Positions 1 through 64,000 of a DNA stretch of 64,000 bases are shown here, piece after piece. Both the position numbers and the translations under genes were made by a program. Positions within the stretch are counted from its first letter, which is position 1. Each line of letters starts with the position of its first letter. The DNA is from Sorangium aterium. GTDB taxonomy: Bacteria > Myxococcota_A > Polyangia > Polyangiales > Polyangiaceae. The notes beneath the pieces are model-generated. The model was not told the DNA's origin, did not search any database, and worked only from the letters and a program-made list of their open reading frames with translations. The stretch spans positions 3,162,001-3,226,000 of the forward strand of contig NZ_JAQNDK010000001.1 in the NCBI RefSeq assembly GCF_028368935.1, read 5' to 3'.

Positions 1-294
1 ATCGAGCAGGAGCTCGGCGAGCTCGTCGCCCCGACCGAGCGGCGCCGCGAGCGTGATCTCTCCGCCGCGATCCGCGAGCAGGAGCGCGACGCCGTCGCTC
101 GCCTCGACGATGCTCTTCACGAACACGACGTCCGCTGGATGGACAAGGACGTGCTGCACCAGCATCCCGGCGCTCGCATCCGCGATCGAGAGGGGGCCGC
201 GCGCGGGCCCGAGCTGCCCCGCGGCCCCCGAGGGGTGCCCGCCGGCCGGAGACGCGGATGCGACTCGCCTGGAATTGCTGTCGTTCCGGCCCAT
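1..294 (-). CDS. DUF4911-like small protein (3' part beyond the window)
   Basis: This minus-strand frame is open from an ATG at 294 to the window edge (98 codons), so its C-terminus is missing. After a Gly/Ala/Ser-rich N-terminus of about 45 residues comes a compact segment: a predicted strand (HPADVVFVKS), then IVEASDGVALLLAD, then GEITLAAPLG and an amphipathic end. That pattern (xxxVKxIxEAxDGxAxL followed by a short beta strand) is how I remember the DUF4911 family of deltaproteobacteria and myxobacteria. No function is known for it. The frame was found by reading the strand directly. The overlapping plus-strand frames are Pro/Arg/Ser-rich and look spurious. Confidence 0.55.
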   Translation of the reverse strand, partial: MGRNDSNSRRVASASPAGGHPSGAAGQLGPARGPLSIADASAGMLVQHVLVHPADVVFVKSIVEASDGVALLLADRGGEITLAAPLGRGDELAELLLD

Positions 295-536
295 GGACGG
301 CGGAGCTAAGCACCGCTCGCCGGAGGGATCCAGCGGGCACACCCGGCGGGGATGGCCAGCCTCCTCGCCGCGTCAAGATGCCGCGTCCCTCCCTCGATCC
401 GCGGGCGCCGTGGCGTTCTCGAGCCCGCCAAAGCGCAGCGAGATCGTCGGGCCGCTCACCTTCACCCCTCCATGATCCGCGCCCGCGGCTCGCCGGCGGC
501 GCCATCGGGAGCGTGACGGGCCGCGGGCCCGAACCA

Positions 537-576
537 GACGAGAACCGACGAGAACCGACGAGAGCCGGCGAGAGCC
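537..576. repeat. 10-bp tandem repeat, about four units
   Basis: Four consecutive degenerate copies of a GACGAGAACC-like decamer lie in the 381-bp gap (295-675) between two divergently read genes. The rest of this gap is GC-rich, and I see no further gene or clear promoter in it. Confidence 0.6.
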
Positions 577-675
577 GCCGCCGCGAGCCGGGGCGGACGG
601 GCTCTGGGGCCCACGGCGCGCACGAGGATCGCCGCGCGGGGCGAAAGCGCCGCGAGGGGCGCTACACTCCCGCCG

Positions 676-2373
676 ATGTCAGCCTCACGAGCCTGCAGCG
701 AGCGAATGGAGGAGCGCCGCGAGACGTGCCCGGCGCCGCAGCCGAAGACCGCCGTCGACGACGACGAGCGCGAGCACGACGAGAACGACGAGAACGACGG
801 CAAGCTCGTCGACCTGCCGCCGCTCGGGCACGATGAGGAAGAAGGGGGCGACGAGGGCTTCGACGACCTCCTGCAGACGCTCGACGACGCGGAGCAGGGG
901 CTCGACGACGCGAACGCGAGCGACCTCGAGATCGGCGTCGAGCTCGCCCTGGACGACAGCGGGACCGGGGAGGACGAGCCCGCGGAAGAAGGCGTCGATG
1001 TCGGGGCGCTCCACGAGGGGATCGCGGACGCCGACGCGGGCTCGTGGCTGTCCGATGAGGCCGTCGAGCAGAGCGACGCCGAGCAGGACGATCTCGACGA
1101 TCACGGCGGGGCGCACGGCGACGACGGCGGCGCGGAAGGGACGGGAGACGACCCGGCGGACGACGTGGACGAGGGGGAGCTGCCCGCGCTCGACGCGGAC
1201 CAGGACGGCGCCTACGAGGGCGAAGATCTGCTCGCAGAGCTGCCCGATCTCCCGGACGACCAGGCCCCCGTCTGGGATGCGCTGCCCTGGGTCGTCGTCG
1301 AGGACGCGGGCGCCGCCGTCCCGTGCAGCACGCTCGCGGTGACCGGCGGCTACGTCGTCGCGGGCAGCGCCGGCGCAGAGCCCGGGCTGACGGGCGAGCC
1401 CGCCGCGCGATCGGGAGGCCGCTCGCGCCGCGCGGAGCGAGCGGGCGCCGATCGCGGGACCGTGCTCGTCGTCGACGCGGGGGCGCTGTCCGCGCGCCGC
1501 GCCGGCATCGACACGTCGGCGTCCTCTATCGCTTTGTCGGACAGCGCGATCCTCATCGCCACGCGCCGCGGCAACCTGCTGCGGAGCGACGACCGGGGGA
1601 AGAGCGCGAGCCCGCTCGGCGCGTGGGGCTCGGGCGGCGCGCCGGTGACGCTCGCGACGACGCCGGGGCGCTTGTGGGTGCTGGCCGGCAAGACGCTGTG
1701 GTCGCCCGCGGCCGGCGCGGTCGTCCCGCCGCCGGAGACCGGCTCCGCGGCCACGGGCTCGCCCCGCCGCGACGGCGCGCCGACGCCGTCGAAGGGCGCG
1801 CTCTCCCTGACGCCCGGGCCCGCGCTGCGGGACGGCGTGCTCCGGATGAGCGCGAGCGAGGGGGTGATCGTGGCGCTCACGAGCGCGGCCGAGGGACCGC
1901 AGCTCGAGCGGCTCCGCGGCGACGACGAAGGCTCGCCGGTCGTGCCGCTGTCCGGGGCGGCGCGGCGCGCGGCCGAGGCCGACGACTGCCGGCTCGCAGC
2001 GGCGGCCGGCGGTCGCTCGATCGCGATCTCCGGCGCCGGGCTCCTCTGCGTGTCGCGCGACGGCGGCGAGACGTTCCGCGTGCTGGAGGGGCTCGCTATG
2101 GTCGTCGCCCTCGCCTTCGCGGGCGACCACAAGGCCTCGCCGCTGCTCGCGCTCGTCGCCCGCGAGGGCGAGCGCCGGGCGCAGCTCGTCCACGTGCCGT
2201 CGAACGCCGCCCCGACGCTCGTCGCCGAGCTCGGGGCGACGCCCCCCGGCGCCCCCGAGGAGGAGGCCGCGTCGATCGGACCTGCGGCGATCGCCTGGGA
2301 CGCGTCGCGCGAGATCGTGTGGGTCGCGTGCTGGGCGGGGCTCGTCGCGCTCACGCGACAGAGAAAGCACTGA
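676..2373 (+). CDS. acidic protein with beta-propeller-like C-terminal half
   Basis: The product is 565 residues. Residues 25-215 are extremely Asp/Glu-rich and of low complexity. The remainder has repeated beta-strand patterns with two Asp-box-like signatures, RSDDRGKS near residue 305 and SRDGGETF near residue 465, as in BNR/sialidase-type propellers and photosynthesis-assembly Ycf48-like propellers. No signal peptide is evident at this start. An alternative ATG at 706 would remove ten residues. The gene is convergent with the aspartokinase gene. I do not recognise a specific family, so the propeller assignment rests on the Asp-boxes alone. Confidence 0.7.
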   Translation: MSASRACSERMEERRETCPAPQPKTAVDDDEREHDENDENDGKLVDLPPLGHDEEEGGDEGFDDLLQTLDDAEQGLDDANASDLEIGVELALDDSGTGEDEPAEEGVDVGALHEGIADADAGSWLSDEAVEQSDAEQDDLDDHGGAHGDDGGAEGTGDDPADDVDEGELPALDADQDGAYEGEDLLAELPDLPDDQAPVWDALPWVVVEDAGAAVPCSTLAVTGGYVVAGSAGAEPGLTGEPAARSGGRSRRAERAGADRGTVLVVDAGALSARRAGIDTSASSIALSDSAILIATRRGNLLRSDDRGKSASPLGAWGSGGAPVTLATTPGRLWVLAGKTLWSPAAGAVVPPPETGSAATGSPRRDGAPTPSKGALSLTPGPALRDGVLRMSASEGVIVALTSAAEGPQLERLRGDDEGSPVVPLSGAARRAAEADDCRLAAAAGGRSIAISGAGLLCVSRDGGETFRVLEGLAMVVALAFAGDHKASPLLALVAREGERRAQLVHVPSNAAPTLVAELGATPPGAPEEEAASIGPAAIAWDASREIVWVACWAGLVALTRQRKH

Positions 2374-2411
2374 CGGTCGTCCTCCGCCTCGCGAGCGGCG
2401 ACACGAGCGCC

Positions 2412-2481
2412 GGCTCGCCGCGCTCACGCGTCGCTCGCCGAGCGTCGGCTCGCCGCGCTCGCACGTCGCTCGCCGAGCGCT
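2412..2481. repeat. 35-bp direct tandem repeat between convergent genes
   Basis: Two adjacent near-identical 35-bp units (2412-2446 and 2447-2481), both starting GGCTCGCCGCGCTC, lie between the stop codons of the propeller-like gene and the aspartokinase gene. No T-run terminator is visible. Confidence 0.7.
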
Positions 2482-2491
2482 GGCGGCGCGC

Positions 2492-3772
2492 TCAGCCGCC
2501 GACGAACGACGCGTGCAGCAGGCGCTGCGCGGCCGCGACGTCCGCGGCGTCGACGAGGGCGCCGAGGCGCAGGGGGCCCGCGACCGTGAAACGCGGCGCG
2601 ATGCCGGCGCGCCCGAGGACCTCGACGAAGCGCGCGAGCGGCTCCGCCGTCGCGGAGAGCCCGTCGCCGACGACGCTGACCGCCGCGAGCCCCTCGACGA
2701 GCTCGAGCGACGGCAGCAGCGCGGCGAGCTTTCGCCTGGCCCCCTGCCACTCGGGCACGTTGAGGAGCGGGATCACGAGCGCGCCGCCGCCGTGACCGAA
2801 GGAGAGATCCCGGAAGCCCAGCCCGAGCTCGCCCGCCGCGCGGAGGACCTCGTCGAGCCGGAGCCCGCCGTGAGCCCGCGCGAGGACGACGTTGCCCTCG
2901 GCGACGATCGCGCGCGCCGCGAGCGCCTTCGGCGCCGAGCCCGGCGCGAACCGGCGCACCACCGTCTCCCGCGCGCCGGGGCCGGTATCGAAGGTCGACC
3001 GCGCGTACAGGGCCACGCCGGATCGCCGCGCCCACTCGACCGCCTGGGCGCAGACGACCTTCGCGCCGCACTCGGCCATCTCCTGGAGGACCGCGCAGTC
3101 GAGCTCGGGCAGGTGGCGAGCGTCCGGGACGACCCGCGGGTCGGCCGAGTACACGCCGTCGACGTCGCTGTAGATCTCGCAGCGCTCGGCGCTGAGCGCC
3201 GCCGCGAGCGCCACGGCCGTCGTGTCGGAGCCCCCGCGGCCGAGCGTCGTGATCTCACGGCGGTAGCTCATCCCCTGGTAGCCGGCGACGATCACGATGC
3301 GACCGCGGGCGAGCTCGTCCTCGATGCGGAACGGGCGGACCTCGATGATCCGCGCGTCGAAGTGGCGATCGTTCGTGAGGATGCCGGACTGGGAGCCCGT
3401 GAACGAGATCGCCTCGAAGCCCCGCGCCTGGATGGCGATCGAGAGGAGCGCCATCGAGACGCGCTCGCCGGTCGAGAGCAGCATGTCGAGCTCGCGCCGG
3501 GGAGGATCCGCGGCGGCGCTCGCCGCCTGCCGGGCGAGCGCGAGCAGGCCGTCGGTCGTCTTGCCCATCGCGCTGACCACGACGACGACGTCGTTGCCGG
3601 CGCGCTTCGCGGCGACGACGCGCTCGGCGACCTTGCCGATCCTGTCGACGTCGGCGACCGATGAGCCGCCGTACTTCTGCACGATGATCGGACGGCCCGC
3701 CCTCGCGGGCGGGGCGCCCGGCTCGCACGGCGAGCCCTCCTGCTGGGCGCGGTTCGACGGCTGCTCGGCCAT
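2492..3772 (-). CDS. lysC: aspartate kinase
   Basis: The product is 426 residues and phosphorylates L-aspartate at the first step of the Lys/Thr/Met/DAP pathway. The N-terminal amino-acid-kinase domain has the [13 protein letters not shown] nucleotide-binding motif near residues 33-45, [11 protein letters not shown] near 110, [18 protein letters not shown] near 195, and the [12 protein letters not shown] segment. Two ACT-like regulatory segments follow, with AVSVVGDGL near residue 370. Feedback control is expected from the family. I chose the ATG at 3772 because GGAGG sits 6 bp upstream (reading GCTTGGAGGTGCAGC-ATG). A start 33 nt further upstream is possible but has no ribosome site. The first about 28 residues are a Pro/Gly-rich extension. 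Confidence 0.95.
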
Positions 3773-3882
3773 GCTGCACCTCCAAGCGCTGCGCGCGCTG
3801 CGCAAGAGCTCGGGCTATCACGGGCGCGGCGCGCGGGCCAAGCGCGCGGCTCGCCGCGAGGGCGCGGGCCGTGAGGGAGCGA

Positions 3883-6426
3883 TCAGGCGAGCTCGCTCTG
3901 GAGCAGCATCTCGTAGAGCTCCGCCTCCGAGGCGCGCCCCTCGGCCCGCGCCCTCGCGGCGAGCCGCGCGAGCACGCTGCGTCGCCGCGGCGCGACCTCC
4001 TGGCGGACGGCGGCGTCCCCCTCCTCCATCCGCGCCGAGAGCAGGGCGAGGAGATCGAGATCGCGACCGAGCCGCTCGAGCGCATCGGCGAGCGCCATCG
4101 CCACCGCCTGATCGGCGGGATCTGCGCGGAGCCGATCGGCGAGCCGCTCGGCCAGGAGCTCGTCGTCGACGCCGAACGCGCGGGCCAGCGGCACCTGCCC
4201 CTCCGCCAGCGTGACGCTGCTGGGGATGGGCGCCGTCAGGTCGGTCGACGTGTCGGTACCATCGAGCGTGGGCATCTCGTCGATGATCCCGGGGTCGACC
4301 GGCGCGGCCTTGGGCGGGGCGGCCGGCGCGCGGGGGCCAGGGGGAGGCTTGTTCGGCGCCGGGGCGACCACCACGGGCTCGGGCGGGAGCGTGCGCCGGC
4401 GCGGGGCGGCGACGTGGACCTCGATCCGCTGCTCGGCCGCGCTGGGCCGCTGGACCGGGACAGGGGGCGCCGCCGGGGCAGGCGCGATCGGCCGCGCGAT
4501 CTCGCCGGAGACGCGGCGGAACGCGGCGGTGATGCCCGGATCGCGCGGCCGGAGGCGCAGCGCGAGGCCCAGGTGGCGCTGCGCCGCGAGGAGATCCCCC
4601 CGGGATCGCTCCTCGATCTCGGCGGCCTCGGCGAGCAGGGCCGCGACGGCGGCGGCGCCGTCGCCGAACGGCGCTCCCCTCGCGCGAGCGGGGCCCGCGT
4701 CGTCGGCGCGGCCCTGGAGGGCGAGCTCCACCGCGTCGCGCAGCCGCCCGAGCGCGACCGACGCTCCGCCGAGATCGCCGAGCCCGGCGCACCAGCGGCC
4801 CTCGAGCAGCCGCGCCTCCAGCGCCTCCGGCACGCCGGGCGGGACGCCCCGCACGCGCGCGATCGCCGCCGGCAGATCCCCCGCGATCTCCGCGAGGCCG
4901 CGGCCGAGCTCCAGGTCGAGCGCGCACGCGGGCGCGCCGCTGCGCGCGGCGAGGGCGCGCGCCCGGGCGAGGAGGTCGAGCGCGCGCCTCCCCTCCCCGG
5001 CGGCCCGCAGCGAGCGCGCCAGGCCCGCGACGACGTCGGGGCTCTCCGGCGCGTAGCGCAGCGCCCGCTCGAAGAGCACCCGCGCGTCGGCGACGTCGCC
5101 CCGCGCGAGGAACGCCTCCGCGGCCCTGCGAGACACGGCGTGGCGCGCCTCGGCGCCGCGCGCGGAGGCCTCGAGGTGCTCGGCGTCCGCGAGCGCGCCG
5201 CGCACGTCCGCGACGTCGAGCCGCGCGTCGAGCCGCGCCCACCGCAGCGCCTCGATCCCGGGCGCGCGCGCGACGCCGAGGTTCAGCGCGTCGAGGCGCA
5301 CGTCGACAGCGTCCGCGAGCGCCGCCGCGCGCAGCCATGCGAGCGCGGCGAGCGGGCCGTAAGGCTCGGCGTGCGCGGCGCGGGCGAGCGCGGAGAACGC
5401 GCCGTCGCGATCGCCGACCGCCTCGAGGAGCGCGCCGCCGAGGAGGCCGGCGTCCACGGCGGGCATGGCGTCGACGACGGTCGAGAGGGCCCCCTCGGCG
5501 CGCTCGCCGATCACGAGGTCGAGCCAGGCGAGGCGCGAGGAGATCTCGGGGTGCCGCGGGGCGCGCTCCAGCGCGGCGAGGTAGGCGCGGCGCGCCTCGT
5601 CGAGCCCGCCCGCGGACGCGAGCTCGTCGGCGGCGCCTGCGAGCTCGGCCACCTCGAGCGCCCTGAGCGCGCGGTCGCCAAGCGCGGGAGGCGCCGCGCC
5701 CAGCGCGCCCTCGGCGCAGAAGCGGCCGGCCTCCGCGCTGACCACGGCCCACTGCACCCCCTCCACCGCGGGCGCCCTCGCGCCCGCCGCGGGCAGGAGC
5801 AGGCGGACGATCCGCTCGACCGCGGCGTCCAGAACGATCGCGCCCTCGACGAGGCGCCCGTGCGCGCCCGCCATCATCGACAGCGCCTGGAGCGCGAGCG
5901 CGTGCGGCGGGGCGGCGAGGCCGATGCCGCGGGCGCGCTCCGGCAGGAGCCTGAGCGCGCGCTCCGCCGGGGCCACGGCGACGTCGAACGCGAGCGCCGC
6001 CTCGCCGGATCGCAGCGCGACCAGCGCGCCGTCCTCGATGGGCGCGATGATGAGCTGCGGCGCGCCGTCGCCGAGGAGGCCTCGGAGCCGCGGCGCGGCC
6101 CAGCCGGCGAGCTCGGTCCCCTGCGCCTCGACGGAGAGCCGGACGAGCTGGCCGCGCCGGTGCCGGAAGCGCGCCACGCCGCCGGAGAGGTCGACGGGGA
6201 ACCGGATCCCGGCGAGCCGCACCACGAGCTCGGTGACGCGGAGCGGACCGAGCGCGAACGGCTCCCCGAGCTCGATGGCGAGCGCGCCCTTGCTGACGGC
6301 GAGCCGGAGGACGGGACGGTCGTCGGGCGGGCGCGGGGCCGCGCCGCCGCCGGGCGCGAGCGCGCGGATCGACGGCGCAAGGCCCAGCGCGCGCGCCGAC
6401 CGGCCGCGCCTCTGTCCAGCAGCCAT
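3883..6426 (-). CDS. large TPR-repeat protein of unknown function
   Basis: The product is 847 residues. Residues about 40-240 are a non-TPR beta-rich domain. From about residue 260 come repeated helical pairs with TPR character (for example DEARRAYLAALERAPRHPE, and VADARVLFERALRYAPESPD near residue 480). A Pro/Ala linker follows near 660-740, then a C-terminal helical segment. No signal peptide is seen. The ATG at 6426 is used; a TTG six codons upstream is also open. The gene lies 78 bp downstream of the MlaC-like gene on the same strand, so co-transcription is possible. Function is unknown beyond a likely scaffolding role. Confidence 0.8.
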   Translation of the reverse strand: MAAGQRRGRSARALGLAPSIRALAPGGGAAPRPPDDRPVLRLAVSKGALAIELGEPFALGPLRVTELVVRLAGIRFPVDLSGGVARFRHRRGQLVRLSVEAQGTELAGWAAPRLRGLLGDGAPQLIIAPIEDGALVALRSGEAALAFDVAVAPAERALRLLPERARGIGLAAPPHALALQALSMMAGAHGRLVEGAIVLDAAVERIVRLLLPAAGARAPAVEGVQWAVVSAEAGRFCAEGALGAAPPALGDRALRALEVAELAGAADELASAGGLDEARRAYLAALERAPRHPEISSRLAWLDLVIGERAEGALSTVVDAMPAVDAGLLGGALLEAVGDRDGAFSALARAAHAEPYGPLAALAWLRAAALADAVDVRLDALNLGVARAPGIEALRWARLDARLDVADVRGALADAEHLEASARGAEARHAVSRRAAEAFLARGDVADARVLFERALRYAPESPDVVAGLARSLRAAGEGRRALDLLARARALAARSGAPACALDLELGRGLAEIAGDLPAAIARVRGVPPGVPEALEARLLEGRWCAGLGDLGGASVALGRLRDAVELALQGRADDAGPARARGAPFGDGAAAVAALLAEAAEIEERSRGDLLAAQRHLGLALRLRPRDPGITAAFRRVSGEIARPIAPAPAAPPVPVQRPSAAEQRIEVHVAAPRRRTLPPEPVVVAPAPNKPPPGPRAPAAPPKAAPVDPGIIDEMPTLDGTDTSTDLTAPIPSSVTLAEGQVPLARAFGVDDELLAERLADRLRADPADQAVAMALADALERLGRDLDLLALLSARMEEGDAAVRQEVAPRRRSVLARLAARARAEGRASEAELYEMLLQSELA

Positions 6427-6504
6427 ACCCGCCAAGGGTATCAACCCGGCGGCATTTCAGGCGAGTTCACGGCGATCGCGCCGGACGAGGCGCGGCGGGG
6501 CGGG

Positions 6505-7110
6505 TCAGACGTCGCCCTTGGCGAGCTTGTCCTTCATTTTCTGGATGAGCGCCGGGAGCCCATCCTTCTTGATGATCTTCGTGAACTGGGCGCGGTAGCT
6601 CCCCACCAGGCTCACGCCCTCGGTGACGATGTCCTGCACGAGCCAGGCGCCCCCCTTCTGGGAGAGCTTGAAGGCGATCTCGACCGGCTCCTCGCGCGCG
6701 TCCTTCTTGGAGACGGCCTTGGTCTTGACCGTCATGACGCCCTTGCTGTCGGTCTCGCCGAGGTACTCGACGTTGAAGTCGAGCGTCTTCTTCAGGTTGC
6801 GCTCGTAGGCCTTGCGCACGAGCTGCTTGAGGAGCTCGCTGAACTGCTTCTTCTCGGCGTCGGTCCGCGCGGCCCACTCGCTACCCAGCGAGGCCTCCGC
6901 CAGCGCCGAGTAATCGAGCATCTCGTCGAAGACCGCGCCCACCTTCTTCTGGTTCTCGACCCCCCCCTTCTTCAGGAGGTCGAACAGGGCCGTCTGCCTG
7001 GCCTTGACGACGTCCGTCGCCGGCCCGGCGCTGGCGAGGCCCACCGGGCCGAGCGTGAGCGCGAGCAGCGAGAACGCCGCCGCGAAGAGATGGTTCATCC
7101 TGCGTGTCAC
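6505..7110 (-). CDS. MlaC/Ttg2D-family periplasmic phospholipid-binding protein
   Basis: The product is 201 residues. It has a signal peptide ending near the Ala-Ser-Ala of GLASAGPA (residue about 28), then the all-helical/beta MlaC (toluene-tolerance Ttg2) fold, recognisable from LKQLVRKAYERNLKK, VEIAFKLSQKGGAWLVQDI, EGVSLVGSYRAQF and the closing KLAKGD. MlaC shuttles phospholipid between the outer-membrane complex and the MlaFEDB ABC transporter. No mlaFED genes are in view, so it is an orphan here. The GTG at 7110 is preferred because AGGAGA lies about 7 bp upstream. An ATG four codons later is possible. Confidence 0.88.
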   Translation of the reverse strand: MTRRMNHLFAAAFSLLALTLGPVGLASAGPATDVVKARQTALFDLLKKGGVENQKKVGAVFDEMLDYSALAEASLGSEWAARTDAEKKQFSELLKQLVRKAYERNLKKTLDFNVEYLGETDSKGVMTVKTKAVSKKDAREEPVEIAFKLSQKGGAWLVQDIVTEGVSLVGSYRAQFTKIIKKDGLPALIQKMKDKLAKGDV

Positions 7111-7459
7111 GTATGGTTCTCCTTCTGTGCCTGCGGGCCGCGAGCGCGCCTCGGGACGCTTCTACTGCTCACCCTGTCCTTCGGCAAACGGCATGGCAAA
7201 CGGCCTGCCAGGTCGGACGCAGGCCCCGGTGGCCCGGCGACGTCGCATCCCTGCTCTCCATGAACACCGCGAAGAGAGACAGCAATCCGCCTGCACTGGC
7301 CCGCTTCCCAGGGGCAGACGGCGGCCTTCGCGGCCTATTCACGCGCGGAGGCGGGCTCGGCCGCGATCTCTCGGCCGGGCGCTCGGGAGAAGCCGCGCGC
7401 GGCGGCGGCGCGGGGCGTGAACGGAGCGCCACGCGTCCCCTGTGACGATGACGACGCAG

Positions 7460-7524
7460 CGGGCGCGATCGTGGGGCGAGCTCCGCGTCAGCCCGCCGGG
7501 CGCGATCGTGGGGCGAGCTCCGCG
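7460..7524. repeat. 28-bp direct repeat at the 3' end of the kinase gene
   Basis: Two exact 28-bp copies (7460-7487 and 7497-7524, offset 37 bp) contain CGATCGTGGGGCGAGC. The second copy forms the last codons of the histidine kinase gene and the first lies just past its stop. The rest of the gap 7111-7459 shows no gene or RNA that I can support. Confidence 0.75.
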
Positions 7525-8951
7525 GCGACGGCGAGGCGCTCGGCGTGGCCTGCGTCGGATGGCCGATCCGGGATCCTCACCCGGAACGCGGTGCCCTCGC
7601 CCTCGCGGCTGTCCACCTCGATCGCGAAGCCGTGGTCGTCGAGGATCCGCTTCACCACGGCCAGGCCGATGCCCATGCCGTGCGTGCGGGTCGTGAAGAA
7701 CGCGTCGAAGAGGCGATCGCGGGCGCCCGCGGGGATGCCTCGCCCCTGGTCGCGGATCTCCAGGAGCCACGCGCTCGCGTCGCGCCAGAGGCGCACGGTC
7801 ACGACGGCGCCCGCGGAGCTCGCCTGGATCGCGTTCCGCACGAGGTTCCAGACGACCTGGCGCATCTGGGCTGCGTCGGCGGTCACGGGCGCGGACGACG
7901 GCCCATCGAAGCGGACCTCGACGTCGACGCCGCGGCCCGAGCGCCCCGCGAGCACGACGACGTCGCGCGCCGTCGCCGAGAGGTCCACGCCCTCGAGCGT
8001 GGGCACCCGCGGGCGCGACAGATCGAGCATGTCGCCCACGAGGTCGTTGAGGCGCGCGGTCTCGCGCTCGATGATCTCGCAGAGCTTGCGGTCCTCGTCG
8101 GAGAGCGTGCCGCCCGTGCGGAGGAGCTCGATGGATCCGGCGATCGAGCCGAGCGGGTTCCTGATCTCGTGGGCCAGCCCCGCGGCGAGGCGGCCCAGCG
8201 CCGCGAGCCGCTCGGCCTGCTCCGCCCGCGCGGTGGCCTGCACGAGCCGGCCGCCCGTCGCGCGCAGCCGCTCCGCCAGGTAGCTCGCGAGCAGCGTGAC
8301 CACCACGATCGCGAGCAGGTTGACGAACATGGGGTACCGCAGCTCGCCCCACTGCGTCGCGTACGCCCCGGCGGGCTGGTCCGGCGGCACCCCGACGAGG
8401 TGCAGCCCGAGCGCCGCGCACAGGACGAGGTACGCCGCCGCCCCCGACGCCGCGGCGACGATGGCGCCGGGGAGCCCGAGGAGGATCGCCCCCGTGAGGC
8501 AGGTGAGGCCGTAGAGCGACGTCGCGCCGCTCGAGGCCCCGCCGGTGATGTACACGAGCGCGGTCCAGGTGATCTGATCGGTCACGAGCTGCGCCCGCGC
8601 GATCGCCCGGAGGGCGCGGTTCATGCGCAGGAACACGGCGTAGATGCCGGAGACGCCGTACGCGGTGGCGACCGTGACCAGCGCGACGTTGCTGGAGAAG
8701 CTCCCGGGGGTGAAGCCGCCGAGGTACACCGCCGCGGTCACGACGAGGAAGACCGTGAGCACCGCGAGGCGCAGCGCGATGAGCCAGGTGAGCCGGCTCG
8801 CGAGCGGCGCCTCGGCGCCGGCGGGAGCGCCGGACGGGAGCAGCATCGCCGGCGTCGAGAGGCGGGCGTCGCGCGACGGCCCGGCCTCGGCGTGATCTCG
8901 CGGCGCCCCGGCCTCGGCGCCCGGGCTCGCCGGGGAGGCCGCGGGCGACAT
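7488..8951 (-). CDS. pilS: PilS-like membrane sensor histidine kinase
   Basis: The product is 487 residues. About six hydrophobic segments occupy residues 55-225. The DHp/catalytic part has the H-box LAAGLAHEIRNPLGS (His261), N-box NLVRNAIQ (Asn373), G1 box DQGRGIP (401-407) and G2 box GMGIGL (425-430). The multi-helix sensor plus the adjacent pilC match the NtrB-class PilS kinases, whose partner PilR activates pilA with sigma-54. PilR is not next to it. The ATG at 8951 overlaps the pilC stop (TGATG), implying translational coupling; a GTG one codon upstream is also open. Confidence 0.88.
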   Translation of the reverse strand: MSPAASPASPGAEAGAPRDHAEAGPSRDARLSTPAMLLPSGAPAGAEAPLASRLTWLIALRLAVLTVFLVVTAAVYLGGFTPGSFSSNVALVTVATAYGVSGIYAVFLRMNRALRAIARAQLVTDQITWTALVYITGGASSGATSLYGLTCLTGAILLGLPGAIVAAASGAAAYLVLCAALGLHLVGVPPDQPAGAYATQWGELRYPMFVNLLAIVVVTLLASYLAERLRATGGRLVQATARAEQAERLAALGRLAAGLAHEIRNPLGSIAGSIELLRTGGTLSDEDRKLCEIIERETARLNDLVGDMLDLSRPRVPTLEGVDLSATARDVVVLAGRSGRGVDVEVRFDGPSSAPVTADAAQMRQVVWNLVRNAIQASSAGAVVTVRLWRDASAWLLEIRDQGRGIPAGARDRLFDAFFTTRTHGMGIGLAVVKRILDDHGFAIEVDSREGEGTAFRVRIPDRPSDAGHAERLAVAAELAPRSRPAG

Positions 8952-10168
8952 CACTCCGCCTTGATCTTGCCGGCGAGATCGAAGATCGGCAGGTACATCG
9001 AGATGAGCACGACGCCCACCATGCCGCCGACGATCACCATGAGGAGCGGCTCGAGCAGCGACGTCAGCGCGGCGACGGCGACGTCGACCTCCTCTTCATA
9101 GAAGTCGGCGATCTTGTTGAGCATGGTGTCGAGGGCGCCGGTCTGCTCGCCGACCGCGACCATCTGCACGACCATGCCAGGGAAGACGTTCATCTCGCCG
9201 AGCGGCTCGGCCATGTTCTTCCCTTCGGAGATCTTCTGGCGGGAGTACATGAGGCCCTCCTCCACGACGACGTTGCCGGCCGTCTTCGCGACGATGTCGA
9301 GCGCATCGAGGATCGGCACGCCGGAGCCGAGCAGCGTGCCGAGCGTGCGCGAGAACCGCGCGACGGCGATCTTCTGCATGACCGGGCCGATGATGGGGAG
9401 CCTGAGGATGAGGCGGTGCACCATCCGCTTGCCGGCCGGCGAGCGGTAGAAGTAGGTCGCGCCGAAGGCCGCGGCCGCGGTCAGGACGACGATGAGCGGG
9501 AGGTAGGTGACGAACGTCTTCGAGACCGCGATGACGATCTTCGTGAGCTGCGGGAGCGCGTCCTTCGCGCCGAACTCCGCGAACATCGTCTCGAAGGACG
9601 GGATGACGAACGACATCAGCACGATCATGACGACGACCATGATCACGATGACGGCGATCGGGTACGCGAGCGCGCCGCGCACCTGGCGCGCGAGCTTCAC
9701 GCGCTTCTCGATGTAGATCGCGAGCCGGTTCAGGATGCTGTCGAGGATGCCGCCCACCTCGCCGGCCTGGACGAGGTTGACGAACAGGTCGTCGAAGATC
9801 TTCGGGTGGCGCCGGAGCGCGTCGCTGAACGTGGCGCCCTGCTCGACCGTGTTCTTGATGTCCTTCAGCGCCGCCTGGAAGACCTTGTTCGGCTCCTGGT
9901 TCGAGAGGATCTCGAGGCACTGGACCAGCGGGAGGCCCGCGTCGATCATCGTCGCGAACTGGCGGATGAACTTGACGAGGTCCTTCGCCTCGACGCCCGA
10001 GCCGAAGTTCAGGTTGAGGCTGAACTGCGCCCCCTTCTTCTTGACCCGGGTGGGGTTGAGCTGCTGAGCGCGGAGGCGGTTCTGCACCGCCGCCTCGTTC
10101 TCGGCCTCCATGGTGCCCTTCCGGATCTCTCCGGTGCGGCCGCGCGCCTCCCAAACGAACTCCGCCAT
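8951..10168 (-). CDS. pilC: type IV pilus inner-membrane platform protein PilC
   Basis: The product is 405 residues, the usual PilC/GspF length. It opens with MAEFVWEARGRTGEIRKG, the typical start of the family. There are two T2SSF domains (about residues 70-195 and 275-395), each ending in a hydrophobic helix pair. The motifs GATFSDALRRHPKIFDDLFVN, VQAGEVGG and VAVGEQTGALD are conserved family signatures. In myxobacteria this protein anchors the pilus motor that drives social motility. I chose the ATG at 10168; the open frame continues upstream only through low-complexity sequence. It is the first gene of an apparent pilC-pilS operon. Confidence 0.95.
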   Translation of the reverse strand: MAEFVWEARGRTGEIRKGTMEAENEAAVQNRLRAQQLNPTRVKKKGAQFSLNLNFGSGVEAKDLVKFIRQFATMIDAGLPLVQCLEILSNQEPNKVFQAALKDIKNTVEQGATFSDALRRHPKIFDDLFVNLVQAGEVGGILDSILNRLAIYIEKRVKLARQVRGALAYPIAVIVIMVVVMIVLMSFVIPSFETMFAEFGAKDALPQLTKIVIAVSKTFVTYLPLIVVLTAAAAFGATYFYRSPAGKRMVHRLILRLPIIGPVMQKIAVARFSRTLGTLLGSGVPILDALDIVAKTAGNVVVEEGLMYSRQKISEGKNMAEPLGEMNVFPGMVVQMVAVGEQTGALDTMLNKIADFYEEEVDVAVAALTSLLEPLLMVIVGGMVGVVLISMYLPIFDLAGKIKAE

Positions 10169-10370
10169 AGTGCTCCCGGTCTTCTCCCTGGTCCACGACG
10201 GGCGAGCCGACGCGCCGGGGCGGCCCCGCCTCGGGGGAGGCCAGGATAAAGTTCCAGGCGGTCCAGGGTCAAAGACGGTGGGGCGTTCTCTGATCCGGCG
10301 GGCGGGGCGACGCGACGGGGAAGGGAGGGGGGAAAGAGAAGAAGGGAGAGGGCGCCGCGCCGAGCGGCAC

Positions 10371-10617
10371 GCGCCGGCGGGGGTCTCCGCGCGGCGGGGG
10401 CGGGCGGGCGCTCGGCCATCCGCCAAGACCGGAGCGGGAGAGCTTGCGCTGAGAACACCGCCCGGCATGTCTCCCTTCGGGCCATGCCACCTGGAACGTT
10501 TCGTCGCGCGCCACACAAGGCGCGCCTGAGACGCCGCGCCTCCTGAGACCGGATGGCACCTCGGTCGGTGCTCGCCGCGCCCACCCGCCCCCGCCGCGCG
10601 GAGACCCCCGCCGGCGC
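10371..10617. repeat. 40-bp inverted repeat upstream of pilC
   Basis: Positions 10371-10410 and 10578-10617 are inverted copies matching at 39 of 40 bases, separated by 167 bp. The arms are G/C-rich and contain GGGGGTCTCCGCGCGGCGGG. No open frame of note lies between the arms. This could be a miniature inverted-repeat element or a long hairpin. It lies in the 792-bp gap 10169-10960. Confidence 0.8.
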
Positions 10618-10710
10618 TCACCTCGATCCAGCCCTCGCGCTTCCATCAGAACGGGTGGCCCTGAGCCATGGGCCCGGATCGCCGGGGCTCACCCACGGAC
10701 ACGAGGGTGT

Positions 10711-10880
10711 GCCATCTGGACAGGGGGTGGGTCATCTGGACATGAGGATGTGCCATCTGGACAGGGGGGTGGGTCATCTGGACATGAGGGTGTGCCATCT
10801 GGACAGGATGATGGGCCATCTGGACAGGGTGTGTGTCACACGGACGTGGGACAGATCCACCCGGACGGCACAGGTCGCCG
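10711..10880. repeat. degenerate ~21-bp tandem array with CATCTGGACA core
   Basis: Six CATCTGGACA cores are spaced 20-22 bp apart between 10711 and about 10840. Two more degenerate units (CACACGGACG and CACCCGGACG) continue to about 10880. Alternate units differ (CAGGGGG versus CATGAGG), giving a higher-order period of about 42 bp. The 21-bp spacing corresponds to two DNA turns, as for arrays of protein-binding sites such as complex transposon ends. A plus-strand frame would read it as a seven-residue repeat (GHLDMRM / CHLDRGV), but I see no ribosome site or homology to support a gene. Confidence 0.8.
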
Positions 10881-10907
10881 GCGCGGGATCGTGAGATGGA
10901 TCTCCTT

Positions 10908-10960
10908 GTCCGGAGGGCGTGGCGGCAGGTCCGGAGGGCGTGGCGGCAGGTCCGGGTGGG
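10908..10960. repeat. 21-bp tandem repeat abutting the TOPRIM gene stop
   Basis: Two exact 21-bp units (10908-10928 and 10929-10949, GTCCGGAGGGCGTGGCGGCAG) and the start of a third end directly at the stop codon of the TOPRIM-like gene at 10961. The period matches that of the preceding array, although the sequence differs. Confidence 0.8.
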
Positions 10961-11761
10961 TCACCACTGGCCGGACGCAGAGGCTCCGCCGCGCTCCACG
11001 AGCGGCACGAGATGCTCCCTCACCTCGCGCACGAAGCGTGCGAGGCCACACGCCGCGCCGCTCGCTTCGAGGCGCTCAACGAGCACGTCGGCCCAACGCG
11101 CGTCCGCATCTCGCCCCGCGATCGTCAGCATCGCGAGGACCCGCTTGGCATCCTTGCGGTTCGCTTCGTTCTTCGAGGTGAGTCGCTCGGGCTGCACGCA
11201 GGGGTCGAAATGGAGCTCGCGGCGGAGAGCATCGAGCCGCTGGCGTTCCGAGTCGTCCTCGGGGACCCACGCCGCAACCAACCAGGCTTCGATCTCGGGC
11301 TCTGGAAGGGCGCCGAGGACGACATCGAACGGCCAGCTCCCAGCCGCTACCGCTTGGGCGAAGCCCTCGGCGCGCTCCGCCCTGCCGTCCAGGTCCCGCG
11401 CGATCACCACGGCTACGGGAGGCTCGACCTCCTCCGCGAAGAGCAGGAGCGCGGCTCGGTGCATTTGCGCATCTTCCTCGGCCCGCTCTCCTTCGAAGGA
11501 ACCATAGATGCGGAGGCCGCGCTCCCGAGCGCGCTTCCACGCGCCGTGGAGGTCGAGCCAGCCGAAGCCCTCCACCCCCTGCCAGCTCCGGCACGGTGAA
11601 AGGGGATCCGTCATCGAGCCTTGACACGCCTCGACGGTCTCTTTCACCCACGCGATGCGGTCGATGAGCATGCGGTCGATGAGCATGCGGTCGACGAGCT
11701 TCTGGATGATCCGCGTGTCGCCGGCGCTCTCGGCGGCGATACCGATGCCGACAGCGCTCAC
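10961..11761 (-). CDS. TOPRIM-like (DUF4276/OLD-type) partner of an AAA ATPase
   Basis: The product is 266 residues. Elements compatible with a TOPRIM nuclease are an N-terminal beta strand followed by Glu11 (VGIGIAAES), then VVIARDLDG with Asp123 and Asp125, then the EPEIEAWL signature (154-161) often seen in DUF4276/RloB-like proteins. The GTG start at 11761 overlaps the ATPase stop in a GTGA junction with GAGGGG just upstream, so the two proteins are co-translated. ATPase plus TOPRIM pairs (OLD-type, PARIS, Gabija-like) are known antiphage modules. Residues 24-36 hold a tandem DRMLI repeat encoded by 15-bp repeats. Family assignment is moderate and the defence role is inferred. Confidence 0.65.
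   Translation of the reverse strand: MSAVGIGIAAESAGDTRIIQKLVDRMLIDRMLIDRIAWVKETVEACQGSMTDPLSPCRSWQGVEGFGWLDLHGAWKRARERGLRIYGSFEGERAEEDAQMHRAALLLFAEEVEPPVAVVIARDLDGRAERAEGFAQAVAAGSWPFDVVLGALPEPEIEAWLVAAWVPEDDSERQRLDALRRELHFDPCVQPERLTSKNEANRKDAKRVLAMLTIAGRDADARWADVLVERLEASGAACGLARFVREVREHLVPLVERGGASASGQW
11657..11701. repeat. 15-bp in-frame tandem repeat inside the TOPRIM gene
   Basis: Two exact 15-bp units GCGGTCGATGAGCAT (11657-11671 and 11672-11686) are followed by a third with two changes (11687-11701). The period is a multiple of three, so slippage would change protein length without breaking the frame. Confidence 0.8.
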
Positions 11762-12897
11762 TCTCGCCCCTCGCTCACCCATCCCTCGCCGACGAGGCTC
11801 CACAACTCACCCGGGCGAAGATAGGCGCCCCGCTTCTGCGCTGTCGGGTGCTCGTCGAGCCGGCGCAGCAACGAGCCCCGCGCTCCGCGGCTCATGACGA
11901 AGACCTCCTCCATCCGCAGCTCGTCGAGAAGGAACGGCGAGTGGCTCGTCGCCACGATCTGCAGGTGAGGCGTCGCGTCGAGGACGCCACGGAGGTGCGC
12001 GACGAGCTTGCGCTGCGCTACCGGGTGCAGCGCCTTGTCCAGATCGTCGAGCAGGACGAGGCGCGGCGCGTCGAAGCGCACCACCGTGATGAGGCCGAGG
12101 GCAAGCAGCGTCCCCTCCGAGAGCTGACCGGCCGGCACCCACCCCAGTCCTTCCCACTCGACCTCGAAGCGGGCGCCGGTGACGTCGCGCGACTGCTCGG
12201 CCCAGAAGTCCTGACCATCGAGGGATATCCGTTGCTTCTCCCGGCGCCGGACGCGGGCGGGAAGCGCGCGGATACGCCGCGCACCGGGGACGATGGTCGC
12301 CAGATCCCGCTCGATCGCTTCCAGAGTTCCGTCACGCAGCCCCTGCAGGTACTGCAACACAGAAGCCAGACCCTCACCGTCGTGTCCGACGCCCGGGATC
12401 TCCTCTTCCGAGTAGTGCTCCGCAGCCAGCGTCTCGGCGTGTAGCTTGAGACGGACGACCGATCCGAGCTTCGCCTCGCGGGGGCCCCGAAAGAAGAGTC
12501 GTTCTTCCTGGTCGTTGCTGGGCGGAACGAGCTGTATCTCATGCCCTTTCTTGCCGAACCACAGGTGGAACCGCTCAGGTTCCGGCTCGTCCTTCGCGAC
12601 CCCTGCGCGAAGAGCGAACCGCCTTCCGTCCTCCAGGACGGCTTCCAGCTCGAGCTCGGTGGCGTCCGGCTTCGCAACCAGGTCATCCACCGCGCCCTTG
12701 CCCCTGAAGAGCGCCTCCGAATGGATGGTCGCCGACCCCCCAGGCTTCGCGGCGGCGAGCTGGAGCAGGTAGTGCATTCCCTCCAGCACGGTGCTCTTGC
12801 CCACGGCGTTCGGGCCGACCAGCACGTTGAGCCGACCGAGAGGCAGGCTCACGTCTCGAAGCAGCTTGAAATTCTTGAAGGTTGCTCCCGTCAGCAT
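11758..12897 (-). CDS. AAA_21-type ATPase of a putative defence pair
   Basis: The product is 379 residues, an SMC/ABC-like ATPase. Visible motifs are Walker A GPNAVGKST (28-36) right after the conserved FKNFKLL opening, the ABC signature LSEG (259-262), Walker B LVLLDDLD (280-287) and the switch His in ATSHS (316-320). About 200 residues without a coiled-coil separate Walker A from the signature. Such stand-alone ATPases sense phage or DNA cues and control a nuclease partner; the partner here is the GTGA-coupled TOPRIM gene. The ATG at 12897 places Walker A at the usual distance. The window shows no reverse transcriptase or UvrD-like helicase beside it. Confidence 0.85.
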   Translation of the reverse strand: MLTGATFKNFKLLRDVSLPLGRLNVLVGPNAVGKSTVLEGMHYLLQLAAAKPGGSATIHSEALFRGKGAVDDLVAKPDATELELEAVLEDGRRFALRAGVAKDEPEPERFHLWFGKKGHEIQLVPPSNDQEERLFFRGPREAKLGSVVRLKLHAETLAAEHYSEEEIPGVGHDGEGLASVLQYLQGLRDGTLEAIERDLATIVPGARRIRALPARVRRREKQRISLDGQDFWAEQSRDVTGARFEVEWEGLGWVPAGQLSEGTLLALGLITVVRFDAPRLVLLDDLDKALHPVAQRKLVAHLRGVLDATPHLQIVATSHSPFLLDELRMEEVFVMSRGARGSLLRRLDEHPTAQKRGAYLRPGELWSLVGEGWVSEGRE

Positions 12898-12941
12898 CGC
12901 CGCTTTCTCGTTAACCCGAGATCGGGGCCGGGTACAGGAGC

Positions 12942-13817
12942 CTACCCGCGCCCGCGCTCCGCCACGTAGCGGACCGCGCCGTGCACCTCGCGGAGGAGCG
13001 CGCCCTGACGGCGCTCGACGCGCACGAGCTCCTGGTGGCCCTCCCACGTGCCGACCGGCGCGACAAGGACGCCCCCGTCGCTCAGCTGCGCCTCGAGCGC
13101 CGTGGGAGGCTCGGTCAGCGCGTAGGTCACCGCGACCTTCCAGGGCCGCTCCGATGACGAGGTCGGCCAGCGCGCGAGCACGCGCTCGGCGAGCGAACGC
13201 CCGTCACCGCACAGCAGCGTGACGCCCGCGCCCTCGTCCGACGGCCCGGCGGCGCTGGCCGCGAGCGCATCGTCGCCGCCCTGGCGATCGGGCCGCGCGC
13301 CGAGCAGACGAACCGCGCGCGCGTGCAGCATGGCGTCGATCTCGATCGAGGCGACGTGCCCGGTCGGGCCGACGATGCGCCGCGCGAGCGCCGCCCCGTA
13401 GCCGGTGCCCGTGCCGAGCTCGAGCAAGCGATCGCCCGGGCCGAGATCGAGCAGGCTGTACGTGAGCAGGTACGCGTGCGGCGCGCTCACGGTCGCGTGC
13501 CCCGCGCGGTCGAGCGGAAGCGGGGTGTCGTCCGCTGACGCGGCGAGATCCTCCGGCAGGACGAAGCGCTCGCGCGGCACGAGCAGGATCGCGTCCAGGT
13601 AGTGGGCGAGGAACTCGAAGCGGCGCGCGAGCTCCGCCACGAGCGGCGCCCGCGCAACACGCCCGGCCTCGGCGAGCTCGACGTCGCACGCGATGGCCGC
13701 GTCGAGCCGCTCGGGGACCGGCTCCCAGCGATCGGGCCGGCGATCGTCGTACCTCGCCGCGAGCGCGGCGAGCGGCGCGACGGCGGCGCGTGTTTCGGTG
13801 CCCACGGGAGAAGCCAC
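12942..13817 (-). CDS. protein-L-isoaspartate O-methyltransferase-like protein
   Basis: The product is 291 residues. A helical N-terminal part leads into the PCMT core: residues about 115-135 read DRAGHATVSAPHAYLLTYSL, corresponding to the family's Gly-x-x-x-Ser substrate loop, followed by the SAM-binding GDRLLELGTGTGYGAALARR. PCMT repairs isoaspartyl residues using SAM. The GTG at 13817 is my preferred start because AGGA lies 7 bp before it. An ATG at 13961 is open but would overlap the divergent gene's leader. It is longer than canonical Pcm (about 215 aa) because of the N-terminal domain. Confidence 0.75.
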   Translation of the reverse strand: MASPVGTETRAAVAPLAALAARYDDRRPDRWEPVPERLDAAIACDVELAEAGRVARAPLVAELARRFEFLAHYLDAILLVPRERFVLPEDLAASADDTPLPLDRAGHATVSAPHAYLLTYSLLDLGPGDRLLELGTGTGYGAALARRIVGPTGHVASIEIDAMLHARAVRLLGARPDRQGGDDALAASAAGPSDEGAGVTLLCGDGRSLAERVLARWPTSSSERPWKVAVTYALTEPPTALEAQLSDGGVLVAPVGTWEGHQELVRVERRQGALLREVHGAVRYVAERGRG

Positions 13818-13969
13818 GGGGAGATCCTGAAGCAGGACCGGCCGTGCGGCTCGGTTTTTCGGGGAGCGCGTCGCGATTGTCCATGCGTCGTCCGGCTCAT
13901 CCGCCGAGCCATCCGGCCGGCCACCAGAGCTCGTTTGACACGGGCGCCCTGCCCTCCTCATCCTCGGCC

Positions 13970-15112
13970 ATGACCCCCGTCGATCTCACGGCGATCGCAG
14001 CGCTCGCGATCGAAGCGCATCGGGCCGCGCCGTGCGCGTGCGTCGCAGCAGCCGTGCGCACGCGAGACAACGTCCGGTACGGAGCGGGCGCCGCGGGACG
14101 CTTGTGGCTGGAAGACAGCCCGCCGGCAGGCGCCGGCGGCGCGACGCCGGCCGCGGCGACGGGTGATGCGATCTTCGATCTGGCGTCGGTGACGAAGCCG
14201 TTCACCGCGCTCGCGTTCGCCCGGCTCGCCCGCGCCGGCAAGGTGAGGTTCGACGAGCCGCTCGGGCAGGTGCTGCCAGAGCTCGCCGGTACGCGGTCGG
14301 CGCGCGTGCCGCTCGAGCTCCTCGCCGCCCACCGCGCCGGGCTCGAGGCGCACCGACCGCTCCATCCGCCCGGCGACGACGCGCCGATCGATCCCCTCGG
14401 CGCGCTGCTCGCCTGCGCGAACGGGCGCCGCGCGGAGTGCGAGGGCGACCCGCCCGCCGGCGGGTTCCCGCCGGTGTACAGCGACCTCGGGTACCTGCTG
14501 CTCGGCGCAGCGGTCGCGCGGCGCGGCGAGGCCGAGCTCGACGAGGTCGTCGCGCGCGAGGTGACGGGCCCCCTCGGGCTCGCGGTCGCGCCGGTCCGCG
14601 CGCTCCGGCGGCGCGATCCGCGGTTCGACGAGCGGGTCGTCCCCACCGAGGACGTCGCGTTCCGCGGGGGCATGATCCGCGGCGCGGTGCACGACGACAA
14701 CGCGTGGACGATCGCGCGCGACGGGATGGCCGGGCACGCGGGCCTCTTCGGCGACGCCATGTCCGTGGCGCGGCTCGGGGTCGCGCTGCTCGAGGCGCTC
14801 GCGGGCGAGCGCCCGGAGTGGCTCTCGCGCGACGAGGTCCGGCGGCTGATCGCGCCGCGCCCGGGCGGGTCGCTGCGCGCGGGGTTCGACGGCAGGAGCG
14901 GCGAGAGGCCGAGCTCCGGCGCGCGCTTCGGCCCGCAGACCTTCGGCCACCTCGGCTTCACCGGGACGAGCCTGTGGATCGATCCGGAAGCGGAGCTCGT
15001 CGGCGTGCTGCTCACGAACCGCGTCCACCCGACGCGCGCCTCCGACGCGATCCGTCGCGCGCGGCCCGCCGTCTATGACGCGATCGCAGAGGCCATGGCG
15101 CAGGCGCGATGA
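13970..15112 (+). CDS. serine hydrolase (class C beta-lactamase/penicillin-binding fold)
   Basis: The product is 380 residues. The nucleophile motif SxxK is present as SVTK (in FDLASVTKPF, near residue 72). The second motif is Tyr-Ser-Asp in PPVYSDLGYLLLG near 170, and the third is the KTG-equivalent HLGFTG near 328. GMAGHAGLFG near 255 is typical of the beta-lactamase/esterase EstB group. No signal peptide is seen, so a cytoplasmic esterase or peptidase-like role is likelier than antibiotic resistance. It starts at the ATG at 13970, divergent from the methyltransferase-like gene. Confidence 0.85.
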   Translation: MTPVDLTAIAALAIEAHRAAPCACVAAAVRTRDNVRYGAGAAGRLWLEDSPPAGAGGATPAAATGDAIFDLASVTKPFTALAFARLARAGKVRFDEPLGQVLPELAGTRSARVPLELLAAHRAGLEAHRPLHPPGDDAPIDPLGALLACANGRRAECEGDPPAGGFPPVYSDLGYLLLGAAVARRGEAELDEVVAREVTGPLGLAVAPVRALRRRDPRFDERVVPTEDVAFRGGMIRGAVHDDNAWTIARDGMAGHAGLFGDAMSVARLGVALLEALAGERPEWLSRDEVRRLIAPRPGGSLRAGFDGRSGERPSSGARFGPQTFGHLGFTGTSLWIDPEAELVGVLLTNRVHPTRASDAIRRARPAVYDAIAEAMAQAR

Positions 15113-15186
15113 CGCGAGGACGGATGGCGCGCCGCATCGCTCCCGCGTTTTCGCGGGCCGGCGCGGAGCGATGCTAGGCTGCCGCG

Positions 15187-17067
15187 GTGTCACACGGCGC
15201 CGTCCCCGAAGAGCTGGGCCCGTCCTCCGGGCTGGTTCGCTCGCCCGCAGAGCCGCCGCGCGCGCCCGGCGAGCCGCACCCCGGCGTGGTCCAGCGCGAG
15301 CACGATGCGGACGGCGCGCCGAGGCCTCCCGACGCGGGCCACGCCCCGCCGCCCGGGTCCGCCAGGGCGCCGCGGCGCGCGCAGACCCCCGCCGCGACGC
15401 CGAGCTCGCTCCGACAGAACGCCGCGCAGAGCGGCCGCTTCATCCGCGCGTACCTGACGACGTTCACCGTCCTCGCGAGCTACCTCTGGTTCTTCTTCCT
15501 CCGCCGCCTCTTCGGGGAGACGTGGGCGAACAACCGCGTGGACGAGGTCCACGCGAGGAACGCCCGCCGCATCGAGCGCACGATCGTCGAGCTCCAGGGC
15601 CTCTTCATCAAGGTCGGCCAGATGCTCAGCATCATGGCGAACTTCCTCCCCGCGACGCTGCGCGCGGGGCTCGAGGGGCTGCAGGACCAGGTGCCGCCGC
15701 GCCCCTACGAGGAGATCGAGGCGCGCATCGCCGAGGAGCTCGGGCGCCCCATCGGCGAGGTCTTCGCCCGCTTCCACAGGGAGCCGCTCGCGAGCGCGTC
15801 GCTCGGCCAGGTGCACGAGGCGTGGCTCATGGACGGCACGCGCGTGGCCGTGAAGGTGCAGCACCGCGACATCGACGAGATCGTCCGCCTCGACCTGCGC
15901 ACCATCCGCCGCATCATGGCGATCGTCGCGCAGTTCGTGCCCGTGCAGGGGCTCGACGCCTACCACCACCAGATCCGCTCGATGATCCTGGAGGAGCTCG
16001 ACTTCGTGCGCGAGGCCAGGAACATCGTGCGCATCGCCGACAACTTCGCGAAGCAGCCGCAGGTCCGGTTCCCCCGGCCCATCGAGGCCTACTGCACGCG
16101 CCGGGTGATGACGACGACGTTCGTCGAGGGCATCAAGGTGGGCGACGTCGCGGCGCTCGACGCGCACGGCGTCGATCGCAAGGCGCTCGCGCGGCAGATC
16201 GTGCAGGTCTTCTGCCAGCAGATCTTCATCGACGGCATCTACCACGCGGATCCGCACCCGGGGAACATGCTGGTCGGGCCGGGCGGGGAGCTCATCCTGC
16301 TCGATTTCGGCGCGGTCGCCGAGCTCTCCCAGGAGATGCGCGAGGGCATCCCCGAGTTCCTCGAGGCAGTGATCCGCCGCGACACGGAGGGGATCATCAA
16401 GGCGCTGCGCAAGATGCGCTTCTTCTCGCGGCGGGACGCCGTCGACGTCAGCGAGAAGGTCGTCGAGTTCTTCCACCAGCGCTTCCAGGACGAGGTGAAG
16501 CTCGAGTCGTTCAACCTGAAGGACATCAAGCTCGACCCGCAGAAGGGCATCGAGAGCCTGATCGACCTCCGGCGCATGAACATCGGCCTGAAGGAGCTCT
16601 CCGGCGCGTTCCACGTGCCGCGCGACTTCGTGCTGCTCGAGCGCACCCTCCTCCTCTTGACCGGCGTCTGCACGCAGCTCGATCCCGACCTGAACCCGAT
16701 GGACGTCGTGCGCCCCTACCTGCAGGACTTCGTCCTCGGCAGCCGCGACTGGGCCCAGATCGCCCTCGAGGCGGCGAAGGACATGGGGATCAAGGCGCTG
16801 ACGATCCCGGACGACCTGCGCAAGTACCTCACGCGCGCCAACCGCGGCGAGGCCGAGGTGAAGATCCGCGGCCTCGCCCAGGCCGCGTCGCTCGTCTATA
16901 CGGGGGTGCGCCAGCTCATCTACGCGGCGCTCGCGATCGCCGCGGGCTTCGCGGGGCTGCAGCTGTACCTGGCTGGCCAGGCGGCGCTCGCGCGCTATTG
17001 CCTCTACGGCGCCGCTGCGGCCGGGGCGCTGCTCGCAGGGAGCCTGCTGTTCACGAACCGAGGGTGA
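15187..17067 (+). CDS. ABC1/UbiB-family atypical kinase
   Basis: The product is 626 residues. After about 90 low-complexity residues comes the AarF/UbiB core: the KxGQ motif (FIKVGQMLSIMANFLP, near 140), the Ala-rich loop ASASLGQVHEA, VAVKVQHRDID with the ATP lysine, the catalytic-like DGIYHADPHPGNMLV near 355, and LLDFGAVAEL with the metal-binding DFG. The C-terminus has two hydrophobic helices (about 580-625), as in membrane-anchored UbiB relatives. Relatives assist ubiquinone or lipid metabolism; the substrate here is unknown. The start is GTG. It ends 9 bp before the next gene, with which it probably forms an operon. Confidence 0.9.
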   Translation: MSHGAVPEELGPSSGLVRSPAEPPRAPGEPHPGVVQREHDADGAPRPPDAGHAPPPGSARAPRRAQTPAATPSSLRQNAAQSGRFIRAYLTTFTVLASYLWFFFLRRLFGETWANNRVDEVHARNARRIERTIVELQGLFIKVGQMLSIMANFLPATLRAGLEGLQDQVPPRPYEEIEARIAEELGRPIGEVFARFHREPLASASLGQVHEAWLMDGTRVAVKVQHRDIDEIVRLDLRTIRRIMAIVAQFVPVQGLDAYHHQIRSMILEELDFVREARNIVRIADNFAKQPQVRFPRPIEAYCTRRVMTTTFVEGIKVGDVAALDAHGVDRKALARQIVQVFCQQIFIDGIYHADPHPGNMLVGPGGELILLDFGAVAELSQEMREGIPEFLEAVIRRDTEGIIKALRKMRFFSRRDAVDVSEKVVEFFHQRFQDEVKLESFNLKDIKLDPQKGIESLIDLRRMNIGLKELSGAFHVPRDFVLLERTLLLLTGVCTQLDPDLNPMDVVRPYLQDFVLGSRDWAQIALEAAKDMGIKALTIPDDLRKYLTRANRGEAEVKIRGLAQAASLVYTGVRQLIYAALAIAAGFAGLQLYLAGQAALARYCLYGAAAAGALLAGSLLFTNRG

Positions 17068-17076
17068 CGACACGCC

Positions 17077-17598
17077 ATGAGCTCGATCGATCTGTCCCAG
17101 TACGAGGCCGACGTCGCGGCCGCCGAGGCCGAGGTGACGCGGATCAGGGAGGAGAACGCGGAGCTCGCCGAGGAGTACCGCGGCGTCCCAGCGGAGGACG
17201 CGCGCGAGATCCTCCGCCGCGGCGCGGCGTCGCTCGCCGCCGCGCGCGACCGCTGCGAGGCGGCGCGCGTCGCGCTGAAGCTCGCGCAGACGACCGGCTC
17301 GCCGCACGGGCTGCTCGCGAAGGGCGGGGTCGTCGCGGGCTCGGTGGCCGTCGCCATCCCCGCCGGCTCGTCGAGCAGCGAGCGGGCCCGCCTCGTCGAG
17401 GAGGCGCTCTCGGTCGAGCTCGCCGGCGCCGCGCGCGACCTCGGCGTGGTGCTCGCCGCGCCCGCCGAGCGCTACACGCGGGAGCGCCCCGGGCGCGACG
17501 CGGAGGGGCGCACCATCCTGGACGTCTCCGGCCACGTGGAGGGCGACCTGCTGATGCCCGCCGTCTCCAAGGCGGCCAAGAACGCGCGCAGGAGCTGA
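17077..17598 (+). CDS. coiled-coil hypothetical protein
   Basis: The product is 173 residues. Residues 5-70 form a predicted coiled coil rich in Glu/Ala (EADVAAAEAEVTRIREENAE). The remainder is short beta-strand and Ala-rich segments without a recognisable motif. There is no signal peptide or membrane span, although residues 82-95 are mildly hydrophobic. It follows the ABC1 kinase gene by 9 bp, so it is probably co-expressed. I do not recognise a family. Confidence 0.75.
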   Translation: MSSIDLSQYEADVAAAEAEVTRIREENAELAEEYRGVPAEDAREILRRGAASLAAARDRCEAARVALKLAQTTGSPHGLLAKGGVVAGSVAVAIPAGSSSSERARLVEEALSVELAGAARDLGVVLAAPAERYTRERPGRDAEGRTILDVSGHVEGDLLMPAVSKAAKNARRS

Positions 17599-17692
17599 GC
17601 GCGGCGCACGAGCCGAGCGCCGCGCACGCGAGCCGAGCTCCTCGCATGCTCCACGCGCTGTGCTCCGCGCGCTGTGCTCCGCGCCGCGGCGC

Positions 17693-20275
<2,583 letters not shown>

Positions 20276-20434
20276 CCGCTCAGTCTACCCACGCTGAAGG
20301 GCAGAAGTCAGCGCGAGCGAACCACCGGACAGAAAACATGAAATTCGCCGAGTCCCGCTCACCTCGACATACCTTCTTCCCGCTTCCGCTCCTGGCGTCG
20401 CTCCGTTATATGTATGCGCTCCGCGGGTGGATGA

Positions 20435-21130
20435 ATGCAGCATCGCACCAAGCATGAGCCGTCGTCCTCGCTGCTGGAGGTGAGCCTCGATCCGGGCGAG
20501 GCGCTGCTCGCGGAGGCGGGCGCGATGGTCGCGCGGTCGCCGAGCCTGCGGACGGAGGTCCGGCTCAACGCGGGCCGCGGGGCCGGGCTGCTCGGGCGGC
20601 TCAAGGCGTTCCTCGTCGCGCTGCTCCGGAAGCTCGCGGGGGGCGAGACGTTCTTCGTGAGCTGGATCGAGGCGCCGGAGGGCGGGTGGGTGTGGCTCGC
20701 CCCGCCGCTCAGCGGCGGCATCAAGCACGTCCGCCTCCAGGGAGAGACGCTGCTCTTCAGCGCGGGCTCGTACCTCGCGAGCGCGGGCGACGTCGACGTC
20801 AAGGTGCGCTGGGGTGGGCTGCGCGCCATCCTCGCGCGGGAGGGCGTCTTCTTCATCGAGGCCTCCGGCGTCGGGGATCTCTGGATCACGAGCTACGGGG
20901 CGATCGAGGAGCTCCCCTGCGACGGGTCGCTCGTCGTGGACAGCGGGCACCTCGTCGGGTTCGACGCGTCGCTGGCGCTCAAGATCAGGAGCCCTGGCGG
21001 CGGGCTCACGGGCCTCATGGTCTCTGGCGAAGGCGTGGTGTGCGAGCTCTCGGGCACCGGCCGCGTGCTGATCCAGTCGCGCAGCGCCGGCGCGCTCGTG
21101 GGGTGGCTCGCGCCGCTGCTCCCGCCCTGA
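20435..21130 (+). CDS. AIM24 (TIGR00266-like) family protein, copy 1
   Basis: The product is 231 residues. The AIM24 beta-barrel fold is recognised from LLAEAGAMVARSP, GGETFFVSWIEA, FSAGSYLASAGDVDVKV, SYGAIEELPCDGSLVVDSGHLVGFD and the closing GRVLIQSRSAGALVGWL. Function in bacteria is unknown; yeast Aim24 supports mitochondrial inner-membrane organisation. It starts three tandem paralogues separated by 20 and 15 bp, surely one operon. The serine kinase gene is divergent upstream. Confidence 0.88.
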   Translation: MQHRTKHEPSSSLLEVSLDPGEALLAEAGAMVARSPSLRTEVRLNAGRGAGLLGRLKAFLVALLRKLAGGETFFVSWIEAPEGGWVWLAPPLSGGIKHVRLQGETLLFSAGSYLASAGDVDVKVRWGGLRAILAREGVFFIEASGVGDLWITSYGAIEELPCDGSLVVDSGHLVGFDASLALKIRSPGGGLTGLMVSGEGVVCELSGTGRVLIQSRSAGALVGWLAPLLPP

Positions 21131-21150
21131 GGGAGCGGCGGAGACGTCCG

Positions 21151-21819
21151 ATGCAGGTGAATCTCCTCTACCGTCCCTCCCAGGCCCTCGCGCAGTGCTG
21201 GCTCGAGCCGGGCGAGCGCGTGTTCGCGGAGAGCGGCGCGCTCGTGGGCATGTCGACGAACGTGCGCGTGGAGACGCAGTCGGGCGGCATCATGTCGGGC
21301 TTGAAGCGGATGCTGGCCGGAGAGTCCTTCTACAGGAACGCGTTCGCCGCGGAGGGCGGGCGCGGAGAGGTGCTGTTCGCGACACCGCTGTCCGGGGACA
21401 TGGCCGTGCTGGAGGTGGGTGACAGGCAATGGTGCGTCCAGAGCAGCGCCTATGTCGCGTCCAGCCCCGATGTCGACGTGAGGACGCGCTCTTCCGGCCT
21501 GCGCGGCTTCTTCTCGGGGGCGGGGCTCTTCGCGCTGGAGACGGCGGGGCAGGGTCAGATGATCATCGGCGCGTTCGGCGCGCTCGAGGAGCTCGAGGTG
21601 AGAGGCCACGTCGTCATCGACACGGGGCACATCGCAGCGTGGGAGTCGACGCTCGCCTGCCGGATCGGCAAGAGCACGTCGACGTGGCACGGCACGTGGC
21701 TCTCGGGCGAGGGCCTCGTCTGCCACGTCGAGGGGAACGGCAGCCTGTGGGTCCAGTCGCGCAACGCCGGCAGGTACGGCGCGGCGATCGGCGCGCGGCT
21801 CGCCCCGCGGCAGCCCTAG
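21151..21819 (+). CDS. AIM24 (TIGR00266-like) family protein, copy 2
   Basis: The product is 222 residues. Motifs are AESGALVGMSTNVRVETQSG, LAGESFYRNAFAAEGG, VQSSAYVASSPDVDV, GAFGALEELEVRGHVVIDTGHIAAWE and WVQSRNAGRYGAAIG. It is closest in layout to the canonical TIGR00266 proteins, with the glycine-rich end. It starts at the ATG at 21151, 20 bp after copy 1. The three copies differ clearly in sequence, so the duplication is old. Confidence 0.9.
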   Translation: MQVNLLYRPSQALAQCWLEPGERVFAESGALVGMSTNVRVETQSGGIMSGLKRMLAGESFYRNAFAAEGGRGEVLFATPLSGDMAVLEVGDRQWCVQSSAYVASSPDVDVRTRSSGLRGFFSGAGLFALETAGQGQMIIGAFGALEELEVRGHVVIDTGHIAAWESTLACRIGKSTSTWHGTWLSGEGLVCHVEGNGSLWVQSRNAGRYGAAIGARLAPRQP

Positions 21820-21834
21820 AGATCGGGGGACGGC

Positions 21835-22521
21835 GTGCGCGACGAGATCCGAGGCAACCCCGAGTTCGGCGTGCTCCACGTGACCTTCGAGCACGCCGGC
21901 GAGCAGATCGTCGCGGAGAGCGGCGCGATGGTCGCGCGCGACCCGGCCATCGACGTGAAGACCAGCCTGCAGGGCGGGCTCGCCAGCGCGCTCAAGCGCA
22001 GGATGACGGCCGGAGAGAGCCTCTTCCAGGACACCTTCACGGCGACGGCGCCCATGCAGTCGATGCGGCTCGCGCCGGCCCCCGAGGGCTCGATCGAGCG
22101 CCTCGTGCTGCGCTCGGGCATGGAGGTGTTCCTCCAGTCGGGCGCCTATCTCGCCTCCACGCCCGGCATCACGCTCGACACGACGTGGCAGGGGGCCAAG
22201 GGCTTCTTCGCCGGCGGCCTGTCGCTGCTCCGGGCGTACGGCGAAGGGCTGATCTGGTTCTCGAGCTACGGCGGTATCCACGCGATCGACGTCGGCCGCC
22301 AGCACGAGGGATATCTCTGCGACAACACCCATCTGCTCGCGTTCACCGAGGGCCTGAGGTATCAGGTGCGCAAGCTGGCCGGCCTGAAGGGCCTGTTCCT
22401 GTCCGGCGAGGGGCTCGTCTGCGAGTTCCGCGGGCACGGGAGGCTCTGGCTGCAGACCCGGAACCCGGGGGCGCTCTCGGCGTTCCTCCATCCGTTCCGG
22501 CCCGTGGGCGGCGGCCACTAG
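21835..22521 (+). CDS. AIM24 (TIGR00266-like) family protein, copy 3
   Basis: The product is 228 residues. The same fold is seen: AESGAMVARDPAIDVKTSL, MTAGESLFQDTFTAT, LQSGAYLASTPGITLDT, SSYGGIHAIDVGR and RLWLQTRNPGALSAFL. The GTG at 21835 is preceded by GGGGGA, supporting it as the start. It is the last gene of the AIM24 operon. Confidence 0.9.
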   Translation: MRDEIRGNPEFGVLHVTFEHAGEQIVAESGAMVARDPAIDVKTSLQGGLASALKRRMTAGESLFQDTFTATAPMQSMRLAPAPEGSIERLVLRSGMEVFLQSGAYLASTPGITLDTTWQGAKGFFAGGLSLLRAYGEGLIWFSSYGGIHAIDVGRQHEGYLCDNTHLLAFTEGLRYQVRKLAGLKGLFLSGEGLVCEFRGHGRLWLQTRNPGALSAFLHPFRPVGGGH

Positions 22522-22871
22522 CTCCGCCCGCCAGAAGGCCGGCCAGTCCTTCCGGGCTCGCCGCGCGGGCGGGCGGCCTGCCTGGCCCGCCCGGCGCTCG
22601 CTGCGCGCGTGCCCCGGCGCGCGCCTCGGAGCCGCGCGCATGCCCCCTGCGCGCGCGAAGGTCCGAGGAACGCTCGTGGATTTCGGCGCCGGCGACGGCG
22701 CGGTCCCGGCCGCCCGCCGTGGGCCGGCGCGCCGTCATTGCCTTCCCGGAGGCGGACTCGCTAAAGTAGTCCCGCCTCGCTGAGGAGGCTCGTACGGCGA
22801 GCGGTGGTTGCCACGGATCCACAGGGGCTCGCGGGGCGAGCCTGGCCCCGCCTGAGTACCCCGAACCCGCT
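22522..22871. other. 350-bp gap without recognised features
   Basis: This gap lies between the AIM24 operon and the FHA gene. It is GC-rich with many short open frames but no coding pattern, RNA or strong hairpin that I can support. The promoter of the FHA gene is presumably here. Confidence 0.4.
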
Positions 22872-24380
22872 ATGTGGAAGCTGACGATCGAGGATGACGA
22901 GGGGAAACAGACGGGGCTCCCCCTCGCCCATGAGGAGTACGCGCTCGGACGCGGAGAGTCGAACTCGATCCGGCTGACCGATCGCAACGTCTCGCGCACC
23001 CACGCCACGCTGGCCAAGAACGGCCAGGGCTGGCTCATCCGGGATCTCGACAGCTACAACGGCACGTACGTCAACGGCGGGCGCGTCCAGGGTGAGCAGC
23101 ACCTGCGCCACGGCGACCTCGTGCAGCTTGGCGACTACCGCATCGAGATCGTCGATGAGGCGCTCTCGTCTGCCGTGACGAGCCCGACGCCGCCGCCGGG
23201 CAGCCGCAGCACGGCGCACCTGCCGCTCCACACCCGCCCGAACCGGCTCGTCATGGTCGTCGGCCCGACCCCCGGCGCGGAGTTCCCGCTCGACGGCGAG
23301 CGCTCCACGATCGGGCGCTCCGAGGACGCGACCATCTCGATCAACCACAGCTCCGTGAGCCGCCTGCACGCCGAGCTCATCAGCCTCGGCAGCGGCCGCT
23401 ACGAGGTCGTCGACAAGCAGAGCGCGAACGGCGTGCGCATCAACGGCGTCGAGCTCAAGCGGGGCCTGCTCGAGGCGGGCGACGCGCTCGAGCTCGGCGA
23501 CGTCCGCCTCCGCTTCGTCGCTGCAGGCAAGATCTTTCGCGCGGGGCCGGACGGCGGGCCTGGCGTGGCGCCGGGCGCCTACGGGAGCGTGGCCCCTTCC
23601 GCGCAGTCGTCCCGCTCGCTCGGCGGGGCGAGCAAGGCGATGGGGCTCCTGCTCGCTGTCGCCTTGATCGTCGTCATCGCCGTGATCGTGGCCACGCGCG
23701 CCCGGTCGCACGGGTCGACGACGCCCGAGCCGGACGTGAGGCCCGCGGCGCCGGCGCTGGCGGGCAACGACGCGCAGATCCTCGACGCGGCGCAGGAGCA
23801 CCTCCTCTCGGGGAACATCGACGCCGCGCACCGGAAGCTGCAGGAGATCGCCGAGACGTCGCCGGTCCGGGAGACGCCGCGCTTCAAGGAGATCGAGGAG
23901 CGCTGGGCGGAGGGGATGTTCCGGCAGGTCGAGGAGGCCGGGACGAAGGCGGAGAAGCTCGCGCTGCTCAACGAGATCGCGAAGACGACGGGCGTCCCGA
24001 CGGCGCTCCGCGCGCGGGTGGCCGAGATGCGGCGGCAGGTCGACCCCGAGGCGCCGCCCGAGCCGGAGCCGGTACCGGCGCACGTCGGCTCGCCGCCGTC
24101 CTGGCTGCCGCAGCAACCCGCGCCCACGCCTGCGCCTGCGCCCACGCTCTCGGCCTCGGCGCCCGCGCCCTCGGCCTCGGGCGCCGCGCCGGCGAGCTCT
24201 GCCCTCGATTCGAGCTCGTACCCCGCGCAGCGGCGGGCGCTCGAGCCGAAGGTCTGGAACGGGAAGGCGTCGGCCAGCGAGATCAAGCTGCTGCGCGCGA
24301 TCTGCATCCACCAGGGCGACGCCGTCTGCCGCGACAAGGCGACCGCGGCCCTGGACAAGCTGGACAAGAAGGGCCTGTAG
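22872..24380 (+). CDS. double FHA-domain membrane protein
   Basis: The product is 502 residues. FHA domain 1 (about 22-90) shows GRGESN, SRTHA and NGTYVNG. FHA domain 2 (about 140-215) shows IGRSEDATISI, SRLHAEL and NGVRINGVEL. These are the phosphothreonine-binding residues. One transmembrane helix follows (about 255-275, GLLLAVALIVVIAVIVATRA), then a helical TPR-like segment, a Pro/Ala linker and a short C-terminal helical domain containing two Cys. Such proteins read phosphorylation by Hanks-type kinases, which fits the kinase gene 2.6 kb upstream. The ATG at 22872 places FHA1 at the very N-terminus. Confidence 0.92.
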   Translation: MWKLTIEDDEGKQTGLPLAHEEYALGRGESNSIRLTDRNVSRTHATLAKNGQGWLIRDLDSYNGTYVNGGRVQGEQHLRHGDLVQLGDYRIEIVDEALSSAVTSPTPPPGSRSTAHLPLHTRPNRLVMVVGPTPGAEFPLDGERSTIGRSEDATISINHSSVSRLHAELISLGSGRYEVVDKQSANGVRINGVELKRGLLEAGDALELGDVRLRFVAAGKIFRAGPDGGPGVAPGAYGSVAPSAQSSRSLGGASKAMGLLLAVALIVVIAVIVATRARSHGSTTPEPDVRPAAPALAGNDAQILDAAQEHLLSGNIDAAHRKLQEIAETSPVRETPRFKEIEERWAEGMFRQVEEAGTKAEKLALLNEIAKTTGVPTALRARVAEMRRQVDPEAPPEPEPVPAHVGSPPSWLPQQPAPTPAPAPTLSASAPAPSASGAAPASSALDSSSYPAQRRALEPKVWNGKASASEIKLLRAICIHQGDAVCRDKATAALDKLDKKGL

Positions 24381-24417
24381 CCGCCGGGCGCTTCCATTCT
24401 CCTTTCCGCGTGCGTCG

Positions 24418-26022
24418 ATGACCTCCAGGAGCAGCACCAGGGCTCACGAGCCGGCCGTCCGCGAGCCGGATGTCCGTGAGGCACACGTCCACGAGGCGCC
24501 GGAGCCTGGCGGGCGTGATGTTCCTCCCGCGGAGCGCGGCGGAGGCGCCGTGCGCCCCGTGCGCCCCGTCCCCGAGGCCTCGCCGGCGCGGAACGGGCTC
24601 GCGTCGCCGGCTGCGCGGGCGATGGCGACGCTCGCCCTGCTCGTGCTCGTCCCCTACGCGCACCCGAGCCTGTCGCGGCTGCGGGTGCTCACGCCGCTGC
24701 CCGAGGGGGAGGGGCTCGTCGTGGTCCCGGCGCCGGCGCCGGTGGCGTCGGTCGGCGAGACGACGCTCGCCACCGAGACCACCGAGCAGGCCGAGCTGCG
24801 CCAGCCCGAGGAGGTCGCGCTGCCGGCCGCGGCCGCCGAGCTCGTGCCGGCCGCTGTCGCCTCCGAGGGCAAGCCGCCGCGGCCGATCGAGGACCCGAGC
24901 GGCAAGGCGATGACGCCGTTCTTCCGCGCGCTCGCGGCGGTGGAGCGCAAGGCGCCGCAGTCGATCGCGCGCATCACCTACTTCGGCGACTCCATCGTGG
25001 CGAGCGACTTCGTGACGGCGACGCTGCGGCGCAAGCTGCAGAAGCGGTTCGGGGACGCAGGCCACGGGTTCATGCTGATGGCCAACGCCTGGCCGGGATA
25101 TTTCCACAACGACGTTGTCCGCTTCGCCGGCCCTGGCTGGCAGGTGAGCCGCGTTGTGGGCCCGTTCGCCAAGGACGGGCTCTACGGGCTCGGCGGCGTG
25201 TCGTTCCGCTCGCAGGGCGCGGGGGTGTTCTCGCGCTTCGGCACCGCGGAGTCCGGGACCTTCGGGCGCGCGGTCTCGCGGTTCGCCGTCGATTACCTGA
25301 AGCACCCCGAGGGCGGGCGGATGGAGATCAAGATCGACGGCGAGAGCCGCGAGATGATCGACACGCGGGCCGACGCGGCCACCTCGGCGATCGCGACCTA
25401 CGAGGTCCCGGACGGGCCGCACGCCATCGAGGTGCGGGCGCACGGCCCCGGGGTGCGGGCGTTCGGCGTCTGGATGGAGCGGGACACGCCGGGGGTGGTG
25501 CTCGACGCGATCGGCATCCAGGGCTGCCGCATCCGCTTCCTCGACAAGAGCGACGACGCCCATTTCGCGGAGCAGCTGCGCGCGCGGAGCCCGTCCTTGA
25601 CGGTGTTCCACTACGGCATGAACGAGAGCGAGGACGGCGAGCTGTTCCCGCTCGATCAGGTCGAGTCGACGATGAAGGCGGTGCTCGAGCAGGTGACGGC
25701 GGCGCTGCCCGGGTCGTCGTGCCTGCTCGTGGGCCCGATGGATCGCGCCGACAAGAAGGGCGAGGTGTACCGGAGTCGACCGGTGATCCCGAAGCTCGCG
25801 GCGATCCAGCGCAGGGTGGCCGGGCAGGTCGGCTGCGGCTACTTCGACACCTTCGGCGCCATGGGCGGCTCCGGCTCGATGGGGATCTGGGTCCAGCGTG
25901 GGCTCGGCGGCGCCGATCTCGCGCACCCGTCGGGCGCGGGGGCCGAGGTCATCGGCCGCTGGCTGTACCTGGCCTTGATGGAGGCCTACGAAGGCTGGAA
26001 GGCGAACGCCGCGCGGCCCTGA
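24418..26022 (+). CDS. SGNH/GDSL-like secreted hydrolase
   Basis: The product is 534 residues. An N-terminal cytoplasmic stretch leads to one hydrophobic signal-anchor (residues about 66-82). After a Pro/Ala/Glu-rich linker, the hydrolase domain starts with the block I motif FGDSIVASD (Ser near 193). Block III appears as HYGMNES, and the catalytic Asp/His as DLAHPSGAG near the C-terminus. The layout resembles DUF459/AlgX-like SGNH proteins that act on cell-surface polysaccharide esters. It lies 37 bp after the FHA gene and ends 2 bp before the convergent transporter gene. Confidence 0.85.
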   Translation: MTSRSSTRAHEPAVREPDVREAHVHEAPEPGGRDVPPAERGGGAVRPVRPVPEASPARNGLASPAARAMATLALLVLVPYAHPSLSRLRVLTPLPEGEGLVVVPAPAPVASVGETTLATETTEQAELRQPEEVALPAAAAELVPAAVASEGKPPRPIEDPSGKAMTPFFRALAAVERKAPQSIARITYFGDSIVASDFVTATLRRKLQKRFGDAGHGFMLMANAWPGYFHNDVVRFAGPGWQVSRVVGPFAKDGLYGLGGVSFRSQGAGVFSRFGTAESGTFGRAVSRFAVDYLKHPEGGRMEIKIDGESREMIDTRADAATSAIATYEVPDGPHAIEVRAHGPGVRAFGVWMERDTPGVVLDAIGIQGCRIRFLDKSDDAHFAEQLRARSPSLTVFHYGMNESEDGELFPLDQVESTMKAVLEQVTAALPGSSCLLVGPMDRADKKGEVYRSRPVIPKLAAIQRRVAGQVGCGYFDTFGAMGGSGSMGIWVQRGLGGADLAHPSGAGAEVIGRWLYLALMEAYEGWKANAARP

Positions 26023-26024
26023 GG

Positions 26025-27653
26025 CTACGCGGCTTCGCGGTCGCCCGACTTCGGCGCCGCCGGCTCGTCGGCGGCGCGCCGCCTGTGCTCCCGGGCGATG
26101 CCGGCCACGACGCCGAGCCACACGAGCGCGAGGGCGATGTTGACCATCGCGAAGTGGCGTGTGGAGAGCGCGAGCACCTGGCCGGCGATCACCCCCACGG
26201 CGGCGAGCACGTCGCCCGCGCGGACGACGAAGGTGTCGATGGCCGCCTTGGCGCTGTACTTGGCGTCGCGGCCGACCGGCAGGAAGAGCGCCTGCCGCGC
26301 GGTGTTCTGGATGGAATAATCGGCGCTGTTCTCCGCGATCTTCGCGACGCGCACGACGGCGAGCGCCGGCAGGACGGCGAGGGACGCGTAGCCGAGCAGA
26401 GCGATGGCCGGGAGGATGAACAGGGCGAATCGCACGCCGAGGTACTTGAAGATGCGGGAGACGAAGAAGAGCTGCAGGACGACGCCGAACGTGTTGACCC
26501 AGTAGAAGAAATCTCCCTTGAAGGTCCCGATGATCGCGCCGAGCGCCGCCTTTTTCCCCTTCTCGGTGCGCGGGTGGACGAGCCCCGCCTCGGCGCCCTC
26601 GACGATCTTGCCGCCGGCCTCGACGTCGAACGCGCCGCCCTTGACGGCGGCGATCTTCCCTTCGAGCAGGCGCGACGCCTGCGGATCGACGAGGTAGACC
26701 GGCGCGCCCGCCGCGAGCGGCGCGCCCGGGGCCGCGCCGGCGGGGGCCGCGTCCGCCGCGCCGCGCTGCTCGCTTCTCGGATCGAGCGCGCTCGTGGCGG
26801 ACTCGATGAGGGTGCGATCGAGGATGTACTCGCCGGTCGAGTTCACCCAGTTGAGGACGAGCGTCAGGCCGGCGATGAGGAGGAGATAGCGGTCGCGCGC
26901 GATGATCTTGAAGCCGCCCGCCGCGCCCCCGGGCGGCGCGTCGGCCTTGTCCGCGGCGCCCTTCGAGCCCGCGAGGTCGTCGCGGTGGACGAGGTAGGTG
27001 AGCCCCAGGCAGGCGAGCAGCACGCCCGCCGCGAGGAGCATCATGTTGTACGGGCCGATCGGCACGTAGACGCGCTTCGCGATCTGCGCGCCGAGCATGG
27101 CGCCGAGGGAGCTCCCGATGCCGACGATGGCGAAGAGCCGCTTGCCCTGCTCGGGCGTATAAACATCGTTGGCGAACGACCAGAACTGCGCGATCACGGT
27201 GAGGTTGAAGCAGCCCACCCACAGATAGAAGGGCACCCCGAGGGGGACGCCGAGGCGCGCGAGGACGAAGAAGAGGACCAGGTTCGCGGCGAAGAAGAGC
27301 GTGAGCGCGGTGGTGAGCTGCATGCGCCCGAAGCGCCTGGCCAGGGCGCCATAGGCGCGGACCACGCCCACGAGGAGGAGCGCCTGGCCCGCCGCCGCGT
27401 AGGCCTTCACCTCGGGGCCGTCGAGGTCGAGCCGGCGCCCGCCGATCTCGAGCCCGCCGCCCGCGAGGATCAGCGGCTCGCGGACCACCTTGAGGAGATA
27501 ATAGCCGGTGAGCAGGAGGAATACGTTCAGCGTGAGGACGAGGACGCTGAAGCCCTCGCGCGGCTTCACCTCGGCGAAGATCGAGAGGAGCCTGTGAAGC
27601 ACGCCCCGGGACCGTGTCTCGTTCTCTCCTGTGCTCGCCACCCGCCGCTCCAT
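26025..27653 (-). CDS. Npt1/Npt2-family (ADP/ATP carrier-like) MFS transporter
   Basis: The product is 542 residues with about twelve hydrophobic segments. The opening AEVKPREGFSVLVLTLNVFLLL and KVVREPLIL are typical of the nucleotide transporter family found in obligate intracellular bacteria and, as distant homologues, in free-living myxobacteria. A soluble insertion of about 100 residues (about 285-385) splits the helices. RVAKIAENSADYSIQNTARQALFLPV near 425 is a strongly conserved family block. In free-living bacteria the substrate is not established. It uses the ATG at 27653 and is convergent with the SGNH gene. Confidence 0.85.
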   Translation of the reverse strand: MERRVASTGENETRSRGVLHRLLSIFAEVKPREGFSVLVLTLNVFLLLTGYYLLKVVREPLILAGGGLEIGGRRLDLDGPEVKAYAAAGQALLLVGVVRAYGALARRFGRMQLTTALTLFFAANLVLFFVLARLGVPLGVPFYLWVGCFNLTVIAQFWSFANDVYTPEQGKRLFAIVGIGSSLGAMLGAQIAKRVYVPIGPYNMMLLAAGVLLACLGLTYLVHRDDLAGSKGAADKADAPPGGAAGGFKIIARDRYLLLIAGLTLVLNWVNSTGEYILDRTLIESATSALDPRSEQRGAADAAPAGAAPGAPLAAGAPVYLVDPQASRLLEGKIAAVKGGAFDVEAGGKIVEGAEAGLVHPRTEKGKKAALGAIIGTFKGDFFYWVNTFGVVLQLFFVSRIFKYLGVRFALFILPAIALLGYASLAVLPALAVVRVAKIAENSADYSIQNTARQALFLPVGRDAKYSAKAAIDTFVVRAGDVLAAVGVIAGQVLALSTRHFAMVNIALALVWLGVVAGIAREHRRRAADEPAAPKSGDREAA

Positions 27654-27863
27654 CCCGGGAAACCCGCCGTCCTGGCGGCACCGGAACCGGAACAGGACCG
27701 ATCCCGAGCGCGCGAGGCTATCGAGCCTGGTCCCGGCCGGCAACCTCCCTCTCGCGGCCGGGCGTGTGAACCGCCGCGTCCGCCGCGTCCGCCGCGCCGT
27801 CGCGTGGACGCTCGACAGGCGCGCGCCGCGCAGACAGGCGTCTCTCGGGTCGTGAACTCCGCT

Positions 27864-29462
27864 ATGCTCCCGCGCCGCGACGTGTTTCCGTGCGAGAAGC
27901 GAGGCGGATTGGGCACCAACGAAGAGGGACCGACGCGCGCGCTCGGCACGGCCTTTCGGCGACGCGCGGCCGCGCTCGCGAGCTGCGCCGCGCTGTCGCT
28001 CTGTGCCGAGGCGCAGGCCGCGCCGCAGGCGGAGGGCGCCACACCGCCGCCCGTGCTCCCGGGGGCTCCGCCGGCGGCTCCTCGCGTATCGGCTGAGCCT
28101 GCTACTCCGCCGCCCGTGCTCCCGGGGGCTCCGCCGGCGGCTCCTCGCGTATCGGCTGAGTCTGCTGCGCCGCCGCGGCCTCTTGCGGCGGCGCCGCCGG
28201 CGTCCGGCGCGAAGCGCCCTGTGCCGGATTACGATGGTCGCCCGGACGAGGCGACGAGCGCCGGCGACGTGCTGCTCTGGGTGCCGCGGGTCGTGTTCTT
28301 CCCCGCTTACCTCGCCAGCGAGTACCTGGTTCGGCGGCCGCTCGGCGTTCTCACCGTCGCGGCGGAGCAGGGCGAATGGATCAAGGAGCTCAAGGACATC
28401 TTCACCTTCGGGCCGAACGACAACATCGGCATCGTCCCGACGGCGCTCTTCGACTTCGGCTTTCGCGCGAGCGTCGGCGTTTACTTCTTCTATGACGACC
28501 TGTTCGTCCCCGGCAACGAGCTCCGCGTCCACGCCGCGACCGGCGGGGTCGACTGGTGGAGGCTCACGGTGGCCGACCGGATCCCCCTCGGCGGGCGCGC
28601 TCACCTGAAGCTCCGCGGCGAGGGGGACATCCGGCCTGACTGGCTGTTCTCCGGGATCGGCCCGAGCTCGCTGGAGCGCGACTGGGCCCGCTACAACGCC
28701 CGCAGCGTCGAGGGGACCGCGACGCTCCACGCCGATTTCGGCGCGTTCAGCTTCGTCGAGGCGACAACCGGCGCGAAGACCGTCGACTTCCACGACATCT
28801 GCTGCAAGCCGACGGTCGGCTTCCGGGTCGCGCACGGCCGTTATCCGATGCCCCCGTCGTACGACACGGGGTATACGGCCTACCGGATCGGAGCCCGCGC
28901 AGGCCTCGACTCGCGCCGGCCGCGCCCTGCGCGGGGCAACGGCGTCCGGCTGGAGCTCTCCGGAGAGCACGCCGCCGACCTGGAGCGGCCGCTGGAGAGC
29001 CGGTGGATCCGCTACGGCGGCTCGCTGGGCGGGTTCGTCGACCTCACCGGACACGATCGCGTCGTGAGCCTCGTCCTCTCGGCGGCCTTCGCCGACCCGC
29101 TCGGCCCCGCGGAGGTCCCCTTCACCGAGCTCGCCGAGCTCGGCGGCGACGCGCCGATGCGGGGCTTCCGCGAAGGGCGCCTCCGCGGGCGGAGCGCCGC
29201 CGCGGCGACGCTCGAGTACCGTTATCCGATCTGGGCGTTCGTCGATGGCACGATGCAGGTCGCCGCGGGCAACGTGTTCGGCGAGCACCTCCGCGACTTC
29301 GATCTCGACCTGCTCCGCATGTCGTTCGTGCTCGGCCTGCGCACGAGCGGCGAGCGCGACCACTCCATCGATGTCCTGATCGGCTCGGCGACGGAGACCT
29401 TAGAGCAGGGGGCCGGTCTACAGGAGCTGCGGTTCATGGTCGGCGCCACCCACGGCTTCTGA
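27864..29462 (+). CDS. outer-membrane beta-barrel protein (BamA/surface-antigen-like)
   Basis: The product is 532 residues. An Ala-rich signal-like segment (about 32-52) precedes a Pro/Ala linker that includes two nearly identical 21-residue repeats (PPVLPGAPPAAPRVSAE). From residue about 170 the sequence alternates beta strands (FDFGFRASVGVYFFYDDL, LTVADRIPLGGRAHLKLRG). It ends in barrel strands LEYRYPIWAFVDGTMQVAAGN and a terminal Phe, as expected for BAM-inserted barrels. PMRGFREGRLRG resembles the conserved (V)RG(F/Y) block of BamA/TamA barrels. It is divergent from the transporter gene. Confidence 0.8.
   Translation: MLPRRDVFPCEKRGGLGTNEEGPTRALGTAFRRRAAALASCAALSLCAEAQAAPQAEGATPPPVLPGAPPAAPRVSAEPATPPPVLPGAPPAAPRVSAESAAPPRPLAAAPPASGAKRPVPDYDGRPDEATSAGDVLLWVPRVVFFPAYLASEYLVRRPLGVLTVAAEQGEWIKELKDIFTFGPNDNIGIVPTALFDFGFRASVGVYFFYDDLFVPGNELRVHAATGGVDWWRLTVADRIPLGGRAHLKLRGEGDIRPDWLFSGIGPSSLERDWARYNARSVEGTATLHADFGAFSFVEATTGAKTVDFHDICCKPTVGFRVAHGRYPMPPSYDTGYTAYRIGARAGLDSRRPRPARGNGVRLELSGEHAADLERPLESRWIRYGGSLGGFVDLTGHDRVVSLVLSAAFADPLGPAEVPFTELAELGGDAPMRGFREGRLRGRSAAAATLEYRYPIWAFVDGTMQVAAGNVFGEHLRDFDLDLLRMSFVLGLRTSGERDHSIDVLIGSATETLEQGAGLQELRFMVGATHGF
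28049..28174 (+). repeat. 63-bp in-frame tandem repeat in the barrel gene
   Basis: Two near-identical 63-bp units, each containing GTGCTCCCGGGGGCTCCGCC, encode the duplicated Pro/Ala linker. High nucleotide identity indicates a recent in-frame duplication. Confidence 0.8.
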
Positions 29463-29562
29463 GCGAGCGGCGGTCACCCGCTTCGGATACGGGCCCATCT
29501 CGACGTTTTCGGTGCTCAGCGCACCGGAACCGCCGCTCGGCAGGGCGTGTCCCGGGGGAAGC

Positions 29563-31338
29563 TCAGTTGGGCGGCTCGGCGTCGTCGGGGCGCTCGATGC
29601 CGACGAGCTTGTAGCCGCGGCGGGGACCGAGGTCGTAGAGGTGGGCGCGCAGCGGACCGGGCGCCTGCCCGTTCAGGACATCGATGATGGCATAACGCGA
29701 GGGCGCGTCGTCGGGCGCGCCGCCGTCCGCGGCGATGTGGGGGAGCGAGAGGCACACGCCGCCGTCCGGCGAGGGGCGCACGACAGGCCGCGTGTGCAGG
29801 GCGAGCGACTCGCCGGCGTACATCGCGGCCTCGTAGCGGAGGTCTTGCGGGCGCGCGACGCCGGTGCGCCGCGCGAGATCGACGCCGCACAGCGCCACCG
29901 GCGAGGCCAGGGCGACGTCGGCGATGGGCGACAGGCGCGTCAGGTACCGCGCCATGATCGCGCGCTGTCGCGCGAGGAGCTTGCCGATCAGGAACGCTGT
30001 GTGGCGCGGCGCCGTGAAGTCGCCGGTCCGCACGGCAGCCTCGATGAGCTCCGGCGTGAAGCGCGCGAGCGCCCGGGCGGCCCAGGCGCCGTCGAGCTCG
30101 GTCATCCGCCCGAAGGCCGGGTTGGGGTAGCCGCCGCGCCAGGCTTCCGGCCGGAAGTCGCGATCGCTGAAGAAGCCGAAGATGTCGCCCTGCGGGTCGT
30201 GGCTCGCCCGGTCCCAGGGCCGCTCGGGGATGCCGAGCGTCACGAAGTCGAGGAGCGCGTACTCGGCGTCGAAGTAGAACGCGTGGCCGAGGCGCTTCGA
30301 GATCTCCTCCCACTCCCACTCGCTGCCGAAGCAGTCGCCGAGATCGATGTAGTAGTGGCGCACGTGGCCTGGCGACGCGTCCTTGTCCTTCGGGTCCTCG
30401 GCGAGCCAGACATCCATCGAGTTCTGCTCGCGCGAGTCGAAGTGGTTGAGCCAGGCGGCGAGCAGGCGCCCCCCGCGCAGGTCGCGGCGGTCCTCGTGCG
30501 GGATCACGTCGTTCGGATCGTCCTCCCGGGTCCCCTCGTACCTGAACGGGCCGATCGCGCGGCCCGGGAGCCAGCGCGAGGCGACCATGCGGACCCGGTC
30601 GCCGCGCTTCGAGGCCTTGGCGAGCACGCCGTCGAGCGCCGCCTGATCGAAGGGCCTGGCGACGCCGCTGTTGTCGGTCACGGTGAGGCCGGGCGACAGC
30701 TTCAGGCTCGACGGCTTCAGGTAGACAACGCTGTCGCACGGCGCCCAGAAGCCGGCGGCGTGGTAGAGGCGCGCCGCGATGGCGGTCGCGCCGGTGGCCC
30801 GCTCGGGCTGGTCCGAGGGGTCGGCCTTCAGCATGAACTTGCCGACGCCCTCGACCTTGATCCGGAAGCCGGGGTTCGCGCCGTTCGGCTTGCCCATGTC
30901 GATGACCCAGGACCCGTCCGGCGCCTCGGGATCCAGCGTCTTGTCGCCGCACGGCCCGCGCACGAGCTCCTCGACGGAGAGCGGCCGCTTGCCGATCCGG
31001 TTCGTGAACCAGCTGGAGTCCGGCACCTCGTCGACGCTGTTCACGTTGACCGCCTCGCCCCCTGGATCCACGGCGAAGAACCGCGTCACCGGGCGAAAGA
31101 CGAGGTTGTCGGCGGCGTCCCACGCGAACGAGGACTCGTAGGGCGCGGGCGAGCAGAGGCGGTGCTGCGGATCGTCGCTGGGCGCCTCGGGATCGGGCCG
31201 GCAGGGCAACGAGACGGGGCTCAGGTCGGCGTCGCGCCAGACCGGATCGCGCAGGGGGAACCGGCGCACGTCGCCGCTGCACGCCGCGCTGAGCAGGGCG
31301 AGCAGCGGGAGCGAGCAGGTGAGCGGCGCCTTCAGCAT
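29563..31338 (-). CDS. lipoprotein with a possible HipA/PI3K-like kinase fold
   Basis: The product is 591 residues. The signal peptide has lipobox LSAAC (Cys20). I do not recognise a named family. Some segments are reminiscent of atypical kinases: FRIKVEGVGKFMLKADP near 160 looks like a nucleotide-binding strand with a lysine. AWLNHFDSREQNSMDVWL near 305 resembles an Asp-x-Arg-x-x-Asn catalytic loop, and HYYIDLGDCFGS near 345 a metal-binding Asp. These are inferences from spacing only. It lies downstream of the lipase gene on the same strand (100-bp gap). It is secreted, probably anchored to a membrane. Confidence 0.75.
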   Translation of the reverse strand: MLKAPLTCSLPLLALLSAACSGDVRRFPLRDPVWRDADLSPVSLPCRPDPEAPSDDPQHRLCSPAPYESSFAWDAADNLVFRPVTRFFAVDPGGEAVNVNSVDEVPDSSWFTNRIGKRPLSVEELVRGPCGDKTLDPEAPDGSWVIDMGKPNGANPGFRIKVEGVGKFMLKADPSDQPERATGATAIAARLYHAAGFWAPCDSVVYLKPSSLKLSPGLTVTDNSGVARPFDQAALDGVLAKASKRGDRVRMVASRWLPGRAIGPFRYEGTREDDPNDVIPHEDRRDLRGGRLLAAWLNHFDSREQNSMDVWLAEDPKDKDASPGHVRHYYIDLGDCFGSEWEWEEISKRLGHAFYFDAEYALLDFVTLGIPERPWDRASHDPQGDIFGFFSDRDFRPEAWRGGYPNPAFGRMTELDGAWAARALARFTPELIEAAVRTGDFTAPRHTAFLIGKLLARQRAIMARYLTRLSPIADVALASPVALCGVDLARRTGVARPQDLRYEAAMYAGESLALHTRPVVRPSPDGGVCLSLPHIAADGGAPDDAPSRYAIIDVLNGQAPGPLRAHLYDLGPRRGYKLVGIERPDDAEPPN

Positions 31339-31438
31339 CGGCGGGTGATGGTAGTGGAGAGGTCGCCGCTCGGGGCGGTTTTCGGCGGAGCGAGCGCGGG
31401 CGAGCGGCGAGCGGCGAGCGTGGACGACGGCGGGCTCG

Positions 31439-32635
31439 TCAGAAGCCTTCTTGCCGGAGCCGCGCGATCACGGAGCGGTAGAAGTCGAGATAGAGCCAGG
31501 GGTTCCCGTCGCCCGGACTCTGTCCGAAGAGCTGGCCTATCTCGTCGAAATGGTCGGCCGGGATACAGCCCCAGAAGTCCCCCCATCGCGCGTCCCGCGC
31601 GCGCACCAGGCCGTCGTTCGGGAACGACTCGCCGATGCCGCCGTCGAGGAGGGTCTCCGTCAGCGACAGCAGCGGGTGGACCGGGTCGAGGCCGTCGTCG
31701 AACTGCGCGACGAAGGGCGCTGGATTGAGCGTCGAGCAGTCCCTGCCGCCGCGCGCGCGGTTCGTCCGCCCGCCGAAGGAGGCATAGTACACCCCGGGAG
31801 AATCGGTGAACCTCGCGTTGAACTCCGCGATGCCGGGCGTCGAGAACTGCTCGAGCGCCGCGAAGACGCTCGTCTCGTTGCCTATCTGATCGTAGAGCGG
31901 CGCGCCGATGGCGTTGATGAGATCGTCCAGGATGTCCTGCAGGCGCTCATCGGCGACGAGCTCGAGCGCCACGTCGGCGACCTTCGAGCCCAGGTGCGGT
32001 GTGGCGACGGTGACGATGGAGGCGACGAGATCGGGCCGATCATGCGCCACCACGCGGGCGTCGAGCCCCCCCTGCGAGTGGGCGATGATGTTCACCTTCT
32101 CGTGGCCTGTCGCCGCGAGGATCTGCTCGATCCGCGCGAGCAGCTGCGCGCCGCGGACCTCGGAGCTGTTGAACGGGTCGACGGAGGGCGTGAAGACCGT
32201 CTCGCCGCCCTCGGCGAGGGCCTCTTTGAGGTTGTAGAAGTAGCTGACGTATCCCGCGCCCGCGAAGTCCTCGAATCCGAAGAAGCCGTGAGCGAGCACG
32301 ATGGGATACGGCGGGCCGAGCTTCCCTGACGGCCAGCCGCCGCCGGCTTCGCCCGGGTCGTCCGGCGAGCCGGACGAGCCCGACGAGCTCGTCCAGACGC
32401 CCGAGGCGGAGCCGCCGCCCGCGCCCGTGAGCACTTCGCCGGTGCTCGCCGGCGGATCGAACTGCTCCCCGGCCGCGCTGCAGGCCGCGAGGAGAGCACT
32501 GGCGGCGACCATCACACACCCTCCGAGAGCAGCGGACACTCGCCGTCGCCTTCGACGAGCACCCGTGTGAGACTTGCACTTACGCGAACCCCCAACACAC
32601 GATGACGAGAATGCCGACGAAGAAAGATCCAGCAC
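31439..32635 (-). CDS. secreted lipase/esterase, alpha/beta hydrolase, lipoprotein
   Basis: The product is 398 residues. An Arg-rich n-region (six Arg near 30) precedes a hydrophobic stretch and lipobox LLAAC. A Ser/Gly linker leads into the hydrolase: oxyanion motif VLAHGFFGFED, nucleophile elbow IIAHSQGGLDAR and VATPHLGSK, which match bacterial triacylglycerol lipase families I.1/I.2. The catalytic His is probably in PADHFDEIGQLFG. The GTG at 32635 has AGGAGG 5 bp upstream; a closer start (ATG at the MVAASALL segment) would lack the charged n-region. Confidence 0.88.
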   Translation of the reverse strand: MLDLSSSAFSSSCVGGSRKCKSHTGARRRRRRVSAALGGCVMVAASALLAACSAAGEQFDPPASTGEVLTGAGGGSASGVWTSSSGSSGSPDDPGEAGGGWPSGKLGPPYPIVLAHGFFGFEDFAGAGYVSYFYNLKEALAEGGETVFTPSVDPFNSSEVRGAQLLARIEQILAATGHEKVNIIAHSQGGLDARVVAHDRPDLVASIVTVATPHLGSKVADVALELVADERLQDILDDLINAIGAPLYDQIGNETSVFAALEQFSTPGIAEFNARFTDSPGVYYASFGGRTNRARGGRDCSTLNPAPFVAQFDDGLDPVHPLLSLTETLLDGGIGESFPNDGLVRARDARWGDFWGCIPADHFDEIGQLFGQSPGDGNPWLYLDFYRSVIARLRQEGF

Positions 32636-32861
32636 GACCACCTCCTGCCGGAATCAGCTCAGACTCTGCTGATGGGATGCTGATGTCAAGCGCTGTCGGA
32701 AATTTGAATCCTTCGAGGCGTGCAGCGCATTGCGTCGCGGGCAGCGGGGGGCCTTCTGCCAATGCACCACGTGGTTTGACGCCGTGGTGGCGCATTGCGT
32801 CGCGGGTCGACGTTGTTTTTCCATGCGGAGGGGCGGGCTGGCTCCGGTAGGTTCGTCGGCC

Positions 32862-33647
32862 ATGCGATCTGTCCAGAGCTCGTTTGCGCTTGTCCTGATG
32901 GGTACCCTCGTCGCTTGCGGTGGCGCGGCGCCTCCTCCGTCGGAGCCGGATCGTGCGGAGGCCGAGGCGGCATCTACGGCGCCGGCTGCGAAGGACGGCG
33001 GCGAGGCGGCGGAGGGTGAAGGTGGGAAGAAGGAGGAGGACGCGGCGGCCGAGGCGTCACGGCAGATCCCGACGACGTGCGAGCAGCGGGGCAACGAGTG
33101 TTTGCCGCCGGTGGCGTTCGTAAAGCGCCTCTGCAGCGGGTTCCATCCGGACGTGGCGCTCACCCTGTTCGCGAAGGGATCGCCGTTCACGCGCGGGTAC
33201 CTGACGCGGGACACCGACGCGGTGAACGCCTCTGGCGGGTCGTCCTCGAACGACAAGCTGGTCTTCGATGAGGAGGTGCTGATCCTCTATCACCGGGAGC
33301 CGGAGACGGGGGGCATGGTCGTGAGCGGAGCCGGGGGCGGATACGAGGTCCTGCGATGGGACGGGACGTGCGCCACGCTGATGGCGGAGGAGGTCCGGCA
33401 GCACGTGCCGCCGAAGCCGAAGTTCGCGGCGATCCCGTGGAAGAGCCTCGATCAGAAGACGCGCGACGCGTTCCTGGCCGACGAGAAGACGGGCAAGCTC
33501 ATCATCGAGCGGAAGAGAGAGTGCAAGGGCGCGACGATGGGGGCGGTCACCGCGAAGTGCGAGAAGGTCGACAAGCAGATGGCGGCGGCGCTGATCGAGT
33601 ACGTGCGCGGCGGAGGGGCGTTGCCGACTCCGGGTCCGCTGCCCTGA
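32862..33647 (+). CDS. lipoprotein of unknown function
   Basis: The product is 261 residues. The signal peptide ends in lipobox LVACGG (Cys19). A Glu/Ala/Lys-rich linker (25-70) follows, then a globular domain with four Cys (TTCEQRGNECLPP, KRLCSGFHPD, WDGTCATLM, RECKGATM... CEKVD). No family is recognised; proteins like this recur in myxobacterial genomes. The ATG at 32862 puts the lipobox at the normal position. It is divergent from the lipase gene. Confidence 0.8.
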   Translation: MRSVQSSFALVLMGTLVACGGAAPPPSEPDRAEAEAASTAPAAKDGGEAAEGEGGKKEEDAAAEASRQIPTTCEQRGNECLPPVAFVKRLCSGFHPDVALTLFAKGSPFTRGYLTRDTDAVNASGGSSSNDKLVFDEEVLILYHREPETGGMVVSGAGGGYEVLRWDGTCATLMAEEVRQHVPPKPKFAAIPWKSLDQKTRDAFLADEKTGKLIIERKRECKGATMGAVTAKCEKVDKQMAAALIEYVRGGGALPTPGPLP

Positions 33648-33706
33648 GGGGCGGAGGGGCAGCGGCCCTGGGGTTAACCAAGAGCGCGCTACATTCTCCT
33701 ACATCC

Positions 33707-33848
33707 GAACGTTTACGTGAACGTTTACGTGGTCGTGAACGTTTACGTGGACGTGGTCGTGGTCGTGGTCGTCAACGATAGGCCGTGAACGACCACGACC
33801 ACGACCACGACCACGTCCACGTTCACGTCCACGACCACGTCCACGTTG
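33707..33848. repeat. long imperfect palindrome of hexamer repeats between convergent genes
   Basis: The left arm (about 33707-33773) is built from ACGTGG, TCGTGG and ACGTTT hexamers. The right arm (about 33788-33848) is its near reverse complement (ACGACC, ACGTCC), with a loop of about 14 nt. A perfect core of about 27 bp lies next to the loop. It sits between the stops of the lipoprotein gene and yggX and could act as a bidirectional terminator or cruciform. A plus-strand frame through it would give His/Asp/Val repeats, which I regard as spurious. Confidence 0.8.
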
Positions 33849-33902
33849 GTGACCGGGGGCGGGTGGGACGGCTGCCGGGCAGAGCCGCGGCGGGCGGGTC
33901 GG

Positions 33903-34193
33903 CTACTCCGGCTTGTCCTTGGGCGCCACGTAGTCGGGCGGGAGCTGCGCGGCTTCGTTCCCGCCGGTGAAGAAGTACTTGTCGAGCTCGGTCATCCAGA
34001 TCCGCTGGCCGGCCTCGGAGATGAGGTCGAGGCGGTACTCGTTGATGAGCATCTTCGAGTGCTCGAGCCACATCCGCCACGCCTCCTTCGAGACGTTGTC
34101 GAAAATCCGCTTGCCCAGCTCGCCCTTCAGCGGCGGCTTCTCCAGCCCCTCCGCCTCACGGCCGAGCTTCACGCACTGGACCATCCTCGCCAT
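33903..34193 (-). CDS. yggX: YggX-type Fe(2+)-trafficking protein
   Basis: The product is 96 residues, family length. It begins MARMVQCVKLGREAEGLEKP, carrying the conserved single Cys7 of the family, then GELGKRIFDNVSKEAW, MLINEYRLDL and MTELDKYFF. YggX protects iron-sulfur clusters and limits Fenton chemistry. It is a stand-alone gene, upstream of ssrA and on the opposite strand. Confidence 0.95.
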   Translation of the reverse strand: MARMVQCVKLGREAEGLEKPPLKGELGKRIFDNVSKEAWRMWLEHSKMLINEYRLDLISEAGQRIWMTELDKYFFTGGNEAAQLPPDYVAPKDKPE

Positions 34194-34223
34194 AAGTTGC
34201 CCGACTCCTTTTCGCGGGCTTCT

Positions 34224-34361
34224 TAGCCGAGCCGCGAGGAGCCGTCGAGAGCGGCAGGCGCACAGGCGAGGTCAGCGGGGGGCCAACCTGATAGCCGAGC
34301 CCGAGGAGCCGTCGACCGCGGCAGGCGCGCGGACGAGGCCAGCGGGGGGCCGAGCAGGTAG
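34224..34361. repeat. ~68-bp tandem direct repeat
   Basis: Two adjacent copies (about 34224-34292 and 34293-34361) both read AGCCGAG...GAGGAGCCGTCGA and end in AGCGGGGGGCC, with several substitutions. They lie in the 458-bp yggX-ssrA gap. The remainder, to about 34600, has a short AGCGGCAGGTGGGG duplication and no gene. Confidence 0.7.
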
Positions 34362-34599
34362 CGGCCCGACCAGAGCGGCAGGTGGGGCCAGAGCGGCAGG
34401 TGGGGCGAGCGGGCGGGCAGGCGGCAGCAGACTGAGGCCGGTGCAGGAGGGCGAGGAGAGGGCGGAGGCCAAGGCCGGTGGAGGCGCGTGGTGGCAGCAG
34501 CCGCCAGGAAATCCGGAAGAATCGAACGGGAACGGCCTCGACCGGCGCACGGCGCCGTCCGCGACGGCGGCAGCGACGGAACGATCTGACACCGAAGGG

Positions 34600-34628
34600 T
34601 TGACGCCAGCACGGTTTCTAGCAATATT
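34600..34628 (+). promoter_or_regulatory. candidate sigma-70 promoter of ssrA
   Basis: TTGACG (34600-34605) and AATATT (34623-34628) are separated by 17 bp. The expected transcription start near 34635 leaves a short 5' leader that RNase P would remove before the mature tmRNA 5' end at 34652. Confidence 0.5.
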
Positions 34629-34651
34629 CGGTCCGTCTGAACGAACCACGA

Positions 34652-35053
<402 letters not shown>

Positions 35054-35869
35054 TAAAATTTGGCGGGGGTCTGGGCGGGGCTGGACGGTGTGAAGCAGGG
35101 CACCGGTAGCGGATAGCCATAGCCGAACTGGCGGAACGGAACGGGGCGGGATGGCCGACTCGGGGCCCGCGAGCCGGATCCCGAGTCCGCCCTACTGGAA
35201 GCCGGGACCAGTGGAGCAGGGCCGGATGCAGGTGGACCGGCGGTGACCCCGATCCCCCAACCTAGCCGAGACGAAGCTGCCGGGCGGGCTCCTCTTGACA
35301 CGAGACGGTATCTCCGCTGACCTCGCAGAGGGAGGTGGCCATGGGGGTGGCTGTACGCGTTCGGTAGAGCACATCCTGAGGGTGGATCGAGCGGTAATCA
35401 GGACCAGAGAGACGCTATCTCGGCGCGGACCGCACCGACCGGCGAGTGGGGTTGCGCCGCCCGGTCGTCTGTCAACGAGACGGTCGTCTCGTTGTCAGTC
35501 TTCGCGAACGCTCTGGACTCCAAGCATGACGACGACGCCCGTACCCTCCACAGAACGCTCCAGCGGGAAACCATCGCGCTTGGCGACCCTGGAGTATCTC
35601 GACCGCGACGCCGCCCTCGCCCCCACCAGGTAGCAGGATCCGCGGGGTTGCCGATGCCCCGCCCTCGCCGGGTCTCCGCAGCGGCGGCCTATCTTCGGAG
35701 ATGCGCAGATAGGTCGCGGAAGTCGCTGCCTATTCACGGGAATACGCAGATATGCCGCGGAGCGTCGCGACCTATTCGCGGGAATACGCAGATATGCCGC
35801 GACGCTTCGCCGCCTACATGCTATAACCCGCCGCTAGGCCCTGCGACGCAACTGATTGCGACGTTAGGC
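35054..35869 (+). repeat. non-coding unit X, copy 1
   Basis: About 816 bp, highly similar with small indels to 37430-38135. It contains a perfect palindrome (35473-35494), two 42-bp tandem units (35729-35770 and 35771-35812, core GGGAATACGCAGATATGCCG), and at its end CGCAA-CTGA-TTGCG followed by an integron-type core site GTTAGGC (35863-35869). Open frames in the two copies are not conserved between them, so I see no gene here. The terminal core site could be an attI-like or degenerate attC site. Confidence 0.75.
35473..35494. promoter_or_regulatory. perfect palindrome CAACGAGACG-GT-CGTCTCGTTG
   Basis: Ten-bp arms around a 2-bp centre. In unit X copy 2 the equivalent site (37816-37843) has 13-bp perfect arms. 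Its conservation suggests an operator or recombinase site rather than a terminator, since no T-run follows. Confidence 0.65.
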
Positions 35870-35938
35870 GAGTTGTAGCCGCCGCCGAGCCACATCACCC
35901 GCAACGCTCGCACAGATGAAGATCTGATAGGAGGCAGC

Positions 35939-36790
35939 ATGGTAGGACGACGGGGCAAAAACTTGCGTGAAGGCGATCTGGCAGAGGGAATTGGAATCGA
36001 GCTTCTGCGGACCTTCTCTGCGGTTGCGCCCGTCCCTCGCACGGAGGACACAGGGATAGACGCGATATGCACTCTTCTTCGCCCTGAAGGACGCTTTCTG
36101 GTCGCCGAGGATTCCTTCCTTGGACAGATCAAATCTGCCTCTGTACGCAAGCTTGAATTTGAGACTGAGTCGTACGCCTGGCTGCTACGACTCAACCTGC
36201 CGCTCTATATCGCGAGCGTGGAACTCAAGTCTGCAACAATCGAGCTATTTACCATGCAACGCGCCGTGGACCGAATAGACGACGGATGGCATGGTGTCGT
36301 CGCATATCTCGACGCCGTGGAAGGTGACGATGGCGAGGACTACGACCACGGCCCAATCGTCCGGGACGGCGTTCACCACGTCTGCTTGGGCCCTCCCATC
36401 CTTCGTTGGTCAGCAATGGACGCCGCTTCTAACGAGTTCCGCAAAAACGCGTACGACGTGACCAAAAGGTGGATCGAGTTGGAAGCCATGAACATAGCAC
36501 TTCGACCTTACAGGTGCTGCAATGTTCCGCGGTGGAGCACGAATGGGCGCCCGGAAGTGACGTATTCGCGCTATGGCGCCCAGCTCGATTCGCCGCTCGT
36601 GGAGGACTTTGGAAAGCGCGTTGGAGCGGTGTTTATGAAGCTGGCAAACGACTCTAGCCCGTCCGATTCCGCAGCACTTCTTGCCACAATCCAAATTCTT
36701 CGTCGCAACGGATTCGGTGGGCGTGAAATTCAAATCGCTGAACTCGTCCTCCAGCGAACCGTCGGTAACCGTGAGCTTGTCAGTGAGTGA
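35939..36790 (+). CDS. DUF4365-like PD-(D/E)XK nuclease in a gene cassette
   Basis: The product is 283 residues. The N-terminal 130 residues resemble DUF4365: Glu16 (EGIGIELL), then DTGIDAICTL (Asp41) and LGQIKSAS (Gln63-x-Lys65), the E...D...QxK arrangement of PD-(D/E)XK nucleases, followed by WLLRLNLPLYIASVE. The C-terminal half is not recognised. AGGAGG precedes the ATG by 5 bp. Base composition is visibly less GC-rich than neighbouring core genes, pointing to transfer. It sits alone between GTTAGGC (35863) and an attC-like site (36860-36918), the layout of an integron cassette. DUF4365 genes are frequent cassette and defence cargo. Confidence 0.8.
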   Translation: MVGRRGKNLREGDLAEGIGIELLRTFSAVAPVPRTEDTGIDAICTLLRPEGRFLVAEDSFLGQIKSASVRKLEFETESYAWLLRLNLPLYIASVELKSATIELFTMQRAVDRIDDGWHGVVAYLDAVEGDDGEDYDHGPIVRDGVHHVCLGPPILRWSAMDAASNEFRKNAYDVTKRWIELEAMNIALRPYRCCNVPRWSTNGRPEVTYSRYGAQLDSPLVEDFGKRVGAVFMKLANDSSPSDSAALLATIQILRRNGFGGREIQIAELVLQRTVGNRELVSE

Positions 36791-36859
36791 TGCATTTGCA
36801 GATACTCAACGGGTGCAAGCGCGGTTCAGCTTGCTCTGTGCTGCAGACCGACAAGCATC

Positions 36860-36918
36860 GCCTAACTCTCGGATGGATCCGACGGCGCTTCGCACCGCGG
36901 CTCATCCGTGCGTTAGGC
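36860..36918 (+). repeat. attC-like (59-base element) integron recombination site 1
   Basis: Exactly 59 bp. It begins with R'' GCCTAAC and ends with the complementary R' GTTAGGC. Inside, CGGATG-G-ATCCG on the left pairs with CGGCTCATCCG on the right, leaving one unpaired G in the left arm, the extra-helical base typical of attC. The middle (CCGACGGCGCTTCGCACCGCGG) resembles the aadA-type attC loop. It lies 70 bp after the nuclease gene, in the expected orientation. Confidence 0.78.
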
Positions 36919-36961
36919 CGCTTACGCGCCGGAGTGCTCGACCTCCTTGTCTCTGCTGCAG

Positions 36962-37037
36962 CGAGCAGCCGCCCGATGGTCTCGTGGGCGATGCGCGGCC
37001 TCGACGTCGCCCGCCGCGAGCGCGAGCCCAGCCGGGG
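36962..37037 (-). repeat. partial copy of the small repeated gene, unit Y1
   Basis: These bases repeat the 3' part of the adjacent small gene (GCAGCCGCCCGATGGTCTCG block), immediately downstream of its stop. The same tandem arrangement recurs at 39071-39147, so it predates the unit duplication. Confidence 0.65.
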
Positions 37038-37283
37038 CTACCCGCCGCGCCGGCTGCGCTCGGCAGCGAGGTCGATGACGCCGGCCGCATCGGCTCCCGG
37101 CGCGCCGAGCAGCCGCCCGATGGTCTCGTGGGCGATGCGCGCGGCCTCGATGTCGCCCGCCGCGAGCGCCGCCCTCATACCGTCCGCGAGCTGGCCCAGC
37201 AGCACCGTCCGCGGGTCCGCCGGTTTCGTCTGTGATTCGTCCGGCTCACGACGTTCCGCGCACTTAGCCGCCGTCGATGGCAC
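37038..37283 (-). CDS. small repeated protein, copy Y1
   Basis: 81 residues if GTG at 37283 is the start. The conserved part reads PADPRTVLLGQLADGMRAAL, AAGDIEAARIAHETIGRLLG and GVIDLAAERSRRGG: two helices and an Arg-rich tail. No known family comes to mind. A paralogue with high identity is at 39148-39384, and fragments lie at 46.3, 51.3 and 52.5 kb, always on the minus strand. Copy Y1 has ACG where Y2 has its ATG, so it may be poorly or not translated. Confidence 0.5.
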   Translation of the reverse strand: MPSTAAKCAERREPDESQTKPADPRTVLLGQLADGMRAALAAGDIEAARIAHETIGRLLGAPGADAAGVIDLAAERSRRGG

Positions 37284-37349
37284 GCTTGCCGCTCCCGTCG
37301 CATGCGGAAACCTACGCGATCCCTGCGGATCCCTACCCTCGGCAGGCGT

Positions 37350-37429
37350 TTCGATTCCCGGCGCCTCCACCAAGAAGACACGGCGAGAGCCGTGTCTTCT
37401 TGCTTTTGTGGGATCTGCGTGTGACCTGA
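37350..37429 (+). repeat. att-like direct repeat, copy 2
   Basis: Exact 80-bp copy of 34974-35053 (ssrA T-arm end, CCA, terminator, flank). The sequence to its left (CTCGGCAGGCG) does not match the tmRNA, so this is a truncated ssrA end, as expected at a junction between tandem insertions. Confidence 0.88.
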
Positions 37430-38135
37430 CGAATTTTGGCGAGGTCTGGCGGGGCTCGACGGTGTGAGACAGGGCACCGGCAGTGGGTGGCGATAGCCGA
37501 ACGGGCGGAACGGAACGGGGCGGGATGGCCGACTGAGGGGCCTGCGATCCGGATCCCGGGTCCGCCCTGCTGGAAGCCGGGACCAGTGACGCGGACGCGG
37601 AACCGGTTGTAGGTGGACCGGAGGCGACCCCGATCCCCCTACCTACCCGAGACGATGCAGCCGAGCGGGCGCCTCTTGACACGGGACAGTAGCTCCGCTG
37701 ACCTCGTAGAGGGAGGTGGCCATGAGGATGGCTCGACCGGCCATGAGGGCCGGAGAGACGCGCTCTCGGCGCGGACCGCATCCGTCGGCGCGTAGGGTTG
37801 TGCCGTCGGATCTTCTGTCAACGAGACGGACGTCTCGTTGACAATCTACGCGAGCGTTCTGGACTCCAGGCATGACGACGCCGCCCTCGCCCCAGGTAGC
37901 AGGATCCGCGGGGTTGCCGATGCCCCGCCCTCGCCGGGTTTCCGCAGCGGCGGCCTCTCTTCGGAGATGCGCGGATAGGTCGCGAAAATCGCTGCCTATT
38001 CACGGGAATACGCAGATGTGCCGCGGAGCATCGCGACCTATTCGCGTGAATACTGAGATTGGCCGCGGCGCCTCGCCGCCTACATGCTATAGACCGCCGC
38101 TAGGCCGCGCAACGCAACTGATTGCGATGTTGGGC
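37430..38135 (+). repeat. non-coding unit X, copy 2
   Basis: Closely similar to 35054-35869 with deletions. It keeps the palindrome (37816-37843), the GAATACGCAGAT repeats and the end CGCAA-CTGA-TTGCG (38113-38126) followed by core site GTTGGGC (38129-38135). No conserved open frame is seen. Confidence 0.75.
37816..37843. promoter_or_regulatory. perfect 13-bp-arm palindrome
   Basis: TGTCAACGAGACG-GA-CGTCTCGTTGACA. It is the counterpart of 35473-35494 in unit X copy 1, with a longer perfect dyad. A TetR-like operator or recombinase site is possible; no adjacent regulator gene is in the unit. Confidence 0.65.
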
Positions 38136-38169
38136 AGGCAACGGGGCAGCTATCTACTTCGGGTGACGT

Positions 38170-38916
38170 ATGACTCACACCAAGGTCCTCCTCAGTTACA
38201 TCGCAGCGGCGCTTGCATCGAGCCTTGTATCGGTTTCCTGCTCGCGACGCGAACAGTCGGAACCCGGACGAGACGAATCAACTGCTCCGTCGCACGCGCC
38301 TTCCGTAGCGAGGTCCGCGATCTCGGATCCCGTGGAACCAAGCCCGGAGCCCACGCTTCAGCCACAAGCCGCGAACGACTTACCTCAACCTACGCCTCGC
38401 TCCCCTCCGATCCTCGAGGCGGACCCGAATTCGAAGGGAGTGAGAATGGGCAAGCCGCTTTTTTCCTGCTACTACGTGAGTTTTGCCTGGGGCCTTAGTA
38501 AGCATCACGGGCACGTCATTGATGATCAGGGCCGGATTTGGTTCTATGACCTGGGAAGGACCTGGGATCCCCAACCCGCCGGGGACGGACTCTATCTTGA
38601 GACCGGGCTGAGAGAGCGATTCAGAAATCCCGTCCTCCAGTCGCGCCGCGTTCCTCCTGCGCAGCTGGCCGACATGCGGAAGAAGGCGGAGATCGCTCGA
38701 GGCGGTCTAATCGAGAAGAAGTCCATGGCGCGTGATGCGGGCAGCGCCGGCTGCGAGGCCTACCTGTGGGAGAGATCCGACGCGTACCGGGAAGTTAAGC
38801 TCGGCACCAGTGGCGGCTATGAGATTCGCAACTCCAGCTTGGAGGCCGGCCATCTCCAAGAGTGGCTACGGGAAGAAGTCGGCATCGGCATCCCTCCGCA
38901 GTCCCGGCAGAAGTAA
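38170..38916 (+). CDS. cassette-borne lipoprotein of unknown function
   Basis: The product is 248 residues. The signal peptide (KVLLSYIAAALASSLVSVSC) carries a Cys24 consistent with a lipobox. A Pro/Ser-rich linker runs to about 90. The globular part has HHGHVIDDQGRIWFYDLG near 116 and ends with a helix (LQEWLREEVGIG). I recognise no family. It sits between core site GTTGGGC (38129) and the second attC-like site (38941-39026), mirroring the nuclease cassette. Its composition is intermediate. Confidence 0.75.
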   Translation: MTHTKVLLSYIAAALASSLVSVSCSRREQSEPGRDESTAPSHAPSVARSAISDPVEPSPEPTLQPQAANDLPQPTPRSPPILEADPNSKGVRMGKPLFSCYYVSFAWGLSKHHGHVIDDQGRIWFYDLGRTWDPQPAGDGLYLETGLRERFRNPVLQSRRVPPAQLADMRKKAEIARGGLIEKKSMARDAGSAGCEAYLWERSDAYREVKLGTSGGYEIRNSSLEAGHLQEWLREEVGIGIPPQSRQK

Positions 38917-38940
38917 TGGCTCCGAAGCGTACACGAAGCT

Positions 38941-39026
38941 GCCCAACGAGGCCATGCACCCGACCGGCGCGGTCGCTCGCCTCCGGCTCGCTCGCGCGAC
39001 GGCGGGTGATGGCCAAGTCGTTAGGC
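38941..39026 (+). repeat. attC-like integron recombination site 2
   Basis: 86 bp, starting with R'' GCCCAAC and ending with R' GTTAGGC. GGCCAT-G-CACCCG on the left pairs with CGGGTGATGGCC on the right, leaving one extra G unpaired, as in site 1. The loop is longer and GC-rich. It lies 25 bp after the lipoprotein gene. Sequence after the R' site is nearly identical in both units (GTTAGGCCGCTTACGCGCCG), so the cassette junction falls at the same place in each. Confidence 0.75.
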
Positions 39027-39070
39027 CGCTTACGCGCCGGAGTGCTGGACCTCCTTGTCTCTGCTGCGCC

Positions 39071-39147
39071 GACCAGCCGCCCGATGATCTCGTGGGCGAT
39101 GCGAGCCGCCTCGACGTCGCCCGCGGCGAGCGCCGCCCCGTCCGGCG
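39071..39147 (-). repeat. partial copy of the small repeated gene, unit Y2
   Basis: Counterpart of 36962-37037: a fragment of the small gene's 3' half lying just beyond the Y2 stop, with higher identity to the intact copy. Confidence 0.65.
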
Positions 39148-39384
39148 CTACCCGCCGCGCCGGGTGCGCTCGGCGGCGAGGTCGATGACGCCGGCCGTGT
39201 CGGCCCCCTGCGCGCCGAGCAGCCGCCCGATGGTCTCGTGGGCGATGCGAGCCGCCTCGACGTCGCCCGCGGCGAGCGCCGCCCCCATGCCTTCCGCGAG
39301 CTGGCCGAGCAGCACCGTCCGCGGGTCGGCCGGTTTCGTCCGCGATTCGTCTGCCTGACGCGGTTTCGCGCACTTAGCTGCCAT
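39148..39384 (-). CDS. small repeated protein, copy Y2
   Basis: 78 residues from the ATG at 39384: MAAKCAKPRQADESRTK, then the TVLLGQLAEGMGAALAAGD helix, VEAARIAHETIGRLLG, and GVIDLAAERTRRGG. It is the best-preserved member of the family. Reading is toward the attC-like site, opposite to the cassette gene. Function is unknown. The Arg-rich end could bind nucleic acid, but this is speculation. Confidence 0.55.
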   Translation of the reverse strand: MAAKCAKPRQADESRTKPADPRTVLLGQLAEGMGAALAAGDVEAARIAHETIGRLLGAQGADTAGVIDLAAERTRRGG

Positions 39385-39459
39385 CGACGGCACGGTTGCC
39401 GCTCCCGTCGCATGCGGAAACCTACGCGATCCCTGCGGATCCCTACCCTCGGCAGGCGT

Positions 39460-39538
39460 TTCGATTCCGGCGCCTCCACCAAGAAGACACGGCGAGAGCC
39501 GTGTTTTCTGCTTTTTGTGTGCCCTGCGTGTGACCTGA
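39460..39538 (+). repeat. att-like direct repeat, copy 3 (degenerate)
   Basis: Third copy of the ssrA 3' end, with one C lost in the T-arm (GATTCCGG) and several changes in the terminator and beyond. It still ends GCGTGTGACCTGA. Unit X does not follow it; from about 39550 the sequence is unrelated, so this looks like the outer end of the tandem island. The 296 bp to 39834 show no gene. Confidence 0.85.
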
Positions 39539-39834
39539 CGAATTTTGGCGATGCTGGATTGCTGCGTGGCTGAATGTAGGTGGGACCATCCGAAACGGGC
39601 GCGGCGGGTAGCGCAAGGGCACGGGCCTTCACAGAACTCCACCGCGGGCACCAGGCCGGCGGGGTGAACCCCGGTCCGCGCCTGTGATGCCGGACCCCCG
39701 GACCCACCAGCGAGGCTGAGTGAACGGACGCCGTCCGGTGTCCGTCCAAGTTCAAATAAGCTGAGTAGCCTTCGGCTCGCCGAATCGACCGCTAGATCGC
39801 CCGCCCAGACCACTGCGCCAGGTATGATGGCGAC

Positions 39835-40272
39835 ATGACACAGCGCGACATCTCGCTTGCACTCAGCCTCGCCCTCGCCCTGGCCGGGTGCAGCGGCACC
39901 GGGGAAGACCCAAGCTCTTCAGAGGCACAATCCGGAGTGGCCATTGCTTGTGATGCTGTTACCTGCGAACAGGTTTGCTGTCCTTTATCGGGGAATTGCG
40001 CTGAAGAGACAGGCATATGCTTGGACCCAACAACCGGCCACGGCGTCTACATGAAGTGCGACGGGCCAGAAGATTGCACCAATGGGAAGGTATGCTGCAT
40101 CGGCGTCGGAGCCGCTTTTTACGGCAGCACCCAGTGCATCGCCCCCTCCGAGTGCTCCGAGTCATTCCAGCAGATCGCGTGTCATGGTGGAGGGGACTGC
40201 CCTACAGGAACGATCTGTCAGCCAGCCGAGAGCGCAGATATATTTGTGCCGACACTACTCGGCTGTCAGTAA
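39835..40272 (+). CDS. small Cys-rich lipoprotein
   Basis: The product is 145 residues. The signal peptide has lipobox LAGC (Cys19). The mature part has twelve further Cys in pairs (VTCEQVCCPL, MKCDGPEDCTNGKVCC, ACHGGGDCPTGTICQ), the disulfide-rich style common in myxobacterial lipoproteins that I associate with adhesion or surface roles. The ATG at 39835 gives a good signal. It lies just outside the third att-like repeat. Confidence 0.8.
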   Translation: MTQRDISLALSLALALAGCSGTGEDPSSSEAQSGVAIACDAVTCEQVCCPLSGNCAEETGICLDPTTGHGVYMKCDGPEDCTNGKVCCIGVGAAFYGSTQCIAPSECSESFQQIACHGGGDCPTGTICQPAESADIFVPTLLGCQ

Positions 40273-40490
40273 CTGGCCTGTGTGGCTTGGTACCCGGGAC
40301 GACTCCCAATGCAAGGCGGGCCGACTCTGCTTCAGCCAGTCGCGCCCTCCCCGGGAGGAGGCCGAGCAGGCAGATGCTGCCGCACGGTTGCAGGCGGCGC
40401 TGGATCCTGCCCTGACGTCCTGCTCATCCTCTGCCCCTTGCATTACCGCGCCCTCTCATGCCGGCGCACGTCTATCATGGTGCCATTGGC

Positions 40491-42073
40491 CTAGTCCTGA
40501 AAGCCCATCGAGACGGCTGCGGCACCGGGTTTGCCCGGGTTCGCGTTCAGATCGCCGGCGCCTCCACCGTCACCAGGGATGCCGAACTTGATCGGAGAGT
40601 CGGATTCGACGTTGGGGCCCTGGTCGGCGGTATGGGCCACCGCAAGAGAGTGTCCTCCGTGGCCTCCACCGCCCCGGCCGCCGTTGCCGCCTTTCCCGCC
40701 ATCACCACCACGGCAGCCTGGCTGCGACCCAGCCCTGTTGCCTCCGCCAGTGCCGCCGTACCCACCCACGCCGCCGTACTGGCCCTTTCCGCCTCGCCCG
40801 CCGTTGCCGCCGCGACCCGTGATGATACTGGTTTTACTCACGTGGACGCTGGCGTGGTAAGACAGAATCCCGATGCTGGATCCGCCTGGACCGCCGCCCT
40901 TGCCGGGCTCGCCGCCGCAGCCGCCAGCACCGCCGGAACCGCCCGAAGCGCCGCCCTGTGCCGCTCCTGTGCCGCAGAACATGGCTCCGCCGCGCGAGCC
41001 GCCCCCACCGCCGCCGCCGTAGCCGTGCTGCCCCGTCTGGCCATTCTCGCCAGCGCTGCCTTCTAGCCCTGTGTCTGTGAGCCTCCCCTGCCTGACGCAC
41101 CGTTACCGTTCGCGCCGTCATCCCCCACCAGGCCGCGCGTTCCATCTGTGCAGGACATGACGTCTTGCCCAGTTCCACCCAGGCCGTACGCCATCGGGTT
41201 GGTGACTGGCACAGGGTCGCCACTCTCGCCGTCGCCACCATCGCCCTTGGTACCGACGCCGCCCATCCCGCCTGAGGAAACGCCATCGTCACATGAGGTG
41301 GTGACCCGCGCCCCTCCCGTCACGACGTCCGCAGAACACGCCACGGCTCCCGGGTTCCCTGGTGCGCCCTCCCGTGCTGATTCGGCGCCTCCGTCAGCGC
41401 CGATGGCCCCATCTGCACCGTCCCCAGCCACGATCTCGCTCAGGCGCACGTCCACCGTCACCCCCGGCAGGGCGCGCATGGCGATGGAAGAACCACCCGG
41501 AACCGTGGCGTCGTGTGCGACCATCCGCATCCTGGTGAGCGTCGTGGCGACGGAGCTTCGAGGTTCGGACTCGGCCGCGTCGTCCGCAAGGGTGAGCGGG
41601 ATCCGGTTCGGTCCTGGAGCGATCGTGGTGAGCTCGCCGAGCGGATGCAGCGGCCAATGTTTACGGGGATCGCGACAATCGAGCCCACCCCATACCTCCA
41701 TACCTGCTGGCACGCGCACTTCCACGTTGAAAGGATCGGCACACACGTAGACGCGCATTCCATGGTCGCGGGCGAGATCGAACGCACGCGCGAAGGTGGC
41801 CACGGGATTCTCTCGCGTGCCCGGATCATCGTCGCGGCCATCTACGGTTAGATAGATACCCTCGCAGTCGACCGGCCGGCTGGGATTACCGTGATCGGCA
41901 TTGCAGTCTACCACCGGTGTGCACGTGAGCGTTTCCTCGCAAGGTTCCCACGCTCCCGGATCAGCACTGCACCCGAGCGTCCCGATCCCCGCAGACATGG
42001 CGACAACAAGCAGCCGAGGCCATTCCTCGGACGCTCCATGCCACCGGTTGCGCCTCGACAGTGAGCTCATCAT
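40491..42073 (-). pseudogene. glycine-rich collagen-like lipoprotein, frameshifted
   Basis: The upstream part (42073 to a TAG at 41063-41065, 336 codons) has a lipoprotein signal (TLGC), a DUF1565-like right-handed beta-helix start (DGRDDDPGTRENPVATFARAFD, GGLDCRDP) and Gly-x-x repeats. The downstream part (to 40491) continues the Gly-rich repeats in another frame (LEGSAGENGQTGQHG, GGSGGAGGCGGEPGKGG). Alignment with the intact paralogue at 42098-43732 shows both halves belong to one protein, so a single-base shift near 41070-41085 breaks it. The start at 42073 has AGGAG 5 bp upstream. Sequencing error cannot be excluded. Confidence 0.8.
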
Positions 42074-42097
42074 CCTCTCTCCTCGTATCGATGCCGC

Positions 42098-43732
42098 TTA
42101 CTCTGGCGCAGCGGGGTTCGGGTCGTTCGGATCGTCGGTAACGAAGGGAAGAAACTCGGCTACCACGCCATCGTCACCCGCGCTCTCGGTGGCGTCTGGG
42201 TCGCCACCAGGTCCACCCTTGCCCGCGGTTCCGAGCGCGAACGTCGCCTCGACCTCCTCCCGCGTCACGTCCGTGGCCCCTAGATACGCGATGCCGACCG
42301 AATGGCCGCCGAGCCCACCGCCTCCGCCGCCCCCGGGCCCCCCGTTGCCGCCATCGCCGCCGCGGCACCCTGGAAGTGTGTCGGGCACCGCTCGTCCGCC
42401 ATCGCCGCCGGGGGCTCCGCTACCCCCCGGCAGCCCCGCCCCGCCCGCCCCACCCCGGCCGCCGCGTCCCGTCTCGATCGTCGTCCCGCGGATCTTGACC
42501 TTGGACCCCCTCGTGGCGATACCGATGCTCGCGCCCCCGGCAAAGCCACCTTTCCCCGGCTTGCCGCCGCAACCGCCAGAGCCGCCAGAACCGCCGAATG
42601 CACCCCCGATCGGGCCTGCACCGCAGGCCATGGAACCACCCCTCGCGCCACCGCCCCCACCGCCCCCCTGGCCAGGGCGCCCGAATTTGCCGTCCTGTCC
42701 CTTACCCAGAGTAACCCCCCACCTGACGGCGCCTGGGCGCCTCCCTCCTTGACCCTGCGCACCAACGGCACCGTCGAGGCCGCGCTGCCCATCGCTGCAC
42801 GCCGTACTTCCCAGCTGGCCCACGCCTCCGGCACCGGCGCCGGTCGGGTTGGGATCTGGGAGAGGCTCCCCGTTCCCAGCTCCGGAGCCCCGATCCACGA
42901 GCCCGAGGCCGCCCTCGCCGCTGACCGATCGCCCGTCGTCGCACTCGGTTGTAACGGCCGGCGTCCCTGCGATGGCGTCCGCCGTACACGCGTCTGCCCC
43001 CGGGCGTCCTGGCGTTCCATCGGATGCTGCCGCGCCCTCAGCCGCGGCTCCAGGCTCGCCGTCTGCTCCGTCTCCAGCGACGATGCGGCTGTCGATCACT
43101 TCGATCTCACTGCCATCACGGAGGTAGATCGGAATCGAGCTTCCGCCCGGCTTTCCACCACGCCCAGTGATGACCTCGCTCGCCACGAGCTTGAGCTGGA
43201 CCCCTTTGAGGGTTGCTATCCCGATGGATCCTTTTTGGACGTGGTCCACATCGTTGCCGTCGGGGGCCAGGAACCGCAGGTTGGCAAACGTAAGTCCCTG
43301 TCCGCCAAACCGCACCACCTGCGGGACGGGCCCCTCCGGAGCAACGACAGTCCTCGCGCTGGCACCGAGGTGCCGCCAGCCGTTCGCGCAGTCGAACCCG
43401 CCCCAGATGCTTATGCCGTAAAACCCAAGCGTTTCTTCGAAAGTTTCCGCGCACGCGTAGACGCGGTGGCTGCCCATGTCTGCAAGTTCGAGGGCTTTCG
43501 AGAAGGTCTTCACCGGCGCCGCGCGGCTGCCGGGGTTCGCGTCGTCTCCCAGGCTTGAGCTGACGAAAATACCGCATCCGTCTTCCGGCGTTCTCACCAA
43601 GGGGTCATCGTCGCAGACGGGTACCCTATCCGGACCGGAGGAACACCCGCACAAGAAGGCAGCGATTCCGTACGCGAGCGCGATGGGCACCATGATAGCC
43701 ACCCCGCGCCGACTTTTCGATGAGGTATCCAT
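42098..43732 (-). CDS. glycine-rich collagen-like surface lipoprotein
   Basis: The product is 544 residues from the ATG at 43732 (GGAG about 11 bp upstream; an ATG at 43759 is also open). The signal peptide (LAYGIAAFLCGC) is followed by a DUF1565-like domain (VSSSLGDDANPGSRAAPVKT, YACAETFEETL, WGGFDC). From about residue 175 come Gly-x-x and poly-Gly blocks interrupted by short beta segments (GASIGIATRGSKVKIRGTTI). These likely form extracellular fibres or beta-helices. It is the middle gene of a minus-strand operon after the PEGA gene, 20 bp downstream of it. Confidence 0.82.
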   Translation of the reverse strand: MDTSSKSRRGVAIMVPIALAYGIAAFLCGCSSGPDRVPVCDDDPLVRTPEDGCGIFVSSSLGDDANPGSRAAPVKTFSKALELADMGSHRVYACAETFEETLGFYGISIWGGFDCANGWRHLGASARTVVAPEGPVPQVVRFGGQGLTFANLRFLAPDGNDVDHVQKGSIGIATLKGVQLKLVASEVITGRGGKPGGSSIPIYLRDGSEIEVIDSRIVAGDGADGEPGAAAEGAAASDGTPGRPGADACTADAIAGTPAVTTECDDGRSVSGEGGLGLVDRGSGAGNGEPLPDPNPTGAGAGGVGQLGSTACSDGQRGLDGAVGAQGQGGRRPGAVRWGVTLGKGQDGKFGRPGQGGGGGGGARGGSMACGAGPIGGAFGGSGGSGGCGGKPGKGGFAGGASIGIATRGSKVKIRGTTIETGRGGRGGAGGAGLPGGSGAPGGDGGRAVPDTLPGCRGGDGGNGGPGGGGGGGLGGHSVGIAYLGATDVTREEVEATFALGTAGKGGPGGDPDATESAGDDGVVAEFLPFVTDDPNDPNPAAPE

Positions 43733-43752
43733 GACCTGGAGCTCCACATTCG

Positions 43753-44832
43753 TTACCATGCACCGATCATTATCAGCCCCGCGTGCTGTCCGCTCACCGT
43801 GGGAATGACACGCACGCCATCGCTGGGCGGCGAGGTTCGGTCCACGAGCAGAGACGCGAGCGTCAGCACACCGATCGCGCTGCCGGACGCAAGGGTCACC
43901 CAGCCGGCTTTCTTCAGGAGATCCCGCTTCCCTTGCAGGTCGCGCAGCTCCGAGCACGCGCGCGGCGCGTCCGGGCGGGCACATCGGCTCGCGTCCTCAT
44001 CCGCGCCACGCAGCGCGGTAGCTCGATCGTGGAGCTCATCCTCGGCGTAGGCACTCCAGATCAGCAACCCGCCGCCGGCTGCCATGGTTGCCCCCGCCAC
44101 GACCGCGCCGCCGATGCGGAGCGTCGACGCGGTGGAGGACGGCTCCACGGAAGACGACGCCTGCGCTCCTCGCGCGAAGCTCTTGGTTGAGGTTCCCTTC
44201 GCAGGGGTGCCCGGCGCTACGGCGCGCGGTACCTGCAGCGAGATGGTCGTCGGCTTCCCGGCCTGCGCGTCGAACGACGCGAACGCCTCCTCATGGCCTG
44301 CCAACCGGGCCCGCACCATGTGCTGACCGGGCTCCAGGAATAGCCTGTAGGTCCGTGCAGGCGCGCTGATGGGCTTGCCGTCGATGAGCACCTCCGCGTC
44401 CGGCGGGTCGACGGACAGGTAGAGGGTCGCGACATGCGACGCTGCCTTGCGCTGCCCGGCGTCGAACCGCAGCTGTAGTTCAAGAGGCAGGACGCTGCGC
44501 TGCTCGAGACTCCAGGCGAGATGCTCGGCAGCATCACGGTACTTGCGCAGCTCGAGCTCACACAGGCCGAGCTCTCCGGCGATCTCCGCGCGCTCCTTCT
44601 CCGTGTTCGACGCCGGGTCTGTCGCCTCGAGCGCCGCCTTGTAGGCCACGTGTGCCTCGGTCCACCGACCTGCGTCACGGGCTCTCTGCGCACGGCGAAC
44701 ATGGTCCTTCACCGTCGAGCTGCCGCTTCGCTCCAGCGTCGAATAGATGTCCTCGGCGCTGGCGGGGCTCGTGTAGGCAGCGGCGGCACCAAGCATCAGG
44801 CAGAACAACAACGAAGGCGCAACGTCACGCAT
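43753..44832 (-). CDS. PEGA-domain membrane protein with TPR-like N-terminus
   Basis: The product is 359 residues. The signal peptide is MRDVAPSLLFCLMLGAAAAYTSPASA. Residues 35-115 are helical and TPR-like (WTEAHVAYKAALEATDP). Residues 130-190 form a PEGA surface domain (LYLSVDPPDAEVLIDGKPI, YRLFLEPGQHMVRARLAGHE). Two hydrophobic helices near 235 and 315 flank a short Cys-containing loop. This architecture is frequent in Sorangium and its role is unknown. It heads the operon with the two Gly-rich genes, and the sigma-factor gene is divergent. Confidence 0.85.
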   Translation of the reverse strand: MRDVAPSLLFCLMLGAAAAYTSPASAEDIYSTLERSGSSTVKDHVRRAQRARDAGRWTEAHVAYKAALEATDPASNTEKERAEIAGELGLCELELRKYRDAAEHLAWSLEQRSVLPLELQLRFDAGQRKAASHVATLYLSVDPPDAEVLIDGKPISAPARTYRLFLEPGQHMVRARLAGHEEAFASFDAQAGKPTTISLQVPRAVAPGTPAKGTSTKSFARGAQASSSVEPSSTASTLRIGGAVVAGATMAAGGGLLIWSAYAEDELHDRATALRGADEDASRCARPDAPRACSELRDLQGKRDLLKKAGWVTLASGSAIGVLTLASLLVDRTSPPSDGVRVIPTVSGQHAGLIMIGAW

Positions 44833-45048
44833 GCGCGGAACGTACTTACGCCCGGCGCGCGACGTCAACGGCGACAAATTCGCAGGGAACGGACGTTTTG
44901 CCAGGCAAAGATCGGCCCGACGACGCAAAGGAGCTCGTTGACCCTCCGAGCAGTGGAGCTGCCCAGGTACGCACATCACAAAGCGCACATTATCCTACCA
45001 AAGTTGATCGACCCTTCTCTTTCTTGAACCCTTCCGGCCAGCTCAGGG

Positions 45049-46155
45049 GTGCTACCAGCTGTGGGCAAGCCAGCACGAACTCCCCCCCACTTCGAGCGCT
45101 TCCGCCGCCTCATCAGGCGGGTCGGTGTCCCCGCGCGACACGCCGAGGACCTCGCGCAGGAAGCGCTCCTACGGGACTGGGAGGCGAGAGGGCGGCTCGA
45201 GTCGGGCGTGGATCCAGCGCCGTACTCCGTCACCATCACCCTGAACCTCGCCCGCAGCCACCTACGGGACGCGAGCCGTCGGGGTGAGGTCCTGACCCCG
45301 TTCGACGAGCACGACTTCCGAGGGGACCAACCGAGCGCGGAAGCTTTGCTCCGCAGGCAGCAGCGGGAAGCAACCATGCGCGACCTGATCGAGCAGGTCG
45401 ACCCCAAGTACCGCGACCTCTTGGTCAAGCACGAGCTCGAGGAGAAGTCCCTCGCCGAGATCGCCGCCGAGCTGGGGCTCAAGCTGGCCACCGTGAGGAG
45501 CCAGCACCGCAGGGCACTCGAGCAGCTCGACGAGGCAAAGCGGCGCTGGATGGCGCAGCAAGAATTCCGAGGCTGGGACAAGGAGCCCTGCGTCCCAGTG
45601 GCGTTCGGCCTGTTCCGTCGCCCGCGGTGGACGACCGCGCTGCACCTTCAGAAGGTCGGGGCGAAGGTCCTCGCGCAGGCGACGCTCGTCGTGCTGGCGG
45701 GCGCCGTCGTCGCGACAGCTCCACGCTCGTCAGGCTCGGCCAGCACGACCCCGTGGTTACGGCCGGCAGCGATCCACGCCGGTGCGGCCACGCCCCCGCA
45801 GCAGCACACCACACCGCCCCTCGACCAGCCAGACGCACGCCGCGCGGTCGCCGCAGCCTCGCCCCCGGTGCAGGGCGGCATCCCGGCCCCCGGCGAGAAT
45901 GCACCGGCCGCAATGAACGGCAAGCCTGCTTCACCTGCCGCAACAGCTGTACGTTCCTCACCGCCCGTCCGCGCCGTAGGCACGGTCGCGAGCGAGCGCG
46001 AGAAGGACCTGATCCTCCAGGCGCGCAAGGCCATCGAGGCCTACAACGCCAGGGCTGACGTCGAGGCGCGACGCCTGCTCGACATGCACGCCATGGAGTT
46101 CCCTCGGGGTCAGCTGGCCCGGGAGCGCGAGGCGCTGCTGCTGCAACTTCGCTGA
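45049..46155 (+). CDS. ECF-type sigma factor with C-terminal membrane extension
   Basis: The product is 368 residues. Region 2 is seen in HAEDLAQEALLRDWEARG and ITLNLARSHLRDASRR. Region 4 (residues about 105-165) has the helix-turn-helix EEKSLAEIAAELGLKLATVRS. A transmembrane segment follows (about 205-225, KVLAQATLVVLAGAVVATA), then a Pro/Ala linker and a helical periplasmic tail. The fused tail may replace a separate anti-sigma factor. GTG at 45049 or 45061 are both possible. It is divergent from the PEGA/Gly-rich operon, a likely target. Confidence 0.87.
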   Translation: MLPAVGKPARTPPHFERFRRLIRRVGVPARHAEDLAQEALLRDWEARGRLESGVDPAPYSVTITLNLARSHLRDASRRGEVLTPFDEHDFRGDQPSAEALLRRQQREATMRDLIEQVDPKYRDLLVKHELEEKSLAEIAAELGLKLATVRSQHRRALEQLDEAKRRWMAQQEFRGWDKEPCVPVAFGLFRRPRWTTALHLQKVGAKVLAQATLVVLAGAVVATAPRSSGSASTTPWLRPAAIHAGAATPPQQHTTPPLDQPDARRAVAAASPPVQGGIPAPGENAPAAMNGKPASPAATAVRSSPPVRAVGTVASEREKDLILQARKAIEAYNARADVEARRLLDMHAMEFPRGQLAREREALLLQLR

Positions 46156-47287
46156 ATCGGCGGCCGCCTTGGCGACAGATGGCCAGTGGTGGAGACGGCG
46201 GCGTCCTCGAGCGACGCTGTTACTGAGCGCCGTCGTTGATGCCGATGGCGCGCCTGTCGATCCAGCTCTTTGATGGCGGGGTGCTCGACCCACCGGCGAG
46301 CGCCACGCCGGCCGGCGCTACCCGCCGCGGCGAGCGCGCTCGGCAGCGAGATCAATGACGCCGGCAGCATCGGCTCCCGGCGCTGTCAAGCGACAGTACC
46401 TTTGGCTCTCCCGCACTGTTGCTGAAGCAGGGGCTCGGCGTCTACCGGAACTACCGCCGCAGCGCACGACCGGTGCCGGACCGGCTGGCAGTCATCAATG
46501 TCGGCTGACTTTGGCCTCGAGGACCGCGCTCGGAGCTTCACGCGTTGGACGCAGGCGGGGCCGAGGCCCACAATCGCCGTCCTACGCCGCGAGGAGCAAT
46601 CGTTGGCAGAGTGATCACGATGCGCTGCTCCGAGCGATCACGACGCGGTGATCTCGGTGATCACGATGGCGTGAGATCCGCAATCCGGTCCTTCGTGCAA
46701 GGCCGTTCGGGTGACTCGCCGACGGTGCAGACGCTTGTGCGCGGACATTGGAAGCAACAGCCTCATGGTCCTGGGTCTCAGCTGCGCAAGCTAGTCCACG
46801 TCGAACCCTACTGGCGCGGCCCGGATGACGCACCGATCGGTGTTCGCGCTCACCGCGTGCGCGGCACGCGCAACGAGTGAGCGCGGCGCGGCCGCGTGGG
46901 GGGCCGTGCGCCCCGGTGGGGCTGGACGCAGGGGCCGAGCGGCGCGAGGTCGACCAGGCGGAAGCCGGCGCCACACCCTGCGCCGCGCCGGCGTCCACCG
47001 GGCGCACCACCCGCGCGCCCGCGTCGGGTTGTTCGCTGCGCAACGCACGGTCGACGCTCGCCTGACGGCGTCGCGCTCGCCCTGGTGGACATCGACACCG
47101 GCGCGCTCGGGATGCTCGCGCGCCAGGATCTGAGCAGCGGCCGTGCTCCAGGGCGCCGGCGCGCGCGACGAACGCGCGCACAGCGAGCGATTAGAGGTGC
47201 CCGCGGCGGTTCTTCGCCTCCGTGGCCGCTCGCCTGGAGCGGCCTCCGCCGCTGGCAGCCTCTCGACACGGAAGTACAGTCCACGCC
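46156..47287. other. 1.1-kb region without a supportable gene
   Basis: GC-rich sequence with several short frames on both strands, none with convincing codon pattern, start or similarity. It contains a fragment of the small repeated gene (46313-46384) and a run of GATCACGA-type repeats near 46610-46670. It looks like eroded accessory DNA. Confidence 0.5.
46313..46384 (-). repeat. fragment of the small repeated gene
   Basis: Covers only the 3' end, coding for a version of PGADAAGVIDLAAERARRGG. There is no start or remaining N-terminal part. Confidence 0.65.
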
Positions 47288-47701
47288 ATGAGCAACGAGG
47301 AGCGGACCGAGGCGGAAGAAGACTTGGAAGAAGAGCTCGCATGGGCGGTCGATGCCCAGGTCTTCGCCATGGGCTATATCTACCTTCTGGCCTGCGCGCT
47401 GAAGCGCGGTGACGCTGATCTAGGGGTTGATCCATCCGCGTGGGAGAACACCATGGGCGCCGTCGAGCGGGCGATGATGGAGCATGTGGACGGGCGCATT
47501 CAGGGCCCCACGACCATCACCCTGGAGGACGTCGAGCGGATGCGCCGGCTTCACACGATGGGCTCCACAGCGCTGGCCGGAGGGGAGCGGCCGCCCGAGC
47601 TGTACCAGCTCTCGCTCCAGTGCATGGAGGGTCTGTTCGGTTCGGACTGGGAGCGAGCGGCGCGCGAAGCCGCCCGCAGCTTGCGCGATCCAGATCAATA
47701 A
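47288..47701 (+). CDS. hypothetical protein
   Basis: The product is 137 residues and acidic at the N-terminus (EERTEAEEDLEEELAWAVD), followed by helical segments with no known motif (FAMGYIYLLACALKRGD, LEDVERMRRLHTMG, CMEGLFGSDWERAAREAARS). There is no signal peptide. The ATG at 47288 is chosen; the open frame extends upstream only into atypical sequence. It ends 9 bp from the convergent lipoprotein gene. Confidence 0.7.
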   Translation: MSNEERTEAEEDLEEELAWAVDAQVFAMGYIYLLACALKRGDADLGVDPSAWENTMGAVERAMMEHVDGRIQGPTTITLEDVERMRRLHTMGSTALAGGERPPELYQLSLQCMEGLFGSDWERAAREAARSLRDPDQ

Positions 47702-47710
47702 ACTTCGCCA

Positions 47711-48190
47711 TCAGTCGTTATCAACGCGACAGAACGACCTCCACAAGACAAAGACACAGAGCTGACCATTTGGGTAGTGATACCAACAACTGTTGACGAC
47801 GCTTCTCCTTCTGCACTGCCCAAGCTCTCCGTCTCCGACGTTGTGATCTGTTGGATGAGGTCGCTTCGCTGCACACGAGATCCCCTCGTCTGCACACTTC
47901 ATCATGCATGGAATGCCACGATCGGATTTCTTGCAGCGGACGATTTTGATACCCCCAATCGCATCCAGTGATTCTTCTATGGATTCGTCCACAACTTCGC
48001 CATCCATCGTCTCGGCCGCTTCTGGATCGCTCGTAGCGCCTTCCTCCGATAGCGCCATGTCGGCGGCTTCTGACTCGTTCGCAGTGCCTTTGGTCTCCAG
48101 GATCGCTTCCGAGGGCATCCAGCATGAGGCGACACAGAGAGCGAACCACGGGAGAGAAGCAACCGCGAAAATGAGCCGACCGTGCAGCAT
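47711..48190 (-). CDS. small Cys-rich lipoprotein
   Basis: The product is 159 residues. The signal (LIFAVASLPWFALCVASC) carries a lipobox-like end. An acidic linker (40-85) precedes a Cys-rich domain: VRCKKSDRGIPCMMKCADEG, GQCRRRSVVNSCWYHYPNGQ, LCVFVLWRSFCR. No family is recognised. The ATG at 48190 fits the signal peptide. It has lower GC than its surroundings. Confidence 0.7.
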   Translation of the reverse strand: MLHGRLIFAVASLPWFALCVASCWMPSEAILETKGTANESEAADMALSEEGATSDPEAAETMDGEVVDESIEESLDAIGGIKIVRCKKSDRGIPCMMKCADEGISCAAKRPHPTDHNVGDGELGQCRRRSVVNSCWYHYPNGQLCVFVLWRSFCRVDND

Positions 48191-48473
48191 GATGTTTGAG
48201 GAATGCGAGTCGCGGGCCAAAGCCGATTGAGCGTGGATGGGCCATGCGAGACTCGGCGATGAGGCGAGCGCCGCACGAACGCGCCTTCTGACGGGGGAAT
48301 TTGCGGGCCAGATACTGGAGGACCGGGCTCGATCCGCCGATCGATGTTTGTTGACATGAACAAAAGTCGACAAATCTGACACAGATCGAACTCGATCCAT
48401 TAACTGGAATCACAATCAACTAAAATATCAACAAATAAGGAACGTCGTTTTCCTGCTTTTGCTCAGGGGCGTC

Positions 48474-48508
48474 CTGGTGCGCGATAATGGACGATTATCG
48501 CGCACCAG
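48474..48508. promoter_or_regulatory. perfect 15-bp inverted repeat
   Basis: CTGGTGCGCGATAAT (48474-48488), loop GGACG, then ATTATCGCGCACCAG (48494-48508). It lies in the 456-bp gap between the Cys-rich lipoprotein gene and the end of the GlxA-type gene, with no T-run on either side. It could be an operator or a factor-dependent terminator. The rest of the gap is locally AT-richer and holds no gene. Confidence 0.75.
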
Positions 48509-48646
48509 CCCTCGGATTGGCCCGTCGCTGGTTTGGGGAAGGTGCCCTGTGGGAGAGATTCTCGGGTGTCATACGCAGTAGGCAGTCAAAACGTTGACAC
48601 ATGGCATCGATGTAGGTGCGGCTTCCATCCTTGCCCGATCCAGCGC

Positions 48647-49640
48647 TCAAGAAGCGCTCGACTTCACGCTCGCCCCCCGGCGTCCGTTCGCCTTGATCGG
48701 CGCGGCGCGGAAGGCGCGGCGGTACGCCTGCGGGCTCGTGGTCACGAGCCGCTGGAAGTGCTCGCGAAAGGCGGCCGGCGAGCCGAACCCGACCCTCGCC
48801 GCGATCGACTCCACCGAGTGCCCCGTCGTTTCGAGCAGCTGCTGCGCGCGGCGCACGCGGGCCCGGAGCAGCCATTGGAGCGGCGTGGTGCCGGTCTGCT
48901 CGCGGAAGCGGCGGCTCAGCGTGCGCACGCTGAGGGCCGCGCGCCGCGCGATGTCCTCGAGCGTGAGCGGCTTGTCGAGGCTCTCCTCGATCCACCGCAG
49001 CAGCGGCTCGAGCGACGAGCCGTCCGGCGCGGGCGGCTCGTGGAGGATGAACTGCGACTGCCCCCCGTCGCGCTCGAGCGGCATCACCGAGAGCCGCGCC
49101 GTGTCCGCGGCCACGGCCGAGCCGTAGTCGAGCCGCACCATGTGGAGGCAGAGGTCGAGCGCCGCCGCGGCGCCCGCCGACGTCAGAAACTGCCCCTCAT
49201 CCACGTAGAGCACCTTCGGGTCGACGCGAATGGCCGGGTGGCGGCGCGCGAGCTCGTCCGTCGCGAGCCAGTGGGTCGTGGCGCGGCGCCCGTCGAGCAG
49301 CCCGGTCGCGGCGAGGAGGAACGCCCCCGTGCAGATGGAGGCGACGCGGGCGCCCGAGGTCGCCGCGGCGCGGACCGCGTGCAAGAGCGCGTCCGGGACC
49401 GGGACGCTCGCCTCGGCGACGCCCGGAAGGATGATGGTGTCCGCTCGCGTCAAGCTCGTCGAGGCCGCAGCGCACCCGGAGATCGAACGCTCCGGCGCTC
49501 ACCTCGCGCGTCACCCCGCAAACACGGACTTGGTACCCGGCCCGACCCCCGGGCAGCCGGACACGCCCGAACACCTCGCAGGGCGTCGACAGGTCGAAGG
49601 GGACGACCCCGTCCATCGCGACCACAGCCACGACGTGCAT
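48647..49640 (-). pseudogene. GlxA-family (DJ-1/PfpI + AraC HTH) regulator, frameshifted
   Basis: The N-terminal part (ATG at 49640: MHVVAVVAMDGVVPFDLSTP, then CGLDEL) and the rest (TRADTIILPG, then VASICTGAFLLAATGLLDGRRATTHW) lie in different frames. Removing one base near 49450-49455 would join them as GLDELTRADTIILPG, the normal family order. The C-terminal AraC domain is intact with two HTHs (LTLEDIARRAALSVRTLSRRF, and HSVESIAARVGFGSPAAFREHF). A TTG just after the shift could allow a shortened product. Either it is decayed or the sequence has an error. Confidence 0.82.
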
Positions 49641-49941
49641 GGCTGAAAGATGCTTGATTATCCACTTCATGCCAACGGTTTTATGATCCGGCGCGGGTTC
49701 GGGACGTCGAGCTGGCCAGAAGTCGTCGAAGATTGGCACGAACGCCCCTCGCGGGGCCGTCCCGGCAGTGCCATATCCCAGCCGTGCCTTATGCCGAGCG
49801 ATGACGGCTTGATGCCACCGGCATCCGGGTCATCCCCTCGTTTGCGAGCCCCTCCGACCGTCTCACGTCTCGGAGTCGTCGTGGTCATCCCGAGAAGGCG
49901 AACCGTGAAGAGCGCCTCGCGTCGCGCCATGGATCCCCCTC
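49641..49941. other. intergenic region, no recognised gene
   Basis: About 300 bp between the GlxA-type regulator and the divergent small membrane protein genes. No clear promoter pair stands out and the short frames are not convincing. Confidence 0.4.
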
Positions 49942-50310
49942 ATGCCCGCCTACCAGATACTACGGTTGATCAAGTTCTTGGGCGTCATCCTGTACGCGGG
50001 CGGCCTCATTGGCAGCTTCGTCGCCACGGTGCACGCCGATCGCAAACGCGCCGTCCACGCCGTGGCCTCCCCAGGGCTGGTCGTCACGTGGATCGCGGGA
50101 TACCTGATGACCACGCAGCTGCAGATTCCTTTGATGGAGCTCTGGGTCATCGCAGGGCTCGTCCTGTCGCTGGTCTCGCAGCTCGCCCTCGTTCGCAGCG
50201 TCGCGCGCGACCGGCGCACGCTCGGCGCGTTCGTCTCGACCTTTGCCCCTCTCTTCGTGGTGCTGCTGATGATGGTCTTTCGGCCCACCTGGTCTGACGT
50301 CCGATCATGA
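49942..50310 (+). CDS. small integral membrane protein (DUF2269-like)
   Basis: The product is 122 residues with four hydrophobic helices (about 9-29, 45-57, 65-85 and 95-114). The layout (ILYAGGLIGSFVATVHADRKR, TWIAGYLMTTQ) resembles DUF2269-type membrane proteins. Its stop overlaps the next start in ATGA, so the two are coupled. Confidence 0.7.
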   Translation: MPAYQILRLIKFLGVILYAGGLIGSFVATVHADRKRAVHAVASPGLVVTWIAGYLMTTQLQIPLMELWVIAGLVLSLVSQLALVRSVARDRRTLGAFVSTFAPLFVVLLMMVFRPTWSDVRS

Positions 50311-50621
50311 GCGCGCTTCGCACCCTGCGCGTCGTCGGCTTCCTGGAAGGGCTGTCGTTCCTGGTTCTCCTCGCCGTCGCGATGCCGCTCAAATACATCT
50401 TCGGCCTGCCGATCGCGGTCCGGATCGCCGGCAGCGCCCACGGGCTCTTCTTTCTCCTCTTCGTCTCCGCGCTGTTTCGCGCGGCCACCGAGCGTGACTG
50501 GCCGCGTCGCCGTTCGCTCATGGCGCTCCTCGCGTCGCTCGTACCGGGCGGGACCTTCGCGCTGGATCGGGCGTTGAAGCGCGAGATCGAGGGCGACGCG
50601 AGGACTGCGCCCCATGGCTGA
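50307..50621 (+). CDS. DUF3817 membrane protein
   Basis: The product is 104 residues and matches DUF3817: [24 protein letters not shown], then [20 protein letters not shown], with three membrane helices and the conserved Glu-Gly and His-Gly pairs. The function of the family is unknown. It is translationally coupled to the preceding gene by ATGA, and its own end overlaps the following broken gene by 8 bp. Confidence 0.82.
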
Positions 50622-51151
50622 CGCCACGGCATCGGGCCTTTTGACGATGGCCACGGCAGCGCGCTCTCCTCGACGAGCGCCCGCCGCGAAGGCGGCCTTG
50701 GCGCTCTCTGCGGCGCTCGTAGCGACGCCTGCTTGCGCCCACTTCCAGAGCTATCGCCAGTGCTCGGAGATCTCCGAGCAGAGCCTCTCGCAGGTCCCAT
50801 CGAGGCTCTCGGAGACAGGCCTGTTCGCCGACGTCCAGACCGAGGAGCTCGCCGAGGGCGTCGTCGCCTTTCGGCCTCGGTTCGAGCTGTGGAGCGACGG
50901 GGCCACGAAGCGGCGCTGGGTGTTTCCCCGATCTCTCGCTGCGCGTCGATCGGCTCGAGAAGCCCGAGCTCACGCCGGTCTACCGGACGGCGGTGGGTCG
51001 GTTCGTCAGGCCGGGCGATCCCGAGGCGAGCCCGCTGTTCCGCCGGTTCCACCGCGACGGGGTGTTCTTGGCGCGGATGCCGCCGGTCGCCACGGAAACC
51101 GTCGATCCAGCTGGGATTTCCTTGCTTCGACGCTGGATCCAGGGAGTGTGA
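50614..51151 (+). pseudogene. remnant of a secreted protein gene with internal deletion
   Basis: The first about 105 codons encode a signal-like segment and then [18 protein letters not shown] and [17 protein letters not shown]. That opening normally continues with a long domain and a haem-type C-terminus in family members I remember. Here the matching C-terminal end ([40 protein letters not shown]) follows at once in another frame from about 50930, ending at the TGA at 51149-51151. The middle is missing and the frame is shifted. Confidence 0.65.
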
Positions 51152-51208
51152 TGCACCGACGGTCTGCCAAGGGGCTTGCCTTTGCCCACCATCTCTAGAT
51201 TTCACCTG

Positions 51209-51297
51209 AAGGCGCCGGACTCCCCTACCCGCACCCGGACGCCGAACGGCTTCGTTTCATGGTAGAGGGCTTCGGACATGCCCACGAGCGCAGATCG
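51209..51297 (-). repeat. copied fragment of the SDR gene
   Basis: About 89 bp closely match 52945-53020 and flank inside the SDR gene (shared stretch ATGGTAGAGGGCTTCGGACA). The match stops abruptly where the small-repeated-gene fragment begins. Confidence 0.75.
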
Positions 51298-51299
51298 TG

Positions 51300-51420
51300 G
51301 GTCTCTCGTGGGCGATGCGCGCCGCCTCCACGTCTTCCGCCGCGAGCGCGGGCCCAGCCGGGACTACCCGCCGCGCCGGGTGCGCTCGGCGGCGAGGTCG
51401 ATGACGCCGGCCGCGTCGTA
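51300..51420 (-). repeat. fragment of the small repeated gene
   Basis: Carries the IAHE-type helix end and the GVIDLAAERTRRGG-type tail with an internal deletion. It is joined directly to the copied SDR fragment. The gap to 51526 shows nothing further. Confidence 0.65.
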
Positions 51421-51526
51421 AGCGGCCGAGGTGTGACGCCTCGTTCACGCGTCGCGTCTCGCGCTGCGATTCGGACGGAAAATCCGCATGGATCGGGAAG
51501 GTACGAGCTTTGCTGCTACCTCCGTC

Positions 51527-52435
51527 ATGAGGAACTACTTTCGTTCGCTGGTTCTCGTGGGGGCTCCTTTCATCTTCGTCGCGGGCTGCGGCGGATCGGA
51601 CGGCGACACGAGCGCCGAGCCCACCGAGGCGCCGGCAACCCCGTCGACTCCGGCGGAGGTAGACACCACCTATGAACAGATCGGGCGCGGCTGCGGTGAC
51701 AGCGGCTCCCTCGTTCGCTCGCTGAAGCACGTCCCTGCGCTCACCACCAACAACCTCTGGATCGCCCCAAACAACGACGCCGCCGGCCTGGCCGCGTCCA
51801 AGAACGACAATGGCTGGGGAGCGAGCGTGGGTGTCTACGAGCTCGGGTTCGAGTCGAGCGGGGACAACATGGAGAGCCACTCCGCCGAGCAGGCCGCACG
51901 CTGCGACGCGGTCAGCGAGATCTTCGACCCCGCCGGGGACGGCGCGCGGCAACGCTTCCTCAACGTCCTCGTCTACGCCGGCGATCACCCGCACGCCGAG
52001 GCGATGCCCGCCGAGGGTCTCCCCGCCGCGGTCGAGGCGCCGGTCCGCCTGAAGGGCTATCTGGACGTGGCCGAGGGCACGCGCGAGGAGATCGAAGACG
52101 GCGTCGTGTACCGGGACGCGCAGCACCAGTACCTGCCCATCTACGTTCGCTGCGAGGAGCCCATGAAGATCACCTACGAGGAGCGCCTGTTTTCGCGCGC
52201 GGAGGTCGAGGTGCTGAAGATCGACACCCGCATCTGTCGCCCCGTTGCCGACGACGGCTACGGCTGCCTCTCCGAGCGCCCGCAGCCGATCGAGGGTGCG
52301 TGCACCTTCGTGGCGGCCGACGCGAAGTACGTGGCGACGAGCGGCGAGGAGCACAACCTATCGCTCGGTGGCCGCATCGAGCGCGGCGAACAACTCAGCT
52401 ACAAGATCACGGTCGACCGCTTCGCCTTCCACTGA
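51527..52435 (+). CDS. lipoprotein of unknown function
   Basis: The product is 302 residues. The signal peptide MRNYFRSLVLVGAPFIFVAGC has a lipobox with Cys21. A Thr/Pro/Glu linker is followed by a domain with about seven Cys (GRGCGDSG, AARCDAVSE, IYVRCEEPMK, RICRPVADDGYGC). It contains LKGYLDVAEGTREEIEDG and ends in beta strands. It is not recognised. An ATG 13 codons upstream is open but would blur the signal peptide. Confidence 0.75.
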   Translation: MRNYFRSLVLVGAPFIFVAGCGGSDGDTSAEPTEAPATPSTPAEVDTTYEQIGRGCGDSGSLVRSLKHVPALTTNNLWIAPNNDAAGLAASKNDNGWGASVGVYELGFESSGDNMESHSAEQAARCDAVSEIFDPAGDGARQRFLNVLVYAGDHPHAEAMPAEGLPAAVEAPVRLKGYLDVAEGTREEIEDGVVYRDAQHQYLPIYVRCEEPMKITYEERLFSRAEVEVLKIDTRICRPVADDGYGCLSERPQPIEGACTFVAADAKYVATSGEEHNLSLGGRIERGEQLSYKITVDRFAFH

Positions 52436-52498
52436 ACGAGGGTCCTCGGTCAGGGAGCGTGACGTCGGAGCGCGTGCACGTGCACGGGGATGCCCTCG

Positions 52499-52629
52499 AG
52501 GGCGCGCCGAGCAGCCGCCCGATCGTCTCGCGGGCGATGCGCGCCGCCTCGACGTCGCCCGCGGCGAGCGCCGCCCGCATGCCTTCCGCGAGCTGGCCGA
52601 GCAGCACCGTCCGCGGATCCGCCGATGCC
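52499..52629 (-). repeat. fragment of the small repeated gene
   Basis: Retains the central TVLLGQLAEGMRAALAAGD and VEAARIARETIGRLLGAP part, with no tail and no recognisable start. It lies between the lipoprotein gene and the SDR gene. Confidence 0.7.
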
Positions 52630-52640
52630 TTTCGCGCGAC

Positions 52641-53471
52641 CTACGACGCTGACCCGAGCCCGAGCGTCTGCTGGATCATCGCTTCGATGGCCTCGAACGG
52701 CTGCGCGCGGCGAGCGGCCGCCACGGCCTGCGCGTCGGCGCCAACGGGTTGCTGGAACGGTGTCTCCGGTTCGTGCACCGCGCGCCAGATGGCCTCGATC
52801 ACGAGGCTTTCGTCCGGCGACGGTGCGGCCTTCTGGAACGAGCTCATCGCCGACGCGAAGGCGTCCAGGTGGGCCTGGTAAGGAGATCCGAAGTGACGCG
52901 CCGATCCCAGAGCCTTGCGCAAGATCTCCGTCGTTGGAAAGGCGCCGGGCTCCACGACCCGTACGCGGACGCCGAACGGCTTGGCTTCATGGTAGAGGGC
53001 TTCGGACATGCCCACGAGCGCAAATTTGGTCGCGGCGTAGATGCCGTGCCCCGGCATTCCGAGGAAACCGGCGACGGAAGACACATTGACGATCACCCCT
53101 TGTCTTCGGGCGCGCATCGAGGGCAGCACGGCCCTGCTCATCCGCAGCGGACCGAAGAAGTTCGTCTCGAACATGCGGTATGCCAGGGCGTCCGAGGTCT
53201 CCTCGACCGCAGCGTGCAGGAAGATCGCCGCGTTGTTGACCAGCGCGTCGAGCGGGCCTGCCGCCAGCACCTGGGTGACACCGCGCTCGACAGCCACGTC
53301 GTCGGTGACATCGATCACGACCGGCGTCACGCCGAGCTCCCTCAACTCGCCGACGGTTCTTCCGCTCAAGTCGCGCACGCCGGCGAACACCTCGTCCCCA
53401 CGAGCTCGGAACGTCTTGGCTGCCTCGAAGCCGAACCCGCTGCTGCACCCGGTAATCAATACCCTTGCCAT
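52641..53471 (-). CDS. short-chain dehydrogenase/reductase
   Basis: The product is 276 residues, a classical SDR. The cofactor motif TGCSSGFG is at residues 7-14, NNAAIF near 86, and catalytic Ser and YxxxK in NVSSVAGFLGMPGHGIYAATK near 130-150, then PGAFPT. An Arg/Asp pattern after beta-2 suggests NADP(H) but this is not certain. The substrate is unknown. The ATG at 53471 has AAGGAA 6 bp upstream. Part of this gene was copied to 51.2 kb. Confidence 0.92.
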   Translation of the reverse strand: MARVLITGCSSGFGFEAAKTFRARGDEVFAGVRDLSGRTVGELRELGVTPVVIDVTDDVAVERGVTQVLAAGPLDALVNNAAIFLHAAVEETSDALAYRMFETNFFGPLRMSRAVLPSMRARRQGVIVNVSSVAGFLGMPGHGIYAATKFALVGMSEALYHEAKPFGVRVRVVEPGAFPTTEILRKALGSARHFGSPYQAHLDAFASAMSSFQKAAPSPDESLVIEAIWRAVHEPETPFQQPVGADAQAVAAARRAQPFEAIEAMIQQTLGLGSAS

Positions 53472-53880
53472 AGGATTCCTTTCTTGTCGTGACCGGCATT
53501 GTCCAGCCAGCCGCCGACGGTCTGACACCGCTCGAAGCTGAATCAGAAGCAAGCCAGCGCCGCCGCGCGCCGAGGTGCCATGGAGGGTCTCATGCGCTGG
53601 CATCGCGCGATCGTGAGCATCCGCCGCCAATTCAGACGTGGCCGCCTCGGCCAAGCGGTTCGGCAAGGTCGATCCAAACGGAAGCTGTAAAGGCGCGCTG
53701 AGCCCCCTTCGATCGCAGGATCGTGGAGCGATCAAGCACCGGAACGGGACTGGAAGCAGCTACCCAGGAAGAATAGCTACTCAGTGGCATTTGTCAAGAA
53801 GGCGCACTTCCTCTCGCGAGCGCTCCTCGCCGGCGGACGGACCGGCGGCGCGCCTCAGGCGGAGACGACCGAGCCGGCGC
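53472..53880. other. intergenic region without recognised genes
   Basis: 409 bp between the SDR and TetR genes, both on the minus strand. It contains the likely SDR promoter region near 53600-53780, but I cannot define boxes with confidence. Confidence 0.4.
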
Positions 53881-54507
53881 TCATTGCGGCGAGGTGCCGC
53901 TCCCACCGCGGCCGAACTCGCGTGCAAGCGTCCCGAAGGCCTCGTCCACGAGCTCTGGCAGGTCGTCGGTGGCCCCGCGCGCGACCCACGCGTCCATCGC
54001 GGATTGCACGACCGCCATCGCGCAGCTCGCCAGCACGCGCGGCGCGAGATCGTGCCGCGCGTCCAGGCCCATGCGCTCGGCCAGCGGCTCGCAGATCTCC
54101 TCCCCGCAGTGTCCCAGCCGCTCGCGCTGCCTCGCGCGGATCGCCGGCGTCCGCGCGACGAACTGCTGGATCAGGGCGAAGCGGGGCAGATCCCCCTCGT
54201 GGAGCTTCACGATCGTCTTGAGGGCGTTTCGCAGCGCCACGACGGGCGGCTCGCTCCGCGGGCGCGCCCGCACCGCCTCGCGCGCCGCCTCGATGAACTG
54301 GTCCATCCACGCGATCACGAGGTCTTCCTTCGACTCGAAGTAGCGGAAGAACGTCCTCCGCGAGACCTCGACCACCCCGAGCACGTCATCGAGGGTCGTC
54401 TGCTCGTAGCCGTTCTTCAAGAAGAGCTCGATCGCGGTCTCGATGATCTGCGCGCGCGTGCGCTCCTTCTTGCGTTCCCTGAGCCCCGACGCGCCGGCCT
54501 CCTTCAT
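53881..54507 (-). CDS. TetR/AcrR-family transcriptional regulator
   Basis: The product is 208 residues. The N-terminal HTH is RAQIIETAIELFLKNGYEQT, TLDDVLGVVEVSRRTFFRYF and ESKEDLV, close to the AcrR/MftR-like type. The C-terminal ligand domain is helical (LRNALKTIVKLHEGD, VARTPAIRARQRERL). The ATG at 54507 is preferred; further upstream codons are low-complexity. It may control the neighbouring SDR gene. Confidence 0.9.
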   Translation of the reverse strand: MKEAGASGLRERKKERTRAQIIETAIELFLKNGYEQTTLDDVLGVVEVSRRTFFRYFESKEDLVIAWMDQFIEAAREAVRARPRSEPPVVALRNALKTIVKLHEGDLPRFALIQQFVARTPAIRARQRERLGHCGEEICEPLAERMGLDARHDLAPRVLASCAMAVVQSAMDAWVARGATDDLPELVDEAFGTLAREFGRGGSGTSPQ

Positions 54508-54772
54508 GCGGGCCAAGGTACCACGCACACGCTCCGGGTGCTCCTCCCTGACAAACGCGACCGAGGAGCACATTGTTCTTCGCCGTGCCCCGCCGTGGGT
54601 GGGGGCCGGACGAAGAGGCTCGCGCGCGAGGCATCGCTGCTTGCCGCGCATCACCGCCTTGGCCGCCACGGAGGCCCGGCGATGGGTCCAGCGCGTGACA
54701 GCGCGGCGCCGCAGGGCGGCCGCTCACCCCCGCCGCGGGCATTGGACCCAGGAGACGAGACCATGGCTGTTC

Positions 54773-54949
54773 ATGAGAGGCAAACGCGTGCTCATCAGGG
54801 GCGCGACGTCCGACATCGGCAAAGAGACGGCGCGGTCCCTGGCGATGCTCGGCGCCGACATCGTGCTCATCAGTCGCAACGCGGCGAAGAGCGCGAGCTA
54901 CGGCTCGGCCTGCCGACAGCCTCGGCGCACGCCTCGCGCGAACGGGTAG
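54773..54949 (+). pseudogene. truncated SDR N-terminus
   Basis: About 43 codons (KRVLIRGATSDIGKETARSL, AMLGADIVLISRN) are a clear SDR Rossmann start, with Arg replacing Thr in the TGxxxGIG motif. The reading then degenerates and stops at 54947-54949. The alpha/beta hydrolase gene begins 64 bp later, so the rest of the SDR gene was lost. Confidence 0.7.
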
Positions 54950-55012
54950 GGCGTGTCACCTTCTACCGGGAGGCCTGTCAGACATTTGAAAGCATCGAAG
55001 GAACCAGGTGCC

Positions 55013-55894
55013 ATGAGAGAACCGGAAGTGAGGAGGTTCGAGGTTGAAGATGCCGAAATCGCGGCCCGCCTGGCGGGCGATCGGGAGAAGCCGGCGCTCC
55101 TCCTGATCCACGGTTTTCCGAGCTCCTCGGAATCATTCCGCAACGTGATCGGCATCCTCGCGCGGGACTGCTTCGTGATCGCCCCGGACCTTCCGGGGTT
55201 CGGCGGCTCCGAGCCGGTCGAGCGCCCCTCATTCTCGCGTTTCGCGGACATGATCGAGGCGCTGCTCGCACGGCTCGGAGCCGGGTCCTTCCACCTCTAC
55301 CTCCACGACTATGGAACGGCGGTAGGACTTCATCTCGCCACGCGCGCGCCGCGCAGGATACGCAGCCTCATCGTCCAGAATGCCAATGCCCATGAGAGCG
55401 GGATGGGGCCGCAATGGTCGGCGACCAGGGCCTATTGGGACGATCCCACGCCGGAGCGGGAAGCCGAGGCGACCGCGCACCTGACCTTCGAGGGGACGCG
55501 CGACCAATATGTGGGCGGCGTGCCCCGGGACATCGCCGAGCGCATCGATCCCCGGCTGTGGGAGGAGGACTGGCGGATCATGTCGCTCCCCGGCCGCCTC
55601 GAGATGCAGCGTGCGCTGGTGCTCGACTATCGCAGCCATGTCGCGCGGTTCGGGGAGATCGCCGAGTATCTCGAGCGCTGGCAACCCCCGGCGCTGATGC
55701 TGTGGGGGCGCCACGATATCTTCTTCGGCCTCGAGGAGACCCTCTCCTGGATGAAGGCGCTCCCGCGCATGGAGGCGCACATCCTCGACGGCCCGCATTT
55801 CCTGCTGGAGACCCATCCGGCCGAGTGCGCTGCGTTGATGAGCGCCTTCGTCAGGCGCGTGGAGGGGCATGGAATGAATCGAGGGAACGAATGA
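55013..55894 (+). CDS. alpha/beta hydrolase (epoxide hydrolase/haloalkane dehalogenase-like)
   Basis: The product is 293 residues. Oxyanion motif LLIHGFPSSSESF near 35-45, then APDLPGFGGS. The nucleophile elbow LYLHDYGTAVG has Asp (near 102) instead of Ser, as in epoxide hydrolases and haloalkane dehalogenases. The acid is in WGRHDIFF and the His in GPHFLLETHP. The cap contains helices with Tyr residues. The substrate cannot be told. The ATG at 55013 has AGG upstream. Confidence 0.88.
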   Translation: MREPEVRRFEVEDAEIAARLAGDREKPALLLIHGFPSSSESFRNVIGILARDCFVIAPDLPGFGGSEPVERPSFSRFADMIEALLARLGAGSFHLYLHDYGTAVGLHLATRAPRRIRSLIVQNANAHESGMGPQWSATRAYWDDPTPEREAEATAHLTFEGTRDQYVGGVPRDIAERIDPRLWEEDWRIMSLPGRLEMQRALVLDYRSHVARFGEIAEYLERWQPPALMLWGRHDIFFGLEETLSWMKALPRMEAHILDGPHFLLETHPAECAALMSAFVRRVEGHGMNRGNE

Positions 55895-56076
55895 ACGAAG
55901 GAGACCAGATCGCGAGGGCCGTCGGAGCGATCGTAGACTCTGGCGCGCTCGCCAACGCAGCAACGATGGCTAACAAGCCGTTGCGGCTGCCGGGGACGCG
56001 CGCTGACGCAAGCATCCCCGCAGCTGAACGGCCAGACGTCAGACCTCGCGCAGGCCCACACGCTTCAGGAGAAATC

Positions 56077-56451
56077 ATGTTCGATCACGTCAAATTCGGA
56101 GTCAGCGACTATGCAGCGAGCAAAGCGTTCTTCCTCAAGGCGCTCGAACCGCTCGGCGTATCTGTTGTCTCGGAGGGGCCGCCGACGTACGGCGTCGAGC
56201 TTAGCCCGAAGGGTAAGGCTTCATTGTGCCTGTTCCAAACCGAGGAGAAGCCGGCGCATCTTCACCTGGCCTTCACCGCCGAGAATCGTCAGCAAGTCCA
56301 GGATTTCTATCGCGCGGCTCTGGAGGCGGGTGGCAAAGACAATGGCGCGCCTGGTCTGCGCCCGCACTACCACGCGAACTATTATGCGGCTTTCGTCATT
56401 GGTCCGGACGGGCACAACATCGAAGCGGTTTGCCACGACCCCGAGGCCTGA
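56077..56451 (+). CDS. VOC-family (glyoxalase/bleomycin-resistance fold) protein
   Basis: The product is 124 residues. MFDHVKFGVSDYAASKAFF (metal-ligand His4 region), then PAHLHLAFTAENR, GLRPHYHANYYAAFVIGPDG and NIEAVCHD, with Glu near 118 as the last ligand. It is often annotated as a lactoylglutathione-lyase-like or dioxygenase-like protein. AGGAGA lies 5 bp before the ATG. It follows the hydrolase gene by 182 bp. Confidence 0.9.
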   Translation: MFDHVKFGVSDYAASKAFFLKALEPLGVSVVSEGPPTYGVELSPKGKASLCLFQTEEKPAHLHLAFTAENRQQVQDFYRAALEAGGKDNGAPGLRPHYHANYYAAFVIGPDGHNIEAVCHDPEA

Positions 56452-56540
56452 CCCTTCGTCGCGCCCGACTCGCTACAGCCGCGAGGGCCGGTCGCTCGTC
56501 GCGCCGGCCCTCGGCGCGCCCTCGCAGCGCTCCTAACGGA

Positions 56541-57050
56541 TCATGGAACGAGACGAAAACGTTGGTTGTTGCCGCCGTTGCATCCCCACTGCTGGATGGT
56601 TGTCCCAAAATTCCTGCTGAAGCCCGGGACATCCAGGCACAGGCCGCTGTTCTCGGAAACGATGTAATAATTATCGCCGCCTGCGCTCACCAGCGAGAAC
56701 CGCTGATTGCTGCCGCCGTTGCATCCCCACTGCTGGACGGTCGTCCCGAAATTCCTGCTGAAGTTCGGGACATCCAGACACAGGCCGCTGTGCGTGGCGA
56801 CAATAAAGTAATTGCCGCCGCCCGCGCCCACCAGCGAGAATCGCTGGTTGTTGCCGCCGTTGCATCCCCACTGCTGAAGAGTGGAGCCAGGACTCGTGCT
56901 GAAGCCCGGGACATCCAGACACAGGCCGCTGTTCTCCGAGATCACCTGAACTGGTCCACTCGGCACAGATTGGGCCAGACCGTGAGACGCGAACAAGAAG
57001 GCGACACTGGCAGCGGCCATGCCCGCCGACCGGTACACGAGAAATTGCAT
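56541..57050 (-). CDS. secreted ricin-type lectin with three QxW repeats
   Basis: The product is 169 residues. The signal peptide ends near GLAQS (residue about 27). Three repeats of about 45 residues follow, each with SGLCLDVP, then QQWGCNGG and NQRF, the beta-trefoil RICIN/CBM13 pattern with one QxW per subdomain. Two Cys per repeat suggest disulfides. It probably binds extracellular polysaccharide. The repeats are strongly alike, so they expanded recently. There is no catalytic domain attached. Confidence 0.92.
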   Translation of the reverse strand: MQFLVYRSAGMAAASVAFLFASHGLAQSVPSGPVQVISENSGLCLDVPGFSTSPGSTLQQWGCNGGNNQRFSLVGAGGGNYFIVATHSGLCLDVPNFSRNFGTTVQQWGCNGGSNQRFSLVSAGGDNYYIVSENSGLCLDVPGFSRNFGTTIQQWGCNGGNNQRFRLVP

Positions 57051-57189
57051 AGGACCCCCTCAAAGAGAGCCAGCAAATGAACTGCAGGCAGCGCTCTCTT
57101 CGCCGGTCTCATAAAGCGGCCTTCAGACTTCCGGAAGCGGCGCCGCACGACTCACGGATGTGGCCGCGAGCTGCCGTTAAATTGGTCGT

Positions 57190-57590
57190 GGTAGGAAGCG
57201 CCTTCTCAGCGCTGACCGGCGTGAAGGTGGGAATTGGGGCACCTCCAGGAACCTGCTCGCCTTTCTGTAAAATGATCGACGCGGCGCCCGTGAACGGCGG
57301 GAACGCCCCGTCGGCATCCCAGGCCCAGTGTCCGGCGCCGCGCGCGTACGCGTAGGCCCTCCGATCGTCGAGGCGCTCGATCGGAGCGCGCGCGACGAAG
57401 CACTCGCCCGAGAGGACCCCGCTGCCCCTGCAGCCCTACGCGCCGTCGTGCCCTCGACCGGCACGGCCTCGCCGCACGCCGGCCGATCGGCGGTCCAGCG
57501 CAGCGCGTCGCCGGCGACGTGGCGGCCGCTCGCCGCGTCGAAGCGCGCCACGCCCACGCCTCGCCGGCTGGATCCACGCGCTTGACAATC
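57190..57590 (-). pseudogene. eroded fragment of a secreted protein gene
   Basis: Coherent protein-like segments occur in two different frames without a start: VARFDAASGRHVAGDALRWT with ACGEAVPVEG (57.43-57.57 kb), and GECFVARAPIERLDDRRAYA with GAGHWAWDADGAFPPFTGAA (57.25-57.41 kb). They look like pieces of one protein, perhaps of the DUF4185 type, now broken by a shift or deletion. Confidence is low. The remainder of the gap 57051-57616 is promoter sequence. Confidence 0.4.
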
Positions 57591-57610
57591 AATAAGCCGT
57601 GGCTTATAAG
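57582..57610 (+). promoter_or_regulatory. sigma-70 promoter of the arsR operon
   Basis: TTGACA (57582-57587), 17-bp spacer, TATAAG (57605-57610). The predicted transcription start about 7 bp on coincides with the ATG at 57617, so the mRNA may be leaderless; there is no room for a ribosome site. Confidence 0.8.
57592..57607. promoter_or_regulatory. ArsR operator palindrome
   Basis: Perfect inverted repeat ATAAGCC-GT-GGCTTAT filling the promoter spacer and overlapping the -10 box, ideally placed for autorepression by the ArsR protein encoded immediately downstream. Confidence 0.78.
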
Positions 57611-57616
57611 TCGTCC

Positions 57617-57946
57617 ATGCAGAGCGCGGCCGTGCTCGAAGACAAGATCTTCCAGGCGCTGGCGGACCCCAGCCGCCGGGCGATCTTCGAGTCGCTCACG
57701 CGTGGCGAAGCGGCCGTGAAGGACCTCACGGCGCGCTTCGACATCTCGCAGCCGGCGATCTCGCAGCACCTCGCCACGTTGAAAGACGCCGGCCTGGTGA
57801 GCGGCCGGCGCGAGGGGCGCTGTGTCTACTACCGGGTGGAGCCGCGCGGGTTGAAGCCGCTCGTCGACTGGATCACGCACTACCGCGCCTTCTGGACGGA
57901 GCGCGTCGATCGCCTCGAACAATTGCTGGAGAAAATGGACGAATGA
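57617..57946 (+). CDS. ArsR-family HTH repressor
   Basis: The product is 109 residues. Winged HTH: IFQALADPSRRAIFESL, then AVKDLTARFDISQPAISQHL recognition helix, and LVSGRREGRCVYYRVEP wing. No Cys cluster of the ArsR/SmtB metal sites is present, so the signal is probably not a metal. The arrangement with an SRPBCC gene is typical of the SdpR-like/AHSA1 group. Start at the ATG 57617 (a GTG six codons upstream would lie inside the promoter). The stop overlaps the next start (ATGA). Confidence 0.93.
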   Translation: MQSAAVLEDKIFQALADPSRRAIFESLTRGEAAVKDLTARFDISQPAISQHLATLKDAGLVSGRREGRCVYYRVEPRGLKPLVDWITHYRAFWTERVDRLEQLLEKMDE

Positions 57947-58383
57947 ACCTCACCGACACGACCGCTCAATCGCAGACCGAAGCCATCTCGTTCGAGTTCG
58001 ATTTGAAGCATTCGCCGCAGAAGGTGTGGCGCGCGCTCACCGAACCGGCGCTGCTCGCGGAGTGGCTCCTGCCCACCATCGGCCTCCAGCTCGAGCCGGG
58101 GGCGGCGTTCACGCTCAAGACGCAGCCCTACCCCGGCTGGGACGGCACCGTGAATTGCCGGTTCGTCGAGATCGAAGCACATCGGAAGCTCAGCTACACG
58201 TGGAGCGTCCCCTTCCTGGAGACCGTCGTGACCTTCACGCTCACGCCAACGGCGTCGGGCACGCGCCTGTCCCTCGTGCAATCGGGCTTCAAGCCGGACC
58301 AGAAGCAGAACTTCGCCGGCGCGCGCTACGGCTGGAAGATGATGGGCGGGAAGCTCGTCGACCTGCTCGAGAGGGTCTCATGA
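57943..58383 (+). CDS. SRPBCC/AHSA1-family protein
   Basis: The product is 146 residues. The START-like fold is seen in FDLKHSPQKVWRALTEPALLAEWLLP, WDGTVNCRFVEIEAHRKLSYTW and the closing helix YGWKMMGGKLVDLLERV. It binds small hydrophobic ligands in the family; the ligand here is unknown. ATGA overlaps at both ends couple it to arsR and the DoxX-like gene. Confidence 0.92.
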   Translation: MNLTDTTAQSQTEAISFEFDLKHSPQKVWRALTEPALLAEWLLPTIGLQLEPGAAFTLKTQPYPGWDGTVNCRFVEIEAHRKLSYTWSVPFLETVVTFTLTPTASGTRLSLVQSGFKPDQKQNFAGARYGWKMMGGKLVDLLERVS

Positions 58384-58795
58384 GCCGGGCAAGGCTCGTG
58401 GCCTACTGGGCGACCACAGGCCTGGTCGCGTCGTCCATGGTCTCCGGCGGCGTGGCGCACGTCCTCCACGCGCCAGCGAGCGTCGACGGCTTCGTGCGCC
58501 TCGGCTACCCGCTGCACTTCGTCACGTTCCTCGGCATCTGGAAGCTCCTCGGCGCGCTCGCGCTGCTGGCGCCGAGATTCCCGCGCTTGAAGGAGTGGGC
58601 GTATGCGGGCCTCGTGTTCGACCTCACCGGCGCCGCCTTCGCCTGGGCCGCCGTCGGCGCCAGCGACTCCACGAGCAACGCCGGCCACATCGTCGCGCCG
58701 CTCGTGGTCCTCGCGCTGGCGGTGACGTCGTGGGCGCTGCGGCCGGACTCGCGCCGATTGCCGGAACCCCTTCACAGACCGTCGGTGTTGGTGAC

Positions 58796-58799
<4 letters not shown>
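58380..58799 (+). CDS. DoxX-like membrane protein
   Basis: The product is 139 residues with four hydrophobic segments (about 7-27, 45-63, 70-90 and 95-118). Family marks are GGVAHVLH, LGYPLHFVTFLGIWKLLGALALL and LKEWAYAGLVFDLTGA. Its role is unknown. It is coupled by ATGA to both neighbours. Confidence 0.88.
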
Positions 58800-61225
<2,426 letters not shown>

Positions 61226-61279
61226 GCGAGGCCGCGTTACCCACCCGCCGGCGCCCCGAGCGCGCCGGCCGGGAACGCG

Positions 61280-61507
61280 ATGGTTCTCATCAGGCTGACT
61301 GGGGCTCCCCTGCGGGCGCGTCACCCGCGAGGCCTCGCCGATCTCCGGATCATCCATGTCGGACAACTCGCAGCGATCTTCGCGGCGGGCGCGCTGTCCA
61401 TTGCGCTTCACCCAAGGCTCTGGCTCACCCGCATGCGCGTGACCGTGCTAGGAGCGATACTCGCCTTCTGGCTGGTGTCCTGGTACCGAAAATTCCGGTA
61501 CGACTGA
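61280..61507 (+). CDS. possible small membrane protein
   Basis: 75 residues with two hydrophobic stretches (LAAIFAAGALSIALHP and VTVLGAILAFWLVSWY) and a basic end. GGGAA precedes the ATG. No family is recognised. It lies between the UvrA-like and M20-like genes on the same strand. Confidence 0.5.
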   Translation: MVLIRLTGAPLRARHPRGLADLRIIHVGQLAAIFAAGALSIALHPRLWLTRMRVTVLGAILAFWLVSWYRKFRYD

Positions 61508-61549
61508 TGGTGAGCCAGCGCGAATCGTTTGGTCTGATCGGAGGTCGAC

Positions 61550-62602
61550 GTGGAGCTACTCGAGAATTTGCTGTGGCTGTGCAGGATCCCCTCGCCCACC
61601 GGTGAGGAGCGCGACCTGGCCGACGAGCTGGCTCGACGTCTCGCGGCGCTCCCCTTGGCTTCACCGCCGCGCCGCTACGGGGACTCCCTGGTCGCGCCGC
61701 TGACGCGCGGGTCGGGAGGCCCCAAGATTCTGCTCGTCGGGCAGCTCGACGTGGCGAACCCGGGGCAACGAGGGGAGGCGCGGACGGAGAACAAGCGCGT
61801 GCTCGGCGCTGGAGCCGCCGAGAAGAGCGGCCTCTGCCTGATGCTCGATCTGGCCGAGCGCCGGCCGCAGGTACACGCCGATATCACCCTCGTGTTCCAC
61901 GCGCGCGGAGCGTGCGGCTTCGACGCGAGCGAGCTCAGGGTGGTCATGAAGCAGGATGCCGAGCTCCGGGGGGCCGACTTCGCCCTGGTGCTCAAGCCCA
62001 CGGACAACAAGCTCCAGCTCGGCTCGGGAGGCTCCACGCACGCGACGCTGGCCTTTGCAGGCCGTACGGGGCACAGCGGGCTGCCCGGGGCCGGCGTGAA
62101 CGCGATTCACAAGTTCGCGCGCGTGCTCTCTCAGCTTGTCGCGTTCGAGCCCGTACCCGACGTCGTCGACGGCCTCACCTGGTACGAGATGATGAACGCC
62201 ACCTCGGCGCACGGGGGCCGCTCCGGTAGCGTCGTGGCGGACCACCTGGAGGTGAACGTGCACCACACGTACGGTCCGAGCACGAGCTCCCATGCATCGC
62301 AAGAACGACTGATGGCGCTCGTGGACCGCGTGGGAGCCGTCCGGTTCGAGGAGCTCTCCCGTCCGGCGCCGCCGAACCGGAACCACGCGCTCATCGCCGC
62401 TCTCGAACAGAGCGGCGTTCAAGGCGTCGAGGCGCGGCAAACCTGGACGGAAGTGGCAAGCTTCACGACGCTCGGGATCCCGGCGGCGAATTTCGGACCG
62501 GGCGCGGAGCGGACGATGCACGCTCTGAACGAGGTGACGGAGCTTTCGGAGCTCGCGCGGGCGCAAACCATCCTCGACAGCTGGTTCGCCAAGATGACGT
62601 GA
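61550..62602 (+). CDS. M20/DapE-family protein lacking metal ligands (likely pseudoenzyme)
   Basis: The product is 350 residues, aligned throughout with succinyl-diaminopimelate desuccinylases of the actinobacterial type: IPSPTGEE, LLVGQLDVANPGQ, GAGAAEKSGLCLMLDLA, LKPTDNKLQLGSGG, TGHSGLP, AANFGPG, MHALNE. The expected ligands are replaced: His of GHLD is Gln65, the bridging Asp is Glu91, the Glu-Glu pair is missing (Ala121-Cys122 region), and Glu of EPT is Lys149. Only the last His (His324) remains. The dimerisation insert and fold motifs are kept, so a non-hydrolytic role is likely. GTG at 61550 is the start. Confidence 0.85.
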   Translation: MELLENLLWLCRIPSPTGEERDLADELARRLAALPLASPPRRYGDSLVAPLTRGSGGPKILLVGQLDVANPGQRGEARTENKRVLGAGAAEKSGLCLMLDLAERRPQVHADITLVFHARGACGFDASELRVVMKQDAELRGADFALVLKPTDNKLQLGSGGSTHATLAFAGRTGHSGLPGAGVNAIHKFARVLSQLVAFEPVPDVVDGLTWYEMMNATSAHGGRSGSVVADHLEVNVHHTYGPSTSSHASQERLMALVDRVGAVRFEELSRPAPPNRNHALIAALEQSGVQGVEARQTWTEVASFTTLGIPAANFGPGAERTMHALNEVTELSELARAQTILDSWFAKMT

Positions 62603-62651
62603 CTGTTGTTGGCATCTCGAGAGAGAAAATTGAACAGGGAGGAGGGGAGAG

Positions 62652-63614
62652 TCATGGGACTTTACTCCCCTTCTCCCGATCGCCGTTGCGGCTGGACAAC
62701 AAGCGCCGAAGCCCGTCCTGGAGACTCGCGACGATGGGGACGCCATCGAAGCCGAGATCGCAGTCGATCAGCAATCTCGCCATGGCCGGCGAGATGCCCG
62801 CGACGATGCACTGCGCCCCGAGCAACGAGGAAGCGCGCACCGTATTGCCGAGGTGGCGTGCCCCTTCGGCGTCCATGAAAGGCACGCCGGTGACGTCGAG
62901 GATCACATGCTCCGCCTGCGTGTCCACGATGGCCTGCAGAAGCACCTCGAGGAGATGGGCGGCGCGCTCGGCGTCGATGCGACCGATGAGCGGCAGCGCG
63001 AGGATGCCGTCCCAGAGCCTGAGCACGGGCGTGGACAGCGCGGCAATGGCGCGCTGCTGCTCCTCGCTCACGCGGAGCTGCTCCTCGAGCCGCTGGGTCC
63101 GCTCGGCGATCGCGGCCTCGAGCTGCGCCGTCTGGACCCGCAGCTCGTCCTCGGACCGCTTGAGCTCGCCGACGTCCACGTGGATCTGCAGCACCTCGCG
63201 CACGTTGCCCGCTGCGTCGCTGATGGGATGGAGCGAAGAGGCGACCCAGCGGGCCAGTCCCTTCTGGAGCGTGTCTGCCTGGACCGGATCGTAGCGAATG
63301 GTGGGCAACGCCGTGGCCTCGCCCCGCCAGAACGCCCGCTCGACGAGGGGCATGGACCCATTGGCGGATACCTGCTCGTCCTTCAGCAACCGCCACTCGG
63401 CGACATCCCGGAGGCTCAAGCTCCAGAGCTGCTCCCACCGACGATTCACCTCGAGCACGCGGCTCTCGCCGTCGTAGATCATCATGCTCACGATGCCCCC
63501 GTCGAGCAGGGCCTGGTAGCGGCGCGCGGGGATCTCCAGATCGGCGACGCGTCGGCGCAGCGTATCGATCTCACGCTCGAGCTCGGTGATCGTCGGAGTT
63601 GTCTTCTGTTCCAT
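62652..63614 (-). CDS. RsbR-like PAS-STAS stressosome/anti-sigma antagonist protein
   Basis: The product is 320 residues from the ATG at 63614 (an ATG at 63647 preceded directly by AGGGAGG, and a longer frame, are alternatives). A short coiled coil leads into a PAS domain (YQALLDGGIVSMMIYDGESR, VNRRWEQLW), a PAC part (VREVLQIHVDVGELKRSEDE), a linker helix and a C-terminal STAS domain (VLRLWDGILALPLIGRID, HVILDVTGVPFMDAEGARHL). The RsbR phospho-Thr equivalent in DVTGV is present, while the second conserved Ser/Thr position after the Asp is Ala. It probably relays a sensed signal to a partner-switching kinase, none of which is in view. Confidence 0.88.
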   Translation of the reverse strand: MEQKTTPTITELEREIDTLRRRVADLEIPARRYQALLDGGIVSMMIYDGESRVLEVNRRWEQLWSLSLRDVAEWRLLKDEQVSANGSMPLVERAFWRGEATALPTIRYDPVQADTLQKGLARWVASSLHPISDAAGNVREVLQIHVDVGELKRSEDELRVQTAQLEAAIAERTQRLEEQLRVSEEQQRAIAALSTPVLRLWDGILALPLIGRIDAERAAHLLEVLLQAIVDTQAEHVILDVTGVPFMDAEGARHLGNTVRASSLLGAQCIVAGISPAMARLLIDCDLGFDGVPIVASLQDGLRRLLSSRNGDREKGSKVP

Positions 63615-64000
63615 GTTCTTTTGGTCCGCGTGCTCCGTGACGAGCATCCTCCCTGGGAAAGACGGCCTCGGTGTGAGCCGGGTCGCGTCCGACGAGCGCG
63701 GCGCGGGCGCGCGTTGATGACAGGACGGCCCGCGCAGACAGGAGGCACGCAGCGTTGTATCTCCGGTCGCGGCGAGCTTCAACCCGGCGGACGTCTGCTG
63801 GATGAGGAGCTCACTTGCGTCGCCGATCACGACGGCGCGGCGGATCCAGCTGTCGAGTCCGGTGAGGTCCGGCCAGGTTCCCGGGCTCGTCACACCATGA
63901 GATTGCCGATGGTCGCCTCAACCCGGGTCGGGTTGTCGGTTGTCGTCTCGACCGGATCGGGTTCACAGGCCCGATCGGGTCCGGCTCAGGGCGACCCCTG
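63615..64000. other. window end without recognised gene
   Basis: Upstream region of the STAS gene to the window edge. It has GGGTCGGGTT/CGATCGGGTC-like repeats near 63915-63985 and no convincing coding frame. Confidence 0.4.

What the first reader, a model, noticed from the sequence alone, without database searches (positions are those of the whole stretch)
35863..39026. CALIN-like pair of integron gene cassettes in a myxobacterium
Two genes in the same orientation are each bounded by GTTRRRY core sites and followed by imperfect inverted repeats of 59 and 86 bp. These carry matching R''/R' boxes (GCCTAAC...GTTAGGC and GCCCAAC...GTTAGGC) and a single extra-helical G in the left stem, as in attC sites. 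Sequence after each R' is the same, and sequence before each cassette is the same. Cargo differs between the two. No intI is in the window.
Basis: partly seen in the sequence, partly recalled or inferred. Interest (0 to 1): 0.88.

Follow-up and report, generated by a model that had tools for sequence, protein, structure and literature searches.

The report
Twin integron cassettes on orphan attI sites
Next to the tmRNA gene of a Sorangium bacterium, two tandem copies of a small genomic-island remnant each hold an integron docking site (attI) with one captured gene cassette but no integrase, and other Sorangium genomes carry more such integrase-less docking sites that draw on the same pool of cassettes.

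Summary
A covariance model built from 26 attC sites outside Sorangium finds both proposed sites at the stated coordinates and strand (48 and 36 bits, E ~1e-8 and ~5e-6). The repeats are far larger than reported: about 2.1-2.4 kb tandem units that begin at the 3' end of an intact tmRNA gene (34652-34996), each ending in a copy of the last ~23 bp of that gene. Each unit looks like a remnant of a tmRNA-targeted genomic island.

The sequence before each cassette is an attI site: 72% identical to the leader of this genome's only integron-integrase gene, on another contig, with both stopping at the core site. That integrase is disabled (in-frame stop, catalytic His lost). Five Sorangium genomes hold 17 attI copies, 5 beside intI and 12 without; several integrase-less ones carry attC cassettes. 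Whole cassettes with core-site boundaries are shared between two integrase-less platforms (90%) and between one and an intI array (95%), so the integron reaction, in trans or before intI loss, is the best explanation. IntI-less attI arrays have one precedent (a Shewanella prophage). New here are the genus-wide set and the tandem tmRNA-island setting.

The parts
34652..34996 (+). intact tmRNA gene (ssrA), tag ANDNAYAVAA; apparent target of the island
   Evidence: ARAGORN; Rfam RF00023, 123.6 bits
34974..34996 (+). 3' end of ssrA, first copy of the direct repeat (island attachment-like site)
   Evidence: repeated at 37350-37372 and 39460-39481
34995..35026 (+). intrinsic terminator, repeated at 37371-37402 and 39482-39509
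34997..35674 (+). left arm of unit 1 (island left end)
   Evidence: 81% identical to unit 2 left arm; the first ~70 bp recurs after ssrA and at other ssrA-end copies in other Sorangium genomes
35675..35869 (+). attI-1, ending in core GTTAGGC 35863-35869
   Evidence: nhmmer model built without the window copies, E 6e-43; 72% identical to own intI leader
35864..36912 (+). cassette A, crossover to crossover (1049 bp)
   Evidence: 5' TTAGGC complements its own R'' GCCTAAC
35939..36790 (+). cassette A gene, 283 aa, no family match; one relative at 42% identity in the order
36860..36918 (+). attC of cassette A
   Evidence: model R1, 48 bits, E 1e-8; fold z -5.6
36912..36963 (+). start of a further cassette, truncated (core plus about 45 bp)
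   Evidence: 92% match to a segment inside an attC array of another Sorangium genome, L233:6937-6886
36969..37349 (+). right arm of unit 1 (island right end)
   Evidence: 90% identical to the right end of a 9.6-kb ssrA island in G166
37350..37372 (+). ssrA 3'-end fragment closing unit 1
37373..37938 (+). left arm of unit 2
37939..38135 (+). attI-2, ending in core GTTGGGC 38129-38135
   Evidence: nhmmer E 9e-40
38130..39020 (+). cassette B, crossover to crossover (891 bp)
   Evidence: 5' TTGGGC complements its own R'' GCCCAAC although its R' is GTTAGGC
38170..38916 (+). cassette B gene, 248-aa lipoprotein-like protein, no family match
   Evidence: 83% identical ortholog beside ssrA in G167
38941..39026 (+). 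attC of cassette B
   Evidence: model R1, 36 bits, E 5e-6; fold z -3.8
39020..39071 (+). same truncated cassette start as 36912-36963
39072..39459 (+). right arm of unit 2
   Evidence: 91% identical to unit 1
39460..39481 (+). ssrA 3'-end fragment closing unit 2
55968..56044 (+). possible degenerate third attC (R' GTCAGAC)
   Evidence: 22 bits, E 0.007

Best explanation
These are two integron gene cassettes, each docked in its own attI site, inside two tandem remnants of a tmRNA(ssrA)-targeted genomic island. An integron integrase of the Sorangium type (IntI, a tyrosine recombinase) recombined the folded bottom strand of each circular cassette's attC with the double-stranded attI, cutting between G and TT of the core. 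Each attI therefore received a different first cassette, and everything to the left of the core and to the right of the attC R' box stayed common. No integrase gene lies at these attI sites, so IntI acted from another locus or before it was lost locally. The tandem arrangement with ssrA 3' ends at each boundary arose by repeated integration of, or recombination between, island copies at ssrA. In this strain the only intI left is damaged, so the two platforms are probably frozen; other strains keep intact intI genes together with integrase-less attI platforms. Shown: attC identity, attI homology, cargo exchange at the core, cassette sharing between platforms, ssrA repeats. Inferred: IntI in trans, how the attI copies spread, present inactivity.
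For: attC model trained outside Sorangium hits both sites. The attI profile built without the window copies hits both left flanks, ending exactly at the core. Across 17 attI copies identity is 72% in the 30 bp before the core and 31% after it. Each window cassette's 5' core complements its own R'', even in unit 2 where its own R' does not. In 13 Sorangium cassettes where the 5' and 3' cores fit R'' unequally, 11 favour the 5' core (p 0.011). Whole cassettes with core-site boundaries are shared by two intI-less platforms of one genome (90%) and by an intI-less platform and an intI array of different genomes (95%). The So ceGT47 integrase passes the TIGR02249 integron-integrase cutoff (406 vs 265 bits). 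Own intI has an in-frame TGA and HTLR changed to QPLR, dN/dS 0.27 vs 0.09-0.10 among intact copies. ssrA repeats and right-arm homology to an ssrA island with its own integrase in G166.
Against: No recombination was assayed. Two of the 12 intI-less attI copies keep pieces of intI (L098, L102), so at least part of the set is simple integrase loss. The ssrA repeats are short (about 23 bp plus terminator), and no island integrase lies in the window, so island-driven tandem integration is inferred. Cassette B's gene shows no purifying selection against its ortholog (dN/dS about 1.1), so its function is unproven.
Confidence: 0.88

Rival explanations
1. Decayed complete integrons: each unit once had its own intI beside attI, the gene was later deleted, and no trans action was ever needed.
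For: Two intI-less attI loci keep intI pieces (L098 about 830 bp, L102 two fragments); the own intI is itself decaying; CALINs have been proposed to be degraded integrons (PMC9024848).
Against: No intI trace in the window, L096, L097, L231, L237 or L238; the same cassette sits in two intI-less platforms of a genome whose intI lies elsewhere; two tandem copies would need the loss before duplication and then two different first cassettes.
Confidence: 0.35
2. Homologous recombination or unequal crossing-over between tandem island copies swapped the cargo, and the hairpins are ordinary terminators or chance inverted repeats.
For: Long tandem repeats do flank the cargo.
Against: Cargo junctions fall on the core sites on both sides; hairpins fit the attC model with E 1e-8 and 5e-6; core/R'' complementarity; unrelated loci with the same leader show the same junction.
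Confidence: 0.04
3. The cassettes were inserted at secondary (attG-like) chromosomal sites, not at attI.
For: Off-target IntI insertion at non-attI sites is described (PMC12444791); attC sites without a detected attI nearby also exist in these genomes.
Against: The left flank is homologous over about 190 bp to the leaders of five intI genes and ends at the core.
Confidence: 0.05

Closest known systems
CALIN (cluster of attC sites lacking an integron-integrase)
   Same: Two attC sites about 2 kb apart, same strand, no intI nearby; fits the two-attC minimum of IntegronFinder 2 (PMC9024848).
   Different: Each cassette has its own recognisable attI and the two are separate platforms, not neighbours in one array.
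CALIN with its own attI in Shewanella prophage M16-3 (PMC9892861)
   Same: An integrase-less cassette array that begins with an attI, in a genome region that also holds a complete integron with the same attI type.
   Different: That is one case in an inactive prophage; here 12 integrase-less copies occur in Sorangium genomes, two of them in tandem at ssrA.
Sedentary chromosomal integrons of Xanthomonas with CALINs at other loci (PMC12444791)
   Same: Progressive loss of intI activity, CALINs at recurrent secondary loci, and the statement that CALINs can be mobilised in trans by IntI.
   Different: The passages I read do not report attI at those CALINs.
tmRNA-targeted genomic islands (for example Dehalococcoides ssrA islands, PMC3146451)
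   Same: Islands integrated at ssrA; here units bounded by copies of the ssrA 3' end.
   Different: Here the units have lost the island integrase and hold an attI with a cassette instead (only the abstract of the comparison paper was seen).

Membership tests
Integron gene cassette with attC | R''/R' boxes, L''/L' stem with extra-helical base, folds as a hairpin on the bottom strand | tested here: met
   Covariance model hits over the full model, 48 and 36 bits; folds
Integron gene cassette with attC | Boundaries at G/TT; the six bases after the crossover complement the cassette's own R'' | tested here: met
   6 of 6 for both window cassettes
Integron gene cassette with attC | Same cassette found in different platforms with exact boundaries | tested here: inconclusive
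   Shown for other Sorangium cassettes; not for A or B, where B occurs only in the orthologous place in G167
Integron gene cassette with attC | Recombination by IntI | not testable with these tools
   Needs an in vivo or in vitro assay
attI site | Homology to the leader beside intI, ending at the core site | tested here: met
attI site | Bound and used by IntI | not testable with these tools
   No assay
Complete integron | intI next to attI | tested here: not met
   No intI or remnant in the window; one damaged intI elsewhere in the genome
CALIN | At least two attC sites close together without intI | tested here: met
   but each has its own attI
ssrA-targeted genomic island | Intact ssrA on one side and displaced 3'-end fragments at the unit ends | tested here: met
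ssrA-targeted genomic island | Own integrase | tested here: not met
   No PF00589 hit in the window; present in a related island of G166

The most novel reading that the evidence does not exclude
A distributed integron: in Sorangium one integron-integrase serves many attI docking sites scattered over the chromosome, some of them carried and multiplied by tmRNA-targeted islands, so that cassette capture is spread over several loci and not a single array.
Probability: 0.35. Interest if true: 0.72.

Novelty: new variant of a known kind. Interest (0 to 1): 0.52.

Why it matters
attI sites outside class 1 integrons are poorly described and not searched for by IntegronFinder (PMC9024848), so integrase-less arrays are usually read as mere relics. 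A genus-wide attI family with 12 integrase-less copies, cassette sharing between platforms, and intact intI in sister strains makes it directly testable whether CALINs with attI still capture cassettes in trans. It also suggests a route by which attI can be multiplied: inside a tmRNA-targeted island.

Tried and rejected
The first structural scan was too strict for diverse attC and was relaxed. Rfam gave no attC-like hit here. Cargo gave no family in Pfam, NCBIfam or PADLOC, and cassette A none in the PDB. Looked for intI remnants in the left arms: none. The promoter scan found nothing in the attI region. Looked for attC beside the 42% relative of cassette A in another family (L302): none. The first attI profile search failed on a file error and was repeated. 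The idea that the right arm directly after attC is the plain island end was dropped, because its first ~52 bp match the inside of another cassette array.

Full report
Check of the observation. The sequence contains what was described. Cassette A runs from core GTTAGGC (35863-35869) to the 59-bp inverted repeat 36860-36918; cassette B from core GTTGGGC (38129-38135) to the 86-bp repeat 38941-39026. Bottom-strand folds are far better than shuffles for the first (z -5.6) and better for the second (z -3.8). Top-strand folds are also good (z -3.7 and -3.9), as expected of imperfect palindromes.

The attC test. The Rfam search gave no attC-like hit here, so I built a model. Seven attC sites came from class 1 integron plasmids (aadB, aadA2, aac(6')-Ib, aac(6')-IIa, cmlA5, aadA16, qacL) and 19 from the sequence beside intI genes of other bacteria; none was from Sorangium. 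The imposed structure is well supported by covariation (92.5% of cells paired against 74.4% in shuffles and 23-44% when slid). The 19 were picked with a structural filter of mine, so the model leans to that form, and calibration is short, so E-values are rough. The model finds both window sites at exactly the reported coordinates on the + strand, 48.0 bits (E 1e-8) and 36.0 bits (E 5e-6); the next hit in the window is a weak one at 55968-56044 (22 bits, E 0.007) and the last is noise.

The left flank is attI. The window's genome (13.47 Mb, 7 contigs) contains one integron-integrase gene, on contig C4. The ~193 bp before its first cassette are 72% identical to window 35677-35869, and both stop at the core. 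Same-genus genomes hold intact intI (86% identical protein). The So ceGT47 protein passes the integron-integrase family cutoff TIGR02249 (406 against 265 bits). I collected 17 attI copies in five Sorangium genomes: 5 beside intI and 12 without it. Their mean pairwise identity is 0.58 (-60 to -31), 0.72 (-30 to -1), 0.77 in the core, 0.31 just after it and 0.27 further on. A profile made from nine copies, none from the window, recovers 35675-35869 (E 6e-43) and 37939-38135 (E 9e-40). A search of the family found strong matches only within this genus.

Arrays after attI. With the attC model, every intI-linked attI is followed by one to five attC sites, and the intI-less copies L096, L097, L099, L102 and L238 by one, two, two, four and two. 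Others, such as L231 (93% identical to the window attI), carry a different gene starting at the core but no detectable attC. Counts from the whole-genome scan are lower bounds, since only the best 150 candidates per genome were scored.

Signatures of the reaction. In an integrated cassette the six bases after the crossover come from the cassette's own R', so the 5' core should complement its own R''. Both window cassettes do this perfectly: A has 5' TTAGGC and R'' GCCTAAC; B has 5' TTGGGC and R'' GCCCAAC, while B's present R' is GTTAGGC. In Sorangium, of 13 cassettes in which the two ends fit unequally, 11 fit better at the 5' end (p 0.011). Detection of attC favours R''/R' agreement, so this test is conservative. 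Whole cassettes are shared with boundaries at the core sites: one of 1.1 kb in two intI-less platforms of the same genome (90%), and one of 1.3 kb between an intI-less platform of G164 and the intI array of G165 (95%). In the second pair the alignment runs about 80 bp further left, into the preceding attC, which is also similar.

The tmRNA setting. An intact tmRNA gene lies at 34652-34996. Its last 23 bp and the following terminator recur at 37350-37402 and 39460-39509, so the region is two tandem units. Copies of this ssrA end are numerous in Sorangium genomes. In So ceGT47 ssrA is followed by a 9.6-kb island with a tyrosine integrase next to ssrA and with a right end 90% identical to the window's right arm, closed by the ssrA end. 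The window units therefore look like such islands with most of the interior replaced by attI and a cassette. The first ~52 bp after each attC match the inside of a cassette array in G165, so a second cassette was probably truncated there before the units diverged. In strain G167 a single unit with the ortholog of cassette B (83% protein identity) sits beside ssrA, with a fragment of attI and without attC.

State of the integrase. The own intI has an in-frame TGA where relatives have Arg, the catalytic-box motif HTLR reads QPLR, and its dN/dS to relatives is 0.27 against 0.09-0.10 among intact copies. So this strain probably no longer moves cassettes unless an integrase is supplied. Trans action is plausible in the strains with intact intI but is not shown. 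Two intI-less loci still hold intI pieces, so local loss also happened.

Comparison with the literature. CALINs are regarded as degraded integrons and IntegronFinder does not look for attI outside class 1 (PMC9024848). Mobilisation of CALINs by IntI in trans is accepted as possible (PMC12444791). An attI-bearing CALIN has been described in at least one paper I could search, in a Shewanella prophage (PMC9892861). I found no report on integrons of Sorangium in the held library, which lacks most subscription journals. I therefore file this as a new variant of a known kind.

Noticed in passing
window 55968-56044 (+): Possible degenerate third attC (GGCTAAC...GTCAGAC). Its R'' starts where a 105-bp stretch 96% identical to the start of a beta-lactamase-like gene next to an attI-like site in G164 (L101) ends.
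   Followed up: partly
window 38941-38947 and L237:8455: Homology of cassette B to its G167 ortholog ends inside the R'' box, and the same happens at 55968; recombination at R'' or attC loss, not explained.
   Followed up: partly
window 35469-35498 and 37815-37843: A 13-14 bp palindrome (TGTCAACGAGACG..CGTCTCGTTGACA) in each left arm, operator-like.
   Followed up: no
window 33743-33824: Long, nearly perfect inverted repeat of GTGGTCGTGG-type sequence, matching miRNA-like models below their thresholds.
   Followed up: no
L241 and L246 (G000 C1:2325625 and C2:703285): A 1.2-1.6 kb stretch with a strong attC (59 bits) is present twice in the same genome at about 98% identity.
   Followed up: partly
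L029, L092, L094, L095, L102: Many Sorangium core sites read GTTCGGC, with C at the fourth base, outside the usual GTTRRRY consensus.
   Followed up: partly
window 35677-35830 and homologous attI copies: The attI leader contains several ~41-bp imperfect repeats with CCTATCT...AGATAGG palindromes, perhaps integrase-binding or regulatory.
   Followed up: no
window 38170-38916: Cassette B's gene shows dN/dS about 1.1 against its G167 ortholog although the frame stays open.
   Followed up: yes
window 51301-52619: This stretch is 95% identical to the sequence right after cassette B in G167, so about 12 kb between 39.0 and 51.3 kb are extra in this strain.
   Followed up: partly
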